DNA from: Flavobacteriaceae bacterium
Lineage (GTDB): Bacteria > Bacteroidota > Bacteroidia > Flavobacteriales > Weeksellaceae
Assembly (NCBI GenBank): GCA_031277475.1
Contig: JAITMJ010000080.1
Span: forward strand, 1 to 62,408
Length of the DNA stretch: 62,408 nucleotides
Reading direction: 5' to 3'
Shown: in pieces, positions 1 to 62,408 of the stretch
How the letters are laid out: each line of letters opens with the position of its first letter
Position numbering within the stretch: the first letter of the stretch is position 1
Made by a program: the position numbers and the translations under genes
Notes under the pieces: model-generated
Told to the model about the DNA's origin: nothing
Database searches by the model: none
The model's input: the letters and a program-made list of their open reading frames with translations, nothing else

Positions 1-59
1 CCCGTTAATCGCAGAAAGACCTCCGGTTTTTTTGTTTTATACACTGAGAATACATCCAT
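1..59 (-). CDS. possible 5' end of a gene leaving the window (very uncertain)
   Basis: Read on the minus strand from an ATG at 57-59, the frame stays open to the window edge for 19 codons beginning MDVFSVYKTK. That is too short to judge coding potential and no family is recognised. It would be divergent from the gene starting at 101. The plus strand is also open in one frame here, so this could equally be the tail of an upstream gene or non-coding. Confidence 0.15.
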   Translation of the reverse strand, partial: MDVFSVYKTKKPEVFLRLT

Positions 60-100
60 CCCACAAATATATACATTTTATTTAATATCAGTTGGTTATT

Positions 101-772
101 ATGGAAAGATGTCTAATATTAACTCTAATCATTTTCCCTCTTTGGGGAACAGGGGGCTTTGCACAAACCGCCAAAGAAATCATTGATAAAAACATTGAAC
201 TTTCGGGCGGACTTGCGAATTGGAAACGCCTCAATTCCGTAGTTTTATCGGGAAATGTAACGCTCGGAATCAACGATAAATTTCCGATTACAATTTATCA
301 ACAACGCCCGAATCTCACGAAAACCACTATTGTTATTGATAAAAAAGAAAACACCATCGAAGGTTTTGACGGAAAAAAAGGCTACGCCATGAATTATGCC
401 GCCAATAAAATTCAAGAAAACCCGGACTATGTTCCCGAAGGTTTCGACAGCGATTTTATGGATTGGGAAAACAAAGGTTTTACGGCGAAATATCTCGGAA
501 AAGAAAAAGCCGGAAGCACAAATTGCCACAAAATAGAACTCTCAAAAAATTCGGAGAAAACATATTATTATTTCAGCGTTTCCGATTTTATGCTGCTGAA
601 AGAAGAAAAAAAAGATGAAACATTAATTTATTCGGATTATCGAAAAATCGGGAATCTGCAATTTCCTTTCCGCATCGAAAGTTCGAGCGCAACAAAAGAC
701 AGCGATTATGTAATTTTGCTCTATAAAATCGAAACCAATAAAACGCTGCCCGCAAATACGTTTAAGTTTTGA
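101..772 (+). CDS. secreted LolA/RseB-like protein
   Basis: The predicted protein of 223 residues has an N-terminal hydrophobic segment ending in GGFAQ, which reads as a Sec signal peptide, followed by a beta-rich domain with the spacing of the outer-membrane lipoprotein-sorting (LolA-like) superfamily common in Bacteroidota: AKEIIDKNIE near the mature N-terminus, and YSDYRKIGNLQFPFRI near the C-terminus. The role is probably binding of a lipid or acyl group in the periplasm; the exact ligand is unknown. The ATG at 101 is preferred over the TTG at 92. The bases coding for the signal peptide's end (132-160) match a GC-rich repeat that recurs at 15201-15229, so part of the signal may be repeat-derived. 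It stands alone, with an untranslated gap before the DoxX gene. Confidence 0.6.
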   Translation: MERCLILTLIIFPLWGTGGFAQTAKEIIDKNIELSGGLANWKRLNSVVLSGNVTLGINDKFPITIYQQRPNLTKTTIVIDKKENTIEGFDGKKGYAMNYAANKIQENPDYVPEGFDSDFMDWENKGFTAKYLGKEKAGSTNCHKIELSKNSEKTYYYFSVSDFMLLKEEKKDETLIYSDYRKIGNLQFPFRIESSSATKDSDYVILLYKIETNKTLPANTFKF

Positions 773-865
773 TGTAACAATATTATATAGCAAATAATCC
801 GGAGATAAATGCTATAAATCCGTTTTCACAGAAAAAATAAGATGGTATTTGTTACATTTTTTTAT

Positions 866-873
866 TACTTTTG
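866..873 (+). promoter_or_regulatory. -7 box (TACTTTTG) for the DoxX gene
   Basis: The sequence TACTTTTG fits the Bacteroidota -7 consensus TAnnTTTG and lies 15 bases before the ATG at 889, so the leader must be very short. A TTTG at 848-851 could be the -33 element, but the spacing (14) is shorter than usual. It overlaps the TTG at 871, which argues that this TTG is not a start codon. Confidence 0.5.
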
Positions 874-888
874 AACAAAATATATGAG

Positions 889-1308
889 ATGGCAAATATA
901 AATTCTACCGCTTATAATCCGAAACTGCTGAATTTCGGGTTGTTCATTTTTCGAGCTTTTGTAGGCTGTACAATGCTCACACACGGCATTCCGAAAATGA
1001 TGAATCTTTTTTCCGGTGAAAAAATTCAGTTTATGAACTTCCTCGGACTGAGTTCGGAAATCAGTTACGGATTAGTGGTTTTTGCAGAGGTAGTCTGCTC
1101 ATTTCTTCTGATTTTAGGACTTTTTACACGCATTGCTTTAATTCCGTTAATAATAGCAATGTTGGTGGCTGTCGGTTTTCATTGGAACGAAGAATTTAAA
1201 GAAATGGAGCCTGCCGCATTTTATTTGGCGAGTTACATTTTATTGATGATTAGCGGCGCCGGAAAAATTTCGGTGGACGGAATGACGGAAAAGAAAAAAA
1301 ATTGGTGA
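889..1308 (+). CDS. DoxX family membrane protein
   Basis: A 139-residue protein with four hydrophobic segments and the DoxX signature: an R-A-F/V-G-xx-ML-x-HGIPKM stretch in the first helix region, followed by FAEVVCSFLLILGLFTRIA, then a short C-terminal helix ending in SGAGKISVDG. DoxX proteins sit in the cytoplasmic membrane; members have been linked to sulfur and redox chemistry, but a specific substrate cannot be assigned here. The start is placed at ATG 889 rather than TTG 871 because the latter is part of the promoter box. It is probably monocistronic; the following TPR gene begins 70 bases later. Confidence 0.75.
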   Translation: MANINSTAYNPKLLNFGLFIFRAFVGCTMLTHGIPKMMNLFSGEKIQFMNFLGLSSEISYGLVVFAEVVCSFLLILGLFTRIALIPLIIAMLVAVGFHWNEEFKEMEPAAFYLASYILLMISGAGKISVDGMTEKKKNW

Positions 1309-1378
1309 ATTAATTTGAAAAATTAGATGATGAGATAATTCTATATATTTTAATGATCAATTATCGATTACAAGAATT

Positions 1379-1876
1379 ATGGATGAACAATATTTGGATT
1401 CAGAATTTGACAGAGCAGACGGGCTCATTTCCCAAGATTTGATAGAAGAAGCAAAAGCCGTACTCAACAGTATTTTGGAGGAAAATCCGAGATACGGAAA
1501 AGCGCACAATCACCTTGGTTGGATTTGCAAAACCAAAGAAAACAACGTGAAAACTGCGGAAAATCATTATAAACAGGCTTTGGAACTGACGCCGGAATAT
1601 GGTGCAACCTACATCAATTATGCGTATTTGCTTTCCGAAGAAAAACGATATGCAGAACTGGAAAACCTTTTAACAAAAGCCGAATCCGTGGAAAATGTGA
1701 ATAGGAGTAATTTAGCTCGAGAATGGGGATATTTCTACGAAGACACCAAACAATACCCAAAAGCCATCGAAAAATATAAGGAATATGCTGTTTCCTTATA
1801 CGATAATTCCCTGATAGACAAAGCAAAAGAAGGAATTTTGCGCTGCAAACAGAAATTGGAAATTATGGAAATGTGA
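1379..1876 (+). CDS. tetratricopeptide-repeat protein
   Basis: A 165-residue soluble protein with no signal peptide. Helical repeats of the TPR type are visible: the segment ending in ENPRYGKAHNHLGWI, the one ending in LELTPEYGATYINYAYLL, and a third with W-G-YFYEDTKQYPKAIEKYKEY. TPR folds mediate protein-protein contacts; the partner is not evident. It lies between the DoxX and DUF6398 genes on the same strand, with gaps of 70 and about 146 bases, so co-transcription is possible but not shown. Confidence 0.7.
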   Translation: MDEQYLDSEFDRADGLISQDLIEEAKAVLNSILEENPRYGKAHNHLGWICKTKENNVKTAENHYKQALELTPEYGATYINYAYLLSEEKRYAELENLLTKAESVENVNRSNLAREWGYFYEDTKQYPKAIEKYKEYAVSLYDNSLIDKAKEGILRCKQKLEIMEM

Positions 1877-2022
1877 GAATAGAAAATACCTTTATCAAAG
1901 TTTGATACGAATCTCCTGAATTAGATTTGACAAAGTTTTTTAGACTGATATGCGGAATTAATACAAAAAAGTTCGATCTCATCTCAAAAGATACCGGACC
2001 GACAACCAAGATAAACAAAAAT

Positions 2023-2523
2023 ATGGATAAACATCAGGCGGAAGAGAAAGGGCAAAAAATACTTAAACTCGTTAGAGATTTTTGTGCAAAAAAATTAGAC
2101 GATGAATATTTTGAACTTGCAGAACAATTAACGCAAAAATTGATGCGGAAACGCAACAAACCTTTGGCGAGCGGGCAACCGGAAATTTGGGCGGCGGCAA
2201 TTATTCACGCATTGGGAACCGCCAACTTTTTATTTGACAAATCTTTTCAACCTTATATTTCGGTGGTGGATTTAAACAAATATTTCGGAACAAAACAAAG
2301 TACAGTTTCTGCAAAATCAGCGCAAATTCGAGATTTATTGAATATAAAACGTTTTGGCAGCGAATTTTCTACACAAAGAATGACGGATATGAATCCGTTT
2401 AATAATATGGTAATGGTTGATGGAATGATTTATCCGTTGAGTATGTTGCCCGAAGAAATTCAGATTGCCGTAAAACAGGCGAGAGCAGAAGGTTTGGATA
2501 TTGAGATTAGAACGGAAAAATAA
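2023..2523 (+). CDS. DUF6398-type hypothetical protein
   Basis: The protein is 166 residues from the ATG at 2023, which follows an A-rich stretch; an in-frame TTG at 1927 would add 32 residues of low similarity to any domain and is not favoured. The core resembles the DUF6398 family: PEIWAAAIIHALGTANFLFD followed by KYFGTKQSTVSAKSAQIRDLL, the latter looking like a helix-turn-helix-type segment that may bind nucleic acid. The C-terminus contains PLSMLPEEIQ. No biochemical function is known for the family, and I assign none. It lies 37 bases before tsaE. Confidence 0.55.
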   Translation: MDKHQAEEKGQKILKLVRDFCAKKLDDEYFELAEQLTQKLMRKRNKPLASGQPEIWAAAIIHALGTANFLFDKSFQPYISVVDLNKYFGTKQSTVSAKSAQIRDLLNIKRFGSEFSTQRMTDMNPFNNMVMVDGMIYPLSMLPEEIQIAVKQARAEGLDIEIRTEK

Positions 2524-2541
2524 GATTGTAATTGAAAATAT

Positions 2542-2562
2542 GTAACTCGAAACTCGAACTTT
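2542..2562. repeat. heptamer-phased tract abutting tsaE start
   Basis: Three 7-base units, TAACTCG, AAACTCG and AACTTTG, run directly into the TTG start of tsaE. The family recurs at many places in this window (for example 33906-33961 and 39854-39895), usually in gaps. Confidence 0.55.
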
Positions 2563-2965
2563 GAACAAAAAACTCCACAATATTGAACAATGGCAGGAGG
2601 TTGTCGATGAAATTTTACCGAAACTACGGCATAATATTCTTTTGTTGAAGGGAAATCTCGGAGCCGGAAAAACCACGTTTACGAAATTTTTGATTAAAAA
2701 CCTCGGAAGCGCAGACGAAGTTTCTTCGCCCACCTATACCCTTGTAAATGAATATGATTCACCGAAAGGAAAAATTTTTCACTTTGATTTTTACCGATTG
2801 AAAAATGCGGAAGAAGTTTTAGACATCGGCATCGAAGAATATTTAAACCATTCTTTTCTCTGCATTATCGAGTGGCCTGAAATCTACGAAAACCAACTTC
2901 CCGCCGGCTTCCACGAAATGAAAATCAAAAATAACGGAGATTTTCGAGAGGTGAGTTTTGAATAG
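2561..2965 (+). CDS. tsaE: tRNA threonylcarbamoyladenosine biosynthesis protein TsaE
   Basis: TsaE is the small ATPase that works with TsaB and TsaD to transfer threonylcarbamoyl to A37 of ANN-decoding tRNAs. The 134-residue length matches the family. The Walker A loop GNLGAGKTT is near residues 31-39, followed by SSPTYTLVNEY and the FHFDFYRL and IEWPE motifs typical of TsaE. The only in-frame start is TTG at 2561, because a stop lies at 2543-2545 and no ATG precedes the Walker loop. This TTG falls inside a heptamer repeat (TAACTCG AAACTCG AACTTTG), so the native start may have been altered by repeat growth. Confidence 0.9.
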   Translation: MNKKLHNIEQWQEVVDEILPKLRHNILLLKGNLGAGKTTFTKFLIKNLGSADEVSSPTYTLVNEYDSPKGKIFHFDFYRLKNAEEVLDIGIEEYLNHSFLCIIEWPEIYENQLPAGFHEMKIKNNGDFREVSFE

Positions 2966-3073
2966 ACGCTCGGAGAAAAAAAATAAAAATTATAGAATCC
3001 ACATTAATTTTTAAATTATTTTGTGGGTATTATATTTCACTATAAACGTTTATTTCACAATAATTGATTGGTT

Positions 3074-3781
3074 ATGATAAAGCAATATTGTTATTTATTA
3101 ATATTTACTTTTTTAATGTTTTCCTGCGGAAAAATCTCTCCGAAAGGCAATATCGAACGGAAAAATGTAGGCGTTGAGGAATTTGTAAATTTAGACATCG
3201 GCGGAAATTTTCGGGTGTTTTACATCAAAAACGCAAAGCATTTTATTGAAATCGAAACTTATCCGAATATTATTGATAATCTGAACATTAGCGTAAAAAA
3301 CAAAACACTTTCCATCCAAGAAAAAAGGGAAACAAAAGAGGTGGATTTTTACAATATCAATATTTATTCGCCGATGAATCCCGAAAAAATCAGCATTTCA
3401 AAATCCGCAGAAATGAATATTTCCGGCGAAATAAAAACCGATGATTTCAATTTGAATATAGAAAATAATGCCGTATTCATCGGTGCTGTAAACACAGAAA
3501 CGGCAAAAGTGGAAATGCGGGACAAAAGCCGCGCCAATTTTTCGGGATTCACAAAAAATGCTTCGATAAAAATCTCTGACACCGCAAGTTTGATTGCGCC
3601 ATATTGGAAAATTGACTATCTGAATATCGATTCCAAAAACGGAAATTATGCAGAAGTGAACGTAAAAAATTCGCTGAAAGGAAACCTCCGAAATACAGCA
3701 GAATTCGTTTATTTCGGTAATCCGAGCCAATCTGTTAAAATCCAAGAAAATTCAAAAATTGAAAACAGGAAATTGGAATGA
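3074..3781 (+). CDS. GIN-domain (DUF2807) lipoprotein
   Basis: The 235-residue product begins with a lipoprotein signal, hydrophobic to LMFSC with the acylated Cys at residue 18. The rest is a right-handed beta-helix-like DUF2807 (putative auto-transporter head, GIN) domain: VEEFVNLDIGGNFRVFYIK near residues 30-50, then alternating N/S/D-rich strands such as ISKSAEMNISGEIKTDDFNL. Such proteins are anchored in the Bacteroidota envelope; their role is unknown. ATG at 3074 is chosen over the TTG at 3068 because it begins directly with a charged-hydrophobic signal (MIKQ). It is followed by the M4 protease gene, which has its own promoter. Confidence 0.75.
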   Translation: MIKQYCYLLIFTFLMFSCGKISPKGNIERKNVGVEEFVNLDIGGNFRVFYIKNAKHFIEIETYPNIIDNLNISVKNKTLSIQEKRETKEVDFYNINIYSPMNPEKISISKSAEMNISGEIKTDDFNLNIENNAVFIGAVNTETAKVEMRDKSRANFSGFTKNASIKISDTASLIAPYWKIDYLNIDSKNGNYAEVNVKNSLKGNLRNTAEFVYFGNPSQSVKIQENSKIENRKLE

Positions 3782-3814
3782 AAAATGTTTTAACTTCCAA
3801 CACAAGAAAAAAAC

Positions 3815-3822
3815 TATATTTG
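3815..3822 (+). promoter_or_regulatory. -7 box (TATATTTG) for the M4 protease
   Basis: TATATTTG is a perfect match to TAnnTTTG, 22 bases before the ATG at 3845. No clear TTG is seen at the -33 position. Confidence 0.6.
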
Positions 3823-3844
3823 TGAATTATAATTTTATTTTAAT

Positions 3845-6382
3845 ATGAAAAAAATATTTACACTATTGTTGGCATCCGCTTATTTTTGCGGATTTGCTCA
3901 GGAATCTCCCGAACTTGCCAAACTGAAATCCGAAACCGGAGCGCGTGTTACCATTAGCAAAAGCACGCAAAATCCGAACTTTATCCGATTTGAAAACCCA
4001 AACGCGCTGAACCTAAATTCTGCAAATGCAAAAGCAAAAGCCGATGAATTTCTATCCGCGAATTTTAAAGCATTTAATTTAAAATCTGCATCAGACGTGG
4101 TTTTTATGGAAGAACGAACCGATAACTACGGTTTTAAAAACGAAATTTATATGCAATATTATAATGGAATTCCCGTTTTCGACGGCGTTTTAAAATTTCA
4201 TTTTAATGCTCAAGAGCAACTCACTTCCGTAAACGGAAACGTGATTTCAAACATAAAAACGAGTTCCGTTCCCGAAATTTCACAAACGCAAGCGGCAGCT
4301 ATCGCTCAAAGTTTGATTGCGCAACAAGGTTTGAACCATTCCGGAATACCGTTGGAAATCAAGAAGAATAATCTTTTAATTTTCCCAAAAGGTTTGGCTC
4401 AAGGCGACATTGCAATGCCTTATCTCGCTTATCACATTGAAATTACGAACCAAAATGATGTTCGCGAATTTTTGTTTATCAACGCACATACCGGTGAATT
4501 GGTGGAACAATTTACCGGAATTCATCCGATTGACCGAAGACTTTATGAAGTGAATACATCGCCCTCCAATTTGGTTTGGCAAGAAGGCGATGCTTTTCCC
4601 GGAAGTTTAGATATTTGGCAGCAAAATGAAGTAGTCGTAGCCGAACAAGTTTATAATTTCTTTAAAAATGCGTTTAATTACACCTCCTACGACAACGCCG
4701 ACCACCGAATGACGACCATTAACAACGAGCCGAATATCAATTGTCCGAATGCAAATTGGAACGGAAGCACCACAAATTACTGTACCGGTGTTGCTGCGGA
4801 CGACGTAGTTGCCCACGAATGGGGACACGCCTACACCGAATATACTTCCAATTTAATTTATGCCTTTCAACCCGGTGCTTTGAACGAATCTTATTCCGAT
4901 GTTTGGGGCGAAACGATTGATTTAATAAACAATTATCAAGACGAAGGTGAAAATCTTGCCATCCGAACAACCACCGATTGTGAAGGAACTCGTTGGAAAC
5001 AAAGTGAAGACGCGACCGCTTTCGGAGGGGCAATTCGCGATATGTGGAATCCGCCGTGCGAGGGAGATCCGGGAAGAGTAGGTTTAGGTTATTATTGCGG
5101 AACCGGAGACGGCGGCGGCGTTCATTTCAATTCCGGAATTCCCAATCATTTGTATGCTTTGCTCGTGGATGGCGGAACTTACAACGGCTACACGATGACA
5201 GGAATGGGATTTGTGAAAGCCGCACATTTGTGGTGGAGAGCCACTTCGGTTTATCTGACTGCAACCAGCGATTTTTCAAGTTTTGCCGATGCTTTGGAAG
5301 CGGCGTGTAATGATTTAATCGGCGTAAATCTCGAAGGATTATCTACCACAGCAACGCCTTTCGGTTTGAGCGGGCAAATTTTAACATCCGCAGATTTAAC
5401 CAATCTTCAAAACGGACTTTTAGCCGTTGAATTGAGAACAGAGCCTACACAATGTAATTTTACACCGCTTTTGGAACCAACACCGCCATTATGCGAAGCC
5501 GCAACCGTAAGTCCCGTATTTGTAGAAACTTGGGAAAACGGACTCGGAAATTGGGTGGTTTCAAACGTTCCGACCAATCCTTCATCTTGGGAAGAAAGAA
5601 ATTGGGAAGTGAAAGGAAACCTACCAAAAGGACGACAGGGAAATGCTATTTTCGCACCGGATCCGATTAACGGAGATTGCATTACAAGTTTACAAAACGG
5701 AATTTTGCGTTTGGAAAGCCCACTCATCACAATCCCTGCATTTGCAAGCGGAAATTATGAAATGGCGTTCAATCATTATGTGGCTACAGAACGCACTTGG
5801 GATGGCGGAAACATAAAATACAGTTTGAACGGCGGTGCTTGGACTTTAGTCCCGTTCACGGCATTCACAGAAAATGATTATAATACTATCTTGACATTTC
5901 CTGCACTCGGCAACGATAATCCAATGGCAGGACAAAGAGCATTTTCGGGAACAGACGGCGGTTCACTTAGCGGAAGTTGGGGACAAAGCGTTATCAATTT
6001 ATCTGCAATCGGCGTAACTCCCGGATCGAACATCAAATTCCGATTTGAATTTGGAACCGACGGATGCAACGGAATTGAAGGCTGGTACGTTGATGAAATT
6101 TATGTTTATAATTGTGCTTTGCTTGCCGTAGAAGATATTCAGAAAAATAGCAGTTTCCAAGTATTCCCGAATCCGACTTCAGGAATAGTTACCATTCAAA
6201 ACAGTAAAAATTTGAATCTGAAAACTGCGGAACTTTACAACGCAACAGGACAATTAATCCGAACTTTCAAACTGAACGGAACTTCCCAAAATTTAGATTT
6301 AAGCAAAATTGAAAGAGGAAATTACATTCTGAAAATCAGTTCCGAAACCGAAACAAGTTCTGTGAAAATCATTAAGAAATAG
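3845..6382 (+). CDS. secreted M4-family metalloprotease with T9SS sorting domain
   Basis: An 845-residue secreted thermolysin-type zinc protease. A signal peptide ends at GFAQ (residue 19). A propeptide with FTP/PepSY character follows (about 60-225, including YYNGIPVFDGVLKFHFN). The catalytic domain carries HEWGH at 324-328 and GALNESYSDVWGE at 344-356, giving two His ligands, the catalytic Glu and the third ligand Glu348. A later region (about 555-760) resembles a jelly-roll or MAM-like beta domain with WYVDEI. The last 75 residues are a type A T9SS C-terminal domain (FPNPTSG ... GNYILKI ... VKIIKK), so it should be exported through the PorU/PorV machine encoded at 36-41 kb and cleaved on the surface. 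It is a complete, stand-alone gene with its own -7 box. Confidence 0.9.
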   Translation: MKKIFTLLLASAYFCGFAQESPELAKLKSETGARVTISKSTQNPNFIRFENPNALNLNSANAKAKADEFLSANFKAFNLKSASDVVFMEERTDNYGFKNEIYMQYYNGIPVFDGVLKFHFNAQEQLTSVNGNVISNIKTSSVPEISQTQAAAIAQSLIAQQGLNHSGIPLEIKKNNLLIFPKGLAQGDIAMPYLAYHIEITNQNDVREFLFINAHTGELVEQFTGIHPIDRRLYEVNTSPSNLVWQEGDAFPGSLDIWQQNEVVVAEQVYNFFKNAFNYTSYDNADHRMTTINNEPNINCPNANWNGSTTNYCTGVAADDVVAHEWGHAYTEYTSNLIYAFQPGALNESYSDVWGETIDLINNYQDEGENLAIRTTTDCEGTRWKQSEDATAFGGAIRDMWNPPCEGDPGRVGLGYYCGTGDGGGVHFNSGIPNHLYALLVDGGTYNGYTMTGMGFVKAAHLWWRATSVYLTATSDFSSFADALEAACNDLIGVNLEGLSTTATPFGLSGQILTSADLTNLQNGLLAVELRTEPTQCNFTPLLEPTPPLCEAATVSPVFVETWENGLGNWVVSNVPTNPSSWEERNWEVKGNLPKGRQGNAIFAPDPINGDCITSLQNGILRLESPLITIPAFASGNYEMAFNHYVATERTWDGGNIKYSLNGGAWTLVPFTAFTENDYNTILTFPALGNDNPMAGQRAFSGTDGGSLSGSWGQSVINLSAIGVTPGSNIKFRFEFGTDGCNGIEGWYVDEIYVYNCALLAVEDIQKNSSFQVFPNPTSGIVTIQNSKNLNLKTAELYNATGQLIRTFKLNGTSQNLDLSKIERGNYILKISSETETSSVKIIKK

Positions 6383-6448
6383 ACTGGAGGAATGATGGGA
6401 AACAACCTTTGAAAAATTTCCGGAATAATTCATAGATTCATTTTTAGG

Positions 6449-6523
6449 GATTGCTAAATTATGGCTGTAAATTGTTGAAAGTCAACACTAAATTTATTAA
6501 AAAACATACATAATTTAGCAATC
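6449..6523. other. long nested stem-loop between convergent genes
   Basis: Two 15-base arms (GATTGCTAAATTATG at 6449-6463 and its exact reverse complement at 6509-6523) enclose a 45-base loop. The loop itself folds, with GTTGA and TCAAC at 6474-6486 around three bases and further A/T pairing outside. A T-rich stretch follows. It lies after the M4 protease stop and before the nhaA terminator. It may be the protease's terminator or a small structured RNA or mobile repeat; no transposase is present. Confidence 0.5.
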
Positions 6524-6608
6524 TCCATTTTTTTGTATTTTACGTAAAGGACCGTAATATTTCACGGCTCCCTCCCGCAATTCTTACAAGCGATATTTTT
6601 AAATAAAA

Positions 6609-6629
6609 GGAAATGAAAAATCATTTTCC
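6609..6629 (-). terminator. rho-independent terminator of nhaA
   Basis: On the minus strand, just after the nhaA stop, GGAAAATGA and its near-complement TCATTTCC form a hairpin followed by TTTTATTT. Confidence 0.6.
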
Positions 6630-6637
6630 GTATTGCT

Positions 6638-7810
6638 TCATAACTTTATCACCTTACAACCCCATCCATTTCTCAGCACAAAATACCCAAAAATCCCCGA
6701 CAAAACGGAAGCCGTCAAAACCGCAAACTTTGCTTCTTCCAAAATTTCGGGAGAATTTTTAAACGAAAGCATCGCCATAAAAATCGACATCGTAAATCCG
6801 ATTCCCGCCAGAAAACCAACGCCGAGCATTTGCGTTCTGCCGATATTACTTGGAATTTTGCTGAGTTTCAGTTTTACGGCAAGCCACGAAAACAGATTGA
6901 TTCCCAATATTTTGCCTGCAAACAATCCAAAAATAATTCCCAAACCGACGCTCGAAAACAGAGATTCCGATATTTTTGCCGTAAATGTAATGTTCGTATT
7001 GGCAAGCGCAAAAAGCGGCATTATGAAAAAATTCACCGGAAAATGCAAGCGATGTTCCAATTTTTTTAAAGGCGAAATTTTGGTTTTAAAACCTTCGCTT
7101 GGAATTGTAAATGCGAGCAAAACACCGGAAATTGCGGCGTGAACTCCGGAATGATGAACGAAATACCAAAGCAAAATTCCCGGAACGATGTAAAAAATTA
7201 ACTTTTTGATTTTCAAATAATTAAATAAAATTAAAATCAAAAAAATCAAAACTGAAAATCCCAAATCGTTCCACCGGATTTCGCCGGAATAGAAAACGGC
7301 GATGACGATAATTGCTCCCAAATCATCGACGATTGCGAGTGCCGCAAGAAATATTTTCAGCGAAGCGGGAACTCTTTTTCCGAGCGTGGAAAGTATCGCC
7401 AAAGAAAACGCAATGTCCGTAGCCATCGGAATTCCCCAACCTTTTGAATACGGCGTTTTGAAATTAAAAATCAAAAAAATCAAAGCAGGGACGAGCATTC
7501 CACCGATTGCCGCAAAAATCGGTAAAGATGCCTTTTTAAAATTTGAAAGTTCTCCTCCGGCTAATTCGCGTTTTATTTCCAAACCTGCGAGCAAAAAGAA
7601 AATTGCCATCAAACCATCATTAATCCAAATACTTACGGAATATTTCAGCGAAAAAAAACCGATTCCGATTTCTTTATCTAAAAGATTTTGAAAATTTTTC
7701 GCAAAAGAGGAATTGGCAATCATTAAAGAAATCGCAACACAAAATATCAAAACAATTCCGGAAGATTTGCTGCTTCTGAAAAATTCTTTGAAATATTTTG
7801 TTAAAATCAT
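6638..7810 (-). CDS. nhaA: Na+/H+ antiporter NhaA
   Basis: NhaA exchanges cytoplasmic Na+ (or Li+) for external protons in the inner membrane and supports pH and sodium homeostasis. The 390-residue protein shows the family length and about a dozen membrane segments. The discontinuous helix motif MATDIAFSLA supplies Asp132, and AIVDDLGAI supplies the paired Asp162/Asp163 of the ion site. A conserved GLEIKREL follows helix 2, and GFLAGIGFTMSIF is near the C-terminus. The gene is divergent from kup with a 129-base shared promoter region holding -7 boxes in both directions, placing two cation transporters side by side. Confidence 0.95.
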   Translation of the reverse strand: MILTKYFKEFFRSSKSSGIVLIFCVAISLMIANSSFAKNFQNLLDKEIGIGFFSLKYSVSIWINDGLMAIFFLLAGLEIKRELAGGELSNFKKASLPIFAAIGGMLVPALIFLIFNFKTPYSKGWGIPMATDIAFSLAILSTLGKRVPASLKIFLAALAIVDDLGAIIVIAVFYSGEIRWNDLGFSVLIFLILILFNYLKIKKLIFYIVPGILLWYFVHHSGVHAAISGVLLAFTIPSEGFKTKISPLKKLEHRLHFPVNFFIMPLFALANTNITFTAKISESLFSSVGLGIIFGLFAGKILGINLFSWLAVKLKLSKIPSNIGRTQMLGVGFLAGIGFTMSIFMAMLSFKNSPEILEEAKFAVLTASVLSGIFGYFVLRNGWGCKVIKL

Positions 7811-7847
7811 TGTTTAGATTTGAATATGCGAGACACGATACGAAACA

Positions 7848-7855
7848 CAAAAATA
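7848..7855 (-). promoter_or_regulatory. -7 box for nhaA
   Basis: On the minus strand the sequence reads TATTTTTG, a perfect TAnnTTTG, 37 bases before the nhaA ATG. Heptamer-like repeats (GAGACAC, GATACGA) lie in the leader between box and start. Confidence 0.45.
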
Positions 7856-7901
7856 AGAAGATTTGAAGATTTTCAACTTTATCACTTCATAACTTATTAG
7901 T

Positions 7902-7909
7902 AAATTTGT
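7902..7909 (+). promoter_or_regulatory. -7 box for kup
   Basis: TAAATTTG matches TAnnTTTG and lies 30 bases before the kup ATG at 7940, back-to-back with the nhaA promoter. Confidence 0.5.
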
Positions 7910-7939
7910 TCTCTCAAATTAAATCGGAATTAGCGGATT

Positions 7940-9919
7940 ATGGCAGAAATCGAAAAAAGCAGACACGGTTTTGACATCAAAAAACTTTCATTCATCGGCG
8001 TTATCGTTTCATTGGGCGTGGCTTTCGGAGACATCGGAACCTCGCCGCTTTATGTGATGAAAGCCATCGTAAACGCAAGAGAATCAGACGCAATAATGCC
8101 CATCAACGAATACATCGAAGGCGCACTTTCTTGCATCATTTGGACACTCACTTTGCAAACCACTTTAAAATACGTCATCATCGCTCTTAGGGCGGACAAT
8201 AAAGGTGAAGGCGGAATTTTGGCATTGTTTTCATTGGTAAAAAATATTAAAAAACGTTGGCTGTACATCATCGCGATTACGGGAGCCGCAGCATTGGTGG
8301 CAGACGGCGTCATCACACCATCGCTCACCGTAATTTCCGCTGTGGAAGGTCTCATCATTTACAATCCGCGAATGGAAACCGTGATTGTTCCGATAACCAT
8401 CGGGATTCTAATCGCCATTTTTGTAATTCAACAATTCGGAACGCATTTTATCGGCAAATATTTCGGTCCGGTAATGACGGTTTGGCTCGTGGTATTGGGA
8501 ACTCTCGGGTTTTCACATCTGAACGAAAACTACGAAGTGTTGAGAGCCTTCAATCCGTATTATGCCATAAAATTAATTGCAAATTCGCCGAGCATCATCA
8601 TTATTCTCGGCGCGGTTTTCCTTTGTACCACAGGAGCCGAAGCACTTTATTCCGATTTGGGACATTGCGGTGCAAAAAATATTCGCGTCAGTTGGACTTT
8701 CGCAAAAGTGATGTTGGTTTTAAATTATCTTGGGCAAGGCGCGTGGTTATTGGCAAATCCGAATGAAAAAGTATTCAATCCGTTTTTTGCAATAATGCCG
8801 GATTGGTTGCTGATTCCGGGCGTAATTTTGGCAACCGCCGCCGCCATCATCGCCAGCCAATCTTTGATTTCCGGTTCGTTTACGATTTTCTCCGAAGCCA
8901 TGTCGCTGAATATGTGGCCGAATCAGCAAATCATTTATCCATCGGGAATTAAAGGGCAAATGTATATCCCGAAAATCAATTGGGGACTTTTGATTTTTTG
9001 CATCATCGTGGTTTTTTATTTTGGAAAATCAGACGGAATGGAAGCCGCGTACGGACTTTCGATTACATTAACGATGTTAATGACCACTATCTTATTGATT
9101 TTCTGGCTCTTAAAACGCCGACGAAACAAACTCGTCATTTTTGTTTTTGCAGCACTTTATTTGACGATTGAAGGCGGATTTTTCAGTGCGAATATCATGA
9201 AATTTATAGACGGCGGCTGGATTACGGTGGTGGTCGGAGGTTTCATCGCCGTTTGTATGTATGCGTGGTTTAATGGAAGGCAAATCAAAACCAAGTTTAT
9301 GAAATTTGTGAAATTGGAAGATTATATTCCGATCATTAAAGATATGAAATTGGATGAAACCATTCCGAAATACGCTACCAATCTCGCTTTTCTGAGCCGT
9401 GCAAAAAAATCGGATGAAATAGAATCCAAAATCATCTATTCCATCATCCGGAAACAGCCGAAACGCGCCGATCATTATTTTATATTAACCATTCAAAATC
9501 AGGAAGATCCATATACTTTTAAATATTATATCGAAGAAATTATGCCCGGAACCATTTTCAGAATCAATTTCCTTCTCGGTTTTAAAGTAGATCGAAGAAT
9601 TAATGATTATTTCGACCAAGTTTTGAAAAGTATGATGGAGCAGGAAATGATTCCGCAACGCAGCAGTTATCCTTCGCTCCGCTCGCACGACATTCCGCCG
9701 GATTTGAAATATGTGATTATTGACAATACTTACATCAACGATAAACTCCTCACCGTAAAAGAAAAAATTATTTTGAATATTTACAATTTCGTGAAATACA
9801 TCGGCAGCGATGATTTCAAGGCTTGGGGCGTTTCTCCGCACAACGTCGTGGTGGAATCTACGCCGCTGCTCGACCAAGAAATCCAAACCGGAAAAATTCA
9901 GCAAATCAGTTTTCCGTGA
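7940..9919 (+). CDS. kup: KUP-family potassium uptake protein
   Basis: Kup (TrkD) is a proton-coupled K+ importer of the inner membrane. The 659-residue protein has the typical layout: about twelve membrane segments over residues 15-440 and a soluble C-terminal domain over the rest. Diagnostic stretches include GVAFGDIGTSPLYVMKAI at about 26-43, the loop ADNKGEGGILALFSL at about 84-98, GAAALVADGVITPSLTVISA, and FLCTTGAEALYSDLGHCG. Gene end and start look complete. It converges on the metallophosphoesterase gene with only 19 bases between the stop codons. Confidence 0.95.
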   Translation: MAEIEKSRHGFDIKKLSFIGVIVSLGVAFGDIGTSPLYVMKAIVNARESDAIMPINEYIEGALSCIIWTLTLQTTLKYVIIALRADNKGEGGILALFSLVKNIKKRWLYIIAITGAAALVADGVITPSLTVISAVEGLIIYNPRMETVIVPITIGILIAIFVIQQFGTHFIGKYFGPVMTVWLVVLGTLGFSHLNENYEVLRAFNPYYAIKLIANSPSIIIILGAVFLCTTGAEALYSDLGHCGAKNIRVSWTFAKVMLVLNYLGQGAWLLANPNEKVFNPFFAIMPDWLLIPGVILATAAAIIASQSLISGSFTIFSEAMSLNMWPNQQIIYPSGIKGQMYIPKINWGLLIFCIIVVFYFGKSDGMEAAYGLSITLTMLMTTILLIFWLLKRRRNKLVIFVFAALYLTIEGGFFSANIMKFIDGGWITVVVGGFIAVCMYAWFNGRQIKTKFMKFVKLEDYIPIIKDMKLDETIPKYATNLAFLSRAKKSDEIESKIIYSIIRKQPKRADHYFILTIQNQEDPYTFKYYIEEIMPGTIFRINFLLGFKVDRRINDYFDQVLKSMMEQEMIPQRSSYPSLRSHDIPPDLKYVIIDNTYINDKLLTVKEKIILNIYNFVKYIGSDDFKAWGVSPHNVVVESTPLLDQEIQTGKIQQISFP

Positions 9920-9938
9920 TGGAAATTGAGAAATCAAG

Positions 9939-11144
9939 TCAATCCAGTTCAAACACCGTAATTTCCGGCAAAATACCAACTCTTCCCGGATATCCGATAA
10001 CGCCGAATCCGCGATTGACGTACAAATATTTTCCCATACTTTCATACAAATCCGCCCATTTCGGATAGCGGTATTGAATGGGGCTCCATTTCACGTTTTT
10101 CAAATCGATTCCGAATTGCATTCCGTGCGTGTGTCCGGAAAGCGTAAGTTGCACATTTTTAGGATGATGCTTCACAATTTTGTCGAAATGAGTCGGGTCG
10201 TGGCTCATCAATATTTTTACCGAATTTTCAGGAACGCCTTCCAACGCTTTATCCAAATCTCCGTACTGCGGAAAAGGCGGCTCTCCCCAATTTTCAACGC
10301 CGAGAATGTAGATTTTTTCGCCGTTTTTTTCGATGGCTCTGTTTTCGTTGCGAAGCATTTCAAAACCGGCTTGCGTTTCAAAATCTATTAATCTTAAAAG
10401 ACTTTTGTGTTTTTCTTCATCAGAATAGTTTGTATAATGAGCGTAGTCGTGGTTTCCCAACACCGAAAATTTTCCGTCTTTGGATTTTATAGTCGAAAAA
10501 AGCGGAACAAAAGGCAAAAATTCTTCGGCAACCCCATTGACCATATCTCCCGTAAACAAAACTAAATCAGCATTTTGATCGTTAATGAGTTTCACGGCTT
10601 TTTCCAATTTTTCGGGATGAAAAAAACTTCCGCTGTGCAAATCCGATATCTGCAGAATTTTGTAACCTTTGAAACTTTTCGGTAGTCCGGCGATTTTCAG
10701 TTTCACTTTTCTGACGCGGTGTCTGTATTTTCCGAAAACAACACCGTCTATCACTAATGTGGAAAAAATTCCGGCGAGTGCAAATCCTACTACGGAAAGA
10801 AATTTTCTTCGTTCCGGATAATATGTTTTTGATGAATTTGAAAATCGGGAAAATCCGTATTGCAACAATCTGAAAATATCGTCTATCAAAAGAAAAACCG
10901 CAATAAAAACTTTGGCGATTAAAAATGCGAGCAAAAACGTTGCAATGATTTGAACCCTGTGATGATCTCTGTTCGAGGTTTGAAAATTCAGGACGGAATA
11001 AAATAAAAATCCGTAAACAGCAAGCGTAACCGAAATATAAATAATTCTCGCTAAAGAATTGGAAACTAATGTTTTAAAAGCCTGATAAACATAAATTTCC
11101 AAAATGAAAAACAGGATGAGAATATAGATGAAATTTTTACGCAT
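9939..11144 (-). CDS. membrane-anchored metallophosphoesterase
   Basis: A 401-residue protein with four or so N-terminal hydrophobic segments (about 1-130, ending before VIDGVVFGKY), then a calcineurin-like phosphoesterase domain. The metal-binding motifs are in order: ILQISDLHSGSFF, LVLFTGDMVNG, SVLGNHDYAHY, LMSHDPTHF and LSGHTHGMQFG. This arrangement resembles the YkuE/YaeI class, some of which hydrolyse UDP-diacylglucosamine or other lipid-linked phosphates. The actual substrate here is not known. The leader upstream of the start carries heptamer-like T-rich units (about 11152-11200). Confidence 0.85.
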   Translation of the reverse strand: MRKNFIYILILFFILEIYVYQAFKTLVSNSLARIIYISVTLAVYGFLFYSVLNFQTSNRDHHRVQIIATFLLAFLIAKVFIAVFLLIDDIFRLLQYGFSRFSNSSKTYYPERRKFLSVVGFALAGIFSTLVIDGVVFGKYRHRVRKVKLKIAGLPKSFKGYKILQISDLHSGSFFHPEKLEKAVKLINDQNADLVLFTGDMVNGVAEEFLPFVPLFSTIKSKDGKFSVLGNHDYAHYTNYSDEEKHKSLLRLIDFETQAGFEMLRNENRAIEKNGEKIYILGVENWGEPPFPQYGDLDKALEGVPENSVKILMSHDPTHFDKIVKHHPKNVQLTLSGHTHGMQFGIDLKNVKWSPIQYRYPKWADLYESMGKYLYVNRGFGVIGYPGRVGILPEITVFELD

Positions 11145-11318
11145 TTTGATTTAGATTTGAAATTTGAGGTACGAGATTTTAGATTTTGTCTCACCTTTTT
11201 TTCGGCTCACAAAAGTAATGATTTCAGTCCAAAAATATAGTTTTTCGAGCCGAATATTAATTTTAAAAAATGATAAAATTTAAAAGTTTATTAAATTTAT
11301 AGATTCTTTATTTTTTTG

Positions 11319-12314
11319 ATGACGATTTTCGAGTTTAAAAACCTTTTTAAAAAAGAACTTTCCAAGCGGTATTCCGAATCGGAACTTTCTTTTATTTACT
11401 CCGTTTTTATCAAAAAAATTCTTGGAATTAATCCATTATCAAATATCCATTATCAACTATCAATTAACGAAAAAACGCAAATTTCAAACCTCATCTCCGA
11501 ACTGAAAATCGGAAAACCTTACCAACAAATTCTCGGCGAAACCGAATTTTACGGGATGAGATTTTTTGTGGATGAAAACGTCCTGATTCCGCGCCCCGAA
11601 ACCGAAGAACTCGTGGAGTTTGCAATAAACGAGTTACGAGATTCGAGTTACGAGTTACGAGGTTTGAGTTGCGAGGTTCGAGATTCAAAAATTCAACGCT
11701 TCGACTTCGCTCAGGGTGACAAAAGTTTAAAGCAAGAAGCCAACATTTCGACTTGTCATTCTGAGCGAAGTCGAAGAATCAGCGTGACAGGCAAAAAGCA
11801 AGAAGCCAAAAGCCAAAAGCCAACTATTCTCGATATCGGAACCGGAAGCGGAATTATTGCGATTGTTTTGAAAAAATATTTTCCCGATTTTGAAGTTTCG
11901 GCGATGGATATTTCCGAAAATGCCCTCAAAATCGCCCGAAAAAATGCGGAACTTCATAATGTGGAAATCAATTTCTTTTGTCAGGATTTTTTAAATTCGG
12001 AATTGAATGAAAAATATGATGTCATTATTTCAAATCCGCCTTACATCGGAATTGATGAAACTTCTGAAATTTCCGATTCCGTAAAGGATTTCGAGCCGAA
12101 CATCGCTCTTTTTTCCCCAACTTCCGACCCTTTGATTTTTTACCGGAAAATTGCAAAAGATGCCGAAAATTTTCTGAATAAAAACGGAATGATTTTTTTG
12201 GAAATCAATCAAAAAGCAGGACAAAAAACATTGGAACTTTTTAAAAACTTTAAAGAAAAACATCTGCTGAAAGACCTTTCCGGAAATGACAGATTTATTT
12301 TCGCTGTTTTGTAA
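11319..12314 (+). CDS. prmC: release-factor glutamine methyltransferase PrmC with a 64-codon repeat-derived insertion
   Basis: PrmC (HemK) methylates the Gln of the GGQ motif in release factors RF1 and RF2 using S-adenosylmethionine. The protein is 331 residues; most PrmC proteins are about 280-290. The helical N-domain runs to about residue 103 and ends with VLIPRPETEELVEFAI. The methyltransferase domain begins with ILDIGTGSGIIAI and includes SNPPYIG, the NPPY catalytic motif. Between them, encoded by 11631-11822, lies an extra stretch of 64 residues. It is made wholly of heptamer repeats and two inverted copies of a 22-base element, and the reading frame is kept. Normally about ten residues separate the two domains. 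ATG at 11319 is used; the TTG just before it is less likely. Activity of the enlarged enzyme is unknown. Confidence 0.9.
   Translation: MTIFEFKNLFKKELSKRYSESELSFIYSVFIKKILGINPLSNIHYQLSINEKTQISNLISELKIGKPYQQILGETEFYGMRFFVDENVLIPRPETEELVEFAINELRDSSYELRGLSCEVRDSKIQRFDFAQGDKSLKQEANISTCHSERSRRISVTGKKQEAKSQKPTILDIGTGSGIIAIVLKKYFPDFEVSAMDISENALKIARKNAELHNVEINFFCQDFLNSELNEKYDVIISNPPYIGIDETSEISDSVKDFEPNIALFSPTSDPLIFYRKIAKDAENFLNKNGMIFLEINQKAGQKTLELFKNFKEKHLLKDLSGNDRFIFAVL
11631..11825. repeat. composite repeat block inside prmC
   Basis: In order: eight 7-base units of the GAGTTAC/GAGATTC type (11631-11686); a TTCGACTTCGCTCAG-type element (11700-11721); the same element inverted (11754-11775, differing at two of 22 positions); and five heptamers of the GCAAAAA/GCCAAAA type (11791-11825). 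The two inverted copies could form a hairpin in the mRNA. The block to 11822 is 192 bases, a multiple of three. Confidence 0.85.
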
Positions 12315-12452
12315 AATGTAAGAAGTATAGTTTGTATTATTAATATTTTATACTTTTTGTGCGATGAGTTCCAAACTAATACCTTATTTTTGTAGAAGAT
12401 TATTTAGGATTAATATCCGATTTACGCAATAAACCTAAAAGCAAAATGTTAT

Positions 12453-14360
12453 ATGAACTCTTTCCGCATCCATGCATTTATACAAAAAAAGGTAATAAGT
12501 GCAATCAAAAAACTGACAATCGCTTGTTTGTTTTCCGGAACAAGCGTAGCCGTGAGTGCACAAGTCATTAACGGTTTGGACCCGAATTTTAAAGCCGCTT
12601 TAATTTCTGCAGGCATTGATACCAACGGCGATAATGAAATTTCACAAGCAGAAGCAGCAGAAGTCATCACTTTAAATGTGAACGAAAAAAACATTTCTTC
12701 TTTGCAAGGAATTGAATATTTTACGGCTTTGCAGGAATTGTATTGCAGTTTTAATCAACTGACGATTTTGAATGTTTCCAATAATACCGATTTGCAAATT
12801 TTAGATTGCCATAATAATACTCAACTTACGAGTTTGAATATTTCCGGCAATGTGAATTTGCAAACTTTGTATTGTTATTACAATAAACTTTCGACGTTAA
12901 ATGTTTCCACTAATGTTAATTTACAACACTTGGAATGTTATGGAAATCTGCTTTCGACATTGAATGTTTCCGGCAATGCGAATTTGCAAACTTTGTATTG
13001 TTATGCCAACCAACTTTCAGCGTTAAATGTTTCGAACAATGTTGATTTACAAGAACTTAACTGTTATGATAATCAGCTCGCAACTTTGGATGTTTCCAAT
13101 AATACGAATTTGAAAACTTTAATTTGTAATCATAATAATCTTACAACGTTGAACGTTTCAAACAACATCAATTTGGAAACTTTATATTGCTTTGAAAATC
13201 AGTTCACAACGTTGAATGTTTCGGATTGTGAAAATTTACAAGGTTTGTTGTGTGATTATAATCATCTCGCGTCCTTAAATATCGAAAACGGAAGTGATGA
13301 ATCTTATTATAATTTTACCAACAATCCGAACCTTATTTCCATTTGTTGCGATGCGAGCCAACTGCAAGAAATACAGGATTATGTGAACATAAATAATATC
13401 GGCAACAATCCTGTGGTTACTTCCGGCTGTACAAGTTCCTGCGAAAACATCAATATTCCCGATGCTAATTTTAAAGCGGCTCTGATTTCCGCCGGCATTG
13501 ATACAAATAATGATTCCAATATTTCCGAATGCGAAGCGGAAGTGGTAACTTATTTGGATATTGGCAACAAAGGCATCGCTTCTTTGCAGGGAATTGAATA
13601 TTTTACGGCTTTACAAGAATTATATTGCGGTTATAATAATCTCACGACTTTGAATATTTCAAATCATGCCAATCTTCAAACTTTATCTTGTGATCACAAT
13701 AATCTCGTAACGCTGAATGTTTCAAACGATATTAATTTACAAAATTTGTGGTGCAATAACAATCAACTTACAACATTGAATCTCTCCAACGCCATAAGTT
13801 TGGAAGATTTGAACTGCTCTTTTAATCAGCTCGCAAGTTTGAACGTTTCTACCAATATTAATTTATGGCATTTGTTCTGTTTTGATAATCTGCTTACCAA
13901 TTTAGACGCCTCTCAAAATATTAATTTAATAAATTTAAGATGCCAGAATAATGCTCTTATTTCTCTAAATATGAAAAATGGAATTAATGAAAATTATATT
14001 TTTACAGGCAACCCAAATCTTACGTCTATTTGCTGCGATACCAACGAATTGGCAAGTGTACAAAACTATGTAACCACAAACAATATCGGCGATGATCCTG
14101 AAGTTACTTCCGATTGTCTTCCTACAATGGTTGTACAGGAAACTTCAAAAGATAAAATTTCCGTTTATCCGAATCCGGTAAAAGACATTCTTACAATTCA
14201 ACGCTTCGACTTCGCTCAGCGTGACAACGCACGAATTTATGATGTTTCAGGAAAATTGGTAAAAACTTTTAGCGGAAATTCTGTAAATGTTTCCTCCCTG
14301 CAAAAAGGTATTTATGTTTTAAAAATTGATCACCAAACCATAAAATTTATAAAAGAATAG
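12453..14360 (+). CDS. leucine-rich-repeat protein with T9SS sorting domain
   Basis: A 635-residue secreted protein. The signal peptide is long and ends near VSAQ (residue 36). Two similar modules follow. Each starts with a DPNFKAALISAGIDTNGD- or DANFKAALISAGIDTNND-type segment that resembles an EF-hand-like calcium loop, then has several 21-residue leucine-rich units (LxxLxCxxNxLxxLNVSxNxN), and ends with NPNL.SICCD...VTSxC. The C-terminus is a T9SS type A domain (VYPNPVKDILTI ... GIYVLKI ... IKFIKE). It is interrupted by about ten residues, IQRFDFAQRDN, encoded by a dispersed repeat. Such LRR proteins are often surface adhesins; no ligand is evident. Module duplication is visible at both protein and DNA level. 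Confidence 0.85.
   Translation: MNSFRIHAFIQKKVISAIKKLTIACLFSGTSVAVSAQVINGLDPNFKAALISAGIDTNGDNEISQAEAAEVITLNVNEKNISSLQGIEYFTALQELYCSFNQLTILNVSNNTDLQILDCHNNTQLTSLNISGNVNLQTLYCYYNKLSTLNVSTNVNLQHLECYGNLLSTLNVSGNANLQTLYCYANQLSALNVSNNVDLQELNCYDNQLATLDVSNNTNLKTLICNHNNLTTLNVSNNINLETLYCFENQFTTLNVSDCENLQGLLCDYNHLASLNIENGSDESYYNFTNNPNLISICCDASQLQEIQDYVNINNIGNNPVVTSGCTSSCENINIPDANFKAALISAGIDTNNDSNISECEAEVVTYLDIGNKGIASLQGIEYFTALQELYCGYNNLTTLNISNHANLQTLSCDHNNLVTLNVSNDINLQNLWCNNNQLTTLNLSNAISLEDLNCSFNQLASLNVSTNINLWHLFCFDNLLTNLDASQNINLINLRCQNNALISLNMKNGINENYIFTGNPNLTSICCDTNELASVQNYVTTNNIGDDPEVTSDCLPTMVVQETSKDKISVYPNPVKDILTIQRFDFAQRDNARIYDVSGKLVKTFSGNSVNVSSLQKGIYVLKIDHQTIKFIKE
14196..14226 (+). repeat. 31-base dispersed repeat inside the LRR protein's sorting domain
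   Basis: This segment matches 11691-11721 within prmC at 30 of 31 bases. In both genes it is read in the same frame and gives IQRFDFAQ. It contains the TTCGACTTCGCTCAG core. Confidence 0.85.
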
Positions 14361-14461
14361 ATATGAAATTTGAGATATAAAAATAAAAAATGAGGATTTT
14401 ACTTATCCTTAATTTTAAAATAATTGCAGAAAATGCTAAAAGGTTTTATTCCTAAATTTTC

Positions 14462-14469
14462 TATTTTTG
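14462..14469 (+). promoter_or_regulatory. -7 box for the PAP2-like gene
   Basis: TATTTTTG fits TAnnTTTG. Transcription would start near 14476, so the TTG at 14467 cannot be the start codon; translation should begin at ATG 14485 or 14488 on a very short leader. Confidence 0.5.
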
Positions 14470-14484
14470 TCCGAATTAAAACCG

Positions 14485-15063
14485 ATGATGCAACCTTTCG
14501 TTTTGAAAATTTCAAAAATTATTTCGGATGTTTTCAATCCGCTGACAGCATTTGTGGTGTATTTCGCATACCAAAGTTCGCTGCATCACACTTTTAAAGA
14601 AGCCTTTTGGATTTTTTTGCCGATATTTTTAATCATCATCATTCCGATCATCGTCTGGATTTTTCTAAAAGTAAAAACCGGAAAATATACCGATAAAGAC
14701 GTTTCCAACAGAAATCAGCGCAAAAGTTTGTATTTCGTCATCGCCGGAATTATCGCCGTTTTTATGCTTTACGATTGGATTTTTAATGAAAATTTTGATG
14801 TGCGGATTTTATTTATTTTGATGCTTTTAGTTTTGTTGCAAATCAGCAATTATTTTATAAAAAGTTCGATGCACACAGCGTTCAACGTTTTGGCTTCCGC
14901 ATTTTTATTTGAACTGAATCCGGTTTTTGGAATCGTTTGGTTTATAATTGCCATCGTGGTCGGAATCACAAGAATCATCCTAAAAAGGCATAGTTTGAAA
15001 GAAGTTTTGACCGGCGGTTTCATCGCTTTTGCAGTTTCGCTAATTTATATTTTGAAATTTTAA
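14485..15063 (+). CDS. PAP2-like membrane protein (degenerate phosphatase motifs)
   Basis: A 192-residue integral membrane protein with about six hydrophobic segments. It resembles phosphatidic-acid-phosphatase type 2 proteins of Bacteroidota. SSMHTAFNVLASAF takes the place of the PSGH motif, and GITRIILKRHSLKEVLTGG takes the place of SRxxxxxHxxxDVxxG. The first KxxxxxxRP motif is not evident, and the final Asp is replaced by Glu. It may be a low-activity phosphatase of a lipid phosphate or a non-catalytic relative. The start at 14485 is chosen from promoter geometry. Confidence 0.6.
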   Translation: MMQPFVLKISKIISDVFNPLTAFVVYFAYQSSLHHTFKEAFWIFLPIFLIIIIPIIVWIFLKVKTGKYTDKDVSNRNQRKSLYFVIAGIIAVFMLYDWIFNENFDVRILFILMLLVLLQISNYFIKSSMHTAFNVLASAFLFELNPVFGIVWFIIAIVVGITRIILKRHSLKEVLTGGFIAFAVSLIYILKF

Positions 15064-15132
15064 TCGGTTTTGTTCTGCTTGTTTGGAAACTAAACTTTAT
15101 TTTTGTAAAACTTTTTAAAAACATAGACTTCG

Positions 15133-15229
15133 AGAGTAAAGACAAAAGACTATAGACTAAAGACAAACGATAAAACAAAAAAAGTAAACCATAGCCACTT
15201 TTGCCCCCTTCGGGGGACAGGGGGCTTTT
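15133..15229. repeat. heptamer tract followed by a GC-rich hairpin element
   Basis: Seven-base units of the AGACAAA/AGACTAA type run from 15133 to about 15174. After a short gap, 15201-15229 carries CCCCC-TTC-GGGGG and a second GGGGGC that can pair with GCCCCC. The same GC-rich element, with a few changes, codes for the signal-peptide end of the first gene (132-160). Confidence 0.65.
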
Positions 15230-15259
15230 AAACAAAAAAAATATAAATACAAAAAAAAT

Positions 15260-16447
15260 ATGAAGAATACACTTCTGATTTTATCTGTTCTCGCGCTTGT
15301 TTCCTGCAAAAAAGGAGACCAAAAAACAGACGCTCCGAAACCGTATCCCGTAGTTTCTGCAGAAACTCGAAATTTGATGGGTTATCAAACTTATCCCGCG
15401 TCTATTCAAGGCATTGTGAACAATGATGTGCGCGCGAAAATTCAAGGTTATATCACCCAAGTTTTGGTGGACGAAGGACAATACGTTTCTCAAGGTCAGC
15501 CGCTTTTTCGTTTGGAAACCAATATTTTAAACGAAACCGCCGATGCTGCAAAATCCGGAATTTCTGCGGCAAAAGCCAATTACGCGGCGGCTCAAGCAGC
15601 CGTGAACGCGGCGCAAGTGGAAGTGAACCGATTAAAACCTTTGGTTGCCAAAAACATCATCAGCGATATTCAGTTGCAAACGGCGCAAGCAGATTTGGTG
15701 CGGGCTCAGGCTCAACTTCATCAGGCGGAAGCCGGAATTTTGCAAGCCAATGCAGATTTTAAAGGCGTTCAAGCGAACATTGGTTATTCCGTAATTCGTG
15801 CGCCGATTTCCGGAACTGTGGGAAAACTTCCATTGAAAGTCGGCAGTTTGGTAGGACCGTCAGACCCCACTCCATTAACTACAATTTCCGATACAAGGTC
15901 GGTTTACGCTTATTTTTCCATGAATGAAAAAGAATATTTCGATTTTCTTGAAAACTCGGCGGGTGCCACTGTTCCCGAAAAAATTAAAAATTTACCGCAG
16001 GTGGAACTTCAACTTGCGAACGGAAGCCTTTATCCCGAAAAAGGAAAAATAGAAACCGTGAGCGGACAAATTGACGCAACCACCGGAACGATGCAATTCC
16101 GAGTAGGGTTTTCAAATCCGCAGAAATTGTTGAGCAACGGAAACAGCGGTGTTATCAGGATTCCGAAACGTTACGATAATGCCCTTGTGGTTCCCGAAGC
16201 CGCAACCTACGAACAGCAAGGAACAGTTTATGTTTACAAAGTGGCGGCGGATTCTGTGGTTTCTTCGCCTGTGGTTGTGGAAGACAGAATAGATAATCTC
16301 GCGCTCATCACAGACGGTTTGAAAAAAGGAGATCAAATTGTGGCGAGCGGAATCGGCGGATTGAAAAGCGGTGCAAAAATAGTTCCGCAACCCGTAAAAT
16401 TCGATTCGATTGCAAAACCTCTAAAAGCAGTATTTAAAGAAAGATAA
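15260..16447 (+). CDS. RND efflux periplasmic adaptor (membrane fusion protein)
   Basis: A 395-residue AcrA/MexA-type adaptor that bridges an RND pump to an outer-membrane channel. It has a lipoprotein signal with the acylated Cys at residue 16 (LALVSCKK). Then come the lipoyl half-motifs (RAKIQGYITQVLVDEGQYVSQG at about 53-74 and GYSVIRAPISGTVGKL later) around an alpha-hairpin rich in Ala and Gln. The beta-barrel and membrane-proximal domains follow, with QFRVGFSNP and VVPEAATY. Five bases separate it from the pump gene, so they form one operon. No TolC-type gene follows. Confidence 0.9.
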   Translation: MKNTLLILSVLALVSCKKGDQKTDAPKPYPVVSAETRNLMGYQTYPASIQGIVNNDVRAKIQGYITQVLVDEGQYVSQGQPLFRLETNILNETADAAKSGISAAKANYAAAQAAVNAAQVEVNRLKPLVAKNIISDIQLQTAQADLVRAQAQLHQAEAGILQANADFKGVQANIGYSVIRAPISGTVGKLPLKVGSLVGPSDPTPLTTISDTRSVYAYFSMNEKEYFDFLENSAGATVPEKIKNLPQVELQLANGSLYPEKGKIETVSGQIDATTGTMQFRVGFSNPQKLLSNGNSGVIRIPKRYDNALVVPEAATYEQQGTVYVYKVAADSVVSSPVVVEDRIDNLALITDGLKKGDQIVASGIGGLKSGAKIVPQPVKFDSIAKPLKAVFKER

Positions 16448-16452
16448 TTATC

Positions 16453-19400
16453 ATGATAAGACGATTAATAGACCGACCGGTTTTTGCTTCCGTGATTTCC
16501 ATTATCCTCGTGATTCTGGGAATTTTAGGATTAATCGCAATTCCCGTAACCCAATATCCGGACATCGCGCCGCCAACGGTGAGCGTTTCCGCAAATTATA
16601 CCGGCGCAAACGCCGAAACCGTGATGAAATCTGTGGTTGTTCCTTTGGAAGAACAACTCAACGGTGTGGAAGGAATGACGTACATCACTTCCTCCGCCGG
16701 AAACGACGGCTCTGCAAACGTTCAAGTGTTTTTCAGACAAGATGTGAACGCAGACATCGCCGCCGTGAACGTTCAAAATGCCGTAGCCCGCGCCAATCCC
16801 GTGCTTCCGAGCGATGTGGTGCGCTCCGGAGTTACGGTCAGAAAACAAAGCGCGAGTTCGCTGATGTTCCTTTCTTTTTACAGCACCAATAAAAATATTT
16901 CAGACACATACCTTCAAAACTATTTGAATATCAATGTGATTCCCGGAATTAAAAGAATTTACGGTGTAGGCGATGCCAATGTTTACGGCGGAAAAACCTA
17001 TTCGATGAGAATTTGGTTAGACCCCGCAAAACTCGCGGCTTATGATTTGGAACCGGCAGACGTTGCCAATGCCATCAACGACCAAAGCCGCGAAGCGGCG
17101 GCAGGACAAATCGGCTCCAACAGCGGAAGTTCTTTTGAATACATCATTAAATATAAAGGAAGATACAATACGGAAGAAGATTACAGCAATATCGTCATCA
17201 AAGCACTCGGAAACGGACAATTCCTGAGGTTGCAAGACGTTGCGAAAATCGAACTCGATGCGTTGTCGTATTCCGGAATCGGTGAAAACGCCGGATATCC
17301 CGCAGTAAGTATGCCGATTAACCAAACGCCCGGTTCCAACGCTCAAGATATCATTAACAACATCAAAGCCTATTTGAACGAAAGCGAAAAATCTTTTCCG
17401 GACGGCGTGAAATATGTCGTGAATTTCGACACAAACGAGTTCCTTTCCGCATCCATTGAAAAAGTGGTTCACACCTTGTTGGAAGCGTTTATCCTCGTGT
17501 TTATCGCGGTTTATATTTTCCTTCAAGATTGGCGTTCCACGATTATTCCCGCAATCGCGGTTCCGGTTTCCATCATCGGTACGTTTTTCTTTTTAAATCT
17601 ATTCGGATATTCCCTAAACTTGCTCACACTTTTCGCATTGGTTCTCGCCATCGGAATTGTGGTAGATGATGCCATCGTCGTCGTCGAGGCTGTTCACGCA
17701 AAAATGGAACACGGAATTTCGGATGCCAGACAAGCCACCGTTTCGGCGATGCACGAAATCACAGGCGCCATTATTTCCATCACTTTGGTAATGGCGGCGG
17801 TTTTCATTCCGGTAACTTTCATCACAGGACCCGTCGGCGTTTTTTATCAACAATTCGGAATCACGCTGATTGTCGCCATTTTGATTTCCGCAGTAAACGC
17901 TCTTACTTTGAGCCCGATGTTGTGTGCATTATTTTTAAAATCTCATTACGAAGATGAAAAAAATAAAAATTTCGTTCAACGGTTTTTTGCTAAATTTAAC
18001 AGCGGTTTCAAGGCTGCCACACAACGCTACGGAAAATCTTTCACTTTTCTGCTTCGCCACAAATGGGTTACGCTGATAATTTTCGTCATCACCGCCGGGA
18101 TTTTATTTTGGACGAATTCCTCGATGAAAAAAGGATTTGTTCCCAACGAAGATCGAGGCGTAATTTTCGGTAATGTGGAACTTCCTCCGGGTTCATCTAT
18201 GGAAAGAGGCTACGAAGCTTTGAAAAAACTGCGAACCATTGTAGAAAGTACGCCCGGCGTAAAAGGAATGACTTTCTCAACAGGACGCGGTTTTCTTTCG
18301 GGAACGGGAAGCAACTACGGATTGGTGTTCATCAGATTAAATCCTTATGAAGAACGCGATTCCGAAGACGGACAAACTGCGGATGAACTCGCGAAAAAAC
18401 TAATGGGAGCCGCCGCCGCAAACATTCCCGAAGCCAGAGTGGTATTTTTTCAACCGGCGAGTGTTCCGGGATTCGGGAACAGCGCAGGTTTTGAAGCCGT
18501 TTTGTTGGATACGGAAGGCGGAGATTACAGCGAACTCGACCAAACCACGCAACAATTCATAGGAAATCTGATGAAACGCCCTGAAATTCAGTTTGCGCAA
18601 ACCTCTTTCAATACTAAATTTCCGCAATATCAAATGAACATCAATGTTCCTTTGGCAGAACAATCCGGCGTTTCGGTTTCGGATATTTTGAGCGCGATGC
18701 AAGGCTACATCGGCGGTGTTTATGCGGCAGATTTCACGAAATTCGGGAAACAATATCGCGTGATGGTTCAGGCACTTCCCGATGCGCGAAAAGACGAAAG
18801 CAGCATCAACAATCTTTATGTGCGAACAAAAGACGGACAAATGTCTCCGATTTCGCAATTCGTGAGTTTGGAAAAAACCTACGGACCGCAATCTGTGAGC
18901 CGTTACAATCTTTTCAGTTCTGTGAAAATCACAGGTTCCAACAACGAAGGTTTCAGTACCGGTGATGCGATTCGGGCTGTAGAAGAAGTTGCCGCACAAA
19001 CACTTCCGCCGAAATATCGCGTGGAATTTACGGGGCTTTCCCGCGAGGAAAAAGCCTCCGGCTCGCAAACACTGTTGATTTTCGCATTGAGTTTAGTGTT
19101 CGTATATTTCATTCTATCAGCACTTTATGAAAGTTTTGTGCTTCCTTTGGCGGTGATTTGTTCGCTTCCTTTGGGAGTGATGGGCGCGTATTTCGGGCAG
19201 AAAATTGCAGGTTTGGAAAACAATATTTATTTCCAAATTGCGCTGATTATGCTCGTCGGGCTTTTAGCGAAAAATGCAATTTTGATTGTAGAATTTGCCG
19301 TTCAGCGGCGAAGACACGGCGAAAGTTTGTCGATGTCCGCCATCAATGCTGCGAAAGCGAGATTGCGTCCGATTTTGATGACTTCATTTGCGTTTATTTT

Positions 19401-19584
19401 CGGGATGTTGCCGTTGGTTTTCTCAGCAGGAATCGGAGCCGTAGGAAACCGAAGCATCGGAACGGGAGCCGCCGCCGGACTTTTAATCGGAACATTTTTG
19501 GGATTAATAGTGGTTCCGGTTTTGTATGTGATTTTTCAATGGATTCAAGAAAAGATAAAGCCTTTGGATAAAGAGAGGGTATAA
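16453..19584 (+). CDS. RND multidrug efflux permease (HAE1/AcrB family)
   Basis: A 1043-residue proton-driven inner-membrane pump, full length for the HAE1 family. The start MIRRLIDRPVFASVISIIL is the usual first helix. The two periplasmic porter halves show QYPDIAPP and GNSAGFEAVLLD. Membrane helix 4 carries GIVVDDAIVVVE, with the paired Asp of proton transfer, and the second half has AKNAILIVEFAVQ. It works with the adaptor just upstream. The substrate range (drugs, detergents, bile salts) cannot be read from the sequence. The outer-membrane channel must be encoded elsewhere. Confidence 0.93.
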   Translation: MIRRLIDRPVFASVISIILVILGILGLIAIPVTQYPDIAPPTVSVSANYTGANAETVMKSVVVPLEEQLNGVEGMTYITSSAGNDGSANVQVFFRQDVNADIAAVNVQNAVARANPVLPSDVVRSGVTVRKQSASSLMFLSFYSTNKNISDTYLQNYLNINVIPGIKRIYGVGDANVYGGKTYSMRIWLDPAKLAAYDLEPADVANAINDQSREAAAGQIGSNSGSSFEYIIKYKGRYNTEEDYSNIVIKALGNGQFLRLQDVAKIELDALSYSGIGENAGYPAVSMPINQTPGSNAQDIINNIKAYLNESEKSFPDGVKYVVNFDTNEFLSASIEKVVHTLLEAFILVFIAVYIFLQDWRSTIIPAIAVPVSIIGTFFFLNLFGYSLNLLTLFALVLAIGIVVDDAIVVVEAVHAKMEHGISDARQATVSAMHEITGAIISITLVMAAVFIPVTFITGPVGVFYQQFGITLIVAILISAVNALTLSPMLCALFLKSHYEDEKNKNFVQRFFAKFNSGFKAATQRYGKSFTFLLRHKWVTLIIFVITAGILFWTNSSMKKGFVPNEDRGVIFGNVELPPGSSMERGYEALKKLRTIVESTPGVKGMTFSTGRGFLSGTGSNYGLVFIRLNPYEERDSEDGQTADELAKKLMGAAAANIPEARVVFFQPASVPGFGNSAGFEAVLLDTEGGDYSELDQTTQQFIGNLMKRPEIQFAQTSFNTKFPQYQMNINVPLAEQSGVSVSDILSAMQGYIGGVYAADFTKFGKQYRVMVQALPDARKDESSINNLYVRTKDGQMSPISQFVSLEKTYGPQSVSRYNLFSSVKITGSNNEGFSTGDAIRAVEEVAAQTLPPKYRVEFTGLSREEKASGSQTLLIFALSLVFVYFILSALYESFVLPLAVICSLPLGVMGAYFGQKIAGLENNIYFQIALIMLVGLLAKNAILIVEFAVQRRRHGESLSMSAINAAKARLRPILMTSFAFIFGMLPLVFSAGIGAVGNRSIGTGAAAGLLIGTFLGLIVVPVLYVIFQWIQEKIKPLDKERV

Positions 19585-19729
19585 AATTGTCTATTGCTTG
19601 AAAATTTTATTTACACCTTATCATATTGATAATAAATCATTTACTTTTTTGTAAGGGTTTTTGATTTGATATTCTGTTTAAAAATTTTAATTTTTTTGGC
19701 TTAGAGAGATTGCTTTTTGAAGTCATAAA

Positions 19730-19757
19730 CCTCGCATCTCGAACCTCGAAACCTCGC
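19730..19757. repeat. heptamer tract (CCTCGAA type) at the end of the MBOAT gene
   Basis: Four 7-base units, CCTCGCA, TCTCGAA, CCTCGAA and ACCTCGC, abut the stop codon of the minus-strand MBOAT gene. On the other strand they belong to the GAGGTTC family. Confidence 0.6.
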
Positions 19758-21398
19758 CTAAAACTGTAGATAAATCGGCATCACTTGTTCCGAAGATTTG
19801 AAAAATCCGTATAAAATCAGGAATCCGAAAAAGAGAATGATGTAATACGTCAGCGAAATTTTTCCGATTTTTTCCGCAATTCTGTCCGGCAAATTATCGG
19901 GAATGAAGTGAATCATCATCGCAAAAATAATCATCCAAACCACAACTTTGTAATTCTCGTAAAACGGCTGCCAAGCGGCGATGTCAAAATTGTAAACAAT
20001 TTGGTGAATCATCGCGCCGGCGGTTTCAAAATCGTGGGCTTTAAAGAAAATCCACGCAAAACATACGAAATGAAACGTGAAAATCACCATTAAAATATTG
20101 TAAATTTTAGAATTGTTGAACCTCGCAAAAGATGTTCCGGTGAGCATCATCCAAATTTTATGAACGCCCAAAGCAATGCCGTGCATCGCTCCCCAAATGA
20201 TGAAATTCCAACTTGCGCCGTGCCAAAATCCGCCTAAAAGCATGGTTGTCAGAAGATTAAAATTCGCAACTACGCCTTTTTTATTTTTATTTAAAATCGG
20301 CGGCAGCACGAAAATCATTAGCAAAAGTATTGTTACAATTCCCGCCCACAAATACGAAAGATGAAACAGATTGACCGACATCAGGAAAACGCCTGCCAAA
20401 AACAGAATCACAAAAATGTAGGAAGCCGGCGTTGCGTTTCGGTTTCCGCCAAGCGGAATGTAGAGATAATCTTTTAGCCAACTCGACAATGAAATGTGCC
20501 AACGCCGCCAAAATTCGGTGATATTTTTACTTTGATACGGCGAAAGAAAATTGACGGGAATTTTGAAACCGAGCCAAAGTCCGATTCCGATGGTAACATC
20601 GCTGTAGCCGCTAAAATCGCAGTAAATAACCATCGCATAACCGTAAATCGCAAAAAGATTTTCCAAACCGACGTGCAGCGCGGGATTATCAAAAACGTAG
20701 TTCACGAGATTGAGCGTGATATAATCCGAAATCACCAATTTTTTTATCAATCCCGAGACGATTAAATAAAAACCTTTTGCAAAATCTTTCTCGGAAATCA
20801 CAGTCGGTTGATTGATTTGCGGAACGAAATCGTGCGCCCGAACAATGGGACCCATCACCAATTTCGGAAAAAACGAGAGGAACAAAAGGTAATCCGAAAA
20901 TCTTTTTGCAGGTTTAAAATCGCCGCGATAAACATCAATCGTGTAACTCAAATTCTCGAATGTGAAAAAGGAAATCCCGACCGGCAGCAGAATGTTTAGC
21001 GGATTGAAGTGGGTTTTAAAAATTTCGTTTGATACGGAAATAAAGAAATTGGTGTATTTAAAATAAACTAAAATTCCCAAATTAAAAATGATACTCAGCA
21101 GCAAAAGCAGCGTTTTGTAGCGTTTTTTCGAGGTTCTGTAAATGGCGTTGGAAAGCACGAAATCCACGATTGCCGCAGCGATGACGAGCAAAACAAAAGT
21201 ACCGCTTGCTTTGTAAAAAAAGTAGAGCGAGAAAAAACAAAACACATACCTTCTGGCGTCCGGCTTGTTGCGAAGCGCATAAAACAAGACCATAAACAGG
21301 AAGAAAAAATAGACAAAAAATCCGTTGTTGAACAGCAAAGGATTTTCTCTGTCGTACAAAAATTGGTGTAGAAAAGCGTTCCAATCAAAAGTTGCCAT
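19758..21398 (-). CDS. MBOAT-family O-acyltransferase (AlgI/DltB-like)
   Basis: A 546-residue polytopic membrane protein of the MBOAT family, which moves acyl groups across or onto extracytoplasmic polymers (alginate AlgI, teichoic acid DltB). Family marks include NILLPVGISFFTFENLSYTIDVYRG, LLFLSFFPKLVMGPI, EFWRRWHISLSSWLKDYLYIPLGGN, and the catalytic His406 in GAMHGIAL following FWHGASWNFI. The likely partner is the SGNH hydrolase at 23671-24987. The restriction-modification genes now separate the two, although all four are on the same strand. The acceptor polymer is unknown. Confidence 0.9.
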   Translation of the reverse strand: MATFDWNAFLHQFLYDRENPLLFNNGFFVYFFFLFMVLFYALRNKPDARRYVFCFFSLYFFYKASGTFVLLVIAAAIVDFVLSNAIYRTSKKRYKTLLLLLSIIFNLGILVYFKYTNFFISVSNEIFKTHFNPLNILLPVGISFFTFENLSYTIDVYRGDFKPAKRFSDYLLFLSFFPKLVMGPIVRAHDFVPQINQPTVISEKDFAKGFYLIVSGLIKKLVISDYITLNLVNYVFDNPALHVGLENLFAIYGYAMVIYCDFSGYSDVTIGIGLWLGFKIPVNFLSPYQSKNITEFWRRWHISLSSWLKDYLYIPLGGNRNATPASYIFVILFLAGVFLMSVNLFHLSYLWAGIVTILLLMIFVLPPILNKNKKGVVANFNLLTTMLLGGFWHGASWNFIIWGAMHGIALGVHKIWMMLTGTSFARFNNSKIYNILMVIFTFHFVCFAWIFFKAHDFETAGAMIHQIVYNFDIAAWQPFYENYKVVVWMIIFAMMIHFIPDNLPDRIAEKIGKISLTYYIILFFGFLILYGFFKSSEQVMPIYLQF

Positions 21399-21444
21399 TT
21401 TTAAAATTCAAAGTTCAAGATTTAATGTGATATTATGTCCTGTT

Positions 21445-22731
21445 TTATTCTTCTGTTAGATTTAAAATCCAATTTATCCAACCTGTGATTGTTGATGCGC
21501 GTCTGAAATATGTTTCGTCAGAACTGATATTGTATAGTTTGGAACGTTTCATTATTTCAACGATAGTGTCTTTATTAGGCATTTCTCCGCTGTCAAGATG
21601 AAGTTCCAAAGTTTCTTTAAATGCTTTGTGAGAAACAACTAGTTTTATAAATTCTTTTTGTCTATCAATAAGATTTAGATTGAAAACCTGCTTTCCTTTT
21701 GTTGTCAAGAAACAGCCTGTTTGTCCCGTTAATGAATCTCGCCCCGCATTAATAAGCCCTAAATATTTTCCTGCGTTGGAATAATAGTCTGTTTGTCTTG
21801 CGTCAAAATCATAATTTTGAGTAATATCCTCTTTTGTGATAAATTCTTTTTGTTTCAGAAGTTCACAAAGGTTAATCACTCTTTCAAAACTGTCTGCTTG
21901 CGGAAATGGTATTTCAGGTTCTTTTATTGTTTTTGTGTTGTCAATAATTTGAGATAATGCTTCAAGATTAAAACTACCTTCCTGAACAATATATTTTCTG
22001 TGCTTAACAAGAACAAGCGAATTGTAATGATTTACATTCGAAAAAGCATATTCCCTTAAATGAAAAACGCCGTTCGAATAGGTCAAAAAAATAGGGCGAA
22101 CTTGTTTTTGAATTTTGCCACTCCAAAGTTTAAACGGATAGTAAAGTTGTCTGACAAGAAAATCGTCTGAAATATAGTTTTTGGCTTCAATGAGATTTAA
22201 AGAGTGGTCGCTTTCATAACCGCCGTCAATTTCTACTTGAGAATTACCGACATTAACATTGAAAAGTCCTTTTGCCGAATTGATGTCAAAAGAAAAAGAT
22301 GATGAACTCATTCGTCCGCTCACGGTTGGAAACAGATTATCTTCATTTGTGAAATCGTGAAGAATTTTAGAAACGAAAGCACAATTTATTGCCGTGGCTT
22401 CGCTCGTTATATCACGATAATCAAGACTTTCTAAAAATGTGGGAAATTCAATTGGTGAAACTTCTATGTCGTCAGTATTAAAGTTACAAAAAGTTTCAAA
22501 TTCTCCAATTACGTATCCGCCTCTTGAAGTTGGTAAAATCGAAAGTTTATGGTCTGCAAAAAGTTTAGGAAGTTGAGATTTGTGATCGAACTTAGTCATT
22601 AATCTTGCTTCTCGAAACTCGTTAATTTTTGCGGCACTAATCTCAATATGACCATCTTTCAAAATCTTGTCAAGGATTCTGTGTTTTTCAAAAATTTTTT
22701 CCCACGCAAGATCATTTTTAGATTTACTCAT
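21445..22731 (-). CDS. type II restriction endonuclease (PD-(D/E)xK), partner of the Dam-type methylase
   Basis: A 428-residue protein. A PD-(D/E)xK nuclease core is visible as VEIDGGYES at 167-174 (Asp169) followed by LIEAKN (Glu182, Lys184). The C-terminal third (about 290-428) looks like a winged-helix region with TKEDITQNYDFDARQTDYYSNA and a LIDRQKEF segment. The start overlaps the methylase end by 8 bases, so the two are translationally coupled. Given the methylase class, a GATC-containing target is plausible but not proven. Codon usage seems more A/T-rich than the flanking genes, which fits recent transfer. The family name cannot be fixed from sequence alone. Confidence 0.8.
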   Translation of the reverse strand: MSKSKNDLAWEKIFEKHRILDKILKDGHIEISAAKINEFREARLMTKFDHKSQLPKLFADHKLSILPTSRGGYVIGEFETFCNFNTDDIEVSPIEFPTFLESLDYRDITSEATAINCAFVSKILHDFTNEDNLFPTVSGRMSSSSFSFDINSAKGLFNVNVGNSQVEIDGGYESDHSLNLIEAKNYISDDFLVRQLYYPFKLWSGKIQKQVRPIFLTYSNGVFHLREYAFSNVNHYNSLVLVKHRKYIVQEGSFNLEALSQIIDNTKTIKEPEIPFPQADSFERVINLCELLKQKEFITKEDITQNYDFDARQTDYYSNAGKYLGLINAGRDSLTGQTGCFLTTKGKQVFNLNLIDRQKEFIKLVVSHKAFKETLELHLDSGEMPNKDTIVEIMKRSKLYNISSDETYFRRASTITGWINWILNLTEE

Positions 22732-23566
22732 AATTTCTGATTAACACTTCATCAATCTCTCCTCGGTCGGCACCGTTTGAGTTAATTGCTCTGTTTGCTT
22801 TTATAATGGTTATTTTATAATCTTTATAAAGATTTTTGATAAATTTTGCCGATGAATTTGAAAGTAAAAATTTCACTCCTTTTTTGTTTAACTCATCACA
22901 AGCCGTTTTCAAATCAATTTGGTTATACATATTCCATCCGCCTTGAACGTAGCCTGTAAAGTTCGGGTTTTCGGATATTGGATGATAAGGCGGATCCAAA
23001 TAAACGAAACATTTTTTATCCGCCGATTTCAAAACGTCCGAGTAATCTCCGCTTTCAATTTTTATCTCGTTTTTATTTAAAAAATTATTTACCGCTTTCA
23101 GTGTTGGTTCGTTTACAATATTTGGATTTTTATATCTCCCAAAAGGCGAGTTAAACTCTCCCGCATTGTTTACTCTGTAGAGCCCGTTAAAACAAGTTTT
23201 ATTCAGAAAAATCACTCTTGATGCTCTTTGAACATCTGTCAGTTTTTTTAATTCTCCGTTTCTGTCTAAACTTCTTATCGAGTAAAAATATTCGGATTCG
23301 TTTTTGTGTTTTTTCAGGTCTGTAATCAGTTCATTAAGATTATTCTTAACGATTTGATACACATTTATCAGTTCCTTATTAAAATCATTTATTATTGCAT
23401 TTTTCGGCTGTAAGTTAAATAATACCGCTCCGCCGCCGATAAATGGTTCAATGTATTTATAATCTTTAATATTTTTAGGCAAATGTTCAACAATTGAAGG
23501 CATAATTTGTCTTTTGCCTCCAACCCATTTCAAGAATGGTGCTACTAACTTGTTGTTTTTCGCCAT
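22724..23566 (-). CDS. Dam-family adenine-N6 DNA methyltransferase
   Basis: A 280-residue D12-class methylase of the Dam/M.DpnII/M.MboI type, which methylates adenine, usually in GATC. Visible motifs are LKWVGGKRQ at 12-20 (an N-terminal SAM-site element), EPFIGGGAVLFNL at 40-52 (the FxGxG SAM loop) and DPPY at 191-194 (catalytic motif IV). Length is normal. It is the first gene of the restriction-modification pair, so protection precedes cutting. It sits 104 bases after the SGNH gene on the same strand. Confidence 0.92.
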   Translation of the reverse strand: MAKNNKLVAPFLKWVGGKRQIMPSIVEHLPKNIKDYKYIEPFIGGGAVLFNLQPKNAIINDFNKELINVYQIVKNNLNELITDLKKHKNESEYFYSIRSLDRNGELKKLTDVQRASRVIFLNKTCFNGLYRVNNAGEFNSPFGRYKNPNIVNEPTLKAVNNFLNKNEIKIESGDYSDVLKSADKKCFVYLDPPYHPISENPNFTGYVQGGWNMYNQIDLKTACDELNKKGVKFLLSNSSAKFIKNLYKDYKITIIKANRAINSNGADRGEIDEVLIRNYE

Positions 23567-23670
23567 TTTTTCTAAAAATTTTAGTTTGCAAGTTAATAAA
23601 TTTTAGTCAAGTTGCCCAAGTTTTGTAGTCAGTTTAATTTTGTGTAAGTTCAACATTTCAACAGACAAAA

Positions 23671-24987
23671 TTATTTTTTTCCTTCAAGTTTCACTATCGC
23701 TTCAAAAAGTTTTTCGCCCAAAATATCGGCACCTCGTCCGTTCGGGTGCACATAATCTTTGTTTGCCAATCGTGGATTTTCGTTTGCCCATTTCACGATG
23801 GAATTTTCGCCGCCCATCGTTTCAAACTGATTGTAAAACGCAAAACCATTGTCCAAAGCCAATTTCGCCTGAATTTCCAAAAGGTTCGGCAATCCGATGG
23901 CGGTTTTGTATTCGCCGTCGTAGCGGAAAGCGCGGTCGGCAGCACTCACAATCAAAAAATCCGAGTCGGGAAAAGCGTTTTTAAATTTTTTCAAAACCGG
24001 ATCCATCAATTTTGCGTAGTAGTTGTAGTTCGTATCTTTCGGGCGAAACAGTAAATTCACGCCGTATTGAAAAACGATGAGGTCGTAATGATTGGTTTGC
24101 TGAACGGATTGCAAAAAATTCTCGTCCAACCGATTGAGTTCAATTCCCGTGATTCCGCGAAAGGAAAAATTGTCCACAAAAATTCCGGTTTCGCTTTCAA
24201 AACTGATTCCGAAAAGTGGAGTAGCGGCGGTGTTGTTTTTAATTCTTAATAAGCGAGATTGGTCTTTAAACAAAACTTTTTTGTTCACGAATTGGGTTCC
24301 GTTTAAATTAAATTCTACGCCGTTTGCCGTAAGATTTCCGCTTTCGGTTTTGCCGAAAATAATGGATTTTTCTATGATTGCTTGCGGATTTGCGATGGTA
24401 TTGTCGGTGTAGGAACCGCTGCCGTTTCCCGTAAAAATATGTCCGGAAAAGTAGAGATTTCTTGCATTTTTTGTTTTAAAATTCGCATCGTCCCAGCCGG
24501 AAGCCGAAGAAGTTACGGTTTGCCGAAACCCGGCAACATTAGACGAAATCGGGACAAATCCTACGCCCGAGCCGCCGTATTTTTGTTGTAAAAGTTTTCG
24601 GAGATTTTGCGTCATCAAATCGCCTTCAATCATACTGTCGCCGAAATATGCAATTCGGATTTTGATGTTTTTTCCGTTTTTCAGTTGGCGAAGTTTCTCG
24701 ATAAATTGCGGGAGTGCCGCAGAATTGTCCGTATAAAAATTGGTAATCAGGTTCGGGCTTTTGTAGAGTTCAAAATCTTGTGTCGGTTTTTCACGAATTT
24801 CAATTTTCGGCTGTGCGATTAAAGAATCTTTTGGTTTTTCTTTTTTTCTAAAAACTTCGGAAACGAGATTGATGCGGTCAAAAGGTTCCCAACTCCAGCC
24901 GAAAACCTGAAACAAAACAGACGTAAAAAGATAAATGAAAAAACTTGCAACAGTGAAGTGAAGCGCTCTTTTGTTTCTATTTTCCAA
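23671..24987 (-). CDS. membrane-anchored SGNH/GDSL hydrolase
   Basis: A 438-residue protein with one N-terminal membrane segment (about 9-30) and an extracytoplasmic SGNH esterase domain. The nucleophile is Ser118 in AYFGDSMIEGD, and the catalytic pair is Asp411/His414 in KDYVHPNGRGAD. A middle region of about 150 residues is beta-rich, as in AlgX/AlgJ- or DltD-like acetyl-transfer partners. Proteins of this kind often work with an MBOAT acyltransferase to modify an exported glycan. That suggests a functional link to the MBOAT gene 2.3 kb downstream, beyond the restriction-modification genes. Confidence 0.8.
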   Translation of the reverse strand: MENRNKRALHFTVASFFIYLFTSVLFQVFGWSWEPFDRINLVSEVFRKKEKPKDSLIAQPKIEIREKPTQDFELYKSPNLITNFYTDNSAALPQFIEKLRQLKNGKNIKIRIAYFGDSMIEGDLMTQNLRKLLQQKYGGSGVGFVPISSNVAGFRQTVTSSASGWDDANFKTKNARNLYFSGHIFTGNGSGSYTDNTIANPQAIIEKSIIFGKTESGNLTANGVEFNLNGTQFVNKKVLFKDQSRLLRIKNNTAATPLFGISFESETGIFVDNFSFRGITGIELNRLDENFLQSVQQTNHYDLIVFQYGVNLLFRPKDTNYNYYAKLMDPVLKKFKNAFPDSDFLIVSAADRAFRYDGEYKTAIGLPNLLEIQAKLALDNGFAFYNQFETMGGENSIVKWANENPRLANKDYVHPNGRGADILGEKLFEAIVKLEGKK

Positions 24988-25066
24988 TGTTTTTATGTAA
25001 AATTATTCTTAAAAACTTAACGGGGGAAATTTACGAATATTATGAATACAAAACGATTTAAAGACT

Positions 25067-25104
25067 AAAACCTCATCCGTATTTTACGATACGGATGAGG
25101 TTTT
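25067..25104 (-). terminator. strong terminator of the glucosaminidase gene
   Basis: Two exactly complementary 16-base arms, AAAACCTCATCCGTAT and its complement, surround a 6-base loop, with T runs at either side. It lies between the glucosaminidase stop and the SGNH start and could act in both directions. Confidence 0.85.
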
Positions 25105-25135
25105 TGCAATTCGTTCCTGAAATTTTCAGGTGATT

Positions 25136-25585
25136 TTAGAGTTTTAATTTATTAGCCACCAAAGAAATTCTTCGCATCCATTCCTGCGGCTGTGTGGAAT
25201 ATCCTGCAGAAGCGATGGCTTTTATCCATTCCTGATGGTTGTTGTTTCCCTTTAATTTTGAATAATATTTTTTTCTTGAAAGCAACTCGCAGAATGCTCT
25301 GTAGCTTTCCTGCACTGATGAAAAACTTCTGTATTTAGAACTGTTCACCGTGTTTTTCCCGACGATTCCGAAATGGTTGTTCAATGTTTTGCTGGCTTTG
25401 CTGGTTCCGCTTCCGGATTCTACAATAGCAACCGCCAAAATAATCGAAATTGGGATTCCAAATTCTTTTGAGAGTGTTTCTGCCATTTCCTTGTTTTGAG
25501 AAACGTAGGAAGACTGTTGTGCATTTGCATTGGCAGAAATCAGGATCAAAACTAAACTTATGATTACAATTTTCAGGTGCTTCAT
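25136..25585 (-). CDS. secreted glucosaminidase (FlgJ/LytB-like peptidoglycan hydrolase)
   Basis: A 149-residue secreted protein: a signal peptide ends at ANANAQ, then a glucosaminidase domain with ETLSKEFGIPISIILAVAIVESGSGTSKASK (the catalytic Glu in VESGSG), NNHFGIVGK, YRSFSSVQESYRAFCELL, and a YYSKLKG...W..AIASAGYSTQP end. The family cleaves the glycan strand between GlcNAc and MurNAc. The ATG at 25585 is chosen because a good promoter lies just upstream; a longer frame to 25627 would run through that promoter. Confidence 0.85.
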   Translation of the reverse strand: MKHLKIVIISLVLILISANANAQQSSYVSQNKEMAETLSKEFGIPISIILAVAIVESGSGTSKASKTLNNHFGIVGKNTVNSSKYRSFSSVQESYRAFCELLSRKKYYSKLKGNNNHQEWIKAIASAGYSTQPQEWMRRISLVANKLKL

Positions 25586-25603
25586 AAATATTAAATTTGG
25601 TCG

Positions 25604-25631
25604 CAAAACTAAATCTTTAAGTTGCATGCAA
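25604..25631 (-). promoter_or_regulatory. promoter of the glucosaminidase gene
   Basis: On the minus strand there is TTG, 17 bases, then TAGTTTTG: a complete -33/-7 pair for the Bacteroidota housekeeping sigma factor. The -33 lies in the 10-base palindrome TTGCATGCAA (25622-25631), which could be an operator. Confidence 0.7.
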
Positions 25632-26041
25632 TCAAAAAATTAATATTTTTTAACACTTTTCAACGGTTTTTTTAATGAATACAGCCAATAATTTGTTAAA
25701 ATTATTTAACATTTTAACACAAGGTTTATTTTAAATATTTGATAATCAGAATTTTAACTAAAATCATTTTTTTTTGATTTTAACAATTTTAACTATGAAA
25801 TGTTAAAAACATTAACCTCTACCTCCATTATAAAATTTCTCGAAAAATCATAATTACGTACTTGGCTTCAGACTAAACACGATTTTAGTTTACAAGAGAA
25901 ATATAAAATTTTTCCGCTTTTCTGTCTTTTGCATTTTCAATCCTCATTGGTACATTTGTTGTCATAGAGAGGTTTTTTGGGGGGGGCTCAAAGGTAACGA
26001 TGAGGTAATCTTTCTTTTTTTATTTAGGACGGAAGTGATTA
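25632..26041. other. A/T-rich gap with a G8 tract, no gene seen
   Basis: About 410 bases without a convincing reading frame. It is very A/T-rich at first, with TTTAACA/TGTTAAA-like repeats around 25690-25820, then shows a run of eight G (25979-25986) preceded by six T. I see no tRNA, no transposon end and no clear hairpin. Confidence 0.5.
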
Positions 26042-26473
26042 TCAACCTGATTTTTTTCGTTTTCTCTCGTAAAGGATTTCCACGATTTTTCCACCGAACC
26101 AAGAGAATGGGAAAAAGGTGATAAAAATTAAAATTTTGTAAAACGTGGGATGATATGGAAATATGATAATATCCAACATAGCGATGAAAAGCAAAATAAA
26201 ACCGATTAAAATGGCGTAAGCCACTTTGGCATATTTCACAATAATGGCTGCGGCAATTCCTCCGATTGTGGAACCAACTCCTGATGAAAATAAAAGAACA
26301 ACAAAGAAATACGGCTCATGCCGAACAGATTTCAGCAGACTTTCCCAATGTTCAAACGGCGCAAATTCGCTATAATTAATCCACGCATGATTTAAGCGAA
26401 TTCCCAAAGAAATCACAAAGGAAGCCACTGCTAAACCAATTAAAACGCCGAATGTATTTCTTAAAAAATTCAT
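26042..26473 (-). CDS. small four-helix membrane protein of unknown function
   Basis: A 143-residue protein with four predicted membrane segments (about 5-25, 54-72, 78-98 and 110-130), the third beginning after GSTIGGIAAAIIVKYAKVAYA, and a basic C-terminus (YERKRKKSG). I do not recognise a family. Its ATG overlaps the stop codon of ridA (TAATG), so it is probably translated from the same message by termination-reinitiation. Confidence 0.65.
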   Translation of the reverse strand: MNFLRNTFGVLIGLAVASFVISLGIRLNHAWINYSEFAPFEHWESLLKSVRHEPYFFVVLLFSSGVGSTIGGIAAAIIVKYAKVAYAILIGFILLFIAMLDIIIFPYHPTFYKILIFITFFPFSWFGGKIVEILYERKRKKSG

Positions 26474-26853
26474 TAAAAACTATGGGCAATCATGGAAATT
26501 TCAATATTCACATTTTTTGGGAGACAGGAAACTTGCACTGTTTCCCGCGCCGGATAAAATTCCGAATCCAAATAAGAAGCGTAGATGTTGTTCATCACGG
26601 CAAAATCGTCCATATTTTTTAGAAAAATGGTTGCTTTTACCACATTTTTAAAATTCATTTCTGCAGCTTCTAAAATGGCTTTCAAGTTTTTCATTACCTG
26701 ATGTGTCTCATTTTCAATGCCTTTTGCTAATTCTCCGGTTTCGGGATTCACAGGAATTTGACCGGAAATGTATAAAATACCGTTAATAAAATTTGCCTGT
26801 GCATAAGGTCCGATTGCAGCAGGAGCATCTGTTGTAGAAACTATTTTCTTCAT
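26473..26853 (-). CDS. ridA: RidA family reactive-intermediate deaminase
   Basis: RidA hydrolyses the reactive enamine/imine intermediates made by PLP enzymes such as threonine dehydratase, protecting other PLP enzymes from damage. The 126-residue protein has the family length. It shows DAPAAIGPYAQANFINGILYISGQIPVNPETG near the N-terminus, the GSLKAILEAAG-like helix (LKAILEAAEMNFKNVVKATIFL), and PARETVQVSCLPKN carrying the substrate-binding Arg. ATG at 26853 is used; an upstream frame start at 26868 overlaps the promoter region. Confidence 0.93.
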   Translation of the reverse strand: MKKIVSTTDAPAAIGPYAQANFINGILYISGQIPVNPETGELAKGIENETHQVMKNLKAILEAAEMNFKNVVKATIFLKNMDDFAVMNNIYASYLDSEFYPARETVQVSCLPKNVNIEISMIAHSF

Positions 26854-26876
26854 AATTTTTCGTTGCAAACTTTGGG

Positions 26877-26884
26877 CAAATATA
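26877..26884 (-). promoter_or_regulatory. -7 box for ridA
   Basis: The minus strand reads TATATTTG, a perfect TAnnTTTG, 23 bases before the ridA ATG. It overlaps the end of the mvaA gene region, so ridA can be expressed independently. Confidence 0.55.
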
Positions 26885-26890
26885 AAAAAA

Positions 26891-28225
26891 TTAAAGATTC
26901 ATATCTCGCAACTCCCGAAGTTTGGAAATCACTTCGTGATGGCTCACGGTTTTGTCTTTAAAATAGTTCACGAAATATTGTTTTTCTTCTTCGGTGGCAT
27001 TAAACTGATTGAGAATGTTGAACAAGTGCATTTTCATGTGTCCTTTTTGGATTCCGGTGGTAACCAATGAACGCAATGCCGCAAAATTTTGAGCCAATCC
27101 GGAAACCGCCAAAACGCTCATCAATTCTTGCGCAGACGGTTTTCCTAAAAGTGCCAACGAAAATTTTACGAGTGGATGCAAATTCGTCAATCCGCCGACT
27201 ACACCAACGGAAATTGGCAAATCTATCCAAAATCTGAAAATTCCGCCGTCAATCGTGCAATGCGTGAGCGAGGAATATTTTCCGTTTCGCGAGGCGTACG
27301 CGTGGGCACAAGCGGATGTGGCGCGAAAATCGTTTCCCGTAGCGATGACTACAGCGTCCACGCCGTTCATAATTCCTTTGTTGTGCGTGGTTGCGCGAAA
27401 CGGCTCGATTTCCGCAATCGTAACCGCCTGACGAAATTTCCACGCAAATTCTTCGGGAGCAATGCCGCTTTCGTCTTTTAAATCTTCTATTTTGCAGGAA
27501 ACTTCGGCTCGCACGATGCAATCCGGAGTATAATTCGACAAAATATTCATCACAATTTGCAGCGAATTTTTTTCTTCAGATGTAAAATTTTCATCGTTTT
27601 CCACTTCTTCCCGTAAAGTTTTCCCGAAACGTTCCAAACAGGAATTAATAAAATTTGCACCCATAGAATCCACCGTATCAAAACTCGCTTTCAGTTGGAA
27701 ATAATTGGGCATTTCCGCAGTTTTGTCGATGAGCCGAATGTTCAATATTCCGCCGCCGCGTTTTCGCATATTTGCGGTGATTTCATCGGTAGTTTCAAAG
27801 AGTTTTTTCTTTAATTTAAAATTAAAAAAATGCTGAAGTTTGTGCGGTTCCACGTTCATAATGAAATGCGTGTGCCCAAGTTTTTTGGTGTTGATAATCG
27901 TGGTTTTGAAACCGCCTTTGTCTATCCAAAATTTTGCGGATTTTGAAGCGGCGGCAACCACGGAACTTTCCTCGACAGCCATCGGCAGAGATAAAAGTTT
28001 TCCGTCTATCAGGAAGTTTGGAGCGATTCCGTAAGGCATATAAAAATTGGAAATGGTGTTTTCCGAAAATTCTTCGTGCAGTTTTTGAAGTTCGGCATCA
28101 TTATTCCAATATTGTTGTAAAATTTGCTCAAAACTGCGGTCGCCACTCAAATATTCGGAGATGAGCCAATCTATTTTTCGCTGTTTGCTCAGTTTGGAAA
28201 AACCTTCAATCGGTTGATGATTCAT
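26891..28225 (-). CDS. mvaA: hydroxymethylglutaryl-CoA reductase, class II
   Basis: HMG-CoA reductase makes mevalonate from HMG-CoA and so commits carbon to isoprenoids in the flavobacterial mevalonate pathway; class II enzymes can also run the reverse, degradative reaction. The 444-residue protein has the class II layout. It shows MPYGIAPNFLIDGKLLSLPMAVEESSVVAA with the catalytic Glu at 85-86, RATTHNKGIMNGVDAVVIATGND with Lys283 and Asp290, ISVGVVGGLT, and GIQKGHMKMH with His396 in the mobile C-terminal flap. It is complete and probably heads the transcript that runs into ridA. Confidence 0.93.
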   Translation of the reverse strand: MNHQPIEGFSKLSKQRKIDWLISEYLSGDRSFEQILQQYWNNDAELQKLHEEFSENTISNFYMPYGIAPNFLIDGKLLSLPMAVEESSVVAAASKSAKFWIDKGGFKTTIINTKKLGHTHFIMNVEPHKLQHFFNFKLKKKLFETTDEITANMRKRGGGILNIRLIDKTAEMPNYFQLKASFDTVDSMGANFINSCLERFGKTLREEVENDENFTSEEKNSLQIVMNILSNYTPDCIVRAEVSCKIEDLKDESGIAPEEFAWKFRQAVTIAEIEPFRATTHNKGIMNGVDAVVIATGNDFRATSACAHAYASRNGKYSSLTHCTIDGGIFRFWIDLPISVGVVGGLTNLHPLVKFSLALLGKPSAQELMSVLAVSGLAQNFAALRSLVTTGIQKGHMKMHLFNILNQFNATEEEKQYFVNYFKDKTVSHHEVISKLRELRDMNL

Positions 28226-28244
28226 AAAAAATTAAATTGAAATT

Positions 28245-28252
28245 CAAAGATA
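28245..28252 (-). promoter_or_regulatory. -7 box for mvaA
   Basis: TATCTTTG on the minus strand (TAnnTTTG), 19 bases before the mvaA ATG. Upstream of it lie heptamer units (AGATAAA AGACAAA AGAC) at about 28270-28292. Confidence 0.55.
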
Positions 28253-28384
28253 CGACAGACTTCGGGAATAAAGATAAAAGACAAAAGACTTTTTGTTATT
28301 TGGATTTAACAAAGCATTAATCGTTTATTTGTATTAATCGCAATTTTACCCAAAATAAAAAAAATATGAATGTTAAAAAAGTTA

Positions 28385-28392
28385 TACTTTTG
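28385..28392 (+). promoter_or_regulatory. -7 box for the first OMP cassette
   Basis: TACTTTTG (TAnnTTTG) lies 24 bases before the ATG at 28417. The surrounding 60 bases are very similar to those before the paralogous gene at 29199. Confidence 0.6.
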
Positions 28393-28416
28393 CCGAAAAT
28401 TTATTAAATTTAATTT

Positions 28417-28920
28417 ATGAGAAAATTATTTTTGGCAGGCGCATTAGTGCTATTCGGAGCGATGAACGCTCAATTTAAAGTAGGGGCTCACGTTGGTTTA
28501 CCTATTGGTGACACCAGTGATGTGTATTCTTTCAATGTAGGTATTGATGCAGCTTACACTTGGCAAGTTGCAGAAAATTTTGATTTGGGAATCGCAACAG
28601 GATATTCTCGGTATATCTGGGAATCTGATCTTAAAGAAGATATAGAAGATAACGGGGAACGCAAAGCCCCAAGTATGGGTTATATTCCGGTTGCTGCAAC
28701 AGCACAATACAATTTTGAAGGAGGATTCAATATCGGAGCGGATTTGGGATATGCTATCTATGCAGGAAATCTTGAAGAAAGCGATGCCGGAGGTTTCTAT
28801 TATCAGCCAAAAATAGGTTATACCTTTGCCGAAAAGCACAATGTATATCTTGGATATAAAGGAATTGCTGAAGAAGTTGCTGTTTCATCCTTCAACCTTG
28901 GATACGCCTACAAGTTCTAA
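28417..28920 (+). CDS. outer-membrane beta-barrel protein, cassette 1
   Basis: A 167-residue protein with a signal peptide (MRKLFLAGALVLFGAMNAQ) followed by about eight amphipathic strands, each rich in G/Y/F/N and alternating residues (FKVGAHVGLPIG, FDLGIATGYSRYIW, YIPVAATAQYNF, FNIGADLGYAIYAG, YYQPKIGYTF, HNVYLGYKG, SFNLGYAYKF). The terminal aromatic F is typical of outer-membrane barrels. It is of the small OmpA/OmpW-like (porin-fold) type. The signal peptide, promoter and terminator are nearly the same as those of the gene at 29199, while the barrel bodies differ. Function unknown. Confidence 0.75.
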   Translation: MRKLFLAGALVLFGAMNAQFKVGAHVGLPIGDTSDVYSFNVGIDAAYTWQVAENFDLGIATGYSRYIWESDLKEDIEDNGERKAPSMGYIPVAATAQYNFEGGFNIGADLGYAIYAGNLEESDAGGFYYQPKIGYTFAEKHNVYLGYKGIAEEVAVSSFNLGYAYKF

Positions 28921-28948
28921 ATTCTGCTTTTAGAAAAAACGAAAACTT

Positions 28949-28977
28949 CGCCTCGTCTTTGATGAGGTGTTTTTTTT
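28949..28977 (+). terminator. terminator of OMP cassette 1
   Basis: The arms CGCCTCGTC and GATGAGGTG (nine pairs with two G-T) enclose a TTT loop and are followed by eight T. Confidence 0.85.
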
Positions 28978-29101
28978 ATGGCGAATTTTCAAAAAACTAA
29001 ATACAAATTCGGTTTATGCTTTTGGTTTTTTGCGTTTATAACACAAGAACAATACATAATATTTAATATTTAACCGGCTTTTTTTTATTAATTTTAATTT
29101 T

Positions 29102-29117
29102 CCCCCCCCCCCCCCCC
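29102..29117. repeat. 16-base C homopolymer upstream of OMP cassette 2
   Basis: A run of 16 C lies 25 bases upstream of the -33 element of the promoter at 29143-29172, in an otherwise A/T-rich region. Long G/C homopolymers slip during replication, so length variation could change promoter strength. Confidence 0.85.
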
Positions 29118-29142
29118 ATTTTTTAAAAAAAATAGAAAAAAA

Positions 29143-29172
29143 TTGTTAATATTAAAAAATGTTATATCTTTG
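29143..29172 (+). promoter_or_regulatory. promoter of OMP cassette 2
   Basis: TTG at 29143-29145, 19 bases, then TATCTTTG at 29165-29172: a complete -33/-7 pair, 27 bases before the ATG. Confidence 0.7.
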
Positions 29173-29198
29173 CAAAAAAATTATTAAATTTTAACTTT

Positions 29199-29744
29199 AT
29201 GAAAAAACTATTTTTAGTAGGTGCATTAGCACTATTTGGAGCGATGAACGCTCAAGAGAACTCTATTAAAGCAAATCCTCTTGCTTTTATTGGAACAGGT
29301 TCTGATATGGTAACCTATGAAAGAGTTATCGGAGGAACTTCATCTGTCGGTGTAGGAGCCGGTTATGGAAGTTACAAGATTGCCGGTACCAAATATACCA
29401 ATATCGGTGGAACAATATTTTACAGATATTATTTCAGTGAAGCCCTTAAAGGCTGGTATGGAATGGCTAATGTTGCCTACAACAACGGTACTATTAAGTA
29501 TGATCAAGATTTTTTTGGTGATGATGATGGTGAGGACAAAGACAAATTCAACTCTTTTGGCGGAGGTGTAAGAGCGGGTTATCAATTTCTTTGGGACAGC
29601 GGATTTACATTAGACCTTAATGCCGGATTTACCTATGTGTCATTTTCATATAAAAATGATAATGATGCCGGATTTGGAGATTTAGGCTTGAAAGCAAGCG
29701 GTATAGTTCCATCATTCGGATTAGGATTAGGGTACTCTTTCTAA
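29199..29744 (+). CDS. outer-membrane beta-barrel protein, cassette 2
   Basis: A 181-residue protein with the signal MKKLFLVGALALFGAMNAQ (cut after AQ) and a small barrel of about eight strands (IKANPLAFIGTG, SSVGVGAGYGSYKI, GGTIFYRYYF, GWYGMANVAYNNG, NSFGGGVRAGYQF, FTLDLNAGFTYVSF, IVPSFGLGLGYSF). One external loop is highly acidic (DQDFFGDDDGEDKDK). It ends in F, as barrels recognised by the BAM complex do. It shares signal, leader and terminator with the gene at 28417 but little of the body. A C16 tract upstream could make expression variable. Function unknown. Confidence 0.75.
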   Translation: MKKLFLVGALALFGAMNAQENSIKANPLAFIGTGSDMVTYERVIGGTSSVGVGAGYGSYKIAGTKYTNIGGTIFYRYYFSEALKGWYGMANVAYNNGTIKYDQDFFGDDDGEDKDKFNSFGGGVRAGYQFLWDSGFTLDLNAGFTYVSFSYKNDNDAGFGDLGLKASGIVPSFGLGLGYSF

Positions 29745-29772
29745 AAAAAAGTTTTAGAAACAACAAAAACTT

Positions 29773-29799
29773 CGCCTCGTCTTTGACGGGGCGTTTTTT
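29773..29799 (+). terminator. terminator of OMP cassette 2
   Basis: CGCCTCGTC pairs with GACGGGGCG around TTT, then T6. The left arm is identical to that at 28949; the right arm differs at three positions that all keep pairing. Confidence 0.85.
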
Positions 29800-29870
29800 A
29801 TGGCAAATTTTCTTGAGGTTCAAAGATTTATGCTTTGTCCAACCTTGAACTTTAAACCTTGAACTTTAAA

Positions 29871-30278
29871 CTAAAATAAGGCTTTTAAAAATTCGGCGGG
29901 CGTAAAACAAGGAAGTTTTTCGCTTTGATGATGGATAAAATCTTTTTTATTAAATGTGATAAAAGCATCGCATTTTCCTAAAGCCGAATAGTATTGAAAC
30001 GCATCTTCGATGTCGATAAAAGAGGAATTGACCGCCGCTTGCAAATCTTCATCAGACGTTGTTATGACTTTGATAAAGGAAAAATACGTTTTAAAAATCT
30101 GCTTGCTGTTCTCTTCTTTTTGCAGAAAAAAAGCAATGGTAAAAAATGTGGCAGCAGAGGTATAACAATCAATTGCACCCGATTCCGCGAGATGAAATAT
30201 TTCCATTGCCTGCTTGTAATTGCTGCGTTGCATGGCGTGTTCAAGAATCACGTTGGTATCCAAATATATTTTACGCAT
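29871..30278 (-). CDS. PIN-domain toxin (VapC-like ribonuclease)
   Basis: A 135-residue PIN domain. It starts with MRKIYLDTNVILE (Asp7), has the helix IDIEDAFQYYSA (Glu91/Asp92) and ends with KCDAFITFNKKDF (Asp104). These acidic residues bind the metal ions in VapC-type RNases that cut tRNA or rRNA. The usual second acidic residue near position 43 is not clear. The gene overlaps the upstream antitoxin by 8 bases and is transcribed with it. Confidence 0.85.
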   Translation of the reverse strand: MRKIYLDTNVILEHAMQRSNYKQAMEIFHLAESGAIDCYTSAATFFTIAFFLQKEENSKQIFKTYFSFIKVITTSDEDLQAAVNSSFIDIEDAFQYYSALGKCDAFITFNKKDFIHHQSEKLPCFTPAEFLKALF

Positions 30279-30510
30279 CGTGTTTTCCTTTGAGATATAG
30301 CGTTTTCACTTCTTCGTCTGTAAGATTTTTATAAGATTTAAGAATACCCACGAGTTTGTCTGAAGCGTATTCTTTTTCTTTGTCGCGGGCAACAAGTTTT
30401 TTTAAATAGGTTTCCACGATTTCAGACACGCTGGTTTGTTTTTTTGAAGCGTATTCTTTTGCTGTTTCTATCACGTTTCTGTCAAACCTGAGATTGAGTG
30501 TAGTCTTCAT
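30271..30510 (-). CDS. antitoxin of the PIN toxin (DUF6364-type)
   Basis: A 79-residue protein: an N-terminal strand and helix pair of ribbon-helix-helix type (TTLNLRFDRNVIETAKEYA), KQTSVSEIVETYLKKLV, and a C-terminal charged tail likely to wrap the toxin. It resembles the DUF6364 antitoxin family of Bacteroidota. It should bind and repress its own promoter; an inverted repeat overlaps the -7 box upstream. It is followed directly by the toxin. Confidence 0.8.
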   Translation of the reverse strand: MKTTLNLRFDRNVIETAKEYASKKQTSVSEIVETYLKKLVARDKEKEYASDKLVGILKSYKNLTDEEVKTLYLKGKHDA

Positions 30511-30511
30511 T

Positions 30512-30541
30512 TATGCGTATGTTTTTGCAAATGTACGCATA
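30512..30541 (-). promoter_or_regulatory. autoregulatory operator/promoter of the toxin-antitoxin pair
   Basis: On the minus strand, TACATTTG (30528-30535) is a TAnnTTTG -7 box. An 8-base inverted repeat, TATGCGTA at 30512-30519 and TACGCATA at 30534-30541, brackets and overlaps it. Binding of the antitoxin here would block transcription. Confidence 0.7.
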
Positions 30542-30697
30542 TATTTTAAGAATCATTAAAAAATTAAATTGAAATTAAATTCGTTTTATGCTTTTGGCGT
30601 ATGGCTTATGGTTTCTCGCTTTCCAGTCCTGAACTTTGAAACAAATTCGTTTTACGTTTTTATAACAGTACGGTAAGAATAAAGCAATAGGCTTAAA

Positions 30698-30798
30698 ACC
30701 CTCTGTGTCTCTTTTACTCTGTTTCTCTGTGTGAAATCAAAGAAAATTTGCTAATTTTAAACCCTCGAAACCCGAAACTCGCAACTCGTAACACATTG
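30698..30798. repeat. heptamer tracts before the DUF4846 gene
   Basis: CTCTGTG/TCTCTTT/ACTCTGT-type units (about 30701-30735) are followed by CGAAACC/CGAAACT/CGCAACT/CGTAACA units (about 30768-30796). These two subfamilies differ in sequence but keep the 7-base phase. They leave only a few bases before the ATG at 30802. Confidence 0.6.
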
Positions 30799-30801
30799 AA
30801 T

Positions 30802-31653
30802 ATGAAAACACTCATCCCATTATTTATATTTTTCGCTTGCAACGGTGAAAAAACGAAAGATTTAAACCTCGATAATTCATTAAAACAAGACACAATTTCT
30901 TTAATCAATAAAGATAAAAACACGATAAAAGAACGTTTTTTGCCGCCCGAAAATTTTGTTTGGATGGAAGAAAAACCGGATTCTTTCGGGTATTTCATAG
31001 AAAATTTTCCACTGAAATCTTATGGTTCTAGAATTTTAAAATTTGACGGAACCGAAATCGCCACACAAAATCTGCACGAAGCGATTTTTGATATAGACGT
31101 GGGCAACAGAGATTTGCAGCAATGTGCAGATGCCGTAATTCGGTTGCGCGCGGAATATTTGTTTAAAACCAAACAATTCGGCGAGATAAAATTTCACTTC
31201 ACGAGTGGCGATTTAGCAACTTGGAACGACTACAAAAACGGCATTCGCGCTTTCGTCAACGGCAATAATGTGAGTTTTCAAAAGACCCAAGATTTCGATG
31301 ATTCTTACCAAAATTTCAGAAATTATTTGGATTTGGTTTTCAGTTACGCCGGAACCATTTCCCTGAATCGAGAAACTTTTCCCGTTTCCGCCGCTGAAAA
31401 TTTAAAAACCGGCGACATTCTCATCACGCCCGGAAGTCCGGGACACGTGGTTTTCATCGTCGGCGTTTGCAAAAATTCCGAAGGAAAAAAACTTTATCTT
31501 TTGGGCGAAGGTTTCACGCCGGCTCAAAGCATTCACGTTCTTGCGAATCCGTTTCGTCCGGAAATTTCGCCGTGGTATGAATTGGATATGAACGCCGATG
31601 AAATCAAAACCGCAAGATATTTTTTCGATTCTGCGAATTTCAGAAGGTTCTGA
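30802..31653 (+). CDS. DUF4846 lipoprotein
   Basis: The protein has 283 residues, with a short lipoprotein signal whose acylated Cys is at 13 (FIFFACNG). The mature part matches DUF4846: RFLPPENFVWMEEKPDSFGYFIENFPLKSYGS, VGNRDLQQCADAVIRLRAEYLF, GDILITPGSPGHVVFIVGV (a papain-like NlpC-type strand with a His) and EGFTPAQSIHVL. The family's function is unknown; the PGSPGHVVFIV motif hints at a cysteine-protease-like fold but no catalytic Cys is obvious. ATG at 30802 is chosen because upstream codons fall in repeat DNA. Confidence 0.75.
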   Translation: MKTLIPLFIFFACNGEKTKDLNLDNSLKQDTISLINKDKNTIKERFLPPENFVWMEEKPDSFGYFIENFPLKSYGSRILKFDGTEIATQNLHEAIFDIDVGNRDLQQCADAVIRLRAEYLFKTKQFGEIKFHFTSGDLATWNDYKNGIRAFVNGNNVSFQKTQDFDDSYQNFRNYLDLVFSYAGTISLNRETFPVSAAENLKTGDILITPGSPGHVVFIVGVCKNSEGKKLYLLGEGFTPAQSIHVLANPFRPEISPWYELDMNADEIKTARYFFDSANFRRF

Positions 31654-31718
31654 GTTTTCCAATAATTTAGAGTTTGTTTAAATTTTTGGCTAAAACCTAT
31701 GGAATAATTTTTTAAAAA

Positions 31719-31770
31719 GCGGGCTAAAGTTCCCGCCCCGTCTTACTTTAGAATATTGGTTTTCAATATT
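31719..31770. repeat. two small hairpins in the gap before the M3 peptidase
   Basis: GCGGG and CCCGC at 31719-31736 pair around an 8-base loop with CTAAAG. A second hairpin, AATATTG/CAATATT, lies at 31752-31770. The first resembles dispersed GCGGGCTAAAG...CCCGC hairpins of Bacteroidota. It may also end transcription of the neighbours. Confidence 0.4.
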
Positions 31771-31868
31771 AGAATCTTGTCATTTTTTTCAGTAAATATT
31801 TTGTGAATACAGTTTTTCCGGTCCGGAATTTTCAAATTTAACTTTTAAAATACCTGTGTTTTCAAGGT

Positions 31869-33899
31869 TTATTCCTTTTTTTCAGAAACTCCAAACGCTC
31901 GTTTCAGCAAATTTTCCACTTTCGGTTCGCTGCCGCGAAAATTTTTGTAGAGTTCCATCGGGTCTTTTGTGCCGCCGGAAGAAAGCAGAATTTTGTATTT
32001 TTCGGCGATTTGCGGATTGAAAATTCCGTTTTCCTTAAAATATTGAAACGCATCCGCATCCAAAACTTCCGCCCATTTGTAGGAATAATATCCCGCCGAA
32101 TATCCGCCTTGAAAAATGTGTGAAAAACTCGGACTCATCGCTGTTTCGGGATTTTCGGGGTAAAGATTTGCGGCTTTGGTTTCTTGGGTTTCAAAAGTTT
32201 TGATGTCCGAAATTTGCTCGGATTTTGTGTGATAGCCCATATCCAAAAGTCCGAAACCGATTTGCCTCAACGTTTGATAGCCTTCCATAAAAGATTTGCT
32301 TTGAGAGAGTTTCGCGATTTTTTCGTCCGAAAGAATTTCTCCGGTTTTGTAGTGTTTGGCGAAGGTTTTTAGAAATTCCGGTTCGTAGCAAAAATTTTCC
32401 AAAAATTGAGACGGAAGTTCTACAAAGTCCCATTTCACAGAAGTTCCCGAAAGATTCGGATATTGTGTATTTGCCAAAACGCCGTGAAACGCATGTCCGA
32501 ATTCGTGGAAAAGTGTGGTTACTTCATTGAAAGTCAGCAAACTCGGTGTGTTTTTTGTCGGTTTTGAAAAATTGCAAACTACGGAAATATGCGGTCTGGA
32601 ATTTTCGCCGTTTTTTTGGTATTGATTTTTAAAACTCGTCATCCACGCGCCGGATCGCTTGCTTTTTCTGGGGAAATAATCCACATAAAGCAATGCTTTG
32701 AAATTTCCGTTTTCCGAAATTTTATACGTTTTCACGTCCGGATGATATTTTTGGACATCGCAGATTTCCGTAAATTCCAAACCGAAAAGTTTTTGCGCCA
32801 GTGCAAATACGGCTTCCTGAACTTTATCCAACGGGAAATACGGTTTCAATTCTTCATCATTCAAATCAAATTTTTGTTTGCGGAGTTTTTCGGCATAAAA
32901 AGCGTGGTCATAACTTTGGATTTCGTTTATTCCATCGGCTTTTGCAAGGATTTTTAACGCCTCGATTTCTCGGTTTGCAAACGGTGTTGCTTTTTCCAAA
33001 AGTTCGTTCAGAAAATCGAGAACTTTTGCGGGAGATTTCGCCATTCTTTCCTCCAAAACGAAGTCGGCATAATTTTTATAACCCAAGAGTTCGGCTTTTT
33101 CCTGTCGAAGTTTTATGATTTCTTTAATTAAATTTTGATTGTCGAATTTGCCGCCGTCAAAGGATTTTTTTCCGTTTGCCAAAGCCAATTCCTTGCGGAG
33201 TTCGCGGTTTTCGGCATAAGTCATCGCCGGAACGAAACTCGGAAATTGCAGCGAAATTGCGTATCCGTCGAGGTTTTTTTCTTTGGCATCTTCCGCATAT
33301 TGTTGCAAAACGGTTTCGGAAATTCCCGCCAAATCGTTTTTATTGGTGATGTGTTTAAAATAAGCATTCGTGGAAGCCAAAACATTTTGCCCGAATTGCA
33401 GCGATTTTACGGACAAATCCATATTTATTTTCTCCAATTTCTTCTTATCGGTTTCGCTTAAAAGTGCGCCGCTTCGCACAAAACCTTTGTAAGTTTCGTT
33501 CAGAAGTGTTTTTTGTTCATCGTTTAAATTGAGTTGATTTCGGGAATCGTAAACCGATTTTATTCTTTCAAAAAGTTTTTTGTTTTGAGAAATTTTTGAT
33601 GAAAATTCTGTCAGCAGCGGCGAAACTTCTTGCGCGATGTTCTGCATTTCATCGTTGGTTTCGGCGGAATTGAGATTGAAAAAAAGGTTTGAAACCACGT
33701 CTAATTGTTCGCCGGAAAAAGCTAATGCTTCGATGGTATTTTCAAAAGTCGGCATTTCGGAACGGTTGGCGATTTCATCAATTTCGTGTTCGGAAATTTT
33801 AATTAATGTTTTGAAAGCCGGCAGGAAATCTTCGTTTTTAATTTCATTAAACGGCGCAGAATGAAAAGGTGTGTTGAATTTTTGGGTTAATGTGTTCAT
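31869..33899 (-). CDS. M3 family metallopeptidase (oligopeptidase/Dcp type)
   Basis: A 676-residue zinc oligopeptidase of family M3A with no clear signal peptide, so probably cytoplasmic. It would remove dipeptides or cleave short peptides from protein turnover. The active site is TTLFHEFGHAFHGVL (HExxH) with the third ligand in FVELPSQFLENFCYE. Other family marks are FPLDKVQEAVFALAQKLFGL, KFPRKSKRSGAWM-like YFPRKSKRSGAWMTSF, and FSHIFQGGYSAGYYSYKWAEVLDADAF near the C-terminus. The length matches peptidyl-dipeptidase Dcp. Heptamer repeats begin six bases upstream of its start. Confidence 0.9.
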   Translation of the reverse strand: MNTLTQKFNTPFHSAPFNEIKNEDFLPAFKTLIKISEHEIDEIANRSEMPTFENTIEALAFSGEQLDVVSNLFFNLNSAETNDEMQNIAQEVSPLLTEFSSKISQNKKLFERIKSVYDSRNQLNLNDEQKTLLNETYKGFVRSGALLSETDKKKLEKINMDLSVKSLQFGQNVLASTNAYFKHITNKNDLAGISETVLQQYAEDAKEKNLDGYAISLQFPSFVPAMTYAENRELRKELALANGKKSFDGGKFDNQNLIKEIIKLRQEKAELLGYKNYADFVLEERMAKSPAKVLDFLNELLEKATPFANREIEALKILAKADGINEIQSYDHAFYAEKLRKQKFDLNDEELKPYFPLDKVQEAVFALAQKLFGLEFTEICDVQKYHPDVKTYKISENGNFKALLYVDYFPRKSKRSGAWMTSFKNQYQKNGENSRPHISVVCNFSKPTKNTPSLLTFNEVTTLFHEFGHAFHGVLANTQYPNLSGTSVKWDFVELPSQFLENFCYEPEFLKTFAKHYKTGEILSDEKIAKLSQSKSFMEGYQTLRQIGFGLLDMGYHTKSEQISDIKTFETQETKAANLYPENPETAMSPSFSHIFQGGYSAGYYSYKWAEVLDADAFQYFKENGIFNPQIAEKYKILLSSGGTKDPMELYKNFRGSEPKVENLLKRAFGVSEKKE

Positions 33900-33905
33900 T
33901 TTTTT

Positions 33906-33961
33906 GAGTTACGAGATACGAGTTACGAGTTACGAGATACGGGTTTCGGGTTACGAGGTTC
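33906..33961. repeat. eight-unit heptamer tract (GAGTTAC/GAGATAC)
   Basis: Eight uninterrupted 7-base units (GAGTTAC, GAGATAC, GAGTTAC, GAGTTAC, GAGATAC, GGGTTTC, GGGTTAC, GAGGTTC), the purest example in the window. A looser run with GGCTTAT, CGTCTAT and CGCTTGT units plus GCCAAAA-like units continues at about 34010-34105. Confidence 0.85.
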
Positions 33962-34114
33962 GGATTAAATTATAAATTTTAGATGATTATTCATTTTCAA
34001 TTTTTCCTGCTTCAGGCTGTAAGCAAGTAGGCTTATCGTCTATCGCTTGTTGCCTGTTATTTTCTACATTTTCGCCAAAGGCAAGAAGCCAAAAGCGATA
34101 TATTTTATCATTAA

Positions 34115-34147
34115 AAAAAATCTCTCCAAATTCAGGAAAGATTTTTT
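34115..34147 (-). terminator. terminator of gldJ
   Basis: Arms AAAAAATCTCTCC and GGAAAGATTTTTT pair with one mismatch around a 7-base loop, with T runs on both strands. Confidence 0.75.
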
Positions 34148-34177
34148 ATGTTTTAAACCAAAACTCCAATCGCTAAA

Positions 34178-35785
34178 TCAGCGTTTTTTTCGTGAGGTTG
34201 CTTTTCCGGTTGGTTTTGCGTCTTGAGCCACGCGAAATCCAATCCAACTGAATGCTTTTCTTTCGTCTCTGTATCGTCTTTGTCCCGGGTCGAGCCAATA
34301 AGCACCGTCTAACCACGAACCGCCTTTCACCACTCTGATTTCATTGGAAATTGTGGAAGTTCTGTCTTTCGGATCTTTTTCGAGAATTACTCTGCCGTTT
34401 TCATCCACAATAAATCTTACTTTCGGAGAATTATACATGCTGAAATCTGTATCGGAACTGTCTAACTCTTTTCCATAGCCCGCATCCAAAGAAGATTGAA
34501 AATCCCCGTCTCTGTAATTTCTATTGTCTTCAAGGGTTCTCCTTTCGTATTGTCCGGGCAATCTTTTGTAAATTGGTCTTCCGTCCATTAAAGTATCATA
34601 TTGTATTTCTTCTACCATTTTCGGAGTTCCGTCGTCATTTCGTACAATTGCCTGCGAAATATTTCCTCTGTAATAATTGAAATCATTGGCTTCTTCGTCT
34701 ATGATTGGTCTGTAAATATCTGCCGTCCATTCCGCAACATTTCCGAACATTCCGTAAACTCCGACATCGTTTGAAGGATATTGCCTTACATCGGAAGTTA
34801 CAGGCGATGCATCATTTCCCCAACCGGCAACTCCGGAATAATCTCCTGCTCCCATTTTATAATTTTCGATATACATTCCTCGGTTTCGTCCTTTTTTGCC
34901 TTTCAGTTTTTCAATTTGGGGTTCTTTGTTTTGATAGAGGTTGTATTCTCTGTCTTTCTGCATTCCCAGAGCGGCAAATTCCCATTCCACTTCTGTCGGA
35001 AGTCTGAATTCTCTCGCTCCCATTGTGGTATTTCTATTTGCGGAAGCCACTCTTTGGTTTTGTGTTTTAACGCCGGTTTTTTGTTTCCATCTTTGATCAT
35101 TGATGTAAGATTGCATTTCCGGATCGTTGGCTTTAAATTTGTCTATCGTGAATGATGAAGTTTCCGAATTATTGGATTCGTTGGTGTACATATCTTTGGT
35201 GATGACGCCTTGATTCATCAGTTCTTTTTCGGTGGCTCTGTCCGTAAGCCATTCACAATATCTGGAAGCCTGCAACCAGGAAACACCAACCACCGGATAA
35301 TTGTTAAATTCCGGCGCTCGAAAATAGGTTTCGGAATAATCATTTCTTGAAAGTTTGTTGTTCCAGACCAATGTATCGGGAAGGGTTCCGAAGTAAAGAT
35401 CTCGAAAATTTGAATCGTAAGGAGGAAATACAAATTTCATCCACGTGGTATAAGCACGGTATTCATAATTTGTGATTTCAGTTTCGGCGATGAAAAAGGA
35501 ATTCACTTGCATTCTTCGCGGAGTATTGTTCCAATCATGCATCACGTCATCTTTCACCATTCCCATCACGAAAGTTCCGCCTTCTATGTAAACCATTCCG
35601 GGCCATCCTTTTTGTTTTTGCTGTTTTCCGGTGAAAAACCAGCCTTTCGTGTCGTTGGGTTTCCAACCGGTTAAACTCGTAAAACGCTTTGTTCCACCGC
35701 CTTTTTTGGTGTTGCCTCCTCCTCCGCAATTTACTAAAAGTAGAGCAGAACCGAGCATTAATGAATACAACTTTAATTTATTCAT
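34178..35785 (-). CDS. gldJ: gliding motility/T9SS lipoprotein GldJ
   Basis: GldJ is an essential outer-membrane-associated lipoprotein of the flavobacterial gliding and type IX secretion machinery, related to GldK. The 535-residue protein has a lipoprotein signal with Cys20 (LLVNCGGG), then a formylglycine-generating-enzyme-like (FGE-sulfatase) fold: GMVYIEGGTFVMGMVKDD, VNSFFIAETEITNYEYRAY, FNNYPVVGVSWLQASRYCEWL, FRLPTEVEWEFAA, VYGMFGNVAEWTADIY and RVVKGGSWLDGAYW...IGFRVA. The family lacks the sulfatase-modifying activity. It is divergent from porU, the usual order in Flavobacteriia. Confidence 0.95.
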   Translation of the reverse strand: MNKLKLYSLMLGSALLLVNCGGGGNTKKGGGTKRFTSLTGWKPNDTKGWFFTGKQQKQKGWPGMVYIEGGTFVMGMVKDDVMHDWNNTPRRMQVNSFFIAETEITNYEYRAYTTWMKFVFPPYDSNFRDLYFGTLPDTLVWNNKLSRNDYSETYFRAPEFNNYPVVGVSWLQASRYCEWLTDRATEKELMNQGVITKDMYTNESNNSETSSFTIDKFKANDPEMQSYINDQRWKQKTGVKTQNQRVASANRNTTMGAREFRLPTEVEWEFAALGMQKDREYNLYQNKEPQIEKLKGKKGRNRGMYIENYKMGAGDYSGVAGWGNDASPVTSDVRQYPSNDVGVYGMFGNVAEWTADIYRPIIDEEANDFNYYRGNISQAIVRNDDGTPKMVEEIQYDTLMDGRPIYKRLPGQYERRTLEDNRNYRDGDFQSSLDAGYGKELDSSDTDFSMYNSPKVRFIVDENGRVILEKDPKDRTSTISNEIRVVKGGSWLDGAYWLDPGQRRYRDERKAFSWIGFRVAQDAKPTGKATSRKKR

Positions 35786-35949
35786 AGTTTTAACTTAGAA
35801 TTTTTGAGAGTACAAAGAAAAAATAAATTATTCAATTAATCAAATTATATCTTGACTTTTTGCAAAACGCAAAGAAATTAATTTTATTGCATGTATTATA
35901 TTTTTAAAAATTTCGTTTAATTTGCAGTGTCAAATTTAATTTTACAAAG

Positions 35950-38900
35950 ATGAAAAAATTATACATTCTTCCGATTCTGTTCTTTTTTATTGTTGGTAAT
36001 GCTCAAACCATTAATATCAAATGGAAAGGCTCCAAAGTTATGGACTACGGAACCGAAACCCTCACCGTTCCTTTTTTTGAAAACGAAGGTTTTGTATATG
36101 AAAATCAATCCGTTTATTTCACTTTAAAACAAAAAAGCACGGGACAGCGTTTGAAAGTCCAAAATCTGAATTGGGAGAAAATCTCTCGAAAAGATATTTA
36201 TCAAATCGAGCCGATGCTGATTCCGCGCCAAGATATCATCAGCGCAACCCAATATTACAACAAATTCGACAATGAAACCCTCGATTTGGTAGCCGTTTCC
36301 ACCTTGAAATACGATAAAAATCAAATTTTCAGATTGGTTTCCTTTGATTTGGTTCCGGACAATAATTCTAAAATCATTCCGCAGGCTTTGAACATTGGAA
36401 CTACGGACAATCCCTTGAAATCAGGGAGTTTTTATAAAATTAAAGTCGATAAATCGGGCGTTTTTAAAATCACCACAGAGTTTTTACAGCAAAACGGCAT
36501 CAATCCATCGAATTTCAATCCGAAAAATTTCAGAATATACGGAAACGGCGGCTTGTCGCTCCCGGAATACAATGCAGATCCTCGTTTTTCTGCATTGCAG
36601 GAAAATGCCATTCAAGTGGTTGGCGAAGAAGACGGCGTTTGGAATGCGGGAGATTATGCGTTGTTCTATGCGCAAGGTCCGCACGGCTACAAAGTTTATT
36701 CCAGACCAAACGGCAATAGAAGGTCTGAAACCAGAGGCGTAAATTCACCGGATAATTTCGTTAATGTATATGACGATTACGCCTATTATTTCATCAATTT
36801 TGATATTGGCGAAGGAAAAAGAATCCAAGATATGGATACGCCGCTGTCCGGAACTTTGATTACGAGATATGATGCCTATCAATTCGTCAATGAAGAAAAA
36901 TTTAATTTGATGAAATTCGGAAGAATTTGGACGGGAGACGCTTTTTCAGACGAACAAACCATCACGTTCAATACCAATTCCCCTATTCAAACCGGAGATG
37001 TTGTTTCGTATAAACTTCAAGTGATTGGTAAAGATTCTCAAGGAAACGGTGTGGAATTCAGTATAAATAATGCCAACAGCAACAATATTCCTATTGGGGA
37101 AATAGAATATATTCCCGTTTTCTATTCGGGAAATATAAATTCGTTGAGTGGAAACCAAATCAACCTAAAAATCACGCCGAATATTTCTACCAATCCGAAC
37201 GGAAAATTCTATTTGGATTATGCCGAAGTTCAGTATAAGGAAAATTTGCAGTTCAATGGCGAGCAAATGAATTTTCGGGATTTCTCCATCAATGAAAAAA
37301 ATAGTCAAACTTTCAGTTTCAGTGTAAGCAATGCTTCGGAAATCGAGCAAATTTGGGATGTTTCGGACATTACCAACGTGAGCCGAAAAGTGAATAAATC
37401 CGGAAATAATTCCACGTTTAATTTTTCATACATCGCTTCGAGTTTGTATTTTAATAATGAATTTGTTGCCTTTAAACAATCTGCGGCTTTCGCTCCGACT
37501 TTTGTGGGACAAGTAGCCAATCAAGATTTATCCGCATTGCAAAATGTAGAATATTTAATGATTACCACTCCGGAATTTATGTCGCACGCTCAACGTCTCG
37601 CCAATTATTATCAAGGAACATACAATGTTGCCGTAGTAGATGTCAACAAAATTTATAATGAATTTAGCAGTGGAAGCAAAGACATCACCGCCATTCGGGA
37701 TTTTGCAACCAAACTGAACAATCCAATCGGAACTCTGAAATATATTTTTATTTTGGGCGATACTTCTTACGATCCGCGAGGAAGAATGGTTCCGGGTTCG
37801 GATTTTGTTCCGGCTTATCAAAGTTTTGAAAGCGGCTCATTAAACGGTTCTTTCGTGATGGACGATTATTACGGAATGACGCAACCGCAAGGAACCGGAT
37901 ATTTGCCGAACGTTACTTTATGGAATTTTCTTCCGGATATTCCCGTCGGAAGATTGCCTGCCGCAAATGTTTCCGAAGCCAAATTATTGATTGACAAAAC
38001 ATTAGCCTATTACAACGCTTTACCCGGACAATCCACGCCTTTCGGAGAATGGCGAATGAAATTAGATTTTATTGTGGACGACGATTTGGGAACCCTCGTG
38101 TCAAATGGGTTAAAAGTCCCATTCCATACTACGGTTGATAATTCTTTAGTCTTAGATTTTGAACTTCCGGTAATAGGAAAACCGGAATACAATCTCCGAA
38201 AACTGTATTTAGATTCTTTTGTACCACAAGTTTCTTCGGGCGGACAGCGGTTTCTGCAAATCAATCAAGCAATCTCCAATGATGTTTCAAACTCTCTGTT
38301 TATGTTTTATTTCGGACACGGCGGAATCAACGGTTGGGCGCAGGAAAGGGTTTTGGGAACCGAGGATATTCAGAATTTTAACAATTATACCAATATCTAT
38401 TCCAGATTTCCATTAACCTCGACCATCACCTGCGAATTTACGTTGTGGGACGATCCGGGAACTTTTTCCGCCGGAGAACAATTTATAAAATTCAACGGAG
38501 GTGCGGCTACAATGATTACTTCCAGCCGACAAATTCCCGTAAACTACGGTGAAGAAATTACCACCATTTTTCTGAAGAGAATTTTTGCATTGACTAATGA
38601 CGATTTTGATAATCTCGGAGATGCTTTCTTAAAAACCAAAATTGAAAAAGGGACAGCAACAGTCGGCAATTCACATTTCCGAGTTAATTTCTTGGGAGAT
38701 CCGGCAGGAAAATTGAGCCGACCAAAAAGATTATTGAACATTGATAACATCGAAAGCCCCGTTCCGGGACAAATTCGTGCATTGGATTTTGTAACCATCA
38801 CCGGACATATCAACAAAACAGACGGAACTTTGGACTCTACTTTCAACGGAAGAGTCGCCATCAATATTTACGATAAACGGCTTTCCAAACAAACCCTGAA

Positions 38901-39855
38901 CAATGACGGAGTTCTCCTGCCGGTTTTGCAATATACCGAAGAAGGAAGCCCCATTGTAAAAGCATCCGGACAAGTGGCGAACGGAAATTTTACCGTAGAA
39001 TTTTACGTTCCGAAAGACATCAATTACACCGTAGGAAACGGAAGAATTTTGGCTTATGCCGATAACAAATCTTATGATGTTTTCAGCAATCAAGTTCAGC
39101 AAATCGGCGGAATAAATCCGGACGGAATCAACGACAATACGCCGCCAATCGCACATTTGTATATGAATAATACGAACTTTGCCAACGGCGGAATCACCGA
39201 TCAAAATCCCACATTTTTGGCTTGTATGACGGACGATAAAGGCATCAATTCCACAGGCTCGGGAATCGGACACGACATTACCGTTTATCTCGACGGACAA
39301 ATCATCAACACCTTGGTTTTGAACGATTTTTATTCCTCCGGTGAAGGTTTGGGTTGTGTGAATCCGAGTTTGGCAGATTATCAAAAAGGCTATACCACAT
39401 ATCCGTTCAGGAATTTAACGCCCGGCGAACATCAACTTACTTTTAAAGTTTGGGACATAAACAATAATTCCACAACAGAAACGTTAAACTTTATAGTAAA
39501 AGATGAAAGCGAGCAAAATTTGGTCATCAACAGACCGTTAAACTGGCCAAATCCGTTTACAGATAAGACGTATATTCAATTTGAACACAACTGCGACGAT
39601 ATTTTAGACGTGAATGTTCAGATTTTTACAATCACCGGAAAATTGGTAAGAACGATAAGTACTCCCGTTTCCGCCGAACCGTTTTTAGAAGGTTTCAGAA
39701 CACCGCGAACCGCGATTGAATGGGACGGAAAAGATGATTTCGGAGATACGGTAGGCAAAGGAACCTATATTTTTAAAATTTATGCCAGAAGCCAAAATCA
39801 AGACAAATGCAGAGGCGGCGCAACTGCAGTAGAAAAAATGGTGATGCTGAAATGA
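35950..39855 (+). CDS. porU: type IX secretion system sortase PorU
   Basis: PorU is the surface protease of the T9SS attachment complex. It cleaves the C-terminal sorting domain of exported cargo and links cargo to lipopolysaccharide or releases it. The 1301-residue protein has a signal peptide (ending at VGNAQ) and a gingipain-like C25 cysteine peptidase core with catalytic His790 in MFYFGHGGINGW and Cys828 in STITCEFTLWDD. A C-terminal beta domain ends with FlgD-like repeats (NWPNPFTDKT ... GKLVRTI ... WDGKDDFGDTVGKGTYIFKIYARS). Length and motifs are normal. Its stop codon is the first part of a heptamer tract. Confidence 0.95.
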   Translation: MKKLYILPILFFFIVGNAQTINIKWKGSKVMDYGTETLTVPFFENEGFVYENQSVYFTLKQKSTGQRLKVQNLNWEKISRKDIYQIEPMLIPRQDIISATQYYNKFDNETLDLVAVSTLKYDKNQIFRLVSFDLVPDNNSKIIPQALNIGTTDNPLKSGSFYKIKVDKSGVFKITTEFLQQNGINPSNFNPKNFRIYGNGGLSLPEYNADPRFSALQENAIQVVGEEDGVWNAGDYALFYAQGPHGYKVYSRPNGNRRSETRGVNSPDNFVNVYDDYAYYFINFDIGEGKRIQDMDTPLSGTLITRYDAYQFVNEEKFNLMKFGRIWTGDAFSDEQTITFNTNSPIQTGDVVSYKLQVIGKDSQGNGVEFSINNANSNNIPIGEIEYIPVFYSGNINSLSGNQINLKITPNISTNPNGKFYLDYAEVQYKENLQFNGEQMNFRDFSINEKNSQTFSFSVSNASEIEQIWDVSDITNVSRKVNKSGNNSTFNFSYIASSLYFNNEFVAFKQSAAFAPTFVGQVANQDLSALQNVEYLMITTPEFMSHAQRLANYYQGTYNVAVVDVNKIYNEFSSGSKDITAIRDFATKLNNPIGTLKYIFILGDTSYDPRGRMVPGSDFVPAYQSFESGSLNGSFVMDDYYGMTQPQGTGYLPNVTLWNFLPDIPVGRLPAANVSEAKLLIDKTLAYYNALPGQSTPFGEWRMKLDFIVDDDLGTLVSNGLKVPFHTTVDNSLVLDFELPVIGKPEYNLRKLYLDSFVPQVSSGGQRFLQINQAISNDVSNSLFMFYFGHGGINGWAQERVLGTEDIQNFNNYTNIYSRFPLTSTITCEFTLWDDPGTFSAGEQFIKFNGGAATMITSSRQIPVNYGEEITTIFLKRIFALTNDDFDNLGDAFLKTKIEKGTATVGNSHFRVNFLGDPAGKLSRPKRLLNIDNIESPVPGQIRALDFVTITGHINKTDGTLDSTFNGRVAINIYDKRLSKQTLNNDGVLLPVLQYTEEGSPIVKASGQVANGNFTVEFYVPKDINYTVGNGRILAYADNKSYDVFSNQVQQIGGINPDGINDNTPPIAHLYMNNTNFANGGITDQNPTFLACMTDDKGINSTGSGIGHDITVYLDGQIINTLVLNDFYSSGEGLGCVNPSLADYQKGYTTYPFRNLTPGEHQLTFKVWDINNNSTTETLNFIVKDESEQNLVINRPLNWPNPFTDKTYIQFEHNCDDILDVNVQIFTITGKLVRTISTPVSAEPFLEGFRTPRTAIEWDGKDDFGDTVGKGTYIFKIYARSQNQDKCRGGATAVEKMVMLK

Positions 39856-39895
39856 GTTGCGAGATACGAGTTTCGAGTTTCGAGGTTTGAGATTT
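39854..39895. repeat. heptamer tract overlapping the porU stop codon
   Basis: Six units (GAGTTGC, GAGATAC, GAGTTTC, GAGTTTC, GAGGTTT, GAGATTT) start inside the TGA stop of porU. GCCAAAA-type units follow at about 39924-39957, just before porV. Confidence 0.8.
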
Positions 39896-39976
39896 AAAAT
39901 TAAATTAATAATATAAAAAATTAAGGCAAAAAGCGATAAGCCAAAAGCCAAAAGCAAAAAATTATACAAACAAATT

Positions 39977-41110
39977 ATGACATTTACTAAAAAACTTATA
40001 TTAGGAATTGGTTTAGGACTTGGAGTTTTAAGTTTTGCTCAAGAGATGAATCCCGTGCTTACGGGTGCTCCGTTTTTGAGGATTTCTCCGGACGCAAGAG
40101 CAGGAGGAATGGGAGATCAAGGTGTAGTTACCACCAGCGACGCTTTTTCACAATTTTGGAATGCTGCGAAATATCCGTTCAGCAGAACGTCTTCCGCGAT
40201 AGCCGTGAATTATACGCCGTATTTGGGAAAATTGACCAATGATGTTTTCCTTTTATACGCCGCTTTTCATAAATTTTTGGGATACGAAGAACGCTCTACC
40301 ATCAGTGCAAGTATTTATTATTTTAATATGGGGGAAGTTCTAATGAACGATTTTAATGCAACTACCGGTCAGATTACTGATAGGGGAACAGCAACGCCAA
40401 ACGAATTTTCCATAGATGTTGCCTACGGTTTAAAACTTTCCGATACTTATTCAATGGCAGTAACCGGGCGTTTCATTCGCTCGGATTTCGGAACTTTCGG
40501 TTCTGATAATACTTTAAAACCCGCAAACTCTTTTGCAGTAGATGTTTCCGGATATTTTATGTCGCCGCGTCACACAAGTTTGGGAGATTATGAAGGAAGA
40601 GCGAGAGCCGGATTTTCAGTTCAAAATCTGGGACCGAGATTGGATTACACCGGAGATGAAGAATCCAGATCTTATCTTCCAACTATGGCGAGATTGGGAG
40701 TTGGTTACGATTTATTTATAGACGATTTAAACAGAGTCGGTGCCAATTTCGAGGCTTCAAAAATTTTGGTTCCCGGTCCGGATTCAAACACGGGAATAAT
40801 TCCAAATGTCGGCGTGATGGAAGGCATTGGGAAATCGTTCAGCAATCCGCAAAGTATTATGATGAGTGGTTCTGTGGAATATGAATATGATAATTCTTTT
40901 GCCGTTCGCGCAGGATATTTCCACGAAAGCGAAATTCAAGGAGCCAGACAATTTGCCACAGTCGGAATCGGTTTGAAATATCAAGCATTCGGTTTGGATT
41001 TGTCGTACCTCGTGAATATGTCAAAAGTAAATACGGCTTTGGACAATACTTTAAGATTCGGTCTTACATGGAACATCGGCGAAGAAACACAAAATGCGAT
41101 GGATTATTAG
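39977..41110 (+). CDS. porV: type IX secretion outer-membrane protein PorV
   Basis: PorV (LptO) is a FadL-like 14-strand outer-membrane barrel that carries T9SS cargo from the SprA translocon to the PorU sortase. The 377-residue protein has a signal ending at SFAQ. The conserved PorV N-terminus follows: NPVLTGAPFLRISPDARAGGMGDQGVVTTSDAFSQFWNAAKYPF. Alternating strands lead to the terminal LTWNIGEE. It lies 121 bases after porU with repeat DNA between; the two are probably co-transcribed. Confidence 0.95.
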   Translation: MTFTKKLILGIGLGLGVLSFAQEMNPVLTGAPFLRISPDARAGGMGDQGVVTTSDAFSQFWNAAKYPFSRTSSAIAVNYTPYLGKLTNDVFLLYAAFHKFLGYEERSTISASIYYFNMGEVLMNDFNATTGQITDRGTATPNEFSIDVAYGLKLSDTYSMAVTGRFIRSDFGTFGSDNTLKPANSFAVDVSGYFMSPRHTSLGDYEGRARAGFSVQNLGPRLDYTGDEESRSYLPTMARLGVGYDLFIDDLNRVGANFEASKILVPGPDSNTGIIPNVGVMEGIGKSFSNPQSIMMSGSVEYEYDNSFAVRAGYFHESEIQGARQFATVGIGLKYQAFGLDLSYLVNMSKVNTALDNTLRFGLTWNIGEETQNAMDY

Positions 41111-41292
41111 GCTGATGGCTTTTGATTGGTTCTGAAAATTAAAAGTTCCAAAATAATCAAAGAGGTCTTAAAATTTCATTAATGTCTTTGAAAGTATACT
41201 TCTGCAAATGGTGTATTCAACTATCATTTTCGAACCAATGAAAACAAAAAGCCCCAAAGTAAGAAACATTTTAAAATCTCAATTTATTAATC

Positions 41293-41300
41293 TATTTTTG
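41293..41300 (+). promoter_or_regulatory. -7 box for the DedA-family gene
   Basis: TATTTTTG (TAnnTTTG) lies 16 bases before the ATG at 41317, implying a very short leader. Confidence 0.5.
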
Positions 41301-41316
41301 TGAAAATTTGAATTGA

Positions 41317-41997
41317 ATGGAGCATTTTGAAAGTTGGAAAGACCTTTTGAATCCCGAATTTTATATAAAAATGGGAGGTTTCTGGTTGATATTGTTTATC
41401 GTTTTTGCGGAAACCGGTTTGTTTGTGGGATTTTTTCTTCCGGGTGACAGCCTGCTTTTTGTTTCCGGAATCTTTGCAAATCAAATTATAGACGGAACTT
41501 TTGGCTCTTTTGGGAATGATTTTATTGATACTACAATTTTAGCAACATGCATTTCTTTAGCAGCAATCATCGGTAATGAAGTAGGGTATTTTTTCGGAAG
41601 AAAAGCCGGACCTGCCTTATACAAAAAAGAAGATTCATTTTTTTTCAAGAAGAAATATCTTTTTCAGGCTCACGATTTTTTTGAAAAAAACGGAGCACTT
41701 GCCGTCATTGCCGCAAGATTTTTACCAATTATCAGAACCTTTACACCGATTGTAGCCGGAATTGTGAAAATGGATAAAAAAGAATTTCTTCGAGATAATA
41801 TTATTGGTGCTATTCTTTGGTCGTTTTCATTAGTTTACGCAGGACATTATTTGAATGCGCTGTTTCGCGATGAGTTCGGAATAGATTTGGAACACAAACT
41901 CGAATACATTGTCGTAACCATTGTTTTGGTAACCACGCTTCCCGTTCTCATCAAGTTTTTTTTCAGGACTAAAAATCAAGAAACAAAAACCAAGTAA
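41317..41997 (+). CDS. DedA (VTT-domain) family membrane protein
   Basis: A 226-residue polytopic inner-membrane protein of the DedA family, linked in several bacteria to flipping of undecaprenyl phosphate or phosphatidylethanolamine and to envelope integrity. Family marks are ETGLFVGFFLPGDSLLFVSG near the N-terminus, GNEVGYFFGRKAGPALY, HDFFEKNGALAVIAARFLPIIRTFTPIVAGIVKM (with the conserved R-P-xx-R) and the final helices. Lipid specificity cannot be read from the sequence. Confidence 0.88.
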   Translation: MEHFESWKDLLNPEFYIKMGGFWLILFIVFAETGLFVGFFLPGDSLLFVSGIFANQIIDGTFGSFGNDFIDTTILATCISLAAIIGNEVGYFFGRKAGPALYKKEDSFFFKKKYLFQAHDFFEKNGALAVIAARFLPIIRTFTPIVAGIVKMDKKEFLRDNIIGAILWSFSLVYAGHYLNALFRDEFGIDLEHKLEYIVVTIVLVTTLPVLIKFFFRTKNQETKTK

Positions 41998-42129
41998 TTT
42001 CAGTTTAGCAATTTGTAAATATGGTGATGTCATTTCTTACTTTCTAACGTTGTATTCTTAATTGTAATTTTCTTGTACCCTCTCCTCAAATCTCAAAAAA
42101 AATTCGTATTATCGAAAAAAAATCAAACT

Positions 42130-45057
42130 ATGTTTAAAAAATTCTCCGCAGGTTTATTGGCGGCAATGATTTCCCTTAATGTTTTCGGACAAAATTATGA
42201 ATGGAAAACTGCCGAAAGCAATGGCTACACCTATAAATATGTAACCAACGATCCCACAAATTCCAGATTTTATACGCTCAAAAACGGACTGACCGTGATT
42301 TTAAGTCCGACTCCGAAAGATCCGAGAATTCAGGCATTTGTAGCCATAAAAGCAGGAAGCAAAACCGATCCCGCTACCAATACCGGTTTGGCGCATTATT
42401 TAGAACATATTCTTTTTAAAGGAACCGACAAATACGGAACTTTGGATTGGGCAAAAGAAAAACCCGAACTCGATAAAATAGACGCTTTGTACGAACAATA
42501 CAACAAATCCAAAGACGAAAATCAAAGAAAAGCGATTTACAAAAAAATAGATTCCATTTCCGGCGTTGCAAGCCGATTTTCCATCGCCAACGAATACGAT
42601 AAAATGATGACCGAAATGGGCGCGCAAGGAACCAATGCGTGGACGAGTTTTGAAGAAACCGTTTATACGGACGATGTGCCTTCAAGTTCCATTGATAAAT
42701 ATCTCGCCGTGCAATCCGAACGTTTCAGAAATCCGATTCTCAGAATTTTTCACACCGAATTGGAAGCCGTTTACGAAGAAAAAAATCGGTCGTTAGACAG
42801 CGACGGAAGTCAAGTTTTTGAAACGCTGTTTTCCAATCTGTTTCAAAATCACAACTACGGAAAGCAAACCACCATCGGAACTGTGGAACATTTGAAAAAT
42901 CCGTCTTTGGTGGAAATCAGAAAATATTTTTACAACTATTACGTCCCGAACAATATGGGAATTGTGATGTCCGGAGATTTTAATCCCGATGAAATCATCG
43001 CAAAAATTGATAAAGATTTTTCGTATATGCAATCCAAACCGGTTCCAAAATACACTTTTCAGCCGGAAAATCCCATCGTTTCGCCGATTGTAAAAGAAAT
43101 TACCGGTCCCGATGCGGAAAGCGTAACCATCGGTTTCAGACTTCCCGGAAACAAAGATAAAGATGTGCTGCTCGCCGATTTGGTCGGAGAAATTTTAACC
43201 AACGGAAAAGCCGGTTTGATGGATTTGAATCTCGTGAAAAAACAAAAACTGTTGAGAGCCGGCGCGTTTACCTTTACTTTAATCGACCACGGAATTTTGT
43301 ATCTTTCCGGTTCGCCAACCTCCGGACAATCTTTGGAAGAAGTGAAATCTCTGATGCTCGCCGAAATCGAAAATTTGAAAAACGGAAATTTTGATGATGA
43401 TTTAATTCCGTCTATCGTAAATAATATTAAAAAACAAAAAATCCAAGAAACGGAAACCTACACCGAAAGAGCCTATCTTTTGGTGGATGCTTTCACCTCC
43501 GAACGCGATTGGAAAACGCAAACCGCTTACGTGAACAATCTTTCCAAAATCACAAAAACCGATGTGATGAATTTCGCAAAAAAATATCTCGGAAACAGCA
43601 ATTATGTGGCGGTTCTCAAGAGAAAAGGCGAGCGACAAAACCTTCAAAAAATTGAAAAACCGGAAATCACGCCGGTAGAAACCAACGCCGATAAACAATC
43701 GCCTTTCGTGAAAACGATTGAAGAAATGCCGGACACGCCTTCGCAACCGATATTTTTGGATTTTGATAAAGACATTCAAAAAGCCAAACTCGGAGATGCG
43801 GAAATTCTCTATGTTCCGAATAAAGAAAACGCAATTTTCCGATTGAGATACCGCTACGAAATCGGAAGTTTAGAGGATTTGAGAATGCCGATTGCCGCAC
43901 AATATCTGCAATTTTTGGGAACGGATAAAAAATCTGCGGAAGATATTTCAAAAGCATTTTATAAAATCGCGAGCAGTTTCAGCGTTTCCACCGGCGAAGA
44001 CTACACCACCGTAACCATCGAAGGTTTGCAGGAAAATTTTAATGAAGCCGTGAAATTGTACGAAGATTTGGTGTTGAACGCAAAACCCGATGAAGACGCG
44101 CTCACCGCTTTAAAAGCCCGACTTTCAAAAGCGAGAAGCGATGCAAAATTAAATAAAAATGCCATTCTGCAAGGCTTGACAAGTTATGCGTTGTTCGGCG
44201 CTAAAAATAAATTCAATCACGTTTTGACCGATGCCGAATTAAACGCGATTTCGTCTGCACAATTGATTGACAGAATTAAAACGCTGAGCGATTACGACCA
44301 AACCGTAATTTATTACGGACCGGCTTCACTTCAAGATTTAACTTCCGCTTTGAAAACCGTGCATTCTGCTTCAAAATATGTTAAACTTGTGCGTGTTAAT
44401 GATAAGTTTACACAAATTCCGCAAACGGAAAATCAAGTTTTATTTACCGATTATGAAATGGTGCAAGCGGAAACGCGTTGGATTCGCAACACCGAAAAAT
44501 ACGACCCGAAACAAAGCACAATAGTAGAAGTTTTCAATAATTATTTCGGCGGAGGAATGGGTTCGCTCGTTTTCCAAACCATTCGCGAAAGCAAAGCGTT
44601 GGCTTACAGTACTTACGGATTTTATGTTTCGCCGAGAAAAAAATGGGACAATTATTATATGATGGGCTACGTTGGAAGTCAGGCAGACAAATTTCCGGAA
44701 GCCACCACCGCAATGAACGAACTTTTGACGAAAATGCCGGAACTTCCCGTGAATTTGGCATTGGCAAAAAATCAAGTGAAAAAAGATATTCAAACCGAAA
44801 GAATTATGCAAGACAACATCATTTTCCGATATCTTGCCGCAAAAGAACTCGGCTTGAACGAAGACATCAGAAAGCAGATTTACAATTCCGTGGATGCCGT
44901 TCAGATGGACGATTTAAGGAATTTTCACCAAACACATCTTTCCGGAAAACCATACACTTATGCGTTGGTAGCCTCCGAAAGCAAAGTTCCGCTCGACGAA
45001 ATGAAGAAATTGGGAGCCTTGAAAAAATTGAGTTTGGAAGAAGTTTTCGGGTATTAG
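42130..45057 (+). CDS. M16 family zinc metalloprotease (two-domain, secreted)
   Basis: A 975-residue protease of the pitrilysin/insulinase family. A signal peptide (MFKKFSAGLLAAMISLNVFGQ) is followed by two M16 halves. The first carries the inverted zinc motif HYLEHILFKG (HxxEH) with the distal Glu in ELEAVYEEKNRSLDSD. The second half, from about residue 540, lacks the motif but keeps the fold, with GGGMGSLVFQTIRESKALAY supplying the conserved R/Y substrate-binding elements. It probably degrades peptides in the periplasm. ATG at 42130 is used because it begins the signal peptide; the upstream TTG at 42073 would prefix unrelated residues. Confidence 0.9.
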   Translation: MFKKFSAGLLAAMISLNVFGQNYEWKTAESNGYTYKYVTNDPTNSRFYTLKNGLTVILSPTPKDPRIQAFVAIKAGSKTDPATNTGLAHYLEHILFKGTDKYGTLDWAKEKPELDKIDALYEQYNKSKDENQRKAIYKKIDSISGVASRFSIANEYDKMMTEMGAQGTNAWTSFEETVYTDDVPSSSIDKYLAVQSERFRNPILRIFHTELEAVYEEKNRSLDSDGSQVFETLFSNLFQNHNYGKQTTIGTVEHLKNPSLVEIRKYFYNYYVPNNMGIVMSGDFNPDEIIAKIDKDFSYMQSKPVPKYTFQPENPIVSPIVKEITGPDAESVTIGFRLPGNKDKDVLLADLVGEILTNGKAGLMDLNLVKKQKLLRAGAFTFTLIDHGILYLSGSPTSGQSLEEVKSLMLAEIENLKNGNFDDDLIPSIVNNIKKQKIQETETYTERAYLLVDAFTSERDWKTQTAYVNNLSKITKTDVMNFAKKYLGNSNYVAVLKRKGERQNLQKIEKPEITPVETNADKQSPFVKTIEEMPDTPSQPIFLDFDKDIQKAKLGDAEILYVPNKENAIFRLRYRYEIGSLEDLRMPIAAQYLQFLGTDKKSAEDISKAFYKIASSFSVSTGEDYTTVTIEGLQENFNEAVKLYEDLVLNAKPDEDALTALKARLSKARSDAKLNKNAILQGLTSYALFGAKNKFNHVLTDAELNAISSAQLIDRIKTLSDYDQTVIYYGPASLQDLTSALKTVHSASKYVKLVRVNDKFTQIPQTENQVLFTDYEMVQAETRWIRNTEKYDPKQSTIVEVFNNYFGGGMGSLVFQTIRESKALAYSTYGFYVSPRKKWDNYYMMGYVGSQADKFPEATTAMNELLTKMPELPVNLALAKNQVKKDIQTERIMQDNIIFRYLAAKELGLNEDIRKQIYNSVDAVQMDDLRNFHQTHLSGKPYTYALVASESKVPLDEMKKLGALKKLSLEEVFGY

Positions 45058-45086
45058 CATCGTGAGCAGAGAATCAAAAAAAGAGA

Positions 45087-45119
45087 CCCCTGCCGAAATT
45101 CAGTAGGGGTTTTGTTTTG
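45087..45119. terminator. bidirectional terminator between M16 protease and tRNA-Arg
   Basis: CCCCTGC and GTAGGGG form a seven-pair stem around a 9-base loop, followed by a T-rich stretch. The opposite strand has TCTCTTTTTTT after the same stem. The M16 gene (plus) and the tRNA (minus) converge here. Confidence 0.8.
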
Positions 45120-45126
45120 AAACTTG

Positions 45127-45198
45127 TGGTCGCAGAAGGATTCGAACCCTCACCGTCGGAGCCGAAATCCGAAGTTCTATCCGTTAAACTATGCAACC
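45127..45198 (-). tRNA. tRNA-Arg (anticodon TCG)
   Basis: The minus strand folds as a complete 72-nt tRNA: acceptor GGTTGCA/TGCGACC with discriminator A, D-arm with GTTTAACGGATAGAAC, anticodon stem TCGGA/TCCGA with loop TTTCGGC, and T-arm GAGGG-TTCGAAT-CCTTC. The anticodon TCG reads arginine CGN codons. The CCA end is not encoded. Confidence 0.95.
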
Positions 45199-45876
45199 GG
45201 AAATTTTCAAAGTTCAAGGTTTCGAGTTTGGCAATTTTAAATCTTTAAATGTTTTAATCTCGTAAAACCGAAACTCATATCTCGAAACCTCAAAACCCAA
45301 TTTTCACACTTCCCAAAAATCTGTGTTCTCAAAACTTTGTAGCCGTTGAACGTTTGATATTTGGTGTCCGACAAATTGTTTTCGAGTGCAAAAATACTGA
45401 AATTTTTGTGAATTTTATTTATATTCCGCCGAAATATTAGGCTAAACACATTAAAATTTCAAATACTTTTAGTAAATAAATTAAATATGTTTAATAATTG
45501 CGAAATATTTAAGTATAATTTTAATGCAAAGAGTTTTTAGTCCTGAATCAAGTTAAGGACTGAAAAATATTTTAAATACAATGTCGTTTCACTCGGCAAC
45601 CGGAAAAACGTATTAAAAGAACGCGAGCCTTTGCTAAATGGAATGCCTTTGCGCTTTCAAAATCCGGATAAAATAAGAAATCTTTGCGTTAAAAAAAGAC
45701 GGCAGATTAACATTTTTTAATGCGTTTAGCCTGCCGAAAGATTCAAATCTGCGAAACCGGAATTTAATAAATTATCCTTCTCAACTTTAAAAACTTTCGA
45801 TGTCAATTTCAAAACACATAATGTATAAAAAAACTCGAATCTCGGAATTTGCATCCTATTGTCGGATAAATTTATA
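45199..45876. other. long gap with repeats and a hairpin, no gene
   Basis: About 680 bases without a credible gene. It holds octamer units (TTAAATCT, TTAAATGT, TTTAATCT at 45237-45260) shared with 58024-58047, then heptamers of the CGAAACT type to about 45300. A stem with TTTTTAGTCCT and AGGACTGAAAAA lies at about 45533-45571. Copies of a CTTTGCG-type motif occur near 45610-45700. The scattered stops and lack of codon bias argue against coding. Confidence 0.5.
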
Positions 45877-45884
45877 TAACTTTG
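45877..45884 (+). promoter_or_regulatory. -7 box before the small frame and the BatA/B-like gene
   Basis: TAACTTTG fits TAnnTTTG and lies 16 bases before the ATG at 45901. A TTG at 45859-45861 gives 15-base spacing, slightly short. Confidence 0.5.
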
Positions 45885-45900
45885 TGAAAAATAAAACATT

Positions 45901-45978
45901 ATGACTGAAACTGTTTTAGGAATCGGCATTATATCTCCGGATATTTTTTCTATAATCAAAAATTATAATTTTAAATAA
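45901..45978 (+). CDS. possible 25-residue leader peptide coupled to the BatA/B-like gene
   Basis: An ATG placed just after a good -7 box opens a 25-codon frame (beginning MTETVLGIGII). Its TAA stop shares bases with the ATG of the von Willebrand protein (TAATG). The peptide is mildly hydrophobic. Such geometry is typical of translational coupling, so the short frame may set expression of the downstream gene. Against it: no homologue is recognised, and a 25-codon frame can occur by chance. Confidence 0.4.
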   Translation: MTETVLGIGIISPDIFSIIKNYNFK

Positions 45979-46985
45979 TGAATTTCTATTTCGGAAATAG
46001 ATATTATTTCCTTTTATTGTTGCTTTTGCCGCTACTCGGGATTTTTATTTTTCGCTTTGTAAAATGGAAAAAAAACAAACAAAAACTCTTCGCCGAAACC
46101 CGTTTCCGGCAAATACTTTTTGAAAAAAAATCTCGGTTTTTCACCCTGTTTTTTCCGCTCTATATTTTGGCTTTCGCCTTTTTGATTTTATCAATGGCAG
46201 ATCTCATGAAAAACGGAGAAATCATAGAAACCAAACAGAAAATGAACAACGTGATTTTTCTTTTAGACGTTTCCAATTCGATGAATACGGAAGATGTGGA
46301 ACCCAGCCGTTTGGAAAATGCAAAAAATATCATCATTCAAAGCATCGAAAAATTTAAAAACGATAGGGTAGGAGTTGTGGTTTTCGCCGGCGAAGCCATT
46401 TCCATTATGCCGCTGACTACGGATTACACGGCGGTGGACACCTACATTAGCGGAATCGAAACGCACGTGATGAAAGTGCAAGGAACAGACTTTCTGAAAG
46501 GTATGGAAATCGCTGCACGAAAATTTAAAAATATTCCTGAAAATTCCCGAAAAGTTATATTGTTGAGTGATGGCGAAGACAACGAAGGCAATGAAAACGC
46601 CGCTATCAAAAAAGCCAAAGAAGAAGGAATTGCCGTGATTTCCGTAGGAATAGGAACCGAAGAAGGAGCACCGATTCCGGAATATGTTTTCGGACAACTG
46701 ATGGGTTACAAAACCGATGCAGACGGCGAAATCGTGATTTCCAAGCGACAAACACAAGCCTTGAAAAATATTGCCGAATCTACCGGCGGAACGTACATCA
46801 ACGGAAACAATCTCGATTCCGCAACGGATGAAATCATTGAAAACATCGGTAAAATCAATGCTTCATCCACAGCAATGGTGAAATCTCAAAACGCCGAACA
46901 TTATTATCAATATTCTTTGACAGCATCTTTTTTTCTCTTTTGCGTGATCTATTTTTTTAATCCGAAAAAGGATTTTAATGTTTAA
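45978..46985 (+). CDS. von Willebrand factor A membrane protein (BatA/BatB-like)
   Basis: A 335-residue protein with two N-terminal membrane segments (about 7-26 and 53-73), an extracytoplasmic or cytoplasmic VWA domain, and a final membrane helix (about 310-328). The metal-ion-dependent adhesion site is DVSNSMN at about 95-101, with TTDYTAVDTY and LLSDGEDNEGN supplying the other ligands. It matches the BatA/BatB class of the Bacteroides aerotolerance operon. There the moxR ATPase, a DUF58 protein and two VWA proteins normally occur together; none of those neighbours is present here. A role in envelope or oxidative stress is inferred only from the family. Confidence 0.85.
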   Translation: MNFYFGNRYYFLLLLLLPLLGIFIFRFVKWKKNKQKLFAETRFRQILFEKKSRFFTLFFPLYILAFAFLILSMADLMKNGEIIETKQKMNNVIFLLDVSNSMNTEDVEPSRLENAKNIIIQSIEKFKNDRVGVVVFAGEAISIMPLTTDYTAVDTYISGIETHVMKVQGTDFLKGMEIAARKFKNIPENSRKVILLSDGEDNEGNENAAIKKAKEEGIAVISVGIGTEEGAPIPEYVFGQLMGYKTDADGEIVISKRQTQALKNIAESTGGTYINGNNLDSATDEIIENIGKINASSTAMVKSQNAEHYYQYSLTASFFLFCVIYFFNPKKDFNV

Positions 46986-47137
46986 TTTTTGATAGTTTCA
47001 ATGTCCTTCCTCAAACATTTTATACGAAAATTCCAATTAAAATAGATTCTTTTTTGTGTATTTTATTAAAAATCCGGAAACTCGTTTCTTCCAAAAAAAA
47101 TGAGACTGAAGTCTAATTTAAAATTCGTGATTAATTC

Positions 47138-49051
47138 TCACACAATCCTAAACAATTCCTCGTCAATTTCTCTGCGGATTTCGTTTAGGCGAATGATTTT
47201 ATCATACTTTTCAATCTCGGCGATTTCTTCTTGATCTTTTAATTCTTTAATTAATTTCACGATAAATTCCCGCTTGTGGCGGATGATTACATCGTTTACA
47301 ATTTTCGGAACGAGTTCGTCTTCTTTTTGGAAATAAATCTTGTGTTTTTCCCAATTGCTCGTTTCGTAAGGCTCTGCAAAAGCGTCTGCCACTTTTTCCG
47401 AAATGTTTTCGTCCATCAAAGTCAAGAAAAAATTTCCGGTGCGAAGTTCGGAGTTTTGGATTCCCGATTTTATTTCGTCCACCACTTTTTTATTCACGGA
47501 ACTCAAGATTTCATAATCGTCTTCTTCCAAATGCCGAATGATTTCTTCGATGACGGTTGTTTTATGTGTTTGATTTTCAGCGATTTGGAGTTCCAAAATT
47601 TGGTCGCCGTATTTCAACATCAGTTCTACCAATTTTTCTTCCAGAAATAAAAGCGGATCTACGGAAAATCCGGATTCCGTTACGATTTCCAATTTCTGTT
47701 TTTCCTCTTTTGCCGGAGCAATTTTTGGCTGATTTTTCTGAATTTGTTTCTGAATATTCAGTTCGTTGAAAAGGCTTTGTTCGCTCAAACCGAATTTTCC
47801 GGAGATTTCTTTTAAATAAATTTCCTGTTTCAGCGGATTTTCCACGAAAGCCACGGATTTCACGATGTCGCGAACGGCTTCCGCTTTTTTTATCGGGTCG
47901 TTTTCCGCTTCCTGCAAAAGAATTTCCGCTTTGAAATCAATAAAATCTTTGGCTTCGGTTCTGATGAAATTTTCCACAAATTCCTGCGGATGTTTTCGGG
48001 CAAAACTATCGGGGTCGTCGCCGTCCGGAAAAAGCAAAACGCGGATGTTCATTCCTTCGGAAAGCAAAAGATCGATGCTTCGGAAACTCGCTTTAATTCC
48101 CGCCGCATCGCCGTCAAAAAGAATGGTTACATTTTCCGTTAGGCGTTTTATCAGTTTAATTTGTTCGATGGTCAGAGCCGTTCCGGAACTCGCGACCACG
48201 TTTTCAATTCCGCTTTGATGCAGCGAAACCACGTCCATATAACCTTCCGTCAAAAGGCAGAGTTGGTTTTTGGAAATCGCCTGTTTGCTTTGATAAATTC
48301 CGTAAAGAACGTTGGATTTATGGTAAATTTCCGTTTCCGGCGAATTGAGATATTTTGCGGTTTTCGCATTATTTTTTAAAATTCTGGCACCAAAACCGAG
48401 CACCCGTCCCGAAAATCCGTGAATCGGAAAAATCACGCGCTCTCGAAAACGATCGATTCCGGCGGGCGCATTTTCCGGAAAAATGGAAAGCCCCGATTTT
48501 TCAAGGATTTCTTTTTCGTAGCCTTTTTCCAAAGCGTATTCCGTGAACGCATTTTTCTTTTCTGGCGAATATCCGAGTTGAAATTTCCGAACGGTTTCGT
48601 CTTTCAATTCGCGTTCTTTGAAATACGACAAGCCGATGGATTTTCCTTCGTCCGAATCCCAAAGGATTTCCTGAAAATAGTGGTTGGCAACTTCATGGAT
48701 TTTGTAGAGTAAATCTTTGTCGGTTTGGGCTTGTTTTTCTTCTTCGGAAAGTTCGCGTTGATTTTCTTCGAGTTCGATTCCGTATTTTTTGGCGACGTGT
48801 CGAAGTGCTTCGGGATAGGTGAAACCTTCGAGTTCCATTAAAAAAGAAATGGCAGTTCCGCCTTTTCCGGAGGAAAAATCTTTCCAAATTTGTTTGCTCG
48901 GCGAAACCACAAAACTCGGTGTTTTTTCATCTCGAAACGGGCTGAGACCTTTCAAATTGGCTCCGGCGCGTTTCAACTGAACATATTCACCTACGATTTC
49001 TTCCACGCGAACGGTGGAAAAAATTTTGTCTATGCTTGCCTTGGAAATCAT
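47138..49051 (-). CDS. dnaG: DNA primase DnaG lacking zinc ligands
   Basis: DnaG lays RNA primers for DnaB-linked replication forks. The 637-residue protein has the usual three parts: an N-terminal zinc-ribbon-like domain (1-105), the TOPRIM catalytic core (about 115-420, with LLTEGYMDVVSLHQSGIENVVASSGTALT and ILFDGDAAGIKASFRSIDLLL), and a C-terminal DnaB-binding helical domain. In the N-terminal domain the canonical CPFH and CFGC ligands are replaced: GLSPFRDEKTPSF has Ser37 and Arg40, and IWKDFSSGKGG has Asp58 and Ser61. The fold must be held without zinc, as I recall for other Flavobacteriia. The gene is complete and otherwise ordinary. Confidence 0.93.
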   Translation of the reverse strand: MISKASIDKIFSTVRVEEIVGEYVQLKRAGANLKGLSPFRDEKTPSFVVSPSKQIWKDFSSGKGGTAISFLMELEGFTYPEALRHVAKKYGIELEENQRELSEEEKQAQTDKDLLYKIHEVANHYFQEILWDSDEGKSIGLSYFKERELKDETVRKFQLGYSPEKKNAFTEYALEKGYEKEILEKSGLSIFPENAPAGIDRFRERVIFPIHGFSGRVLGFGARILKNNAKTAKYLNSPETEIYHKSNVLYGIYQSKQAISKNQLCLLTEGYMDVVSLHQSGIENVVASSGTALTIEQIKLIKRLTENVTILFDGDAAGIKASFRSIDLLLSEGMNIRVLLFPDGDDPDSFARKHPQEFVENFIRTEAKDFIDFKAEILLQEAENDPIKKAEAVRDIVKSVAFVENPLKQEIYLKEISGKFGLSEQSLFNELNIQKQIQKNQPKIAPAKEEKQKLEIVTESGFSVDPLLFLEEKLVELMLKYGDQILELQIAENQTHKTTVIEEIIRHLEEDDYEILSSVNKKVVDEIKSGIQNSELRTGNFFLTLMDENISEKVADAFAEPYETSNWEKHKIYFQKEDELVPKIVNDVIIRHKREFIVKLIKELKDQEEIAEIEKYDKIIRLNEIRREIDEELFRIV

Positions 49052-49579
49052 TTTGTAAAAATAAGAAAACGGCGAGGAATCAGTCCAAATGCATAAAAAA
49101 AAGTATTCTATCGTTTTTTTTCTACGTAAAGAGATGTTTGCAAAGATTTTTTGCTAATTTTTCCCGCAGATTTCCGCTAATTTTTTGCCTCATTGTCTCA
49201 TTATATTTCTATTGTTTTCAATGGAATCGGCAATTTCATTTTTATTTTTTTCAAAGGAATCGGCGAATCTTTCATTTCACAGATTTTCGCATAATTTGTT
49301 TTCGGATGCAAAAATTTGTTTTGGCGATGAATTTGCGTGAGGGATGGAAGTGGAAATCCTTTTTTTTGCGGTTGGGATTTTTGCGGAGGCGAAAAAAAGA
49401 TTGCAACGGACAGCCCGACCCGAGCGGTTGCAATGGTTTGGCGAGGGGCACGCCCAAGAAATAGAAAGTTGAATCCAAATTTTTAATGAGTTTGACTTGG
49501 TGTCGACAAAAATATCCCTCAAAAAAAAACAAAAAAGTTTTATTTTGCGAAATATTACCGATAAATAAAAAAATCAGAC
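49052..49579. other. gap holding a Bacteroidota-type dispersed repeat
   Basis: About 530 bases with no believable gene. At 49400-49434 an ATTGCAAC and its complement GTTGCAAT flank GGACAGCCCGACCCGAGC. Then GGGC-AC-GCCC follows at 49446-49455. The minus-strand reading gives GVPLAKPLQPLGSGCPLQS, a string I have seen as spurious short proteins in many flavobacterial genomes, so this is most likely a dispersed non-coding repeat. T-rich and codon-like stretches around it carry many stops. Confidence 0.5.
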
Positions 49580-49602
49580 AACCTTTTTAAACTTTCAGCG
49601 TC
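49580..49602 (+). promoter_or_regulatory. ECF-type autoregulated promoter of the sigma factor
   Basis: AAC at 49580-49582, 16 bases, then CGTC at 49599-49602: the AAC/CGTC arrangement typical of ECF-sigma promoters, just before the sigma gene's ATG at 49614. This suggests that the factor drives its own operon. Confidence 0.5.
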
Positions 49603-49613
49603 TTATTAATGTA

Positions 49614-50165
49614 ATGAAACTTTTGGAAAAGAATTTTATTTTGGCTAAAAAGCAAAATCATAACGCTCAAAAGGCGCTTTATGAAATGTTTTCCGGGAAA
49701 ATGCTCGCCGTCGCAAATTCTTATACCAACAATATTCACGATGCGGAAGATATTTTGATGAACGCTTTTATGAAGTGTTTTATGAAAATCGGCGAATGTA
49801 GAAACTGGAAAAATTTTCCTTTTTGGCTCAGAAAAATTGTCGTGAACGATTCCATAAGTTTCATCCGGAAAAATAAAAACATTCTCTATGCCGATGTAGA
49901 AACGGCTGACGAAATTTCCGACGATGATTTTGATGAACAAACCGAACACATCAATCTTGAAGAAATCTTTGCCAAAATGCCGGACGGATATCGCTTGATT
50001 TTTAACCTCTGCATTTTTGAAGAGAAAAAACACAAAGAAATCGCCGAAATTCTGAACATTTCCGAAGGAACCAGCAAAAGCCAACTGAACAAAGCCAAAA
50101 AATGGTTGATTAATTTTTTAAAACAAAGCAAAAATGAAAAAAATCTTGGAACACTTAAAATCTGA
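49614..50165 (+). CDS. ECF-type RNA polymerase sigma factor
   Basis: A 183-residue sigma-70 family protein of the extracytoplasmic-function type. Region 2 is at about 25-90 (ALYEMFSGKMLAVANSYTNNIHDAEDILMNAFMKCFMKI, with the -10-binding DAEDILxxAFxK). Region 4 is at about 120-170 (MPDGYRLIFNLCIFEEKKHKEIAEILNISEGTSKSQLNKAKKWL, a helix-turn-helix for the -35). It directs transcription of a small regulon, probably for the envelope. The downstream membrane gene overlaps it by 32 bases and is its likely partner. Confidence 0.9.
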   Translation: MKLLEKNFILAKKQNHNAQKALYEMFSGKMLAVANSYTNNIHDAEDILMNAFMKCFMKIGECRNWKNFPFWLRKIVVNDSISFIRKNKNILYADVETADEISDDDFDEQTEHINLEEIFAKMPDGYRLIFNLCIFEEKKHKEIAEILNISEGTSKSQLNKAKKWLINFLKQSKNEKNLGTLKI

Positions 50166-50820
50166 ATACGAAAATCTCGAAATCAAACCTTCGGCAAATT
50201 TGTGGAACAAAATTTCGGAAACGCAAAAAATATTCGAACCCGCATCCAAACGAAGTTTCGAGTGGTGGAAATACGCCGCCGCCGTTTTAATCCTAATTTC
50301 TTTCGGAAGCGTTTTTTATTTTGAGACGCAAGATGCAAGACACGAGACACAAGACATCGGACACAAGATGCAAAACGTGAGATTTGAAACACAAAATTTG
50401 AAATTTGAGACCGAAAACCGGAAACCGGATGAAAATCCGGTGAAGATTTTAAATGCACAAAACGCCGACAAAATTGAGAGAAATGAAAATATAAATCCTG
50501 TTTCCGGAAATAATTTTTCTAAAAACCAAACGCCGGAAAAAGATGAAATAATTGAAGAAAAAATTTTAAACGAAACGCCAAAAATGGTTGAAAACATCAA
50601 TATTGAAAACATTGAAGAACCTAAAATCACGGAAAGAAAAAAAGCAAATTATGTGAAAGCCGATGAATTGCTTTTGGGAAGAGCACTCGACAAAACCAGA
50701 GACGAAAATGCCGACGAGCAAAAACATTTCGGAATTATTGATATAAACAATCTCAAAATAAAAAGCCCAAATTCTCTTAAAATATTGGGAATCACAGTGT
50801 ATTCGGATAGTGCGAAATAA
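50134..50820 (+). CDS. membrane partner of the ECF sigma factor, with a heptamer-encoded linker
   Basis: A 228-residue single-pass membrane protein. The N-terminal 40 residues (MKKILEHLKSEYENLEIKPSANLWNKI) resemble the short cytoplasmic part of flavobacterial anti-sigma-like proteins. One membrane helix follows at about 46-62 (WWKYAAAVLILISFGSVFYF), then a periplasmic Glu/Asn/Lys-rich region. Directly after the helix, residues about 64-100 (ETQDARHETQDIGHKMQ...) are encoded by sixteen 7-base repeat units (50323-50434), a low-complexity linker. Overlap with the sigma gene suggests coupled translation. No zinc-binding anti-sigma motif is seen, so the anti-sigma role is an inference from position and layout. 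Confidence 0.65.
   Translation: MKKILEHLKSEYENLEIKPSANLWNKISETQKIFEPASKRSFEWWKYAAAVLILISFGSVFYFETQDARHETQDIGHKMQNVRFETQNLKFETENRKPDENPVKILNAQNADKIERNENINPVSGNNFSKNQTPEKDEIIEEKILNETPKMVENINIENIEEPKITERKKANYVKADELLLGRALDKTRDENADEQKHFGIIDINNLKIKSPNSLKILGITVYSDSAK
50323..50434. repeat. 16-unit heptamer tract inside a coding region
   Basis: GAGACGC, AAGATGC, AAGACAC, GAGACAC and so on continue at exact 7-base phase for 112 bases. Three units make 21 bases, so the protein shows a 7-residue period. Confidence 0.8.
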
Positions 50821-50884
50821 TAACCGTGCAACAATTTTTTAGAAATTTAAACATTCTTAATGTGGACACTTTACTAAACAAAAA

Positions 50885-50920
50885 AAATCCCGCTCTATCT
50901 GTTGAGACAAAACGGGATTT
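50885..50920 (-). terminator. terminator of rplT
   Basis: AAATCCCG and CGGGATTT pair around a 20-base loop on the minus strand after the L20 stop, followed by a T run. Confidence 0.7.
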
Positions 50921-50947
50921 CAACGTAATGAATAACTTTAGTTAAAA

Positions 50948-51292
50948 TTATTTTATTTTATCAACAATCGCTTTAAAGGCTTCGGGATGGTTCATCGCGA
51001 GGTCTGCAAGAACTTTTCTGTTCAGTTCGATATTGTTTTTTTTCAGCAATCCCATAAATTGCGAATAGGACAATCCGTGTTGTCTGGCGCCGGCGTTAAT
51101 CCGATTAATCCAAAGTGCTCGGAAGTTTCTTTTTTTCTCTTTTCTTCCGCGGTAAGCGTATTGCATCGCTTTTTCTACCGCATTTTTAGCAACCGTCCAA
51201 ACGTTTTTTCTTCGTCCGAAAAAACCTTTGGCTTGCTTCAAAACTTTTTTTCTGCGCGCTCTCGAAGCGACTGCATTTACTGATCTTGGCAT
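50948..51292 (-). CDS. rplT: 50S ribosomal protein L20
   Basis: L20 binds 23S rRNA early in large-subunit assembly. The 114 residues match the family: [67 protein letters not shown], then [25 protein letters not shown]. It lies after rpmI on the same strand, with an unusually long 181-base gap. In most Bacteroidota these two follow thrS-infC; here that pair is 5 kb away on the other strand. Confidence 0.98.
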
Positions 51293-51355
51293 AATTTAAT
51301 TGTTTTTTTGAAAAAGGCGGAATTGTTTTAATTAAAATTCGTAATTCTTAAAACT

Positions 51356-51383
51356 TTGAATTTTGAATATTGAACTTTGAATT
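51356..51383. repeat. heptamer tract between rpmI and rplT
   Basis: Four 7-base units, TTGAATT, TTGAATA, TTGAACT and TTGAATT. The tract explains part of the long spacer. Confidence 0.7.
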
Positions 51384-51473
51384 TCCTAATTCTCTTTATT
51401 GCTCTTTTTCAGGGTTAAACTTTTTTGTTGAATTTGTTTTAAATCCTTATAAACCGACATAGATTTATAAAAC

Positions 51474-51671
51474 TTATCTGATGGCTAATTGTCTTAAAAC
51501 GCCCTTTTCATCTGCTTTGGCAACATAAGAAGTCTGCGTAAGATTTCTCTTTTGCGTGGTTTCTTTCTTGGTCAAAATGTGGCTTTTGAAAGCGTTTTTT
51601 CTTTTGATCTTTCCGGTTCCGGTCAGAGCAAAACGTTTTTTAGCGCCCGATTTGGTTTTTAATTTTGGCAT
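51474..51671 (-). CDS. rpmI: 50S ribosomal protein L35
   Basis: A 65-residue, highly basic protein with the L35 sequence [50 protein letters not shown]. The ATG at 51671 gives the normal family length; an upstream frame extension is not credible. It is the first gene of the rpmI-rplT pair. Confidence 0.97.
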
Positions 51672-51823
51672 TGTTCTGCTTTTTATTTTGTTATCAATAC
51701 TTTTTTGAGTTTGCAAAGATAAGAATTTTTATCATTCCGCAAACTCTGTTTTTGGATGCAGTACAAGTTTTTTGAAAAAAGTTTAAAAAAATAAACGGTT
51801 CATCCAAAATCCGAACCTCGAAA

Positions 51824-52792
51824 TTAATGAAAAAGTTCCGGCTCGATCTCGTTATTATTTTTTTCGAGCATTTCTTTGGTGCGCTGTTCGACGCCTCTGT
51901 AAATCTCGCTCATATCGGTGATTTCTTTGCCGTCTTCGGTTTTCATTTTAATTACGGTTTTTGTTCCGTCTCCCATTTTCATCATCATTTGGCGCATATT
52001 TTTCGCGGGGTCGTTGATGTAATCTTGCCAAACTTTTCGGAATTGTTTTTTACTGACTTCAATTTCATTTCCGCCCAATCCAAAAGCAATCATATTTCCG
52101 GGAAGTTTAATATCCGTATCGCTCGTGGAATAATTTTTTTTGTTGCCCACCAACGTCATTTCAAACGATCCGGTTTTATCTTCCACTTTCACGATTAGTC
52201 CGGGCAATCCGTGAAATTTGTAGGGTCCGTCCGGAATCGGAATATCGTTACAAAACCAAGCCGTCCATTCTCTTCCGCCGAAATTAGCCGTTGCTTTTTG
52301 CGTGTTGTAAGTTCCGATTTGTTGTTTTTCGGGAAAAAGTTTCCATTCCGGTTTTTGGTCTTCGGCAATTTTGTAATTGTCGGATTGAATGTTTTTATGC
52401 AAAAAAACTTCGTAGTCGGGATAGGTTTTGGTAACGCTGTAGTCCACGCTTCCGGGCTTGTCTCTTTTCTGAATATTGATGTTTCCGAAGCCGGATAAGC
52501 CGGATTGAAGTTGTTTTTCCACTTCCGCTTTTGTGATGGAATCCGACACAAATTTTTCGTGGCTGTAGTATTTTGAGCCGTTTTTGTTCACGTCTAAAAT
52601 CATCATTTCGGTTTTCACGTCGCTTCGGTTTGTAGAATCCGGAATGTATTTGTATTCGTAGAAAAACCTTTGATTTTGGGCGTTTGCCAGAGTTCCGAGA
52701 ATCAGGAATAAAAATGCGAGTGCTGCGAATGGTCTCGTCTTGAGACGAGAGCGACTGGCTTTTTGCTTTTTGCTGTTGGTGTTTTGTTTCAT
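51824..52792 (-). CDS. GLPGLI family secreted protein
   Basis: A 322-residue protein of the GLPGLI family, a Bacteroidota-specific secreted group of unknown function with the defining motif FHGLPGLIVKVED (about residues 180-195). A second conserved stretch is FGGREWTAWFCNDIPIPDGPYKF. The signal peptide (hydrophobic ALAFLFLILGTLANAQ) is preceded by an unusually basic, repeat-derived extension (NSKKQKASRSRLKTRPF). That extension is encoded by heptamer units and the palindrome at 52733-52750. ATG at 52792 is used; the TTG at 52825 would lie only a few bases from the hepT stop. Confidence 0.85.
   Translation of the reverse strand: MKQNTNSKKQKASRSRLKTRPFAALAFLFLILGTLANAQNQRFFYEYKYIPDSTNRSDVKTEMMILDVNKNGSKYYSHEKFVSDSITKAEVEKQLQSGLSGFGNINIQKRDKPGSVDYSVTKTYPDYEVFLHKNIQSDNYKIAEDQKPEWKLFPEKQQIGTYNTQKATANFGGREWTAWFCNDIPIPDGPYKFHGLPGLIVKVEDKTGSFEMTLVGNKKNYSTSDTDIKLPGNMIAFGLGGNEIEVSKKQFRKVWQDYINDPAKNMRQMMMKMGDGTKTVIKMKTEDGKEITDMSEIYRGVEQRTKEMLEKNNNEIEPELFH
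52733..52750. repeat. perfect palindromic repeat in the GLPGLI signal region
   Basis: TCTCGTC, four bases, GACGAGA: a perfect 7-base stem within the coding sequence of the signal peptide's N-region, next to AAAAAGC-type heptamers. Confidence 0.7.
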
Positions 52793-52821
52793 TGTGAGTT
52801 TAATTTTTTTTGTTTTTTTTA

Positions 52822-53166
52822 TCAAGTTTTTTTCAATAATTCTTTTACTTGTTTTTCAAGATTCGGTAAATAATTGACAATAATCAACCACAAAACATCT
52901 TCCGAAACGCTATCATAACCATGTATAATGCGATTTCTTGTATCAACAATTTTGCGGGAAAAATCTATCGGGAATTTCGGTTCAATCCTCAAAATTCTAT
53001 TCATTGCCTCGCCAATGATTTCAATATTTCTTTCAACTGCCTTCCGAGTTTTCAAATCTTTCTGAAATTCGAAAAAATTTCGTTCTTTGGGCAGAAAATC
53101 AAATATTTCATCTATGGAGCGTTCAATATCCAACAGAAAAATTTTTATATCTTTATGTTCCGGCAT
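52822..53166 (-). CDS. HepT-like HEPN ribonuclease toxin
   Basis: A 114-residue all-helical HEPN (DUF86) protein. The catalytic and modification motif RX4HXY is present as Arg77-NRII-His82-G-Tyr84. In characterised systems the HEPN dimer cuts RNA, and the partner nucleotidyltransferase silences it by adding AMP to that Tyr. It is encoded after its MNT partner with a 14-base overlap, in the usual HEPN-MNT order for this arrangement. Confidence 0.85.
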   Translation of the reverse strand: MPEHKDIKIFLLDIERSIDEIFDFLPKERNFFEFQKDLKTRKAVERNIEIIGEAMNRILRIEPKFPIDFSRKIVDTRNRIIHGYDSVSEDVLWLIIVNYLPNLEKQVKELLKKT

Positions 53167-53455
53167 AAATCAATCGTTTGGAATTGTCAATTTCTTGACG
53201 TAAATAATTGTTTAGAAGTGCTTTGTCTTCGAGCAAATCAATCGGACGTTTGAACAAATCTTGCAATGCAAATTTCAAATTAAAATAGCAATCAGCATAT
53301 TCTAAAGGATTTTCTGAATTAATATCAACAATCAAATCAATATCACTATTATTATCGAAACGATCTGTCAGCACAGAACCAAACGCATATAGCGACTTTA
53401 CCTTGTTTTGAATACAAAGTTGCGTCAAAGCATTTTTGTAACCATCAATATACAT
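53153..53455 (-). CDS. MntA-like nucleotidyltransferase antitoxin
   Basis: A 100-residue minimal nucleotidyltransferase with the signature GSX10DXD: Gly26-Ser27 ... Asp38-Ile-Asp40, then LIVDINSENPLEY. It should AMPylate and neutralise the HepT toxin. ATG at 53455 is chosen because the -7 box lies 31 bases upstream; the TTG at 53488 falls within that box. Confidence 0.85.
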   Translation of the reverse strand: MYIDGYKNALTQLCIQNKVKSLYAFGSVLTDRFDNNSDIDLIVDINSENPLEYADCYFNLKFALQDLFKRPIDLLEDKALLNNYLRQEIDNSKRLIYAGT

Positions 53456-53485
53456 TTCCAAGAGGTTTAATATTTTATAAAAATA

Positions 53486-53493
53486 CAAAATTA
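53486..53493 (-). promoter_or_regulatory. -7 box for the MNT/HEPN pair
   Basis: The minus strand reads TAATTTTG, a TAnnTTTG match, upstream of the mntA-like ATG at 53455. Confidence 0.5.
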
Positions 53494-53516
53494 CATTTTT
53501 TATTTGCGAACAACAC

Positions 53517-53567
53517 TTCGACTTTGCTCAATGCGACAAGCCAAACGCCATTTGCCATTTGCCGTCC
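53517..53567. repeat. diverged TTCGACTTCGCTCAG element plus heptamers
   Basis: A 22-base copy with about four changes (53517-53538), then GCCAAAC, GCCATTT, GCCATTT and GCCGTCC units, ending two bases from the stop codon of the M56 gene. The order (element, then GCCAAAA-type heptamers) is the same as inside prmC. Confidence 0.65.
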
Positions 53568-53568
53568 G

Positions 53569-55389
53569 CTATTTTGTTTTTATCCGAATTTCTGCGGATT
53601 TTTTGTCGTCTTTGCTTTTGCTGTTGATGCTCACGCTTTCGATATCGTCCGGATTTAGGGCATCCATTTCCTGTTTTGTGGACTTTTTTCCGTTGATGTA
53701 AATCTTCGTGTCTTCGGGATATTTTTCGTTGCCGAGATCATTACTGTCAAAATAAAAAACTGCAATTTCTGCTTGTTTTCTTGCTTCGATTCCTTTTTGT
53801 CTTGCAATTTCTCCTTGCTTTCTCGCTTCAATTCCATTTTGTCTCGCGATTTCTCCTTGTTTTCTTGCGATTTCTCCTTGCTTTCTCGCTTCAATTCCAT
53901 TTTGTCTCGCAATTTCTCCTTGTTTTTTAGCAATTTCTCCTTGTTTTTTCGCGAGTTCGGTGCTTTTTTTCGCAATTTTTTCGGATTCTTTCCTTATTTT
54001 TTCTAATTCTTTTTTCAGTTTTTCATTATCAAATTTCAAATTTTCGTTATCAAAAAATAATGTTCCGTCTGTTCCGAAAGCGGTGTTTGGAATTTCGGGA
54101 ATTTCAGGAATTTCGGGAAAAATAAATTCAATATTATTCAGGTCTTTAAATTCATCGGAATTGAAATGTTCTTCCAGTGCTTTCTGTTGTTTTTTAAACT
54201 CATCGGAATTAAAAAACCCGTTAAAATCTCCAAATTCATTGGCATCAAAATAATATTGATAGGTTTTATATTGGTCCGAATTGGCAATTTTTTCAATTTC
54301 TTTGCTCAAACTCCCGATTTCTTCGATTTTATTTTTAAAGTCTTCGGAATCCGGTTTCAAGTTTTTCAGTTCCTCGGATTTTTTGTTGATGGCATTTCCG
54401 AGTTCCGAAATTTTTACGCTACTTTCTTCAAATTCTCTGTGGAAAATCGTGTCCGATGAAATTTTTACGGTATCGTTTTTTATGGAATCGGCGACTTTTG
54501 AAATCTCGTAATTTTCTTTTCTAATTTCTCTGTTTTTCGCGTTCACCAAATAGATGAAGGCGATTGCAAACAACAGCGGAAGTGCTAAAATTTTCCGCAA
54601 ATAACTGAACTTTGTTTTGGATTTTTGTAACATTTTTAATCTTTTTTTAAGGTTGGAACTCAGGAACGGATTGGCAGCCGGCATCGCATTTCCGAAAAAA
54701 TGATTTGCCAGAAGCATCGCCGCAAATGCTTTTGTATCCGCGTTTTTTATGGCTTTTTTATCGGCTAAATATTCGTGAATCAGGTGAATTTCTTTTTTAA
54801 TGATGTGAAAAAACGGATTGAACCAAAACACGGAAACCGCAATTTCCGTCAGAATTTTGTCTGCGGAATGCTTCTGTTCGATGTGCACCATTTCGTGTTT
54901 CAAAATCTGTTTTCCCGCATCGGAATTGATGTTGATGGCGTTTTTCCAAAACAAATTCCTGAAATACGAAAACGGAGCGTTCTCGAGATTGGTTCGGTAA
55001 AAATTAATGCCTTCATAATTTTCCTTCGGAAATTGCCGTTTGAATCGGTTGATTTTAAAAATTCCGAATATTAATTTCATTAAAAAAAAGAGAGAAACCA
55101 ATCCAAAACCGAAAGCAAAAACGCTATAATAATTGAAAACATGGTTGGTGATTTTTTGAGGGTTAAAATTTTGTAATTTATGGATTAACACATAAATATC
55201 GCTATTGACTTCTATCGTGAAATAGCGGATTTTCAGCAGCGGCAAAAGCAAGGAAATCACGATTGCCGAGAGTAGATAAAATCTGTTGTAATGGTGAAAA
55301 GTTTTGTCTTTCAGGAACAGCAGATAATACAAATACATCACGCCGGAAGCGAGAATGGTTTTTGCGAGGTAAATAAAAAGTGTTTCCAT
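53569..55389 (-). CDS. M56 family (BlaR1-like) membrane metallopeptidase with heptapeptide repeats
   Basis: A 606-residue protein. Four membrane helices (about 5-25, 38-55, 88-110 and 265-285) surround an M56 zinc-protease loop with HEMVH at 165-169 and FWFNPFFHIIKKEIHLIHEYLADKKA after it. This is the BlaR1/MecR1 architecture, but instead of a penicillin-binding sensor it has a long extracytoplasmic tail. The tail is rich in Glu/Lys coiled coil (about 295-480), then nine tandem 7-residue units (KQGEIAR-like, 480-542), and ends with DTKIYINGKKSTKQEMDALNPDDIESVSI, a plug-like beta segment found in Bacteroidota M56 proteins. It probably senses an envelope signal and cleaves the BlaI-type repressor whose gene overlaps it by one base. 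Confidence 0.85.
   Translation of the reverse strand: METLFIYLAKTILASGVMYLYYLLFLKDKTFHHYNRFYLLSAIVISLLLPLLKIRYFTIEVNSDIYVLIHKLQNFNPQKITNHVFNYYSVFAFGFGLVSLFFLMKLIFGIFKINRFKRQFPKENYEGINFYRTNLENAPFSYFRNLFWKNAININSDAGKQILKHEMVHIEQKHSADKILTEIAVSVFWFNPFFHIIKKEIHLIHEYLADKKAIKNADTKAFAAMLLANHFFGNAMPAANPFLSSNLKKRLKMLQKSKTKFSYLRKILALPLLFAIAFIYLVNAKNREIRKENYEISKVADSIKNDTVKISSDTIFHREFEESSVKISELGNAINKKSEELKNLKPDSEDFKNKIEEIGSLSKEIEKIANSDQYKTYQYYFDANEFGDFNGFFNSDEFKKQQKALEEHFNSDEFKDLNNIEFIFPEIPEIPEIPNTAFGTDGTLFFDNENLKFDNEKLKKELEKIRKESEKIAKKSTELAKKQGEIAKKQGEIARQNGIEARKQGEIARKQGEIARQNGIEARKQGEIARQKGIEARKQAEIAVFYFDSNDLGNEKYPEDTKIYINGKKSTKQEMDALNPDDIESVSINSKSKDDKKSAEIRIKTK
53764..53952. repeat. nine 21-base tandem repeats in the M56 gene
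   Basis: The units encode AKKQGEI, ARQNGIE and ARKQGEI variants over residues 480-542. Near-identical copies suggest length polymorphism between strains. Confidence 0.85.
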
Positions 55390-55754
55390 CAGTCTTTGTT
55401 TTTGAGTTCGTTGAGGAGCATTTCCAAATCTTCCACGCTGATTTCATTTTTTTCTACGAAAAACGAAACGGCGTTTTTATAAGACCCCGAAAAGTAGTTT
55501 TTCACGAGGCTTTTCATAGATTTTCCGCTGTATTGTTCTTGCGAAACCATCGGAAAATATTCGTGTTGTCTTCCGAACACGCGGTAATTCACAAATTTTT
55601 TGTCTTTTAAAACTTTCAAAATTGTGGAAACAGTGTTGGTGTGCGGTTTGGGATTTGGAAATTCTTCGAGGATGTCTTTCAGAAAACCTTTTTTTATGCT
55701 CCACAAATACCGCATCACTTGTTCTTCTGCTTTGGTGAGGGATAAAATATTCAT
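55389..55754 (-). CDS. BlaI/MecI family transcriptional repressor
   Basis: A 121-residue winged-helix repressor (penicillinase-repressor type): LTKAEEQVMRYLWSIKKGFLKDILEEF at the N-terminus, PKPHTNTVSTILKVLKDKKFVNYRVFGRQHEYFPMVSQEQY as recognition helix and wing, then a C-terminal dimerisation region (SLVKNYFSGSYKNAVSFFVEKNEIS...LEMLLNEL). It should bind ACTA/TAGT dyads in its own promoter region and be inactivated by the M56 protease encoded by the overlapping next gene. Confidence 0.9.
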   Translation of the reverse strand: MNILSLTKAEEQVMRYLWSIKKGFLKDILEEFPNPKPHTNTVSTILKVLKDKKFVNYRVFGRQHEYFPMVSQEQYSGKSMKSLVKNYFSGSYKNAVSFFVEKNEISVEDLEMLLNELKNKD

Positions 55755-55761
55755 ATCACTA

Positions 55762-55772
55762 AACTATTAGTT
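55762..55772. promoter_or_regulatory. BlaI-type operator 1
   Basis: AACTA-T-TAGTT, a perfect 5+1+5 palindrome with the ACTA/TAGT core of BlaI/MecI sites, between the -7 box and the ATG of the repressor gene. Confidence 0.6.
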
Positions 55773-55775
55773 ATA

Positions 55776-55783
55776 CAAAGGTA
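55776..55783 (-). promoter_or_regulatory. -7 box for the BlaI/M56 operon
   Basis: TACCTTTG on the minus strand (TAnnTTTG), 22 bases before the ATG at 55754 and flanked by the two operator candidates. Confidence 0.65.
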
Positions 55784-55800
55784 AAACTTATTTTCAATTA

Positions 55801-55822
55801 TACAACTATTTTTTTAGTCGTA
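55801..55822. promoter_or_regulatory. BlaI-type operator 2
   Basis: TACAACTA, six T, then TAGTCGTA: a dyad with seven of eight positions complementary, near the expected -33 region. Confidence 0.55.
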
Positions 55823-55989
55823 TATTTTAAATCATTGATTTTCAGGGAGAAAAATTTTTGTTTGAGGAGAAAAGCGATTACAAGTTTTATAATTGATTCA
55901 CGGTTCAAAGTTCATCTCGTTTTTTAAGAACAAGACAAACTTCAAAATTCTAACTTTTTAACCCCCATTTCACAAATCAAAAAAATCCG

Positions 55990-55997
55990 TATTTTTG
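55990..55997 (+). promoter_or_regulatory. -7 box for thrS
   Basis: TATTTTTG fits TAnnTTTG, 37 bases before the thrS ATG at 56035. I see no T-box or other leader structure between them. Confidence 0.5.
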
Positions 55998-56034
55998 CGT
56001 GTTAAAATTTTAAATTAAAATTCAGAATACTCCA

Positions 56035-57954
56035 ATGATTATCATCACTCTTCCGGACGGAAGCGTCAAAAATTTTGAAAAAGCGGTTACTCCGCTTGAA
56101 GTGGCAAAATCCATCAGCGACGGTTTGGCAAGAAACGCCATTTCCGCAATCGTGGACGGAAATCAGGTGGAAATTTCCACGCCCATCACAAAAGATGCTG
56201 CGCTTCAACTGCTGACGTGGAACGATGATTTGGGAAAAAAAGCGTTCTGGCACTCCTCCGCTCACCTTTTGGCACAAGCGATTTTAGAATTTTATCCCGA
56301 TGCGAAACTCACCATCGGACCGCCGATTGAAAACGGATTTTATTACGACGTGGATTTCGGCGATGAACCTTTGAGCGAAAAAGATTTTGAAAGAATCGAA
56401 AATAAAATGCTCGAAAACGCCAGAAAAGATTCTACGTTTAAACTTTATCACGTTTCCAAAGCCGATGCACTGAAAGAATACGCCGATAATCCGTATAAAA
56501 CCGAACTTATCCAAAACCTTCAAGACGGCGAAATCACATTTTGCACGCACGATAATTTCACGGATTTGTGTCGAGGCGGACACATTCCGTCCACAGGAAT
56601 CGTGAAAGCGGCGAAGATTTTAAATGCCGCCGGTGCTTATTGGCGAGGTGATGAAAAAAATAAACAACTCACCCGCGTTTACGGAATTTCTTTCCCCAAA
56701 CAAAAAGATTTAGCGGAATATCTCGAAAAATTGGAAGAAGCAAAACGCCGAGACCACAGAAAATTAGGAAAAGAACTTCAGATATTTACATTTTCCGAAA
56801 AAGTAGGTCAAGGACTTCCGCTTTGGTTGCCAAAAGGTGCGGCAATCAGAAAAAAATTAGAACATTTTCTTTCCGAAGCGCAAAAAAAGGGCGGCTACGA
56901 ATTTGTGATGACGCCGCACATCGGAGCAAAAGAACTCTACATCACTTCCGGACATTGGGAAAAATACGGAAAAGACAGTTTTCAACCGATAAAAACGCCA
57001 AACGAAGGCGAAGAATTTATGCTGAAACCGATGAATTGTCCGCACCATTGCGAGATTTACAAAACTTCGCAGTGGAGCTACAGAGATTTGCCGAAACGCT
57101 ACGCAGAATTCGGAACGGTTTATCGCTACGAACAATCGGGAGAATTGCACGGATTGACGAGAGTTCGCGGCTTTACACAAGACGATGCTCACTTGTTTTG
57201 CACGCCCGATCAACTTTTGGAAGAATTTGAAAAAGTAATAGATTTGGTGCTTTATGTTTTCGGATCGTTAGGATTTAAAGATTTCACCACGCAAGTTTCT
57301 TTGAGAGACACCGAAAACAGAGAAAAATATATCGGTTCCGACGAAAATTGGGAAAAAGCCGAAAATGCGATTATCACTGCCGCCGCCAACAAAGGTTTGA
57401 AAACCGTGATAGAATATGGCGAAGCCGCATTCTACGGACCGAAACTCGATTTTATGGTGAAAGATGCGCTCGGAAGAAGTTGGCAATTGGGAACCATTCA
57501 AGTGGATTACAATTTGCCGGAAAGATTTGATTTGTGGTACACCGGAAGCGACAACGAGAAACACAGACCTGTGATGATTCATCGTGCGCCGTTCGGTTCG
57601 ATGGAGCGTTTTATTGCGATTTTGTTGGAAAATACCGCCGGCGATTTTCCGCTTTGGCTCAGCCCCGAACAATATATTATATTGCCAATCAGTGAAAAAT
57701 ACAGCGATTATGCAAAAAAAGTTTCACAATTATTGGAAATTAACGATATTAGCGGCGGAATTGATGAAAGAAATGAAAAAACCGGAAAGAAAATCCGCGA
57801 TGCAGAATTGAATAAAGTTCCGTTTATGCTGGTAGTCGGCGAAAATGAAGAACAATCCGAAACCGTTTCCGTAAGACGGCGCGGCGAAGGCGATTTGGGA
57901 ATTATGAAAATAGAAGATTTTATTTCCTATTTTAAAAAAGAAGCAACGATTTGA
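56035..57954 (+). CDS. thrS: threonine-tRNA ligase
   Basis: ThrRS charges tRNA-Thr. The 639-residue protein has all expected parts: an N-terminal TGS domain ([24 protein letters not shown]), the editing domain with the zinc-like [11 protein letters not shown] and [10 protein letters not shown] motifs, the class II catalytic core (motif 2 [31 protein letters not shown], motif 3 [17 protein letters not shown], with Cys/His zinc ligands including [14 protein letters not shown]) and the anticodon-binding C-domain. It is followed by infC after a 156-base gap filled with octamer repeats. Confidence 0.98.
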
Positions 57955-57962
57955 AATTAGGT

Positions 57963-58079
57963 AATTTGAGAATTTGATAATTTGATAATTTGAAAATTTG
58001 AGAATTTGAGAATAAGATAATTTTTAAATCTTTAAATGTGCTAATCTCTAAATCTCTTAATTTCCAAATCTCTTAATTA
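57963..58079. repeat. octamer-phased tracts between thrS and infC
   Basis: Six AATTTGAN units (57963-58010), then seven units of the TTAAATCT/CTAAATCT/CTTAATTT type (58024-58079). The second set shares its first 24 bases, with two changes, with 45237-45260 near tRNA-Arg. The phase is eight, unlike the 7-base families elsewhere. Confidence 0.8.
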
Positions 58080-58110
58080 AAAAAAGTTTAACCCATAAAA
58101 TTATAATACA

Positions 58111-58671
58111 ATAGCACAGAGATTTTACAACAGAGGCTTTCAAAGACGTCCGCAACAAGAGGACGCGCATTTGATTAACGACAGAATTCGTGTGAGAGAA
58201 GTACGCTTGGTTGGCGACAACGTGGAACCGGGCGTTTATCCGACTGAAAAAGCGCGGAAAATTGCGGAAGATCAGGAATTGGATTTGGTAGTGATTTCGG
58301 ACAAATCTGAACCCTACATCGCCAGAATTTTGGATTATAAAAAATTTCTTTACGAACAAAAGAAAAAACAAAAAGAACTGAAAGCCAAGCAGATAAAAGT
58401 GGTTTTAAAAGAAATTCGCTTCGGACCTCAAACCGACGACCACGATTATAAATTCAAAATGAAACACGCCGAAAAGTTTCTGGAAGAAGGCTCGAAACTG
58501 AAAACCTACGTTTTTTTCAAAGGGCGTTCCATTGTGTTTAAAGATCAAGGCGAAATATTGCTTTTGAAACTCGCACAAGATTTGGAACATGTCGGGAAAG
58601 TGGATCAAATGCCGAAATTGGAAGGCAAACGAATGATTATGATGATGAGCCCGAAAAAAGCCGCGAAGTGA
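58111..58671 (+). CDS. infC: translation initiation factor IF-3, rare AUA start
   Basis: IF-3 keeps 30S subunits apart from 50S and rejects wrong start codons and initiator mismatches. The protein has the N-domain ([42 protein letters not shown]), the linker ([23 protein letters not shown]) and the C-domain ([29 protein letters not shown] ... [11 protein letters not shown]). From TTG at 58171 it would have 166 residues and lack the usual leader residues. An in-frame ATA at 58111, just after a stop at 58096-58098, gives 186 residues starting with [12 protein letters not shown]-like basic sequence. Non-AUG starts in infC are the basis of its self-control, so ATA 58111 is preferred. Confidence 0.9.
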
Positions 58672-59254
58672 TTTTTTAGACTTGGAAAAAAAAGAGTAAA
58701 GACTTAACTCGCTGTTTTGTACGTGTTTAAATTTTCCGTTTAGTTTGTCCAAATTTTCGTAGGGGTAGAAATTATTTTATCTCCGAATCAGAGCCATTGG
58801 TCGAAAACAAGATTGTATGAGAAATAATTCAGGAACTTGCTCTATAAAATATTGCTAATTATTAATATGTTATGAAAGAATAAAATGTTTTTGAAATTAC
58901 AAGTGGTTGAGTTTTTGTTTTTTACAATGTGGGATTCCTAAGCTTTGGAATTTGAGTCAAACTCATTAAAAAAAATTATGAAATGTAAACATATACATTT
59001 TTCACCTCTGGAGATAATCATTAAAAATATTTTGATTCGCTGTAATTTATTTCATAAGATGTTGCCTACTCTATTGACGATAGGCTTTCAACCTTTTCCT
59101 CAATGTTTTTGAATGATTTTTTTTATACGTTTGACAATTTAAAATTTTTAAATTATTCCCCAAATTCCCTATCTTTACATTTCTAAAAAACAAATAAATG
59201 GCATAAAACAGACATAAAAAACATAGCGTTTTACCATATTCTTGTTTCTGAAAA
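58672..59254. other. gap after infC, no gene seen
   Basis: About 580 bases of mostly A/T-rich sequence with stops in all frames. A small inverted pair GCCTA/TAGGC lies near 59065-59092. Nothing here looks like a tRNA, transposon end or conserved coding stretch. A partial -7-like TATCTTTA at 59170-59177 may start the structured RNA below. Confidence 0.4.
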
Positions 59255-59378
59255 CTTGAGAACTTTCAAAACACACACGAGAATAAGTAGTAAGCGCTCG
59301 CAGAAATGCGGGCTTACTTATTTTGTGTGTGGGTAATCTCAAGACCTCAGAAGCGGATAGTGTAAGTCCGCTTTTTTT
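59255..59378 (+). ncRNA. strongly structured RNA with its own terminator, upstream of an HTH gene
   Basis: Three nested helices: CTTGAGA (59255-59261) with TCTCAAG (59337-59343); CACACAC (59272-59278) with GTGTGTG (59325-59331); AATAAG..TAAGC (59282-59295) with GCTTACTTATT (59312-59322), leaving a 3-base bulge; and a tip CGC/GCG. A separate hairpin, AAGCGGA (59351-59357) with TCCGCTT (59367-59373), and T7 form a terminator 20 bases before the HTH start. It may be a free small RNA or a leader that attenuates the HTH gene. Candidates to test are the Rfam Flavo-1 motif and 6S RNA; I cannot decide by eye. Confidence 0.6.
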
Positions 59379-59398
59379 ATTACAAAAACACTAACATT

Positions 59399-59686
59399 AT
59401 GAAAACGATTAAAGATTTGCACATCGGGGAACTTATAAAAAAACGATTAAAAGAGCATAAACGTTCCCAATCTTGGCTTGCTCACGAAATAGATTATGAC
59501 GACAGTCACTTGCGTAAAATGCTGAAAAACAAATATATTCATAACGAAATATTGTTTAAAATTTCCTTGGTTTTAAAAGAAGATTTTTTTGCACATTATT
59601 CCGAAAAATTAAAAATCGGGAAAAATATTCCCGATAATCAGGCAAAAGTTTCCCGAAAATCGGGAGAAAGTTTCCCTACAACTTAA
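59399..59686 (+). CDS. small XRE-like helix-turn-helix protein
   Basis: A 95-residue protein: a HTH domain (IGELIKKRLKEHKRSQSWLAHEIDYDDSHLRKMLKNKYIHNEILFKISLVLKEDFFAHYSEKL) with the pattern of small Bacteroidota XRE-type regulators, then a polar, Lys/Ser-rich C-terminal tail (about 72-95, including KVSRKSGES). Targets are unknown. It lies between the structured RNA and three lipoprotein genes, so it may regulate one of them or the RNA. Confidence 0.7.
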   Translation: MKTIKDLHIGELIKKRLKEHKRSQSWLAHEIDYDDSHLRKMLKNKYIHNEILFKISLVLKEDFFAHYSEKLKIGKNIPDNQAKVSRKSGESFPTT

Positions 59687-59732
59687 TGGTAAATGGGTTT
59701 ATGTTTGCAGCAATAATTTTTAATAAAATGTT

Positions 59733-61328
59733 ATGAATAAATTTTTATTTTTGGGAAGTATAGTTTCCTTAAGTCTATGTCTTTTTTCCTGTAGAGAAGA
59801 AAGACTCTCGAGTGAAATACCGGCGGAAAATCCGGTAGTGAATCCGGTGATGAGTAAAGACACCGAAATGAAAACCCAATTTGCGAAAGCATTGGCAAAA
59901 GCATTGAAAGATCACAAAGAATTGCGGGATTTCATAAAAATGGAAGCCTTGAAACAGGTGAACAGAGATTATGATGTGCTTTACCACGTCATTAAAAACA
60001 AACCTGTAGTAGCACTTACGGCAATGGGTGGAAATACCATCCACGATTTGCTGTTGCCGTATTTTGAAACCGAAGCACAGTTGCTGGAAATTGAAAGCAG
60101 TATGCCGCTATTGACGATTTTTGTACCCGATTTACCTGAAGATTCTTTCTCTGCCGAAAGTTGGGAAACCATGGATGAAATTCCTTACGTTGGCGTACGA
60201 ACTTACGGAAATGATGATGTCCCGATTTATATGGCAGACGGAGGACATTTTGTGTTGGAGGCAAAATACATTCCGGGTTTTCCCGTTGTGGTTATAAAAG
60301 ATAATGAAAGAGTGATCTCTAACACAGATTCAAGGTATAACAAATTGGATACCAGAGTTCTTACCGAGCCGACCGATGATGTGCAACTGCGTTTGGCGGA
60401 TAATAATTTTGATGTAACCATTGTTAATCCTCCACCTCCACCGCCGCCTTCCGGAGATTATCCGCGAGTTGATTCCTATCACGTTCAGGCTTATGATGCT
60501 TACAAAGATTATACACCCGGCGGCTGGCAGAGGGATTTTATTTATTATGGATTGACGCCGGATTATCCAAACGGAGCATTGCGTCAGAATTACATAGAAT
60601 ATGTTACTGCTATTCAATTCATCGGTAACCCCAATACTGCTTATACTAATCTTGCCGAAGGCTTGAATGATCCCAGGTTTAAGGATGAAACAATCATTTG
60701 GGGACCTCAAGATCCGCCGCAAACGTCGGGATGGACAGACGGAGAATATGATTTTAGAATAATCTGCCATACAGGATCTACAGATGTCAGTCAAATAATT
60801 GACAAGGGAGTTCCTATTGTACCTGAAGATTTGTTTGTAATAACTTATACTAAAGAGAAATTTCTCTGGGGACTTTACAAATATACCCCTCATATCACAG
60901 GTACAAAAATGTATGATCTGTATGAGCGTCCTGAAAGAATAGAGTTGGTTACTTGGGATTTAAGTACCAAATCTAATATTTGGAAAATAGAATTTTGGGA
61001 AGTAGATACTGGGGCTGATCTTACAAAGACCGAATCACATACTTTCAAATATAATGGTAATGTAAGTATTGATATTAATGGAGGAGGAGAAAAAACCAAA
61101 TGGGGATTGAAGTTTGGCTCTTCTGTTGAGACCACAGATACTCAGACTTATACAATCGAATGGGAGGATGGTGATGATCATCTTGGAGACTCTGAAATCA
61201 GGTTTGATCATAATGTGGTAGATTGGAAACCCTTATGGTTATTCCCGGAATATGGCAGATTGGTGCCGAGAAAATACAATCCTGCGCCTAATATAGAAAT
61301 TGAAGTCCGCCCGAGATTGGCGTATTAA
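59733..61328 (+). CDS. large lipoprotein of unknown function
   Basis: A 531-residue lipoprotein. The signal ends at LCLFSC with acylated Cys20, followed by an acidic stretch (REERLSSE) that may favour surface export. Residues about 30-135 are helical and charged (FAKALAKALKDHKELRDFIKMEALKQ). A middle domain (140-235) is mixed, and seven consecutive Pro (about 234-240) form a linker. The C-terminal domain of about 290 residues is beta-rich and aromatic. I recognise no family. Confidence 0.65.
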   Translation: MNKFLFLGSIVSLSLCLFSCREERLSSEIPAENPVVNPVMSKDTEMKTQFAKALAKALKDHKELRDFIKMEALKQVNRDYDVLYHVIKNKPVVALTAMGGNTIHDLLLPYFETEAQLLEIESSMPLLTIFVPDLPEDSFSAESWETMDEIPYVGVRTYGNDDVPIYMADGGHFVLEAKYIPGFPVVVIKDNERVISNTDSRYNKLDTRVLTEPTDDVQLRLADNNFDVTIVNPPPPPPPSGDYPRVDSYHVQAYDAYKDYTPGGWQRDFIYYGLTPDYPNGALRQNYIEYVTAIQFIGNPNTAYTNLAEGLNDPRFKDETIIWGPQDPPQTSGWTDGEYDFRIICHTGSTDVSQIIDKGVPIVPEDLFVITYTKEKFLWGLYKYTPHITGTKMYDLYERPERIELVTWDLSTKSNIWKIEFWEVDTGADLTKTESHTFKYNGNVSIDINGGGEKTKWGLKFGSSVETTDTQTYTIEWEDGDDHLGDSEIRFDHNVVDWKPLWLFPEYGRLVPRKYNPAPNIEIEVRPRLAY

Positions 61329-61339
61329 AAATAAAATTA

Positions 61340-61386
61340 TACTTTTGCAAAAAAATTATTACCTGTGTCAAAAAGGCACAGGTAAT
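61340..61386 (+). promoter_or_regulatory. promoter box with leader hairpin for the 61.4 kb lipoprotein
   Basis: TACTTTTG (61340-61347) is a TAnnTTTG box. ATTACCTGTG (61358-61367) and CACAGGTAAT (61377-61386) form a perfect 10-pair stem in what would be the 5' leader, followed by T's. The stem could instead end the preceding transcript. Confidence 0.55.
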
Positions 61387-61403
61387 TTTAACAAAATAAT
61401 CTT

Positions 61404-62009
61404 ATGAAAAAATATTTAATAATACTCACAGCGTTTCTTTTTGTTTTTTCTTGCTCAGAAGATGAAAGAGAAGAACAAAACGATGCCAATATGCTAAAAG
61501 GGAAATACAATTTGGTAACTTTAGCTTCCGATATTCCTTTGGATTTAAACCACGACGGAAACGCCACAACTGATATGCTACAAGAATTAGATTTTGCCTA
61601 TTATACTTATAATAAAATTCTTAAGATTCACAGCACACCTTTGTATGGCAATAACTATTATCTTTATAATGGTTGGATACTTGCCGCTCAATTTTGGCCT
61701 CAATATAATGATTATGAGATTCATAACTATAAACCTATGCATTTTGGAGGAAGTATTCTTAAATATGATAGAAACACCAATATTTTAGAATATGATGTAG
61801 ATCCACCTTTTGTTCATCATCCCGCTTTTCCGGAAGATATTTTTACTCCAACCACTCCAATAGTAACCAACATGGAAATCCTGCCGGATATGAAGATAAA
61901 AATTACGATGCAGCACCGCTACACAGAAACTCCGGAAACCTACCCTGATTGCTGGACAAATATAGTGCTTACGGCGGTTTATGAGAAATATTCGGATAAT
62001 CCGGATTAA
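61404..62009 (+). CDS. surface-type lipoprotein, family unknown
   Basis: A 201-residue lipoprotein with Cys17 in FVFSCSEDEREE. The acidic residues right after the Cys match the pattern that sends Bacteroidota lipoproteins to the cell surface. The mature part is beta-rich with many Tyr/Asn, including NLVTLASDIPLDLNHDGNATTD (a calcium-like D/N-rich loop). It shares its signal sequence almost exactly with the next gene, so the two are probably paralogous at the N-terminus. No function can be assigned. Confidence 0.6.
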   Translation: MKKYLIILTAFLFVFSCSEDEREEQNDANMLKGKYNLVTLASDIPLDLNHDGNATTDMLQELDFAYYTYNKILKIHSTPLYGNNYYLYNGWILAAQFWPQYNDYEIHNYKPMHFGGSILKYDRNTNILEYDVDPPFVHHPAFPEDIFTPTTPIVTNMEILPDMKIKITMQHRYTETPETYPDCWTNIVLTAVYEKYSDNPD

Positions 62010-62050
62010 TTTTGCTAATGGCTTTTGGCTTAAAAATGCAAAATGTTTAA

Positions 62051-62087
62051 TATATTTGCACCCGCTTTTTTTAAGTGCGGGTGCAAA
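62051..62087 (+). promoter_or_regulatory. promoter-like box within a hairpin before the last lipoprotein
   Basis: TATATTTG (62051-62058) fits TAnnTTTG. TTTGCACCCGC (62055-62065) and GCGGGTGCAAA (62077-62087) pair perfectly over eleven bases and overlap the box. T-rich sequence follows, so it may act as the terminator of the preceding gene, a start signal, or both. Confidence 0.5.
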
Positions 62088-62104
62088 TTTTAATTTTAGA
62101 AAAA

Positions 62105-62408
62105 ATGAAAAAATATTTAATAATACTCATAGCGTTTCTTTTTGCTTTTTCCTGTTCGGATGACAGAGATATTGAGCCGGAACAGCCTTACAAACCGTTA
62201 AGCGTTAATACTTTGGAGCTTTATATTGACGGTAAAAAATTTGAACCACATAGTTGACATAAATGCAAACTATTTACCTTGCGACCGCGAAATATCTTTT
62301 TCAGTGGTTGCTAAAATGGAAAACCAATGGGTAATTATCAAATTTCTTATCAATAAGCAAGGCAAGGTAAAATTTTTTGGAATATACCAGGGAGACTATG
62401 ACCACAAC
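62105..62408 (+). pseudogene. frameshifted lipoprotein gene cut by the window end
   Basis: The first frame gives 50 residues (MKKYLIILIAFLFAFSCSDD..., acylated Cys17) and stops at 62255-62257. The next frame is open from about 62241 to the window end and reads NHIVDINANYLPCDREISF... without a stop, 56 codons. Removing one A from the A6 run at 62234-62239 joins both parts into one protein. This is either a sequencing or assembly error, a recent mutation, or slippage-based phase variation. The signal peptide is nearly the same as in the gene at 61404. Confidence 0.7.

Follow-up and report, generated by a model that had tools for sequence, protein, structure and literature searches.

Does the long structured RNA upstream of a small helix-turn-helix (HTH) gene in a Flavobacteriaceae genome stand alone, or does it act on the gene that follows it? 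The original prediction for the window, the whole analysed stretch of 62,408 nucleotides, placed a three-tier RNA with a terminator at 59255–59378 and allowed for both a stand-alone RNA and an attenuator. Based on comparative folding, covariation and genomic context, the element is probably a cis-acting 5′ leader RNA of about 190 nt, belonging to a large Bacteroidota family outside Rfam and serving as a switch-like transcription attenuator of the following gene.

Architecture of the probable leader RNA and its relation to known families

The three tiers are real and correspond to P1, P2 together with P3, and P4, followed by an intrinsic terminator (Table 1). The fold of 59245–59384 reaches −53.4 kcal/mol, compared with −28.45 ± 3.54 kcal/mol for dinucleotide shuffles (z −7.05, none of 200 as good), which bears out the earlier view that such nested stems are unlikely by chance. 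The proposed start at 59255 lay too far 3′, as the outer stem P0, the leader hairpin H0 and strands a and b also belong to the unit, which begins at about 59198. At 59198–59206, ATGGCATAA reads as a Met-Ala-stop mini-ORF that is kept in the leader of the closest copies; it is absent from distant members, and a translated leader peptide therefore seems unlikely. No ToxI-like tandem repeats before the terminator were seen on reading the sequence of the unit.

Table 1. Features of the window copy of the leader RNA and of the genes that follow it.
Feature	Position	Strand	Remarks
Promoter-like box TATCTTTA	59170–59177	+	Bacteroidota −7 consensus TAnnTTTG, last base deviates
Whole conserved RNA unit	59198–59378	+	match span of covariance models R1 and R2
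A-rich 5′ segment (ATGGCATAAAA...)	59198–59224	+	kept in the seven closest copies
Strand a (AGCGUUUU)	59225–59232	+	5′ arm/loop of leader hairpin H0; alternative partner of a′
Strand b (AUAUUCUUG)	59236–59244	+	alternative partner of b′; strands a and b span 59225–59244
P0 5′ arm (GUUUCUGA)	59244–59251	+	outer stem; covaries (swap test)
P1 5′ arm (CUUGAGA)	59255–59261	+	outer tier of the original prediction; covaries (swap test)
Internal-loop strand ACUUUCAAA	59262–59270	+	candidate ligand/protein site; UUU..AA kept across diverse copies
P2 5′ arm (CACACAC)	59272–59278	+	covaries (swap test)
b′ (GAGAAU)	59279–59284	+	swap test
P3 5′ arm	59280–59290	+	swap test
a′ (AAGCGCU)	59292–59298	+	overlaps P4 5′ arm; swap test
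P4 hairpin GCUCGCA-GAAA-UGCGGGC	59296–59302/59307–59313	+	strand c forms the 3′ arm; pairing in 100% of cells of the covariation alignment
P3 3′ arm	59314–59324	+
P2 3′ arm	59325–59331	+	P2 and P3 together 59272–59290/59314–59331
P1 3′ arm	59337–59343	+
Conserved ACCUC	59344–59348	+
P0 3′ arm (UCAGAAGC)	59347–59354	+	59352–59354 common to terminator 5′ arm
Intrinsic terminator	59352–59378	+	d AGCGGAU 59352–59358; c′ GUAAGUCCGCU 59362–59372; T-run
HTH (XRE-like) gene, 95 aa	59399–59686	+	starts 20 nt past the T-run; HTH_3 E 0.0014, below the curated cut-off
Lipoprotein-like gene, 531 aa	59733–61328	+	six paralogues in the genome; no Pfam family

The transcription signals recur across the family. 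A TAnnTTTG box lies at −70 to +15 of the match start in 141 of 191 copies (11.5 expected by shuffling), and in 175 of 185 copies a T-run lies downstream of ACCUC at a median distance of 31 nt, which, together with the conserved terminator pairing d:c′ described below, marks an intrinsic terminator. As predicted, this terminator separates the RNA from the HTH gene.

Even with permissive thresholds, Rfam 15 yields no above-chance match to the window copy, to a copy of a same-family relative or to one from another class of the phylum, and the loci of the RNA in the window, the host genome and the relatives all stay below the gathering thresholds, in line with the earlier failure to recognise the family. 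The suggested comparison with 6S and Flavo-1 likewise gave no match for the leader RNA. With 6S-flavo RNA (RF01685) it shares a long irregular hairpin, a similar length and occurrence in Bacteroidota, but it lacks an Rfam match and is present in 15 copies here, whereas a 6S RNA is expected to be a single-copy trans RNA. A Flavo-1 (RF01705) match does occur elsewhere in the window at 49330–49424 on the forward strand (63.9 bits against a gathering threshold of 42), unrelated to the leader RNA. Both are flavobacterial RNAs of unknown function; Flavo-1, however, is a 76-position single-hairpin model with no match in sequence or structure. A study of F. psychrophilum (PMC9723704) reported Flavo-1 in 5′ transcribed regions, and members of the leader RNA family could be among the 64 structured 5′ regions that it lists. 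Searches of open-access papers on structured RNA discovery gave no description of the family.

Covariation of the nested stems and of competing helices

Absence of covariation in homologous loci had been named as grounds for abandoning the prediction, and the copies instead keep their pairs by compensatory change. In P1, for example, CUUGAGA/UCUCAAG of the window copy is replaced in other copies by CUUAGGA/UCCUAAG (L002), CUUCAAC/GUUGAAG (L006) and UUACCAC/GUGGUAA (L007). Of the 2375 cells in an alignment of 49 diverse copies, 93.2% show standard pairing, compared with 37–44% when the partners are slid by 1–3 columns, and two-sided changes occur at 43 of 51 pairs, G-U pairs being included in this RNA-type covariation. 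The covariation score was 0.616, against 0.179 for shuffled and 0.05–0.09 for slid alignments, and none of 500 shuffles reached any observed value. Fitting the alignment to the model biases it in the model's favour, yet the values of the slid and shuffled controls lie far from those observed.

A swap test, which leans little on alignment, set the energy of the duplex between an arm and its own partner against that obtained with partners from other copies. Across 63 non-redundant copies, all nested stems were supported (P0 z −28, P1 −25, P2 −28, P3 −7, P4 −12), as was the terminator pairing d:c′ (−7.2), whereas control pairings scored about 0. Furthermore, the same copies revealed three long-range helices, a:a′ (z −9.1), b:b′ (−10.1) and c:c′ (−8.8), which compete with the nested stems and give the terminator alternative partners. 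In 47 further copies outside the helix definition the values were −9.1 for b:b′, −8.0 for c:c′, −3.0 for a:a′ and −4.6 for d:c′, and permutation of partners only within subfamilies gave −7.4 (a:a′), −9.8 (b:b′) and −5.4 (c:c′) in the diverse group. In the window-type subgroup, b:b′ was weak by within-subfamily permutation (98/5000), and P4 and c′ are nearly invariant there, so that c:c′ and P4 are untestable by covariation in this subgroup. The P4 motif GCUCGCAGRRAUGCGGGCUU served as a search pattern, and its invariance in the loci found in this way is therefore a matter of ascertainment and not evidence. The conserved pairings a:a′, b:b′ and c:c′ are mutually exclusive with the nested fold. 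Between P0 and the terminator exclusivity is partial, as P0 overlaps the terminator 5′ arm by a few bases, which weakens the terminator without excluding it and makes partial coexistence possible.

Three other candidate pairings were set aside. One fold joins b to the 5′ arm of the terminator, but this pairing lacks conservation (z +1.6); a:c′ (z −5.2) was not built on because c′ resembles a′; and a GAAA..UUUC / GGU..ACC kissing loop around P1 shows too little variation for support.

Occurrence, downstream genes and alternative explanations

A DNA search of the host genome found seven copies, the other six being 75–84% identical to that of the window, and covariance model R2, built from 97 sequences, found at least 15. 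When a single copy served as the DNA query against 59 relatives, nothing was found beyond the host genome, and the copies of relatives were reached by covariance model only. Model R1, built from the seven host-genome copies only, matched 91 of 197 same-family genomes (E ≤ 0.01) and 21 of 395 genomes of the phylum (E ≤ 1e-4), other orders and classes among them. R2 matched 101 of 395 Bacteroidia genomes (E ≤ 1e-4, strict filters), about a quarter, although its E-values for its own training genomes, unlike those of R1, are partly by construction. No R2 matches occurred in nine non-Bacteroidota genomes, which had been chosen via chance motif matches, or in 100 genomes of the Acinetobacter phylum; Scybalousia, presumed to be a control, gave seven, but its genome proved to be Bacteroidota. 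Four Bacteroidota genomes (two Algoriphagus, Cognataquiflexum and a Saprospiraceae MAG) had none, and the family is thus not universal in the phylum. Plasmid and phage records gave no DNA-similarity match to the leader RNA, and eight viral contigs carrying the P4 motif had no R2 match and were dismissed as chance matches.

In all seven closest copies, the gene starts 20–38 nt past the terminator T-run. This spacing leaves no room for a promoter of the gene's own, which, together with the strong covariation, favours a leader or attenuator over a purely stand-alone RNA. Across the family, an ORF of at least 40 aa on the same strand starts within 245 nt downstream in 166 of 189 copies, and one of at least 80 aa in 87 of 124, compared with 47 of 124 divergently upstream. 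An exception to this close 5′ position is a same-family subgroup (L027, L026, L029 and similar), in which the gene starts 200–380 nt downstream. Additional complementary segments lie past c′ in this subgroup, and its leader may extend further.

The leading alternative, a trans-acting small RNA family, would have a stable 190-nt RNA acting elsewhere while the downstream gene uses leaky termination. The promoter box and terminator that most copies carry are in its favour, as are the very stable long nested hairpin and the P0–P2 arms, which differ among copies of one genome like address tags. A sense gene, however, is kept just downstream of most copies, and conservation in cis extends to the helices that rival the nested fold. 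Furthermore, R2 found at least 110, 71, 48, 27, 18 and 12 copies, from no more than 134 scored candidates per genome, in six MAGs, including Candidatus Symbiothrix and termite-gut Bacteroidales, and some 110 or more copies in one genome, with genes beside the sampled ones, suit a cis element better; a trans-acting role is accordingly unlikely. In the Ca. Symbiothrix MAG (G614), many copies lie a few hundred bases from contig ends, which suggests that repeated sequence beside them breaks the assembly.

The original prediction saw in the RNA, HTH protein and lipoproteins a possible accessory module. In the host genome this holds in one direction: all four copies of the HTH gene sit downstream of the RNA, as do five of six lipoprotein paralogues, two of these five without the HTH gene. 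In the other direction it does not hold, since 11 of the 15 host RNAs are without such an HTH gene. The suggestion that copies might precede other HTH genes of this type has the same two sides, as the XRE-like family follows only 5 of the 189 copies with downstream sequence. With the HTH gene behind only 4 of 15 host copies, it is not the general partner of the RNA; the leader appears to be a general one that a small HTH/lipoprotein module happens to use, and the HTH reading is mostly incidental. PMC8040213 describes human-microbiome candidate RNAs that lie no more than 25 bp upstream of HTH_XRE genes; compared by description only, they are alike in being structured RNAs before an XRE gene, whereas XRE is a minority partner here. 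By sequence reading, the sixth lipoprotein paralogue (L268, C116:28673–30280) has a divergent XRE-like gene where the leader would be. At the contig end of the window (62075–62408), the third lipoprotein-like ORF, which stops at 62257, is overlapped by a frame that begins at 62226, possibly a frameshift or pseudogene.

The downstream proteins of 170 copies fall into 79 clusters, and a Pfam scan of 77 representatives found 47 families, none in more than two. These include DNA methylases, type I restriction, SusC/plug, BspA repeats, PKD and Fib_succ_major as well as sigma-70, response regulator, FHA and thioredoxin-like families, and NCBIfam identifies one representative as a SusC/RagA receptor. 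ToxN-like genes were not found among the downstream genes. An apparent enrichment of secreted proteins downstream was dropped because the crude measure was positive for 25 of 37 background ORFs. In one termite-gut MAG (G616; L086, L093, L233–L251), about 20 sampled copies precede paralogues of one secreted PKD/Fib_succ_major family, possibly an expression-site family.

Such an array of partners recalls processive antitermination, in which a put, EAR or LoaP-target-like elongation element would allow RNA polymerase to pass terminators within accessory genes, with the polymerase or a NusG paralogue as the signal. Put, EAR and JUMPstart-ops are leader elements placed at the transcript starts of functionally unrelated, often surface or accessory, operons, and the leader RNA likewise sits at the transcript start of unrelated accessory and surface genes, with alternative folds in an order that polymerase could time. 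These elements belong to other phyla and have other structures, and we regard an element of this kind as doubtful. Still less probable is a metabolite riboswitch class with a single small-molecule ligand. The conserved internal loops beside P1 and an expression platform with a terminator and alternative pairings would fit one, but no common pathway lies downstream, where restriction-modification, SusC/RagA receptors, BspA repeats, a sigma factor, a response regulator and FHA proteins occur, and the genes are too varied to give a ligand clue. A copy number of about 110 is also far from that of typical riboswitches. Finally, action of the hairpin as DNA, within a dispersed repeat or mobile element, which the many copies and the position of numerous termite-gut MAG copies near contig ends might suggest, is highly improbable given the strong RNA-type covariation including G-U pairs, the fixed orientation to the gene, and flanks that, beyond the promoter-to-terminator unit, share no ends and are unrelated among the seven copies save where HTH/lipoprotein genes are shared.

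Proposed co-transcriptional switch and its significance

From the structure and position of the leader RNA we infer switching and control of read-through by attenuation. The trp leader, T-box and metabolite riboswitches share with it a 5′ leader, a terminator, competing helices and a gene directly downstream; in contrast to these systems, the present RNA is untied to gene function, occurs in many copies per genome and has no Rfam match. Prefix folding of the window copy gives an order of events. The a-b:b′-a′ hairpin is the minimum at 121 nt, when the RNA ends at the P4 5′ arm, b:b′ lasts to 142 nt, and the nested hairpin prevails from 152 nt on. At full length the nested fold is 15–22 kcal/mol better than the forced a-b state, which can thus be transient only. 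As equilibrium favours the nested fold, conservation of the alternative pairings is understandable if they serve a choice that is timed during transcription. The terminator-forced and free ensembles of the seven copies are 0.2–6 kcal/mol apart.

In the proposed mechanism, strand a-b of the nascent leader would pair first with b′-a′, the 5′ arms of P3 and P4. The emerging 3′ arm of P4, followed by those of P3, P2, P1 and P0, could then displace a-b and zip up the nested hairpin. Strand c in the P4 3′ arm and c′ in the terminator 3′ arm would be competitors, c:c′ forming only when P4 is open, while d:c′ would constitute the local terminator, with P0 sharing 2–4 nt with d. Completion of P0–P4 would weaken termination and turn the gene on, and a stall in the a-b state would leave c and d free for c′ and keep the gene off. 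The choice would be biased at the conserved internal loops (GAAA..UUU and GGU..ACCUC) by a protein, a ligand or a cell signal common to the copies.

More tentatively, the leader could be the portable cassette of a phylum-wide class of Bacteroidota RNA switches, with about 100 copies in termite-gut symbionts, which subjects unrelated accessory genes (surface proteins, SusC receptors, restriction-modification systems and regulators) to a single shared signal through strand exchange along the entire leader during transcription; it would then be an RNA counterpart of ops/RfaH-type control.

Strongly conserved, numerous and present in a quarter of the sampled Bacteroidia yet outside Rfam, the family would rank among the more abundant regulatory RNAs of Bacteroidota, and the model yields directly testable base-pair predictions. 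If the switching is true, it would offer an explanation of how numerous surface and defence genes of Bacteroidota could turn on together.
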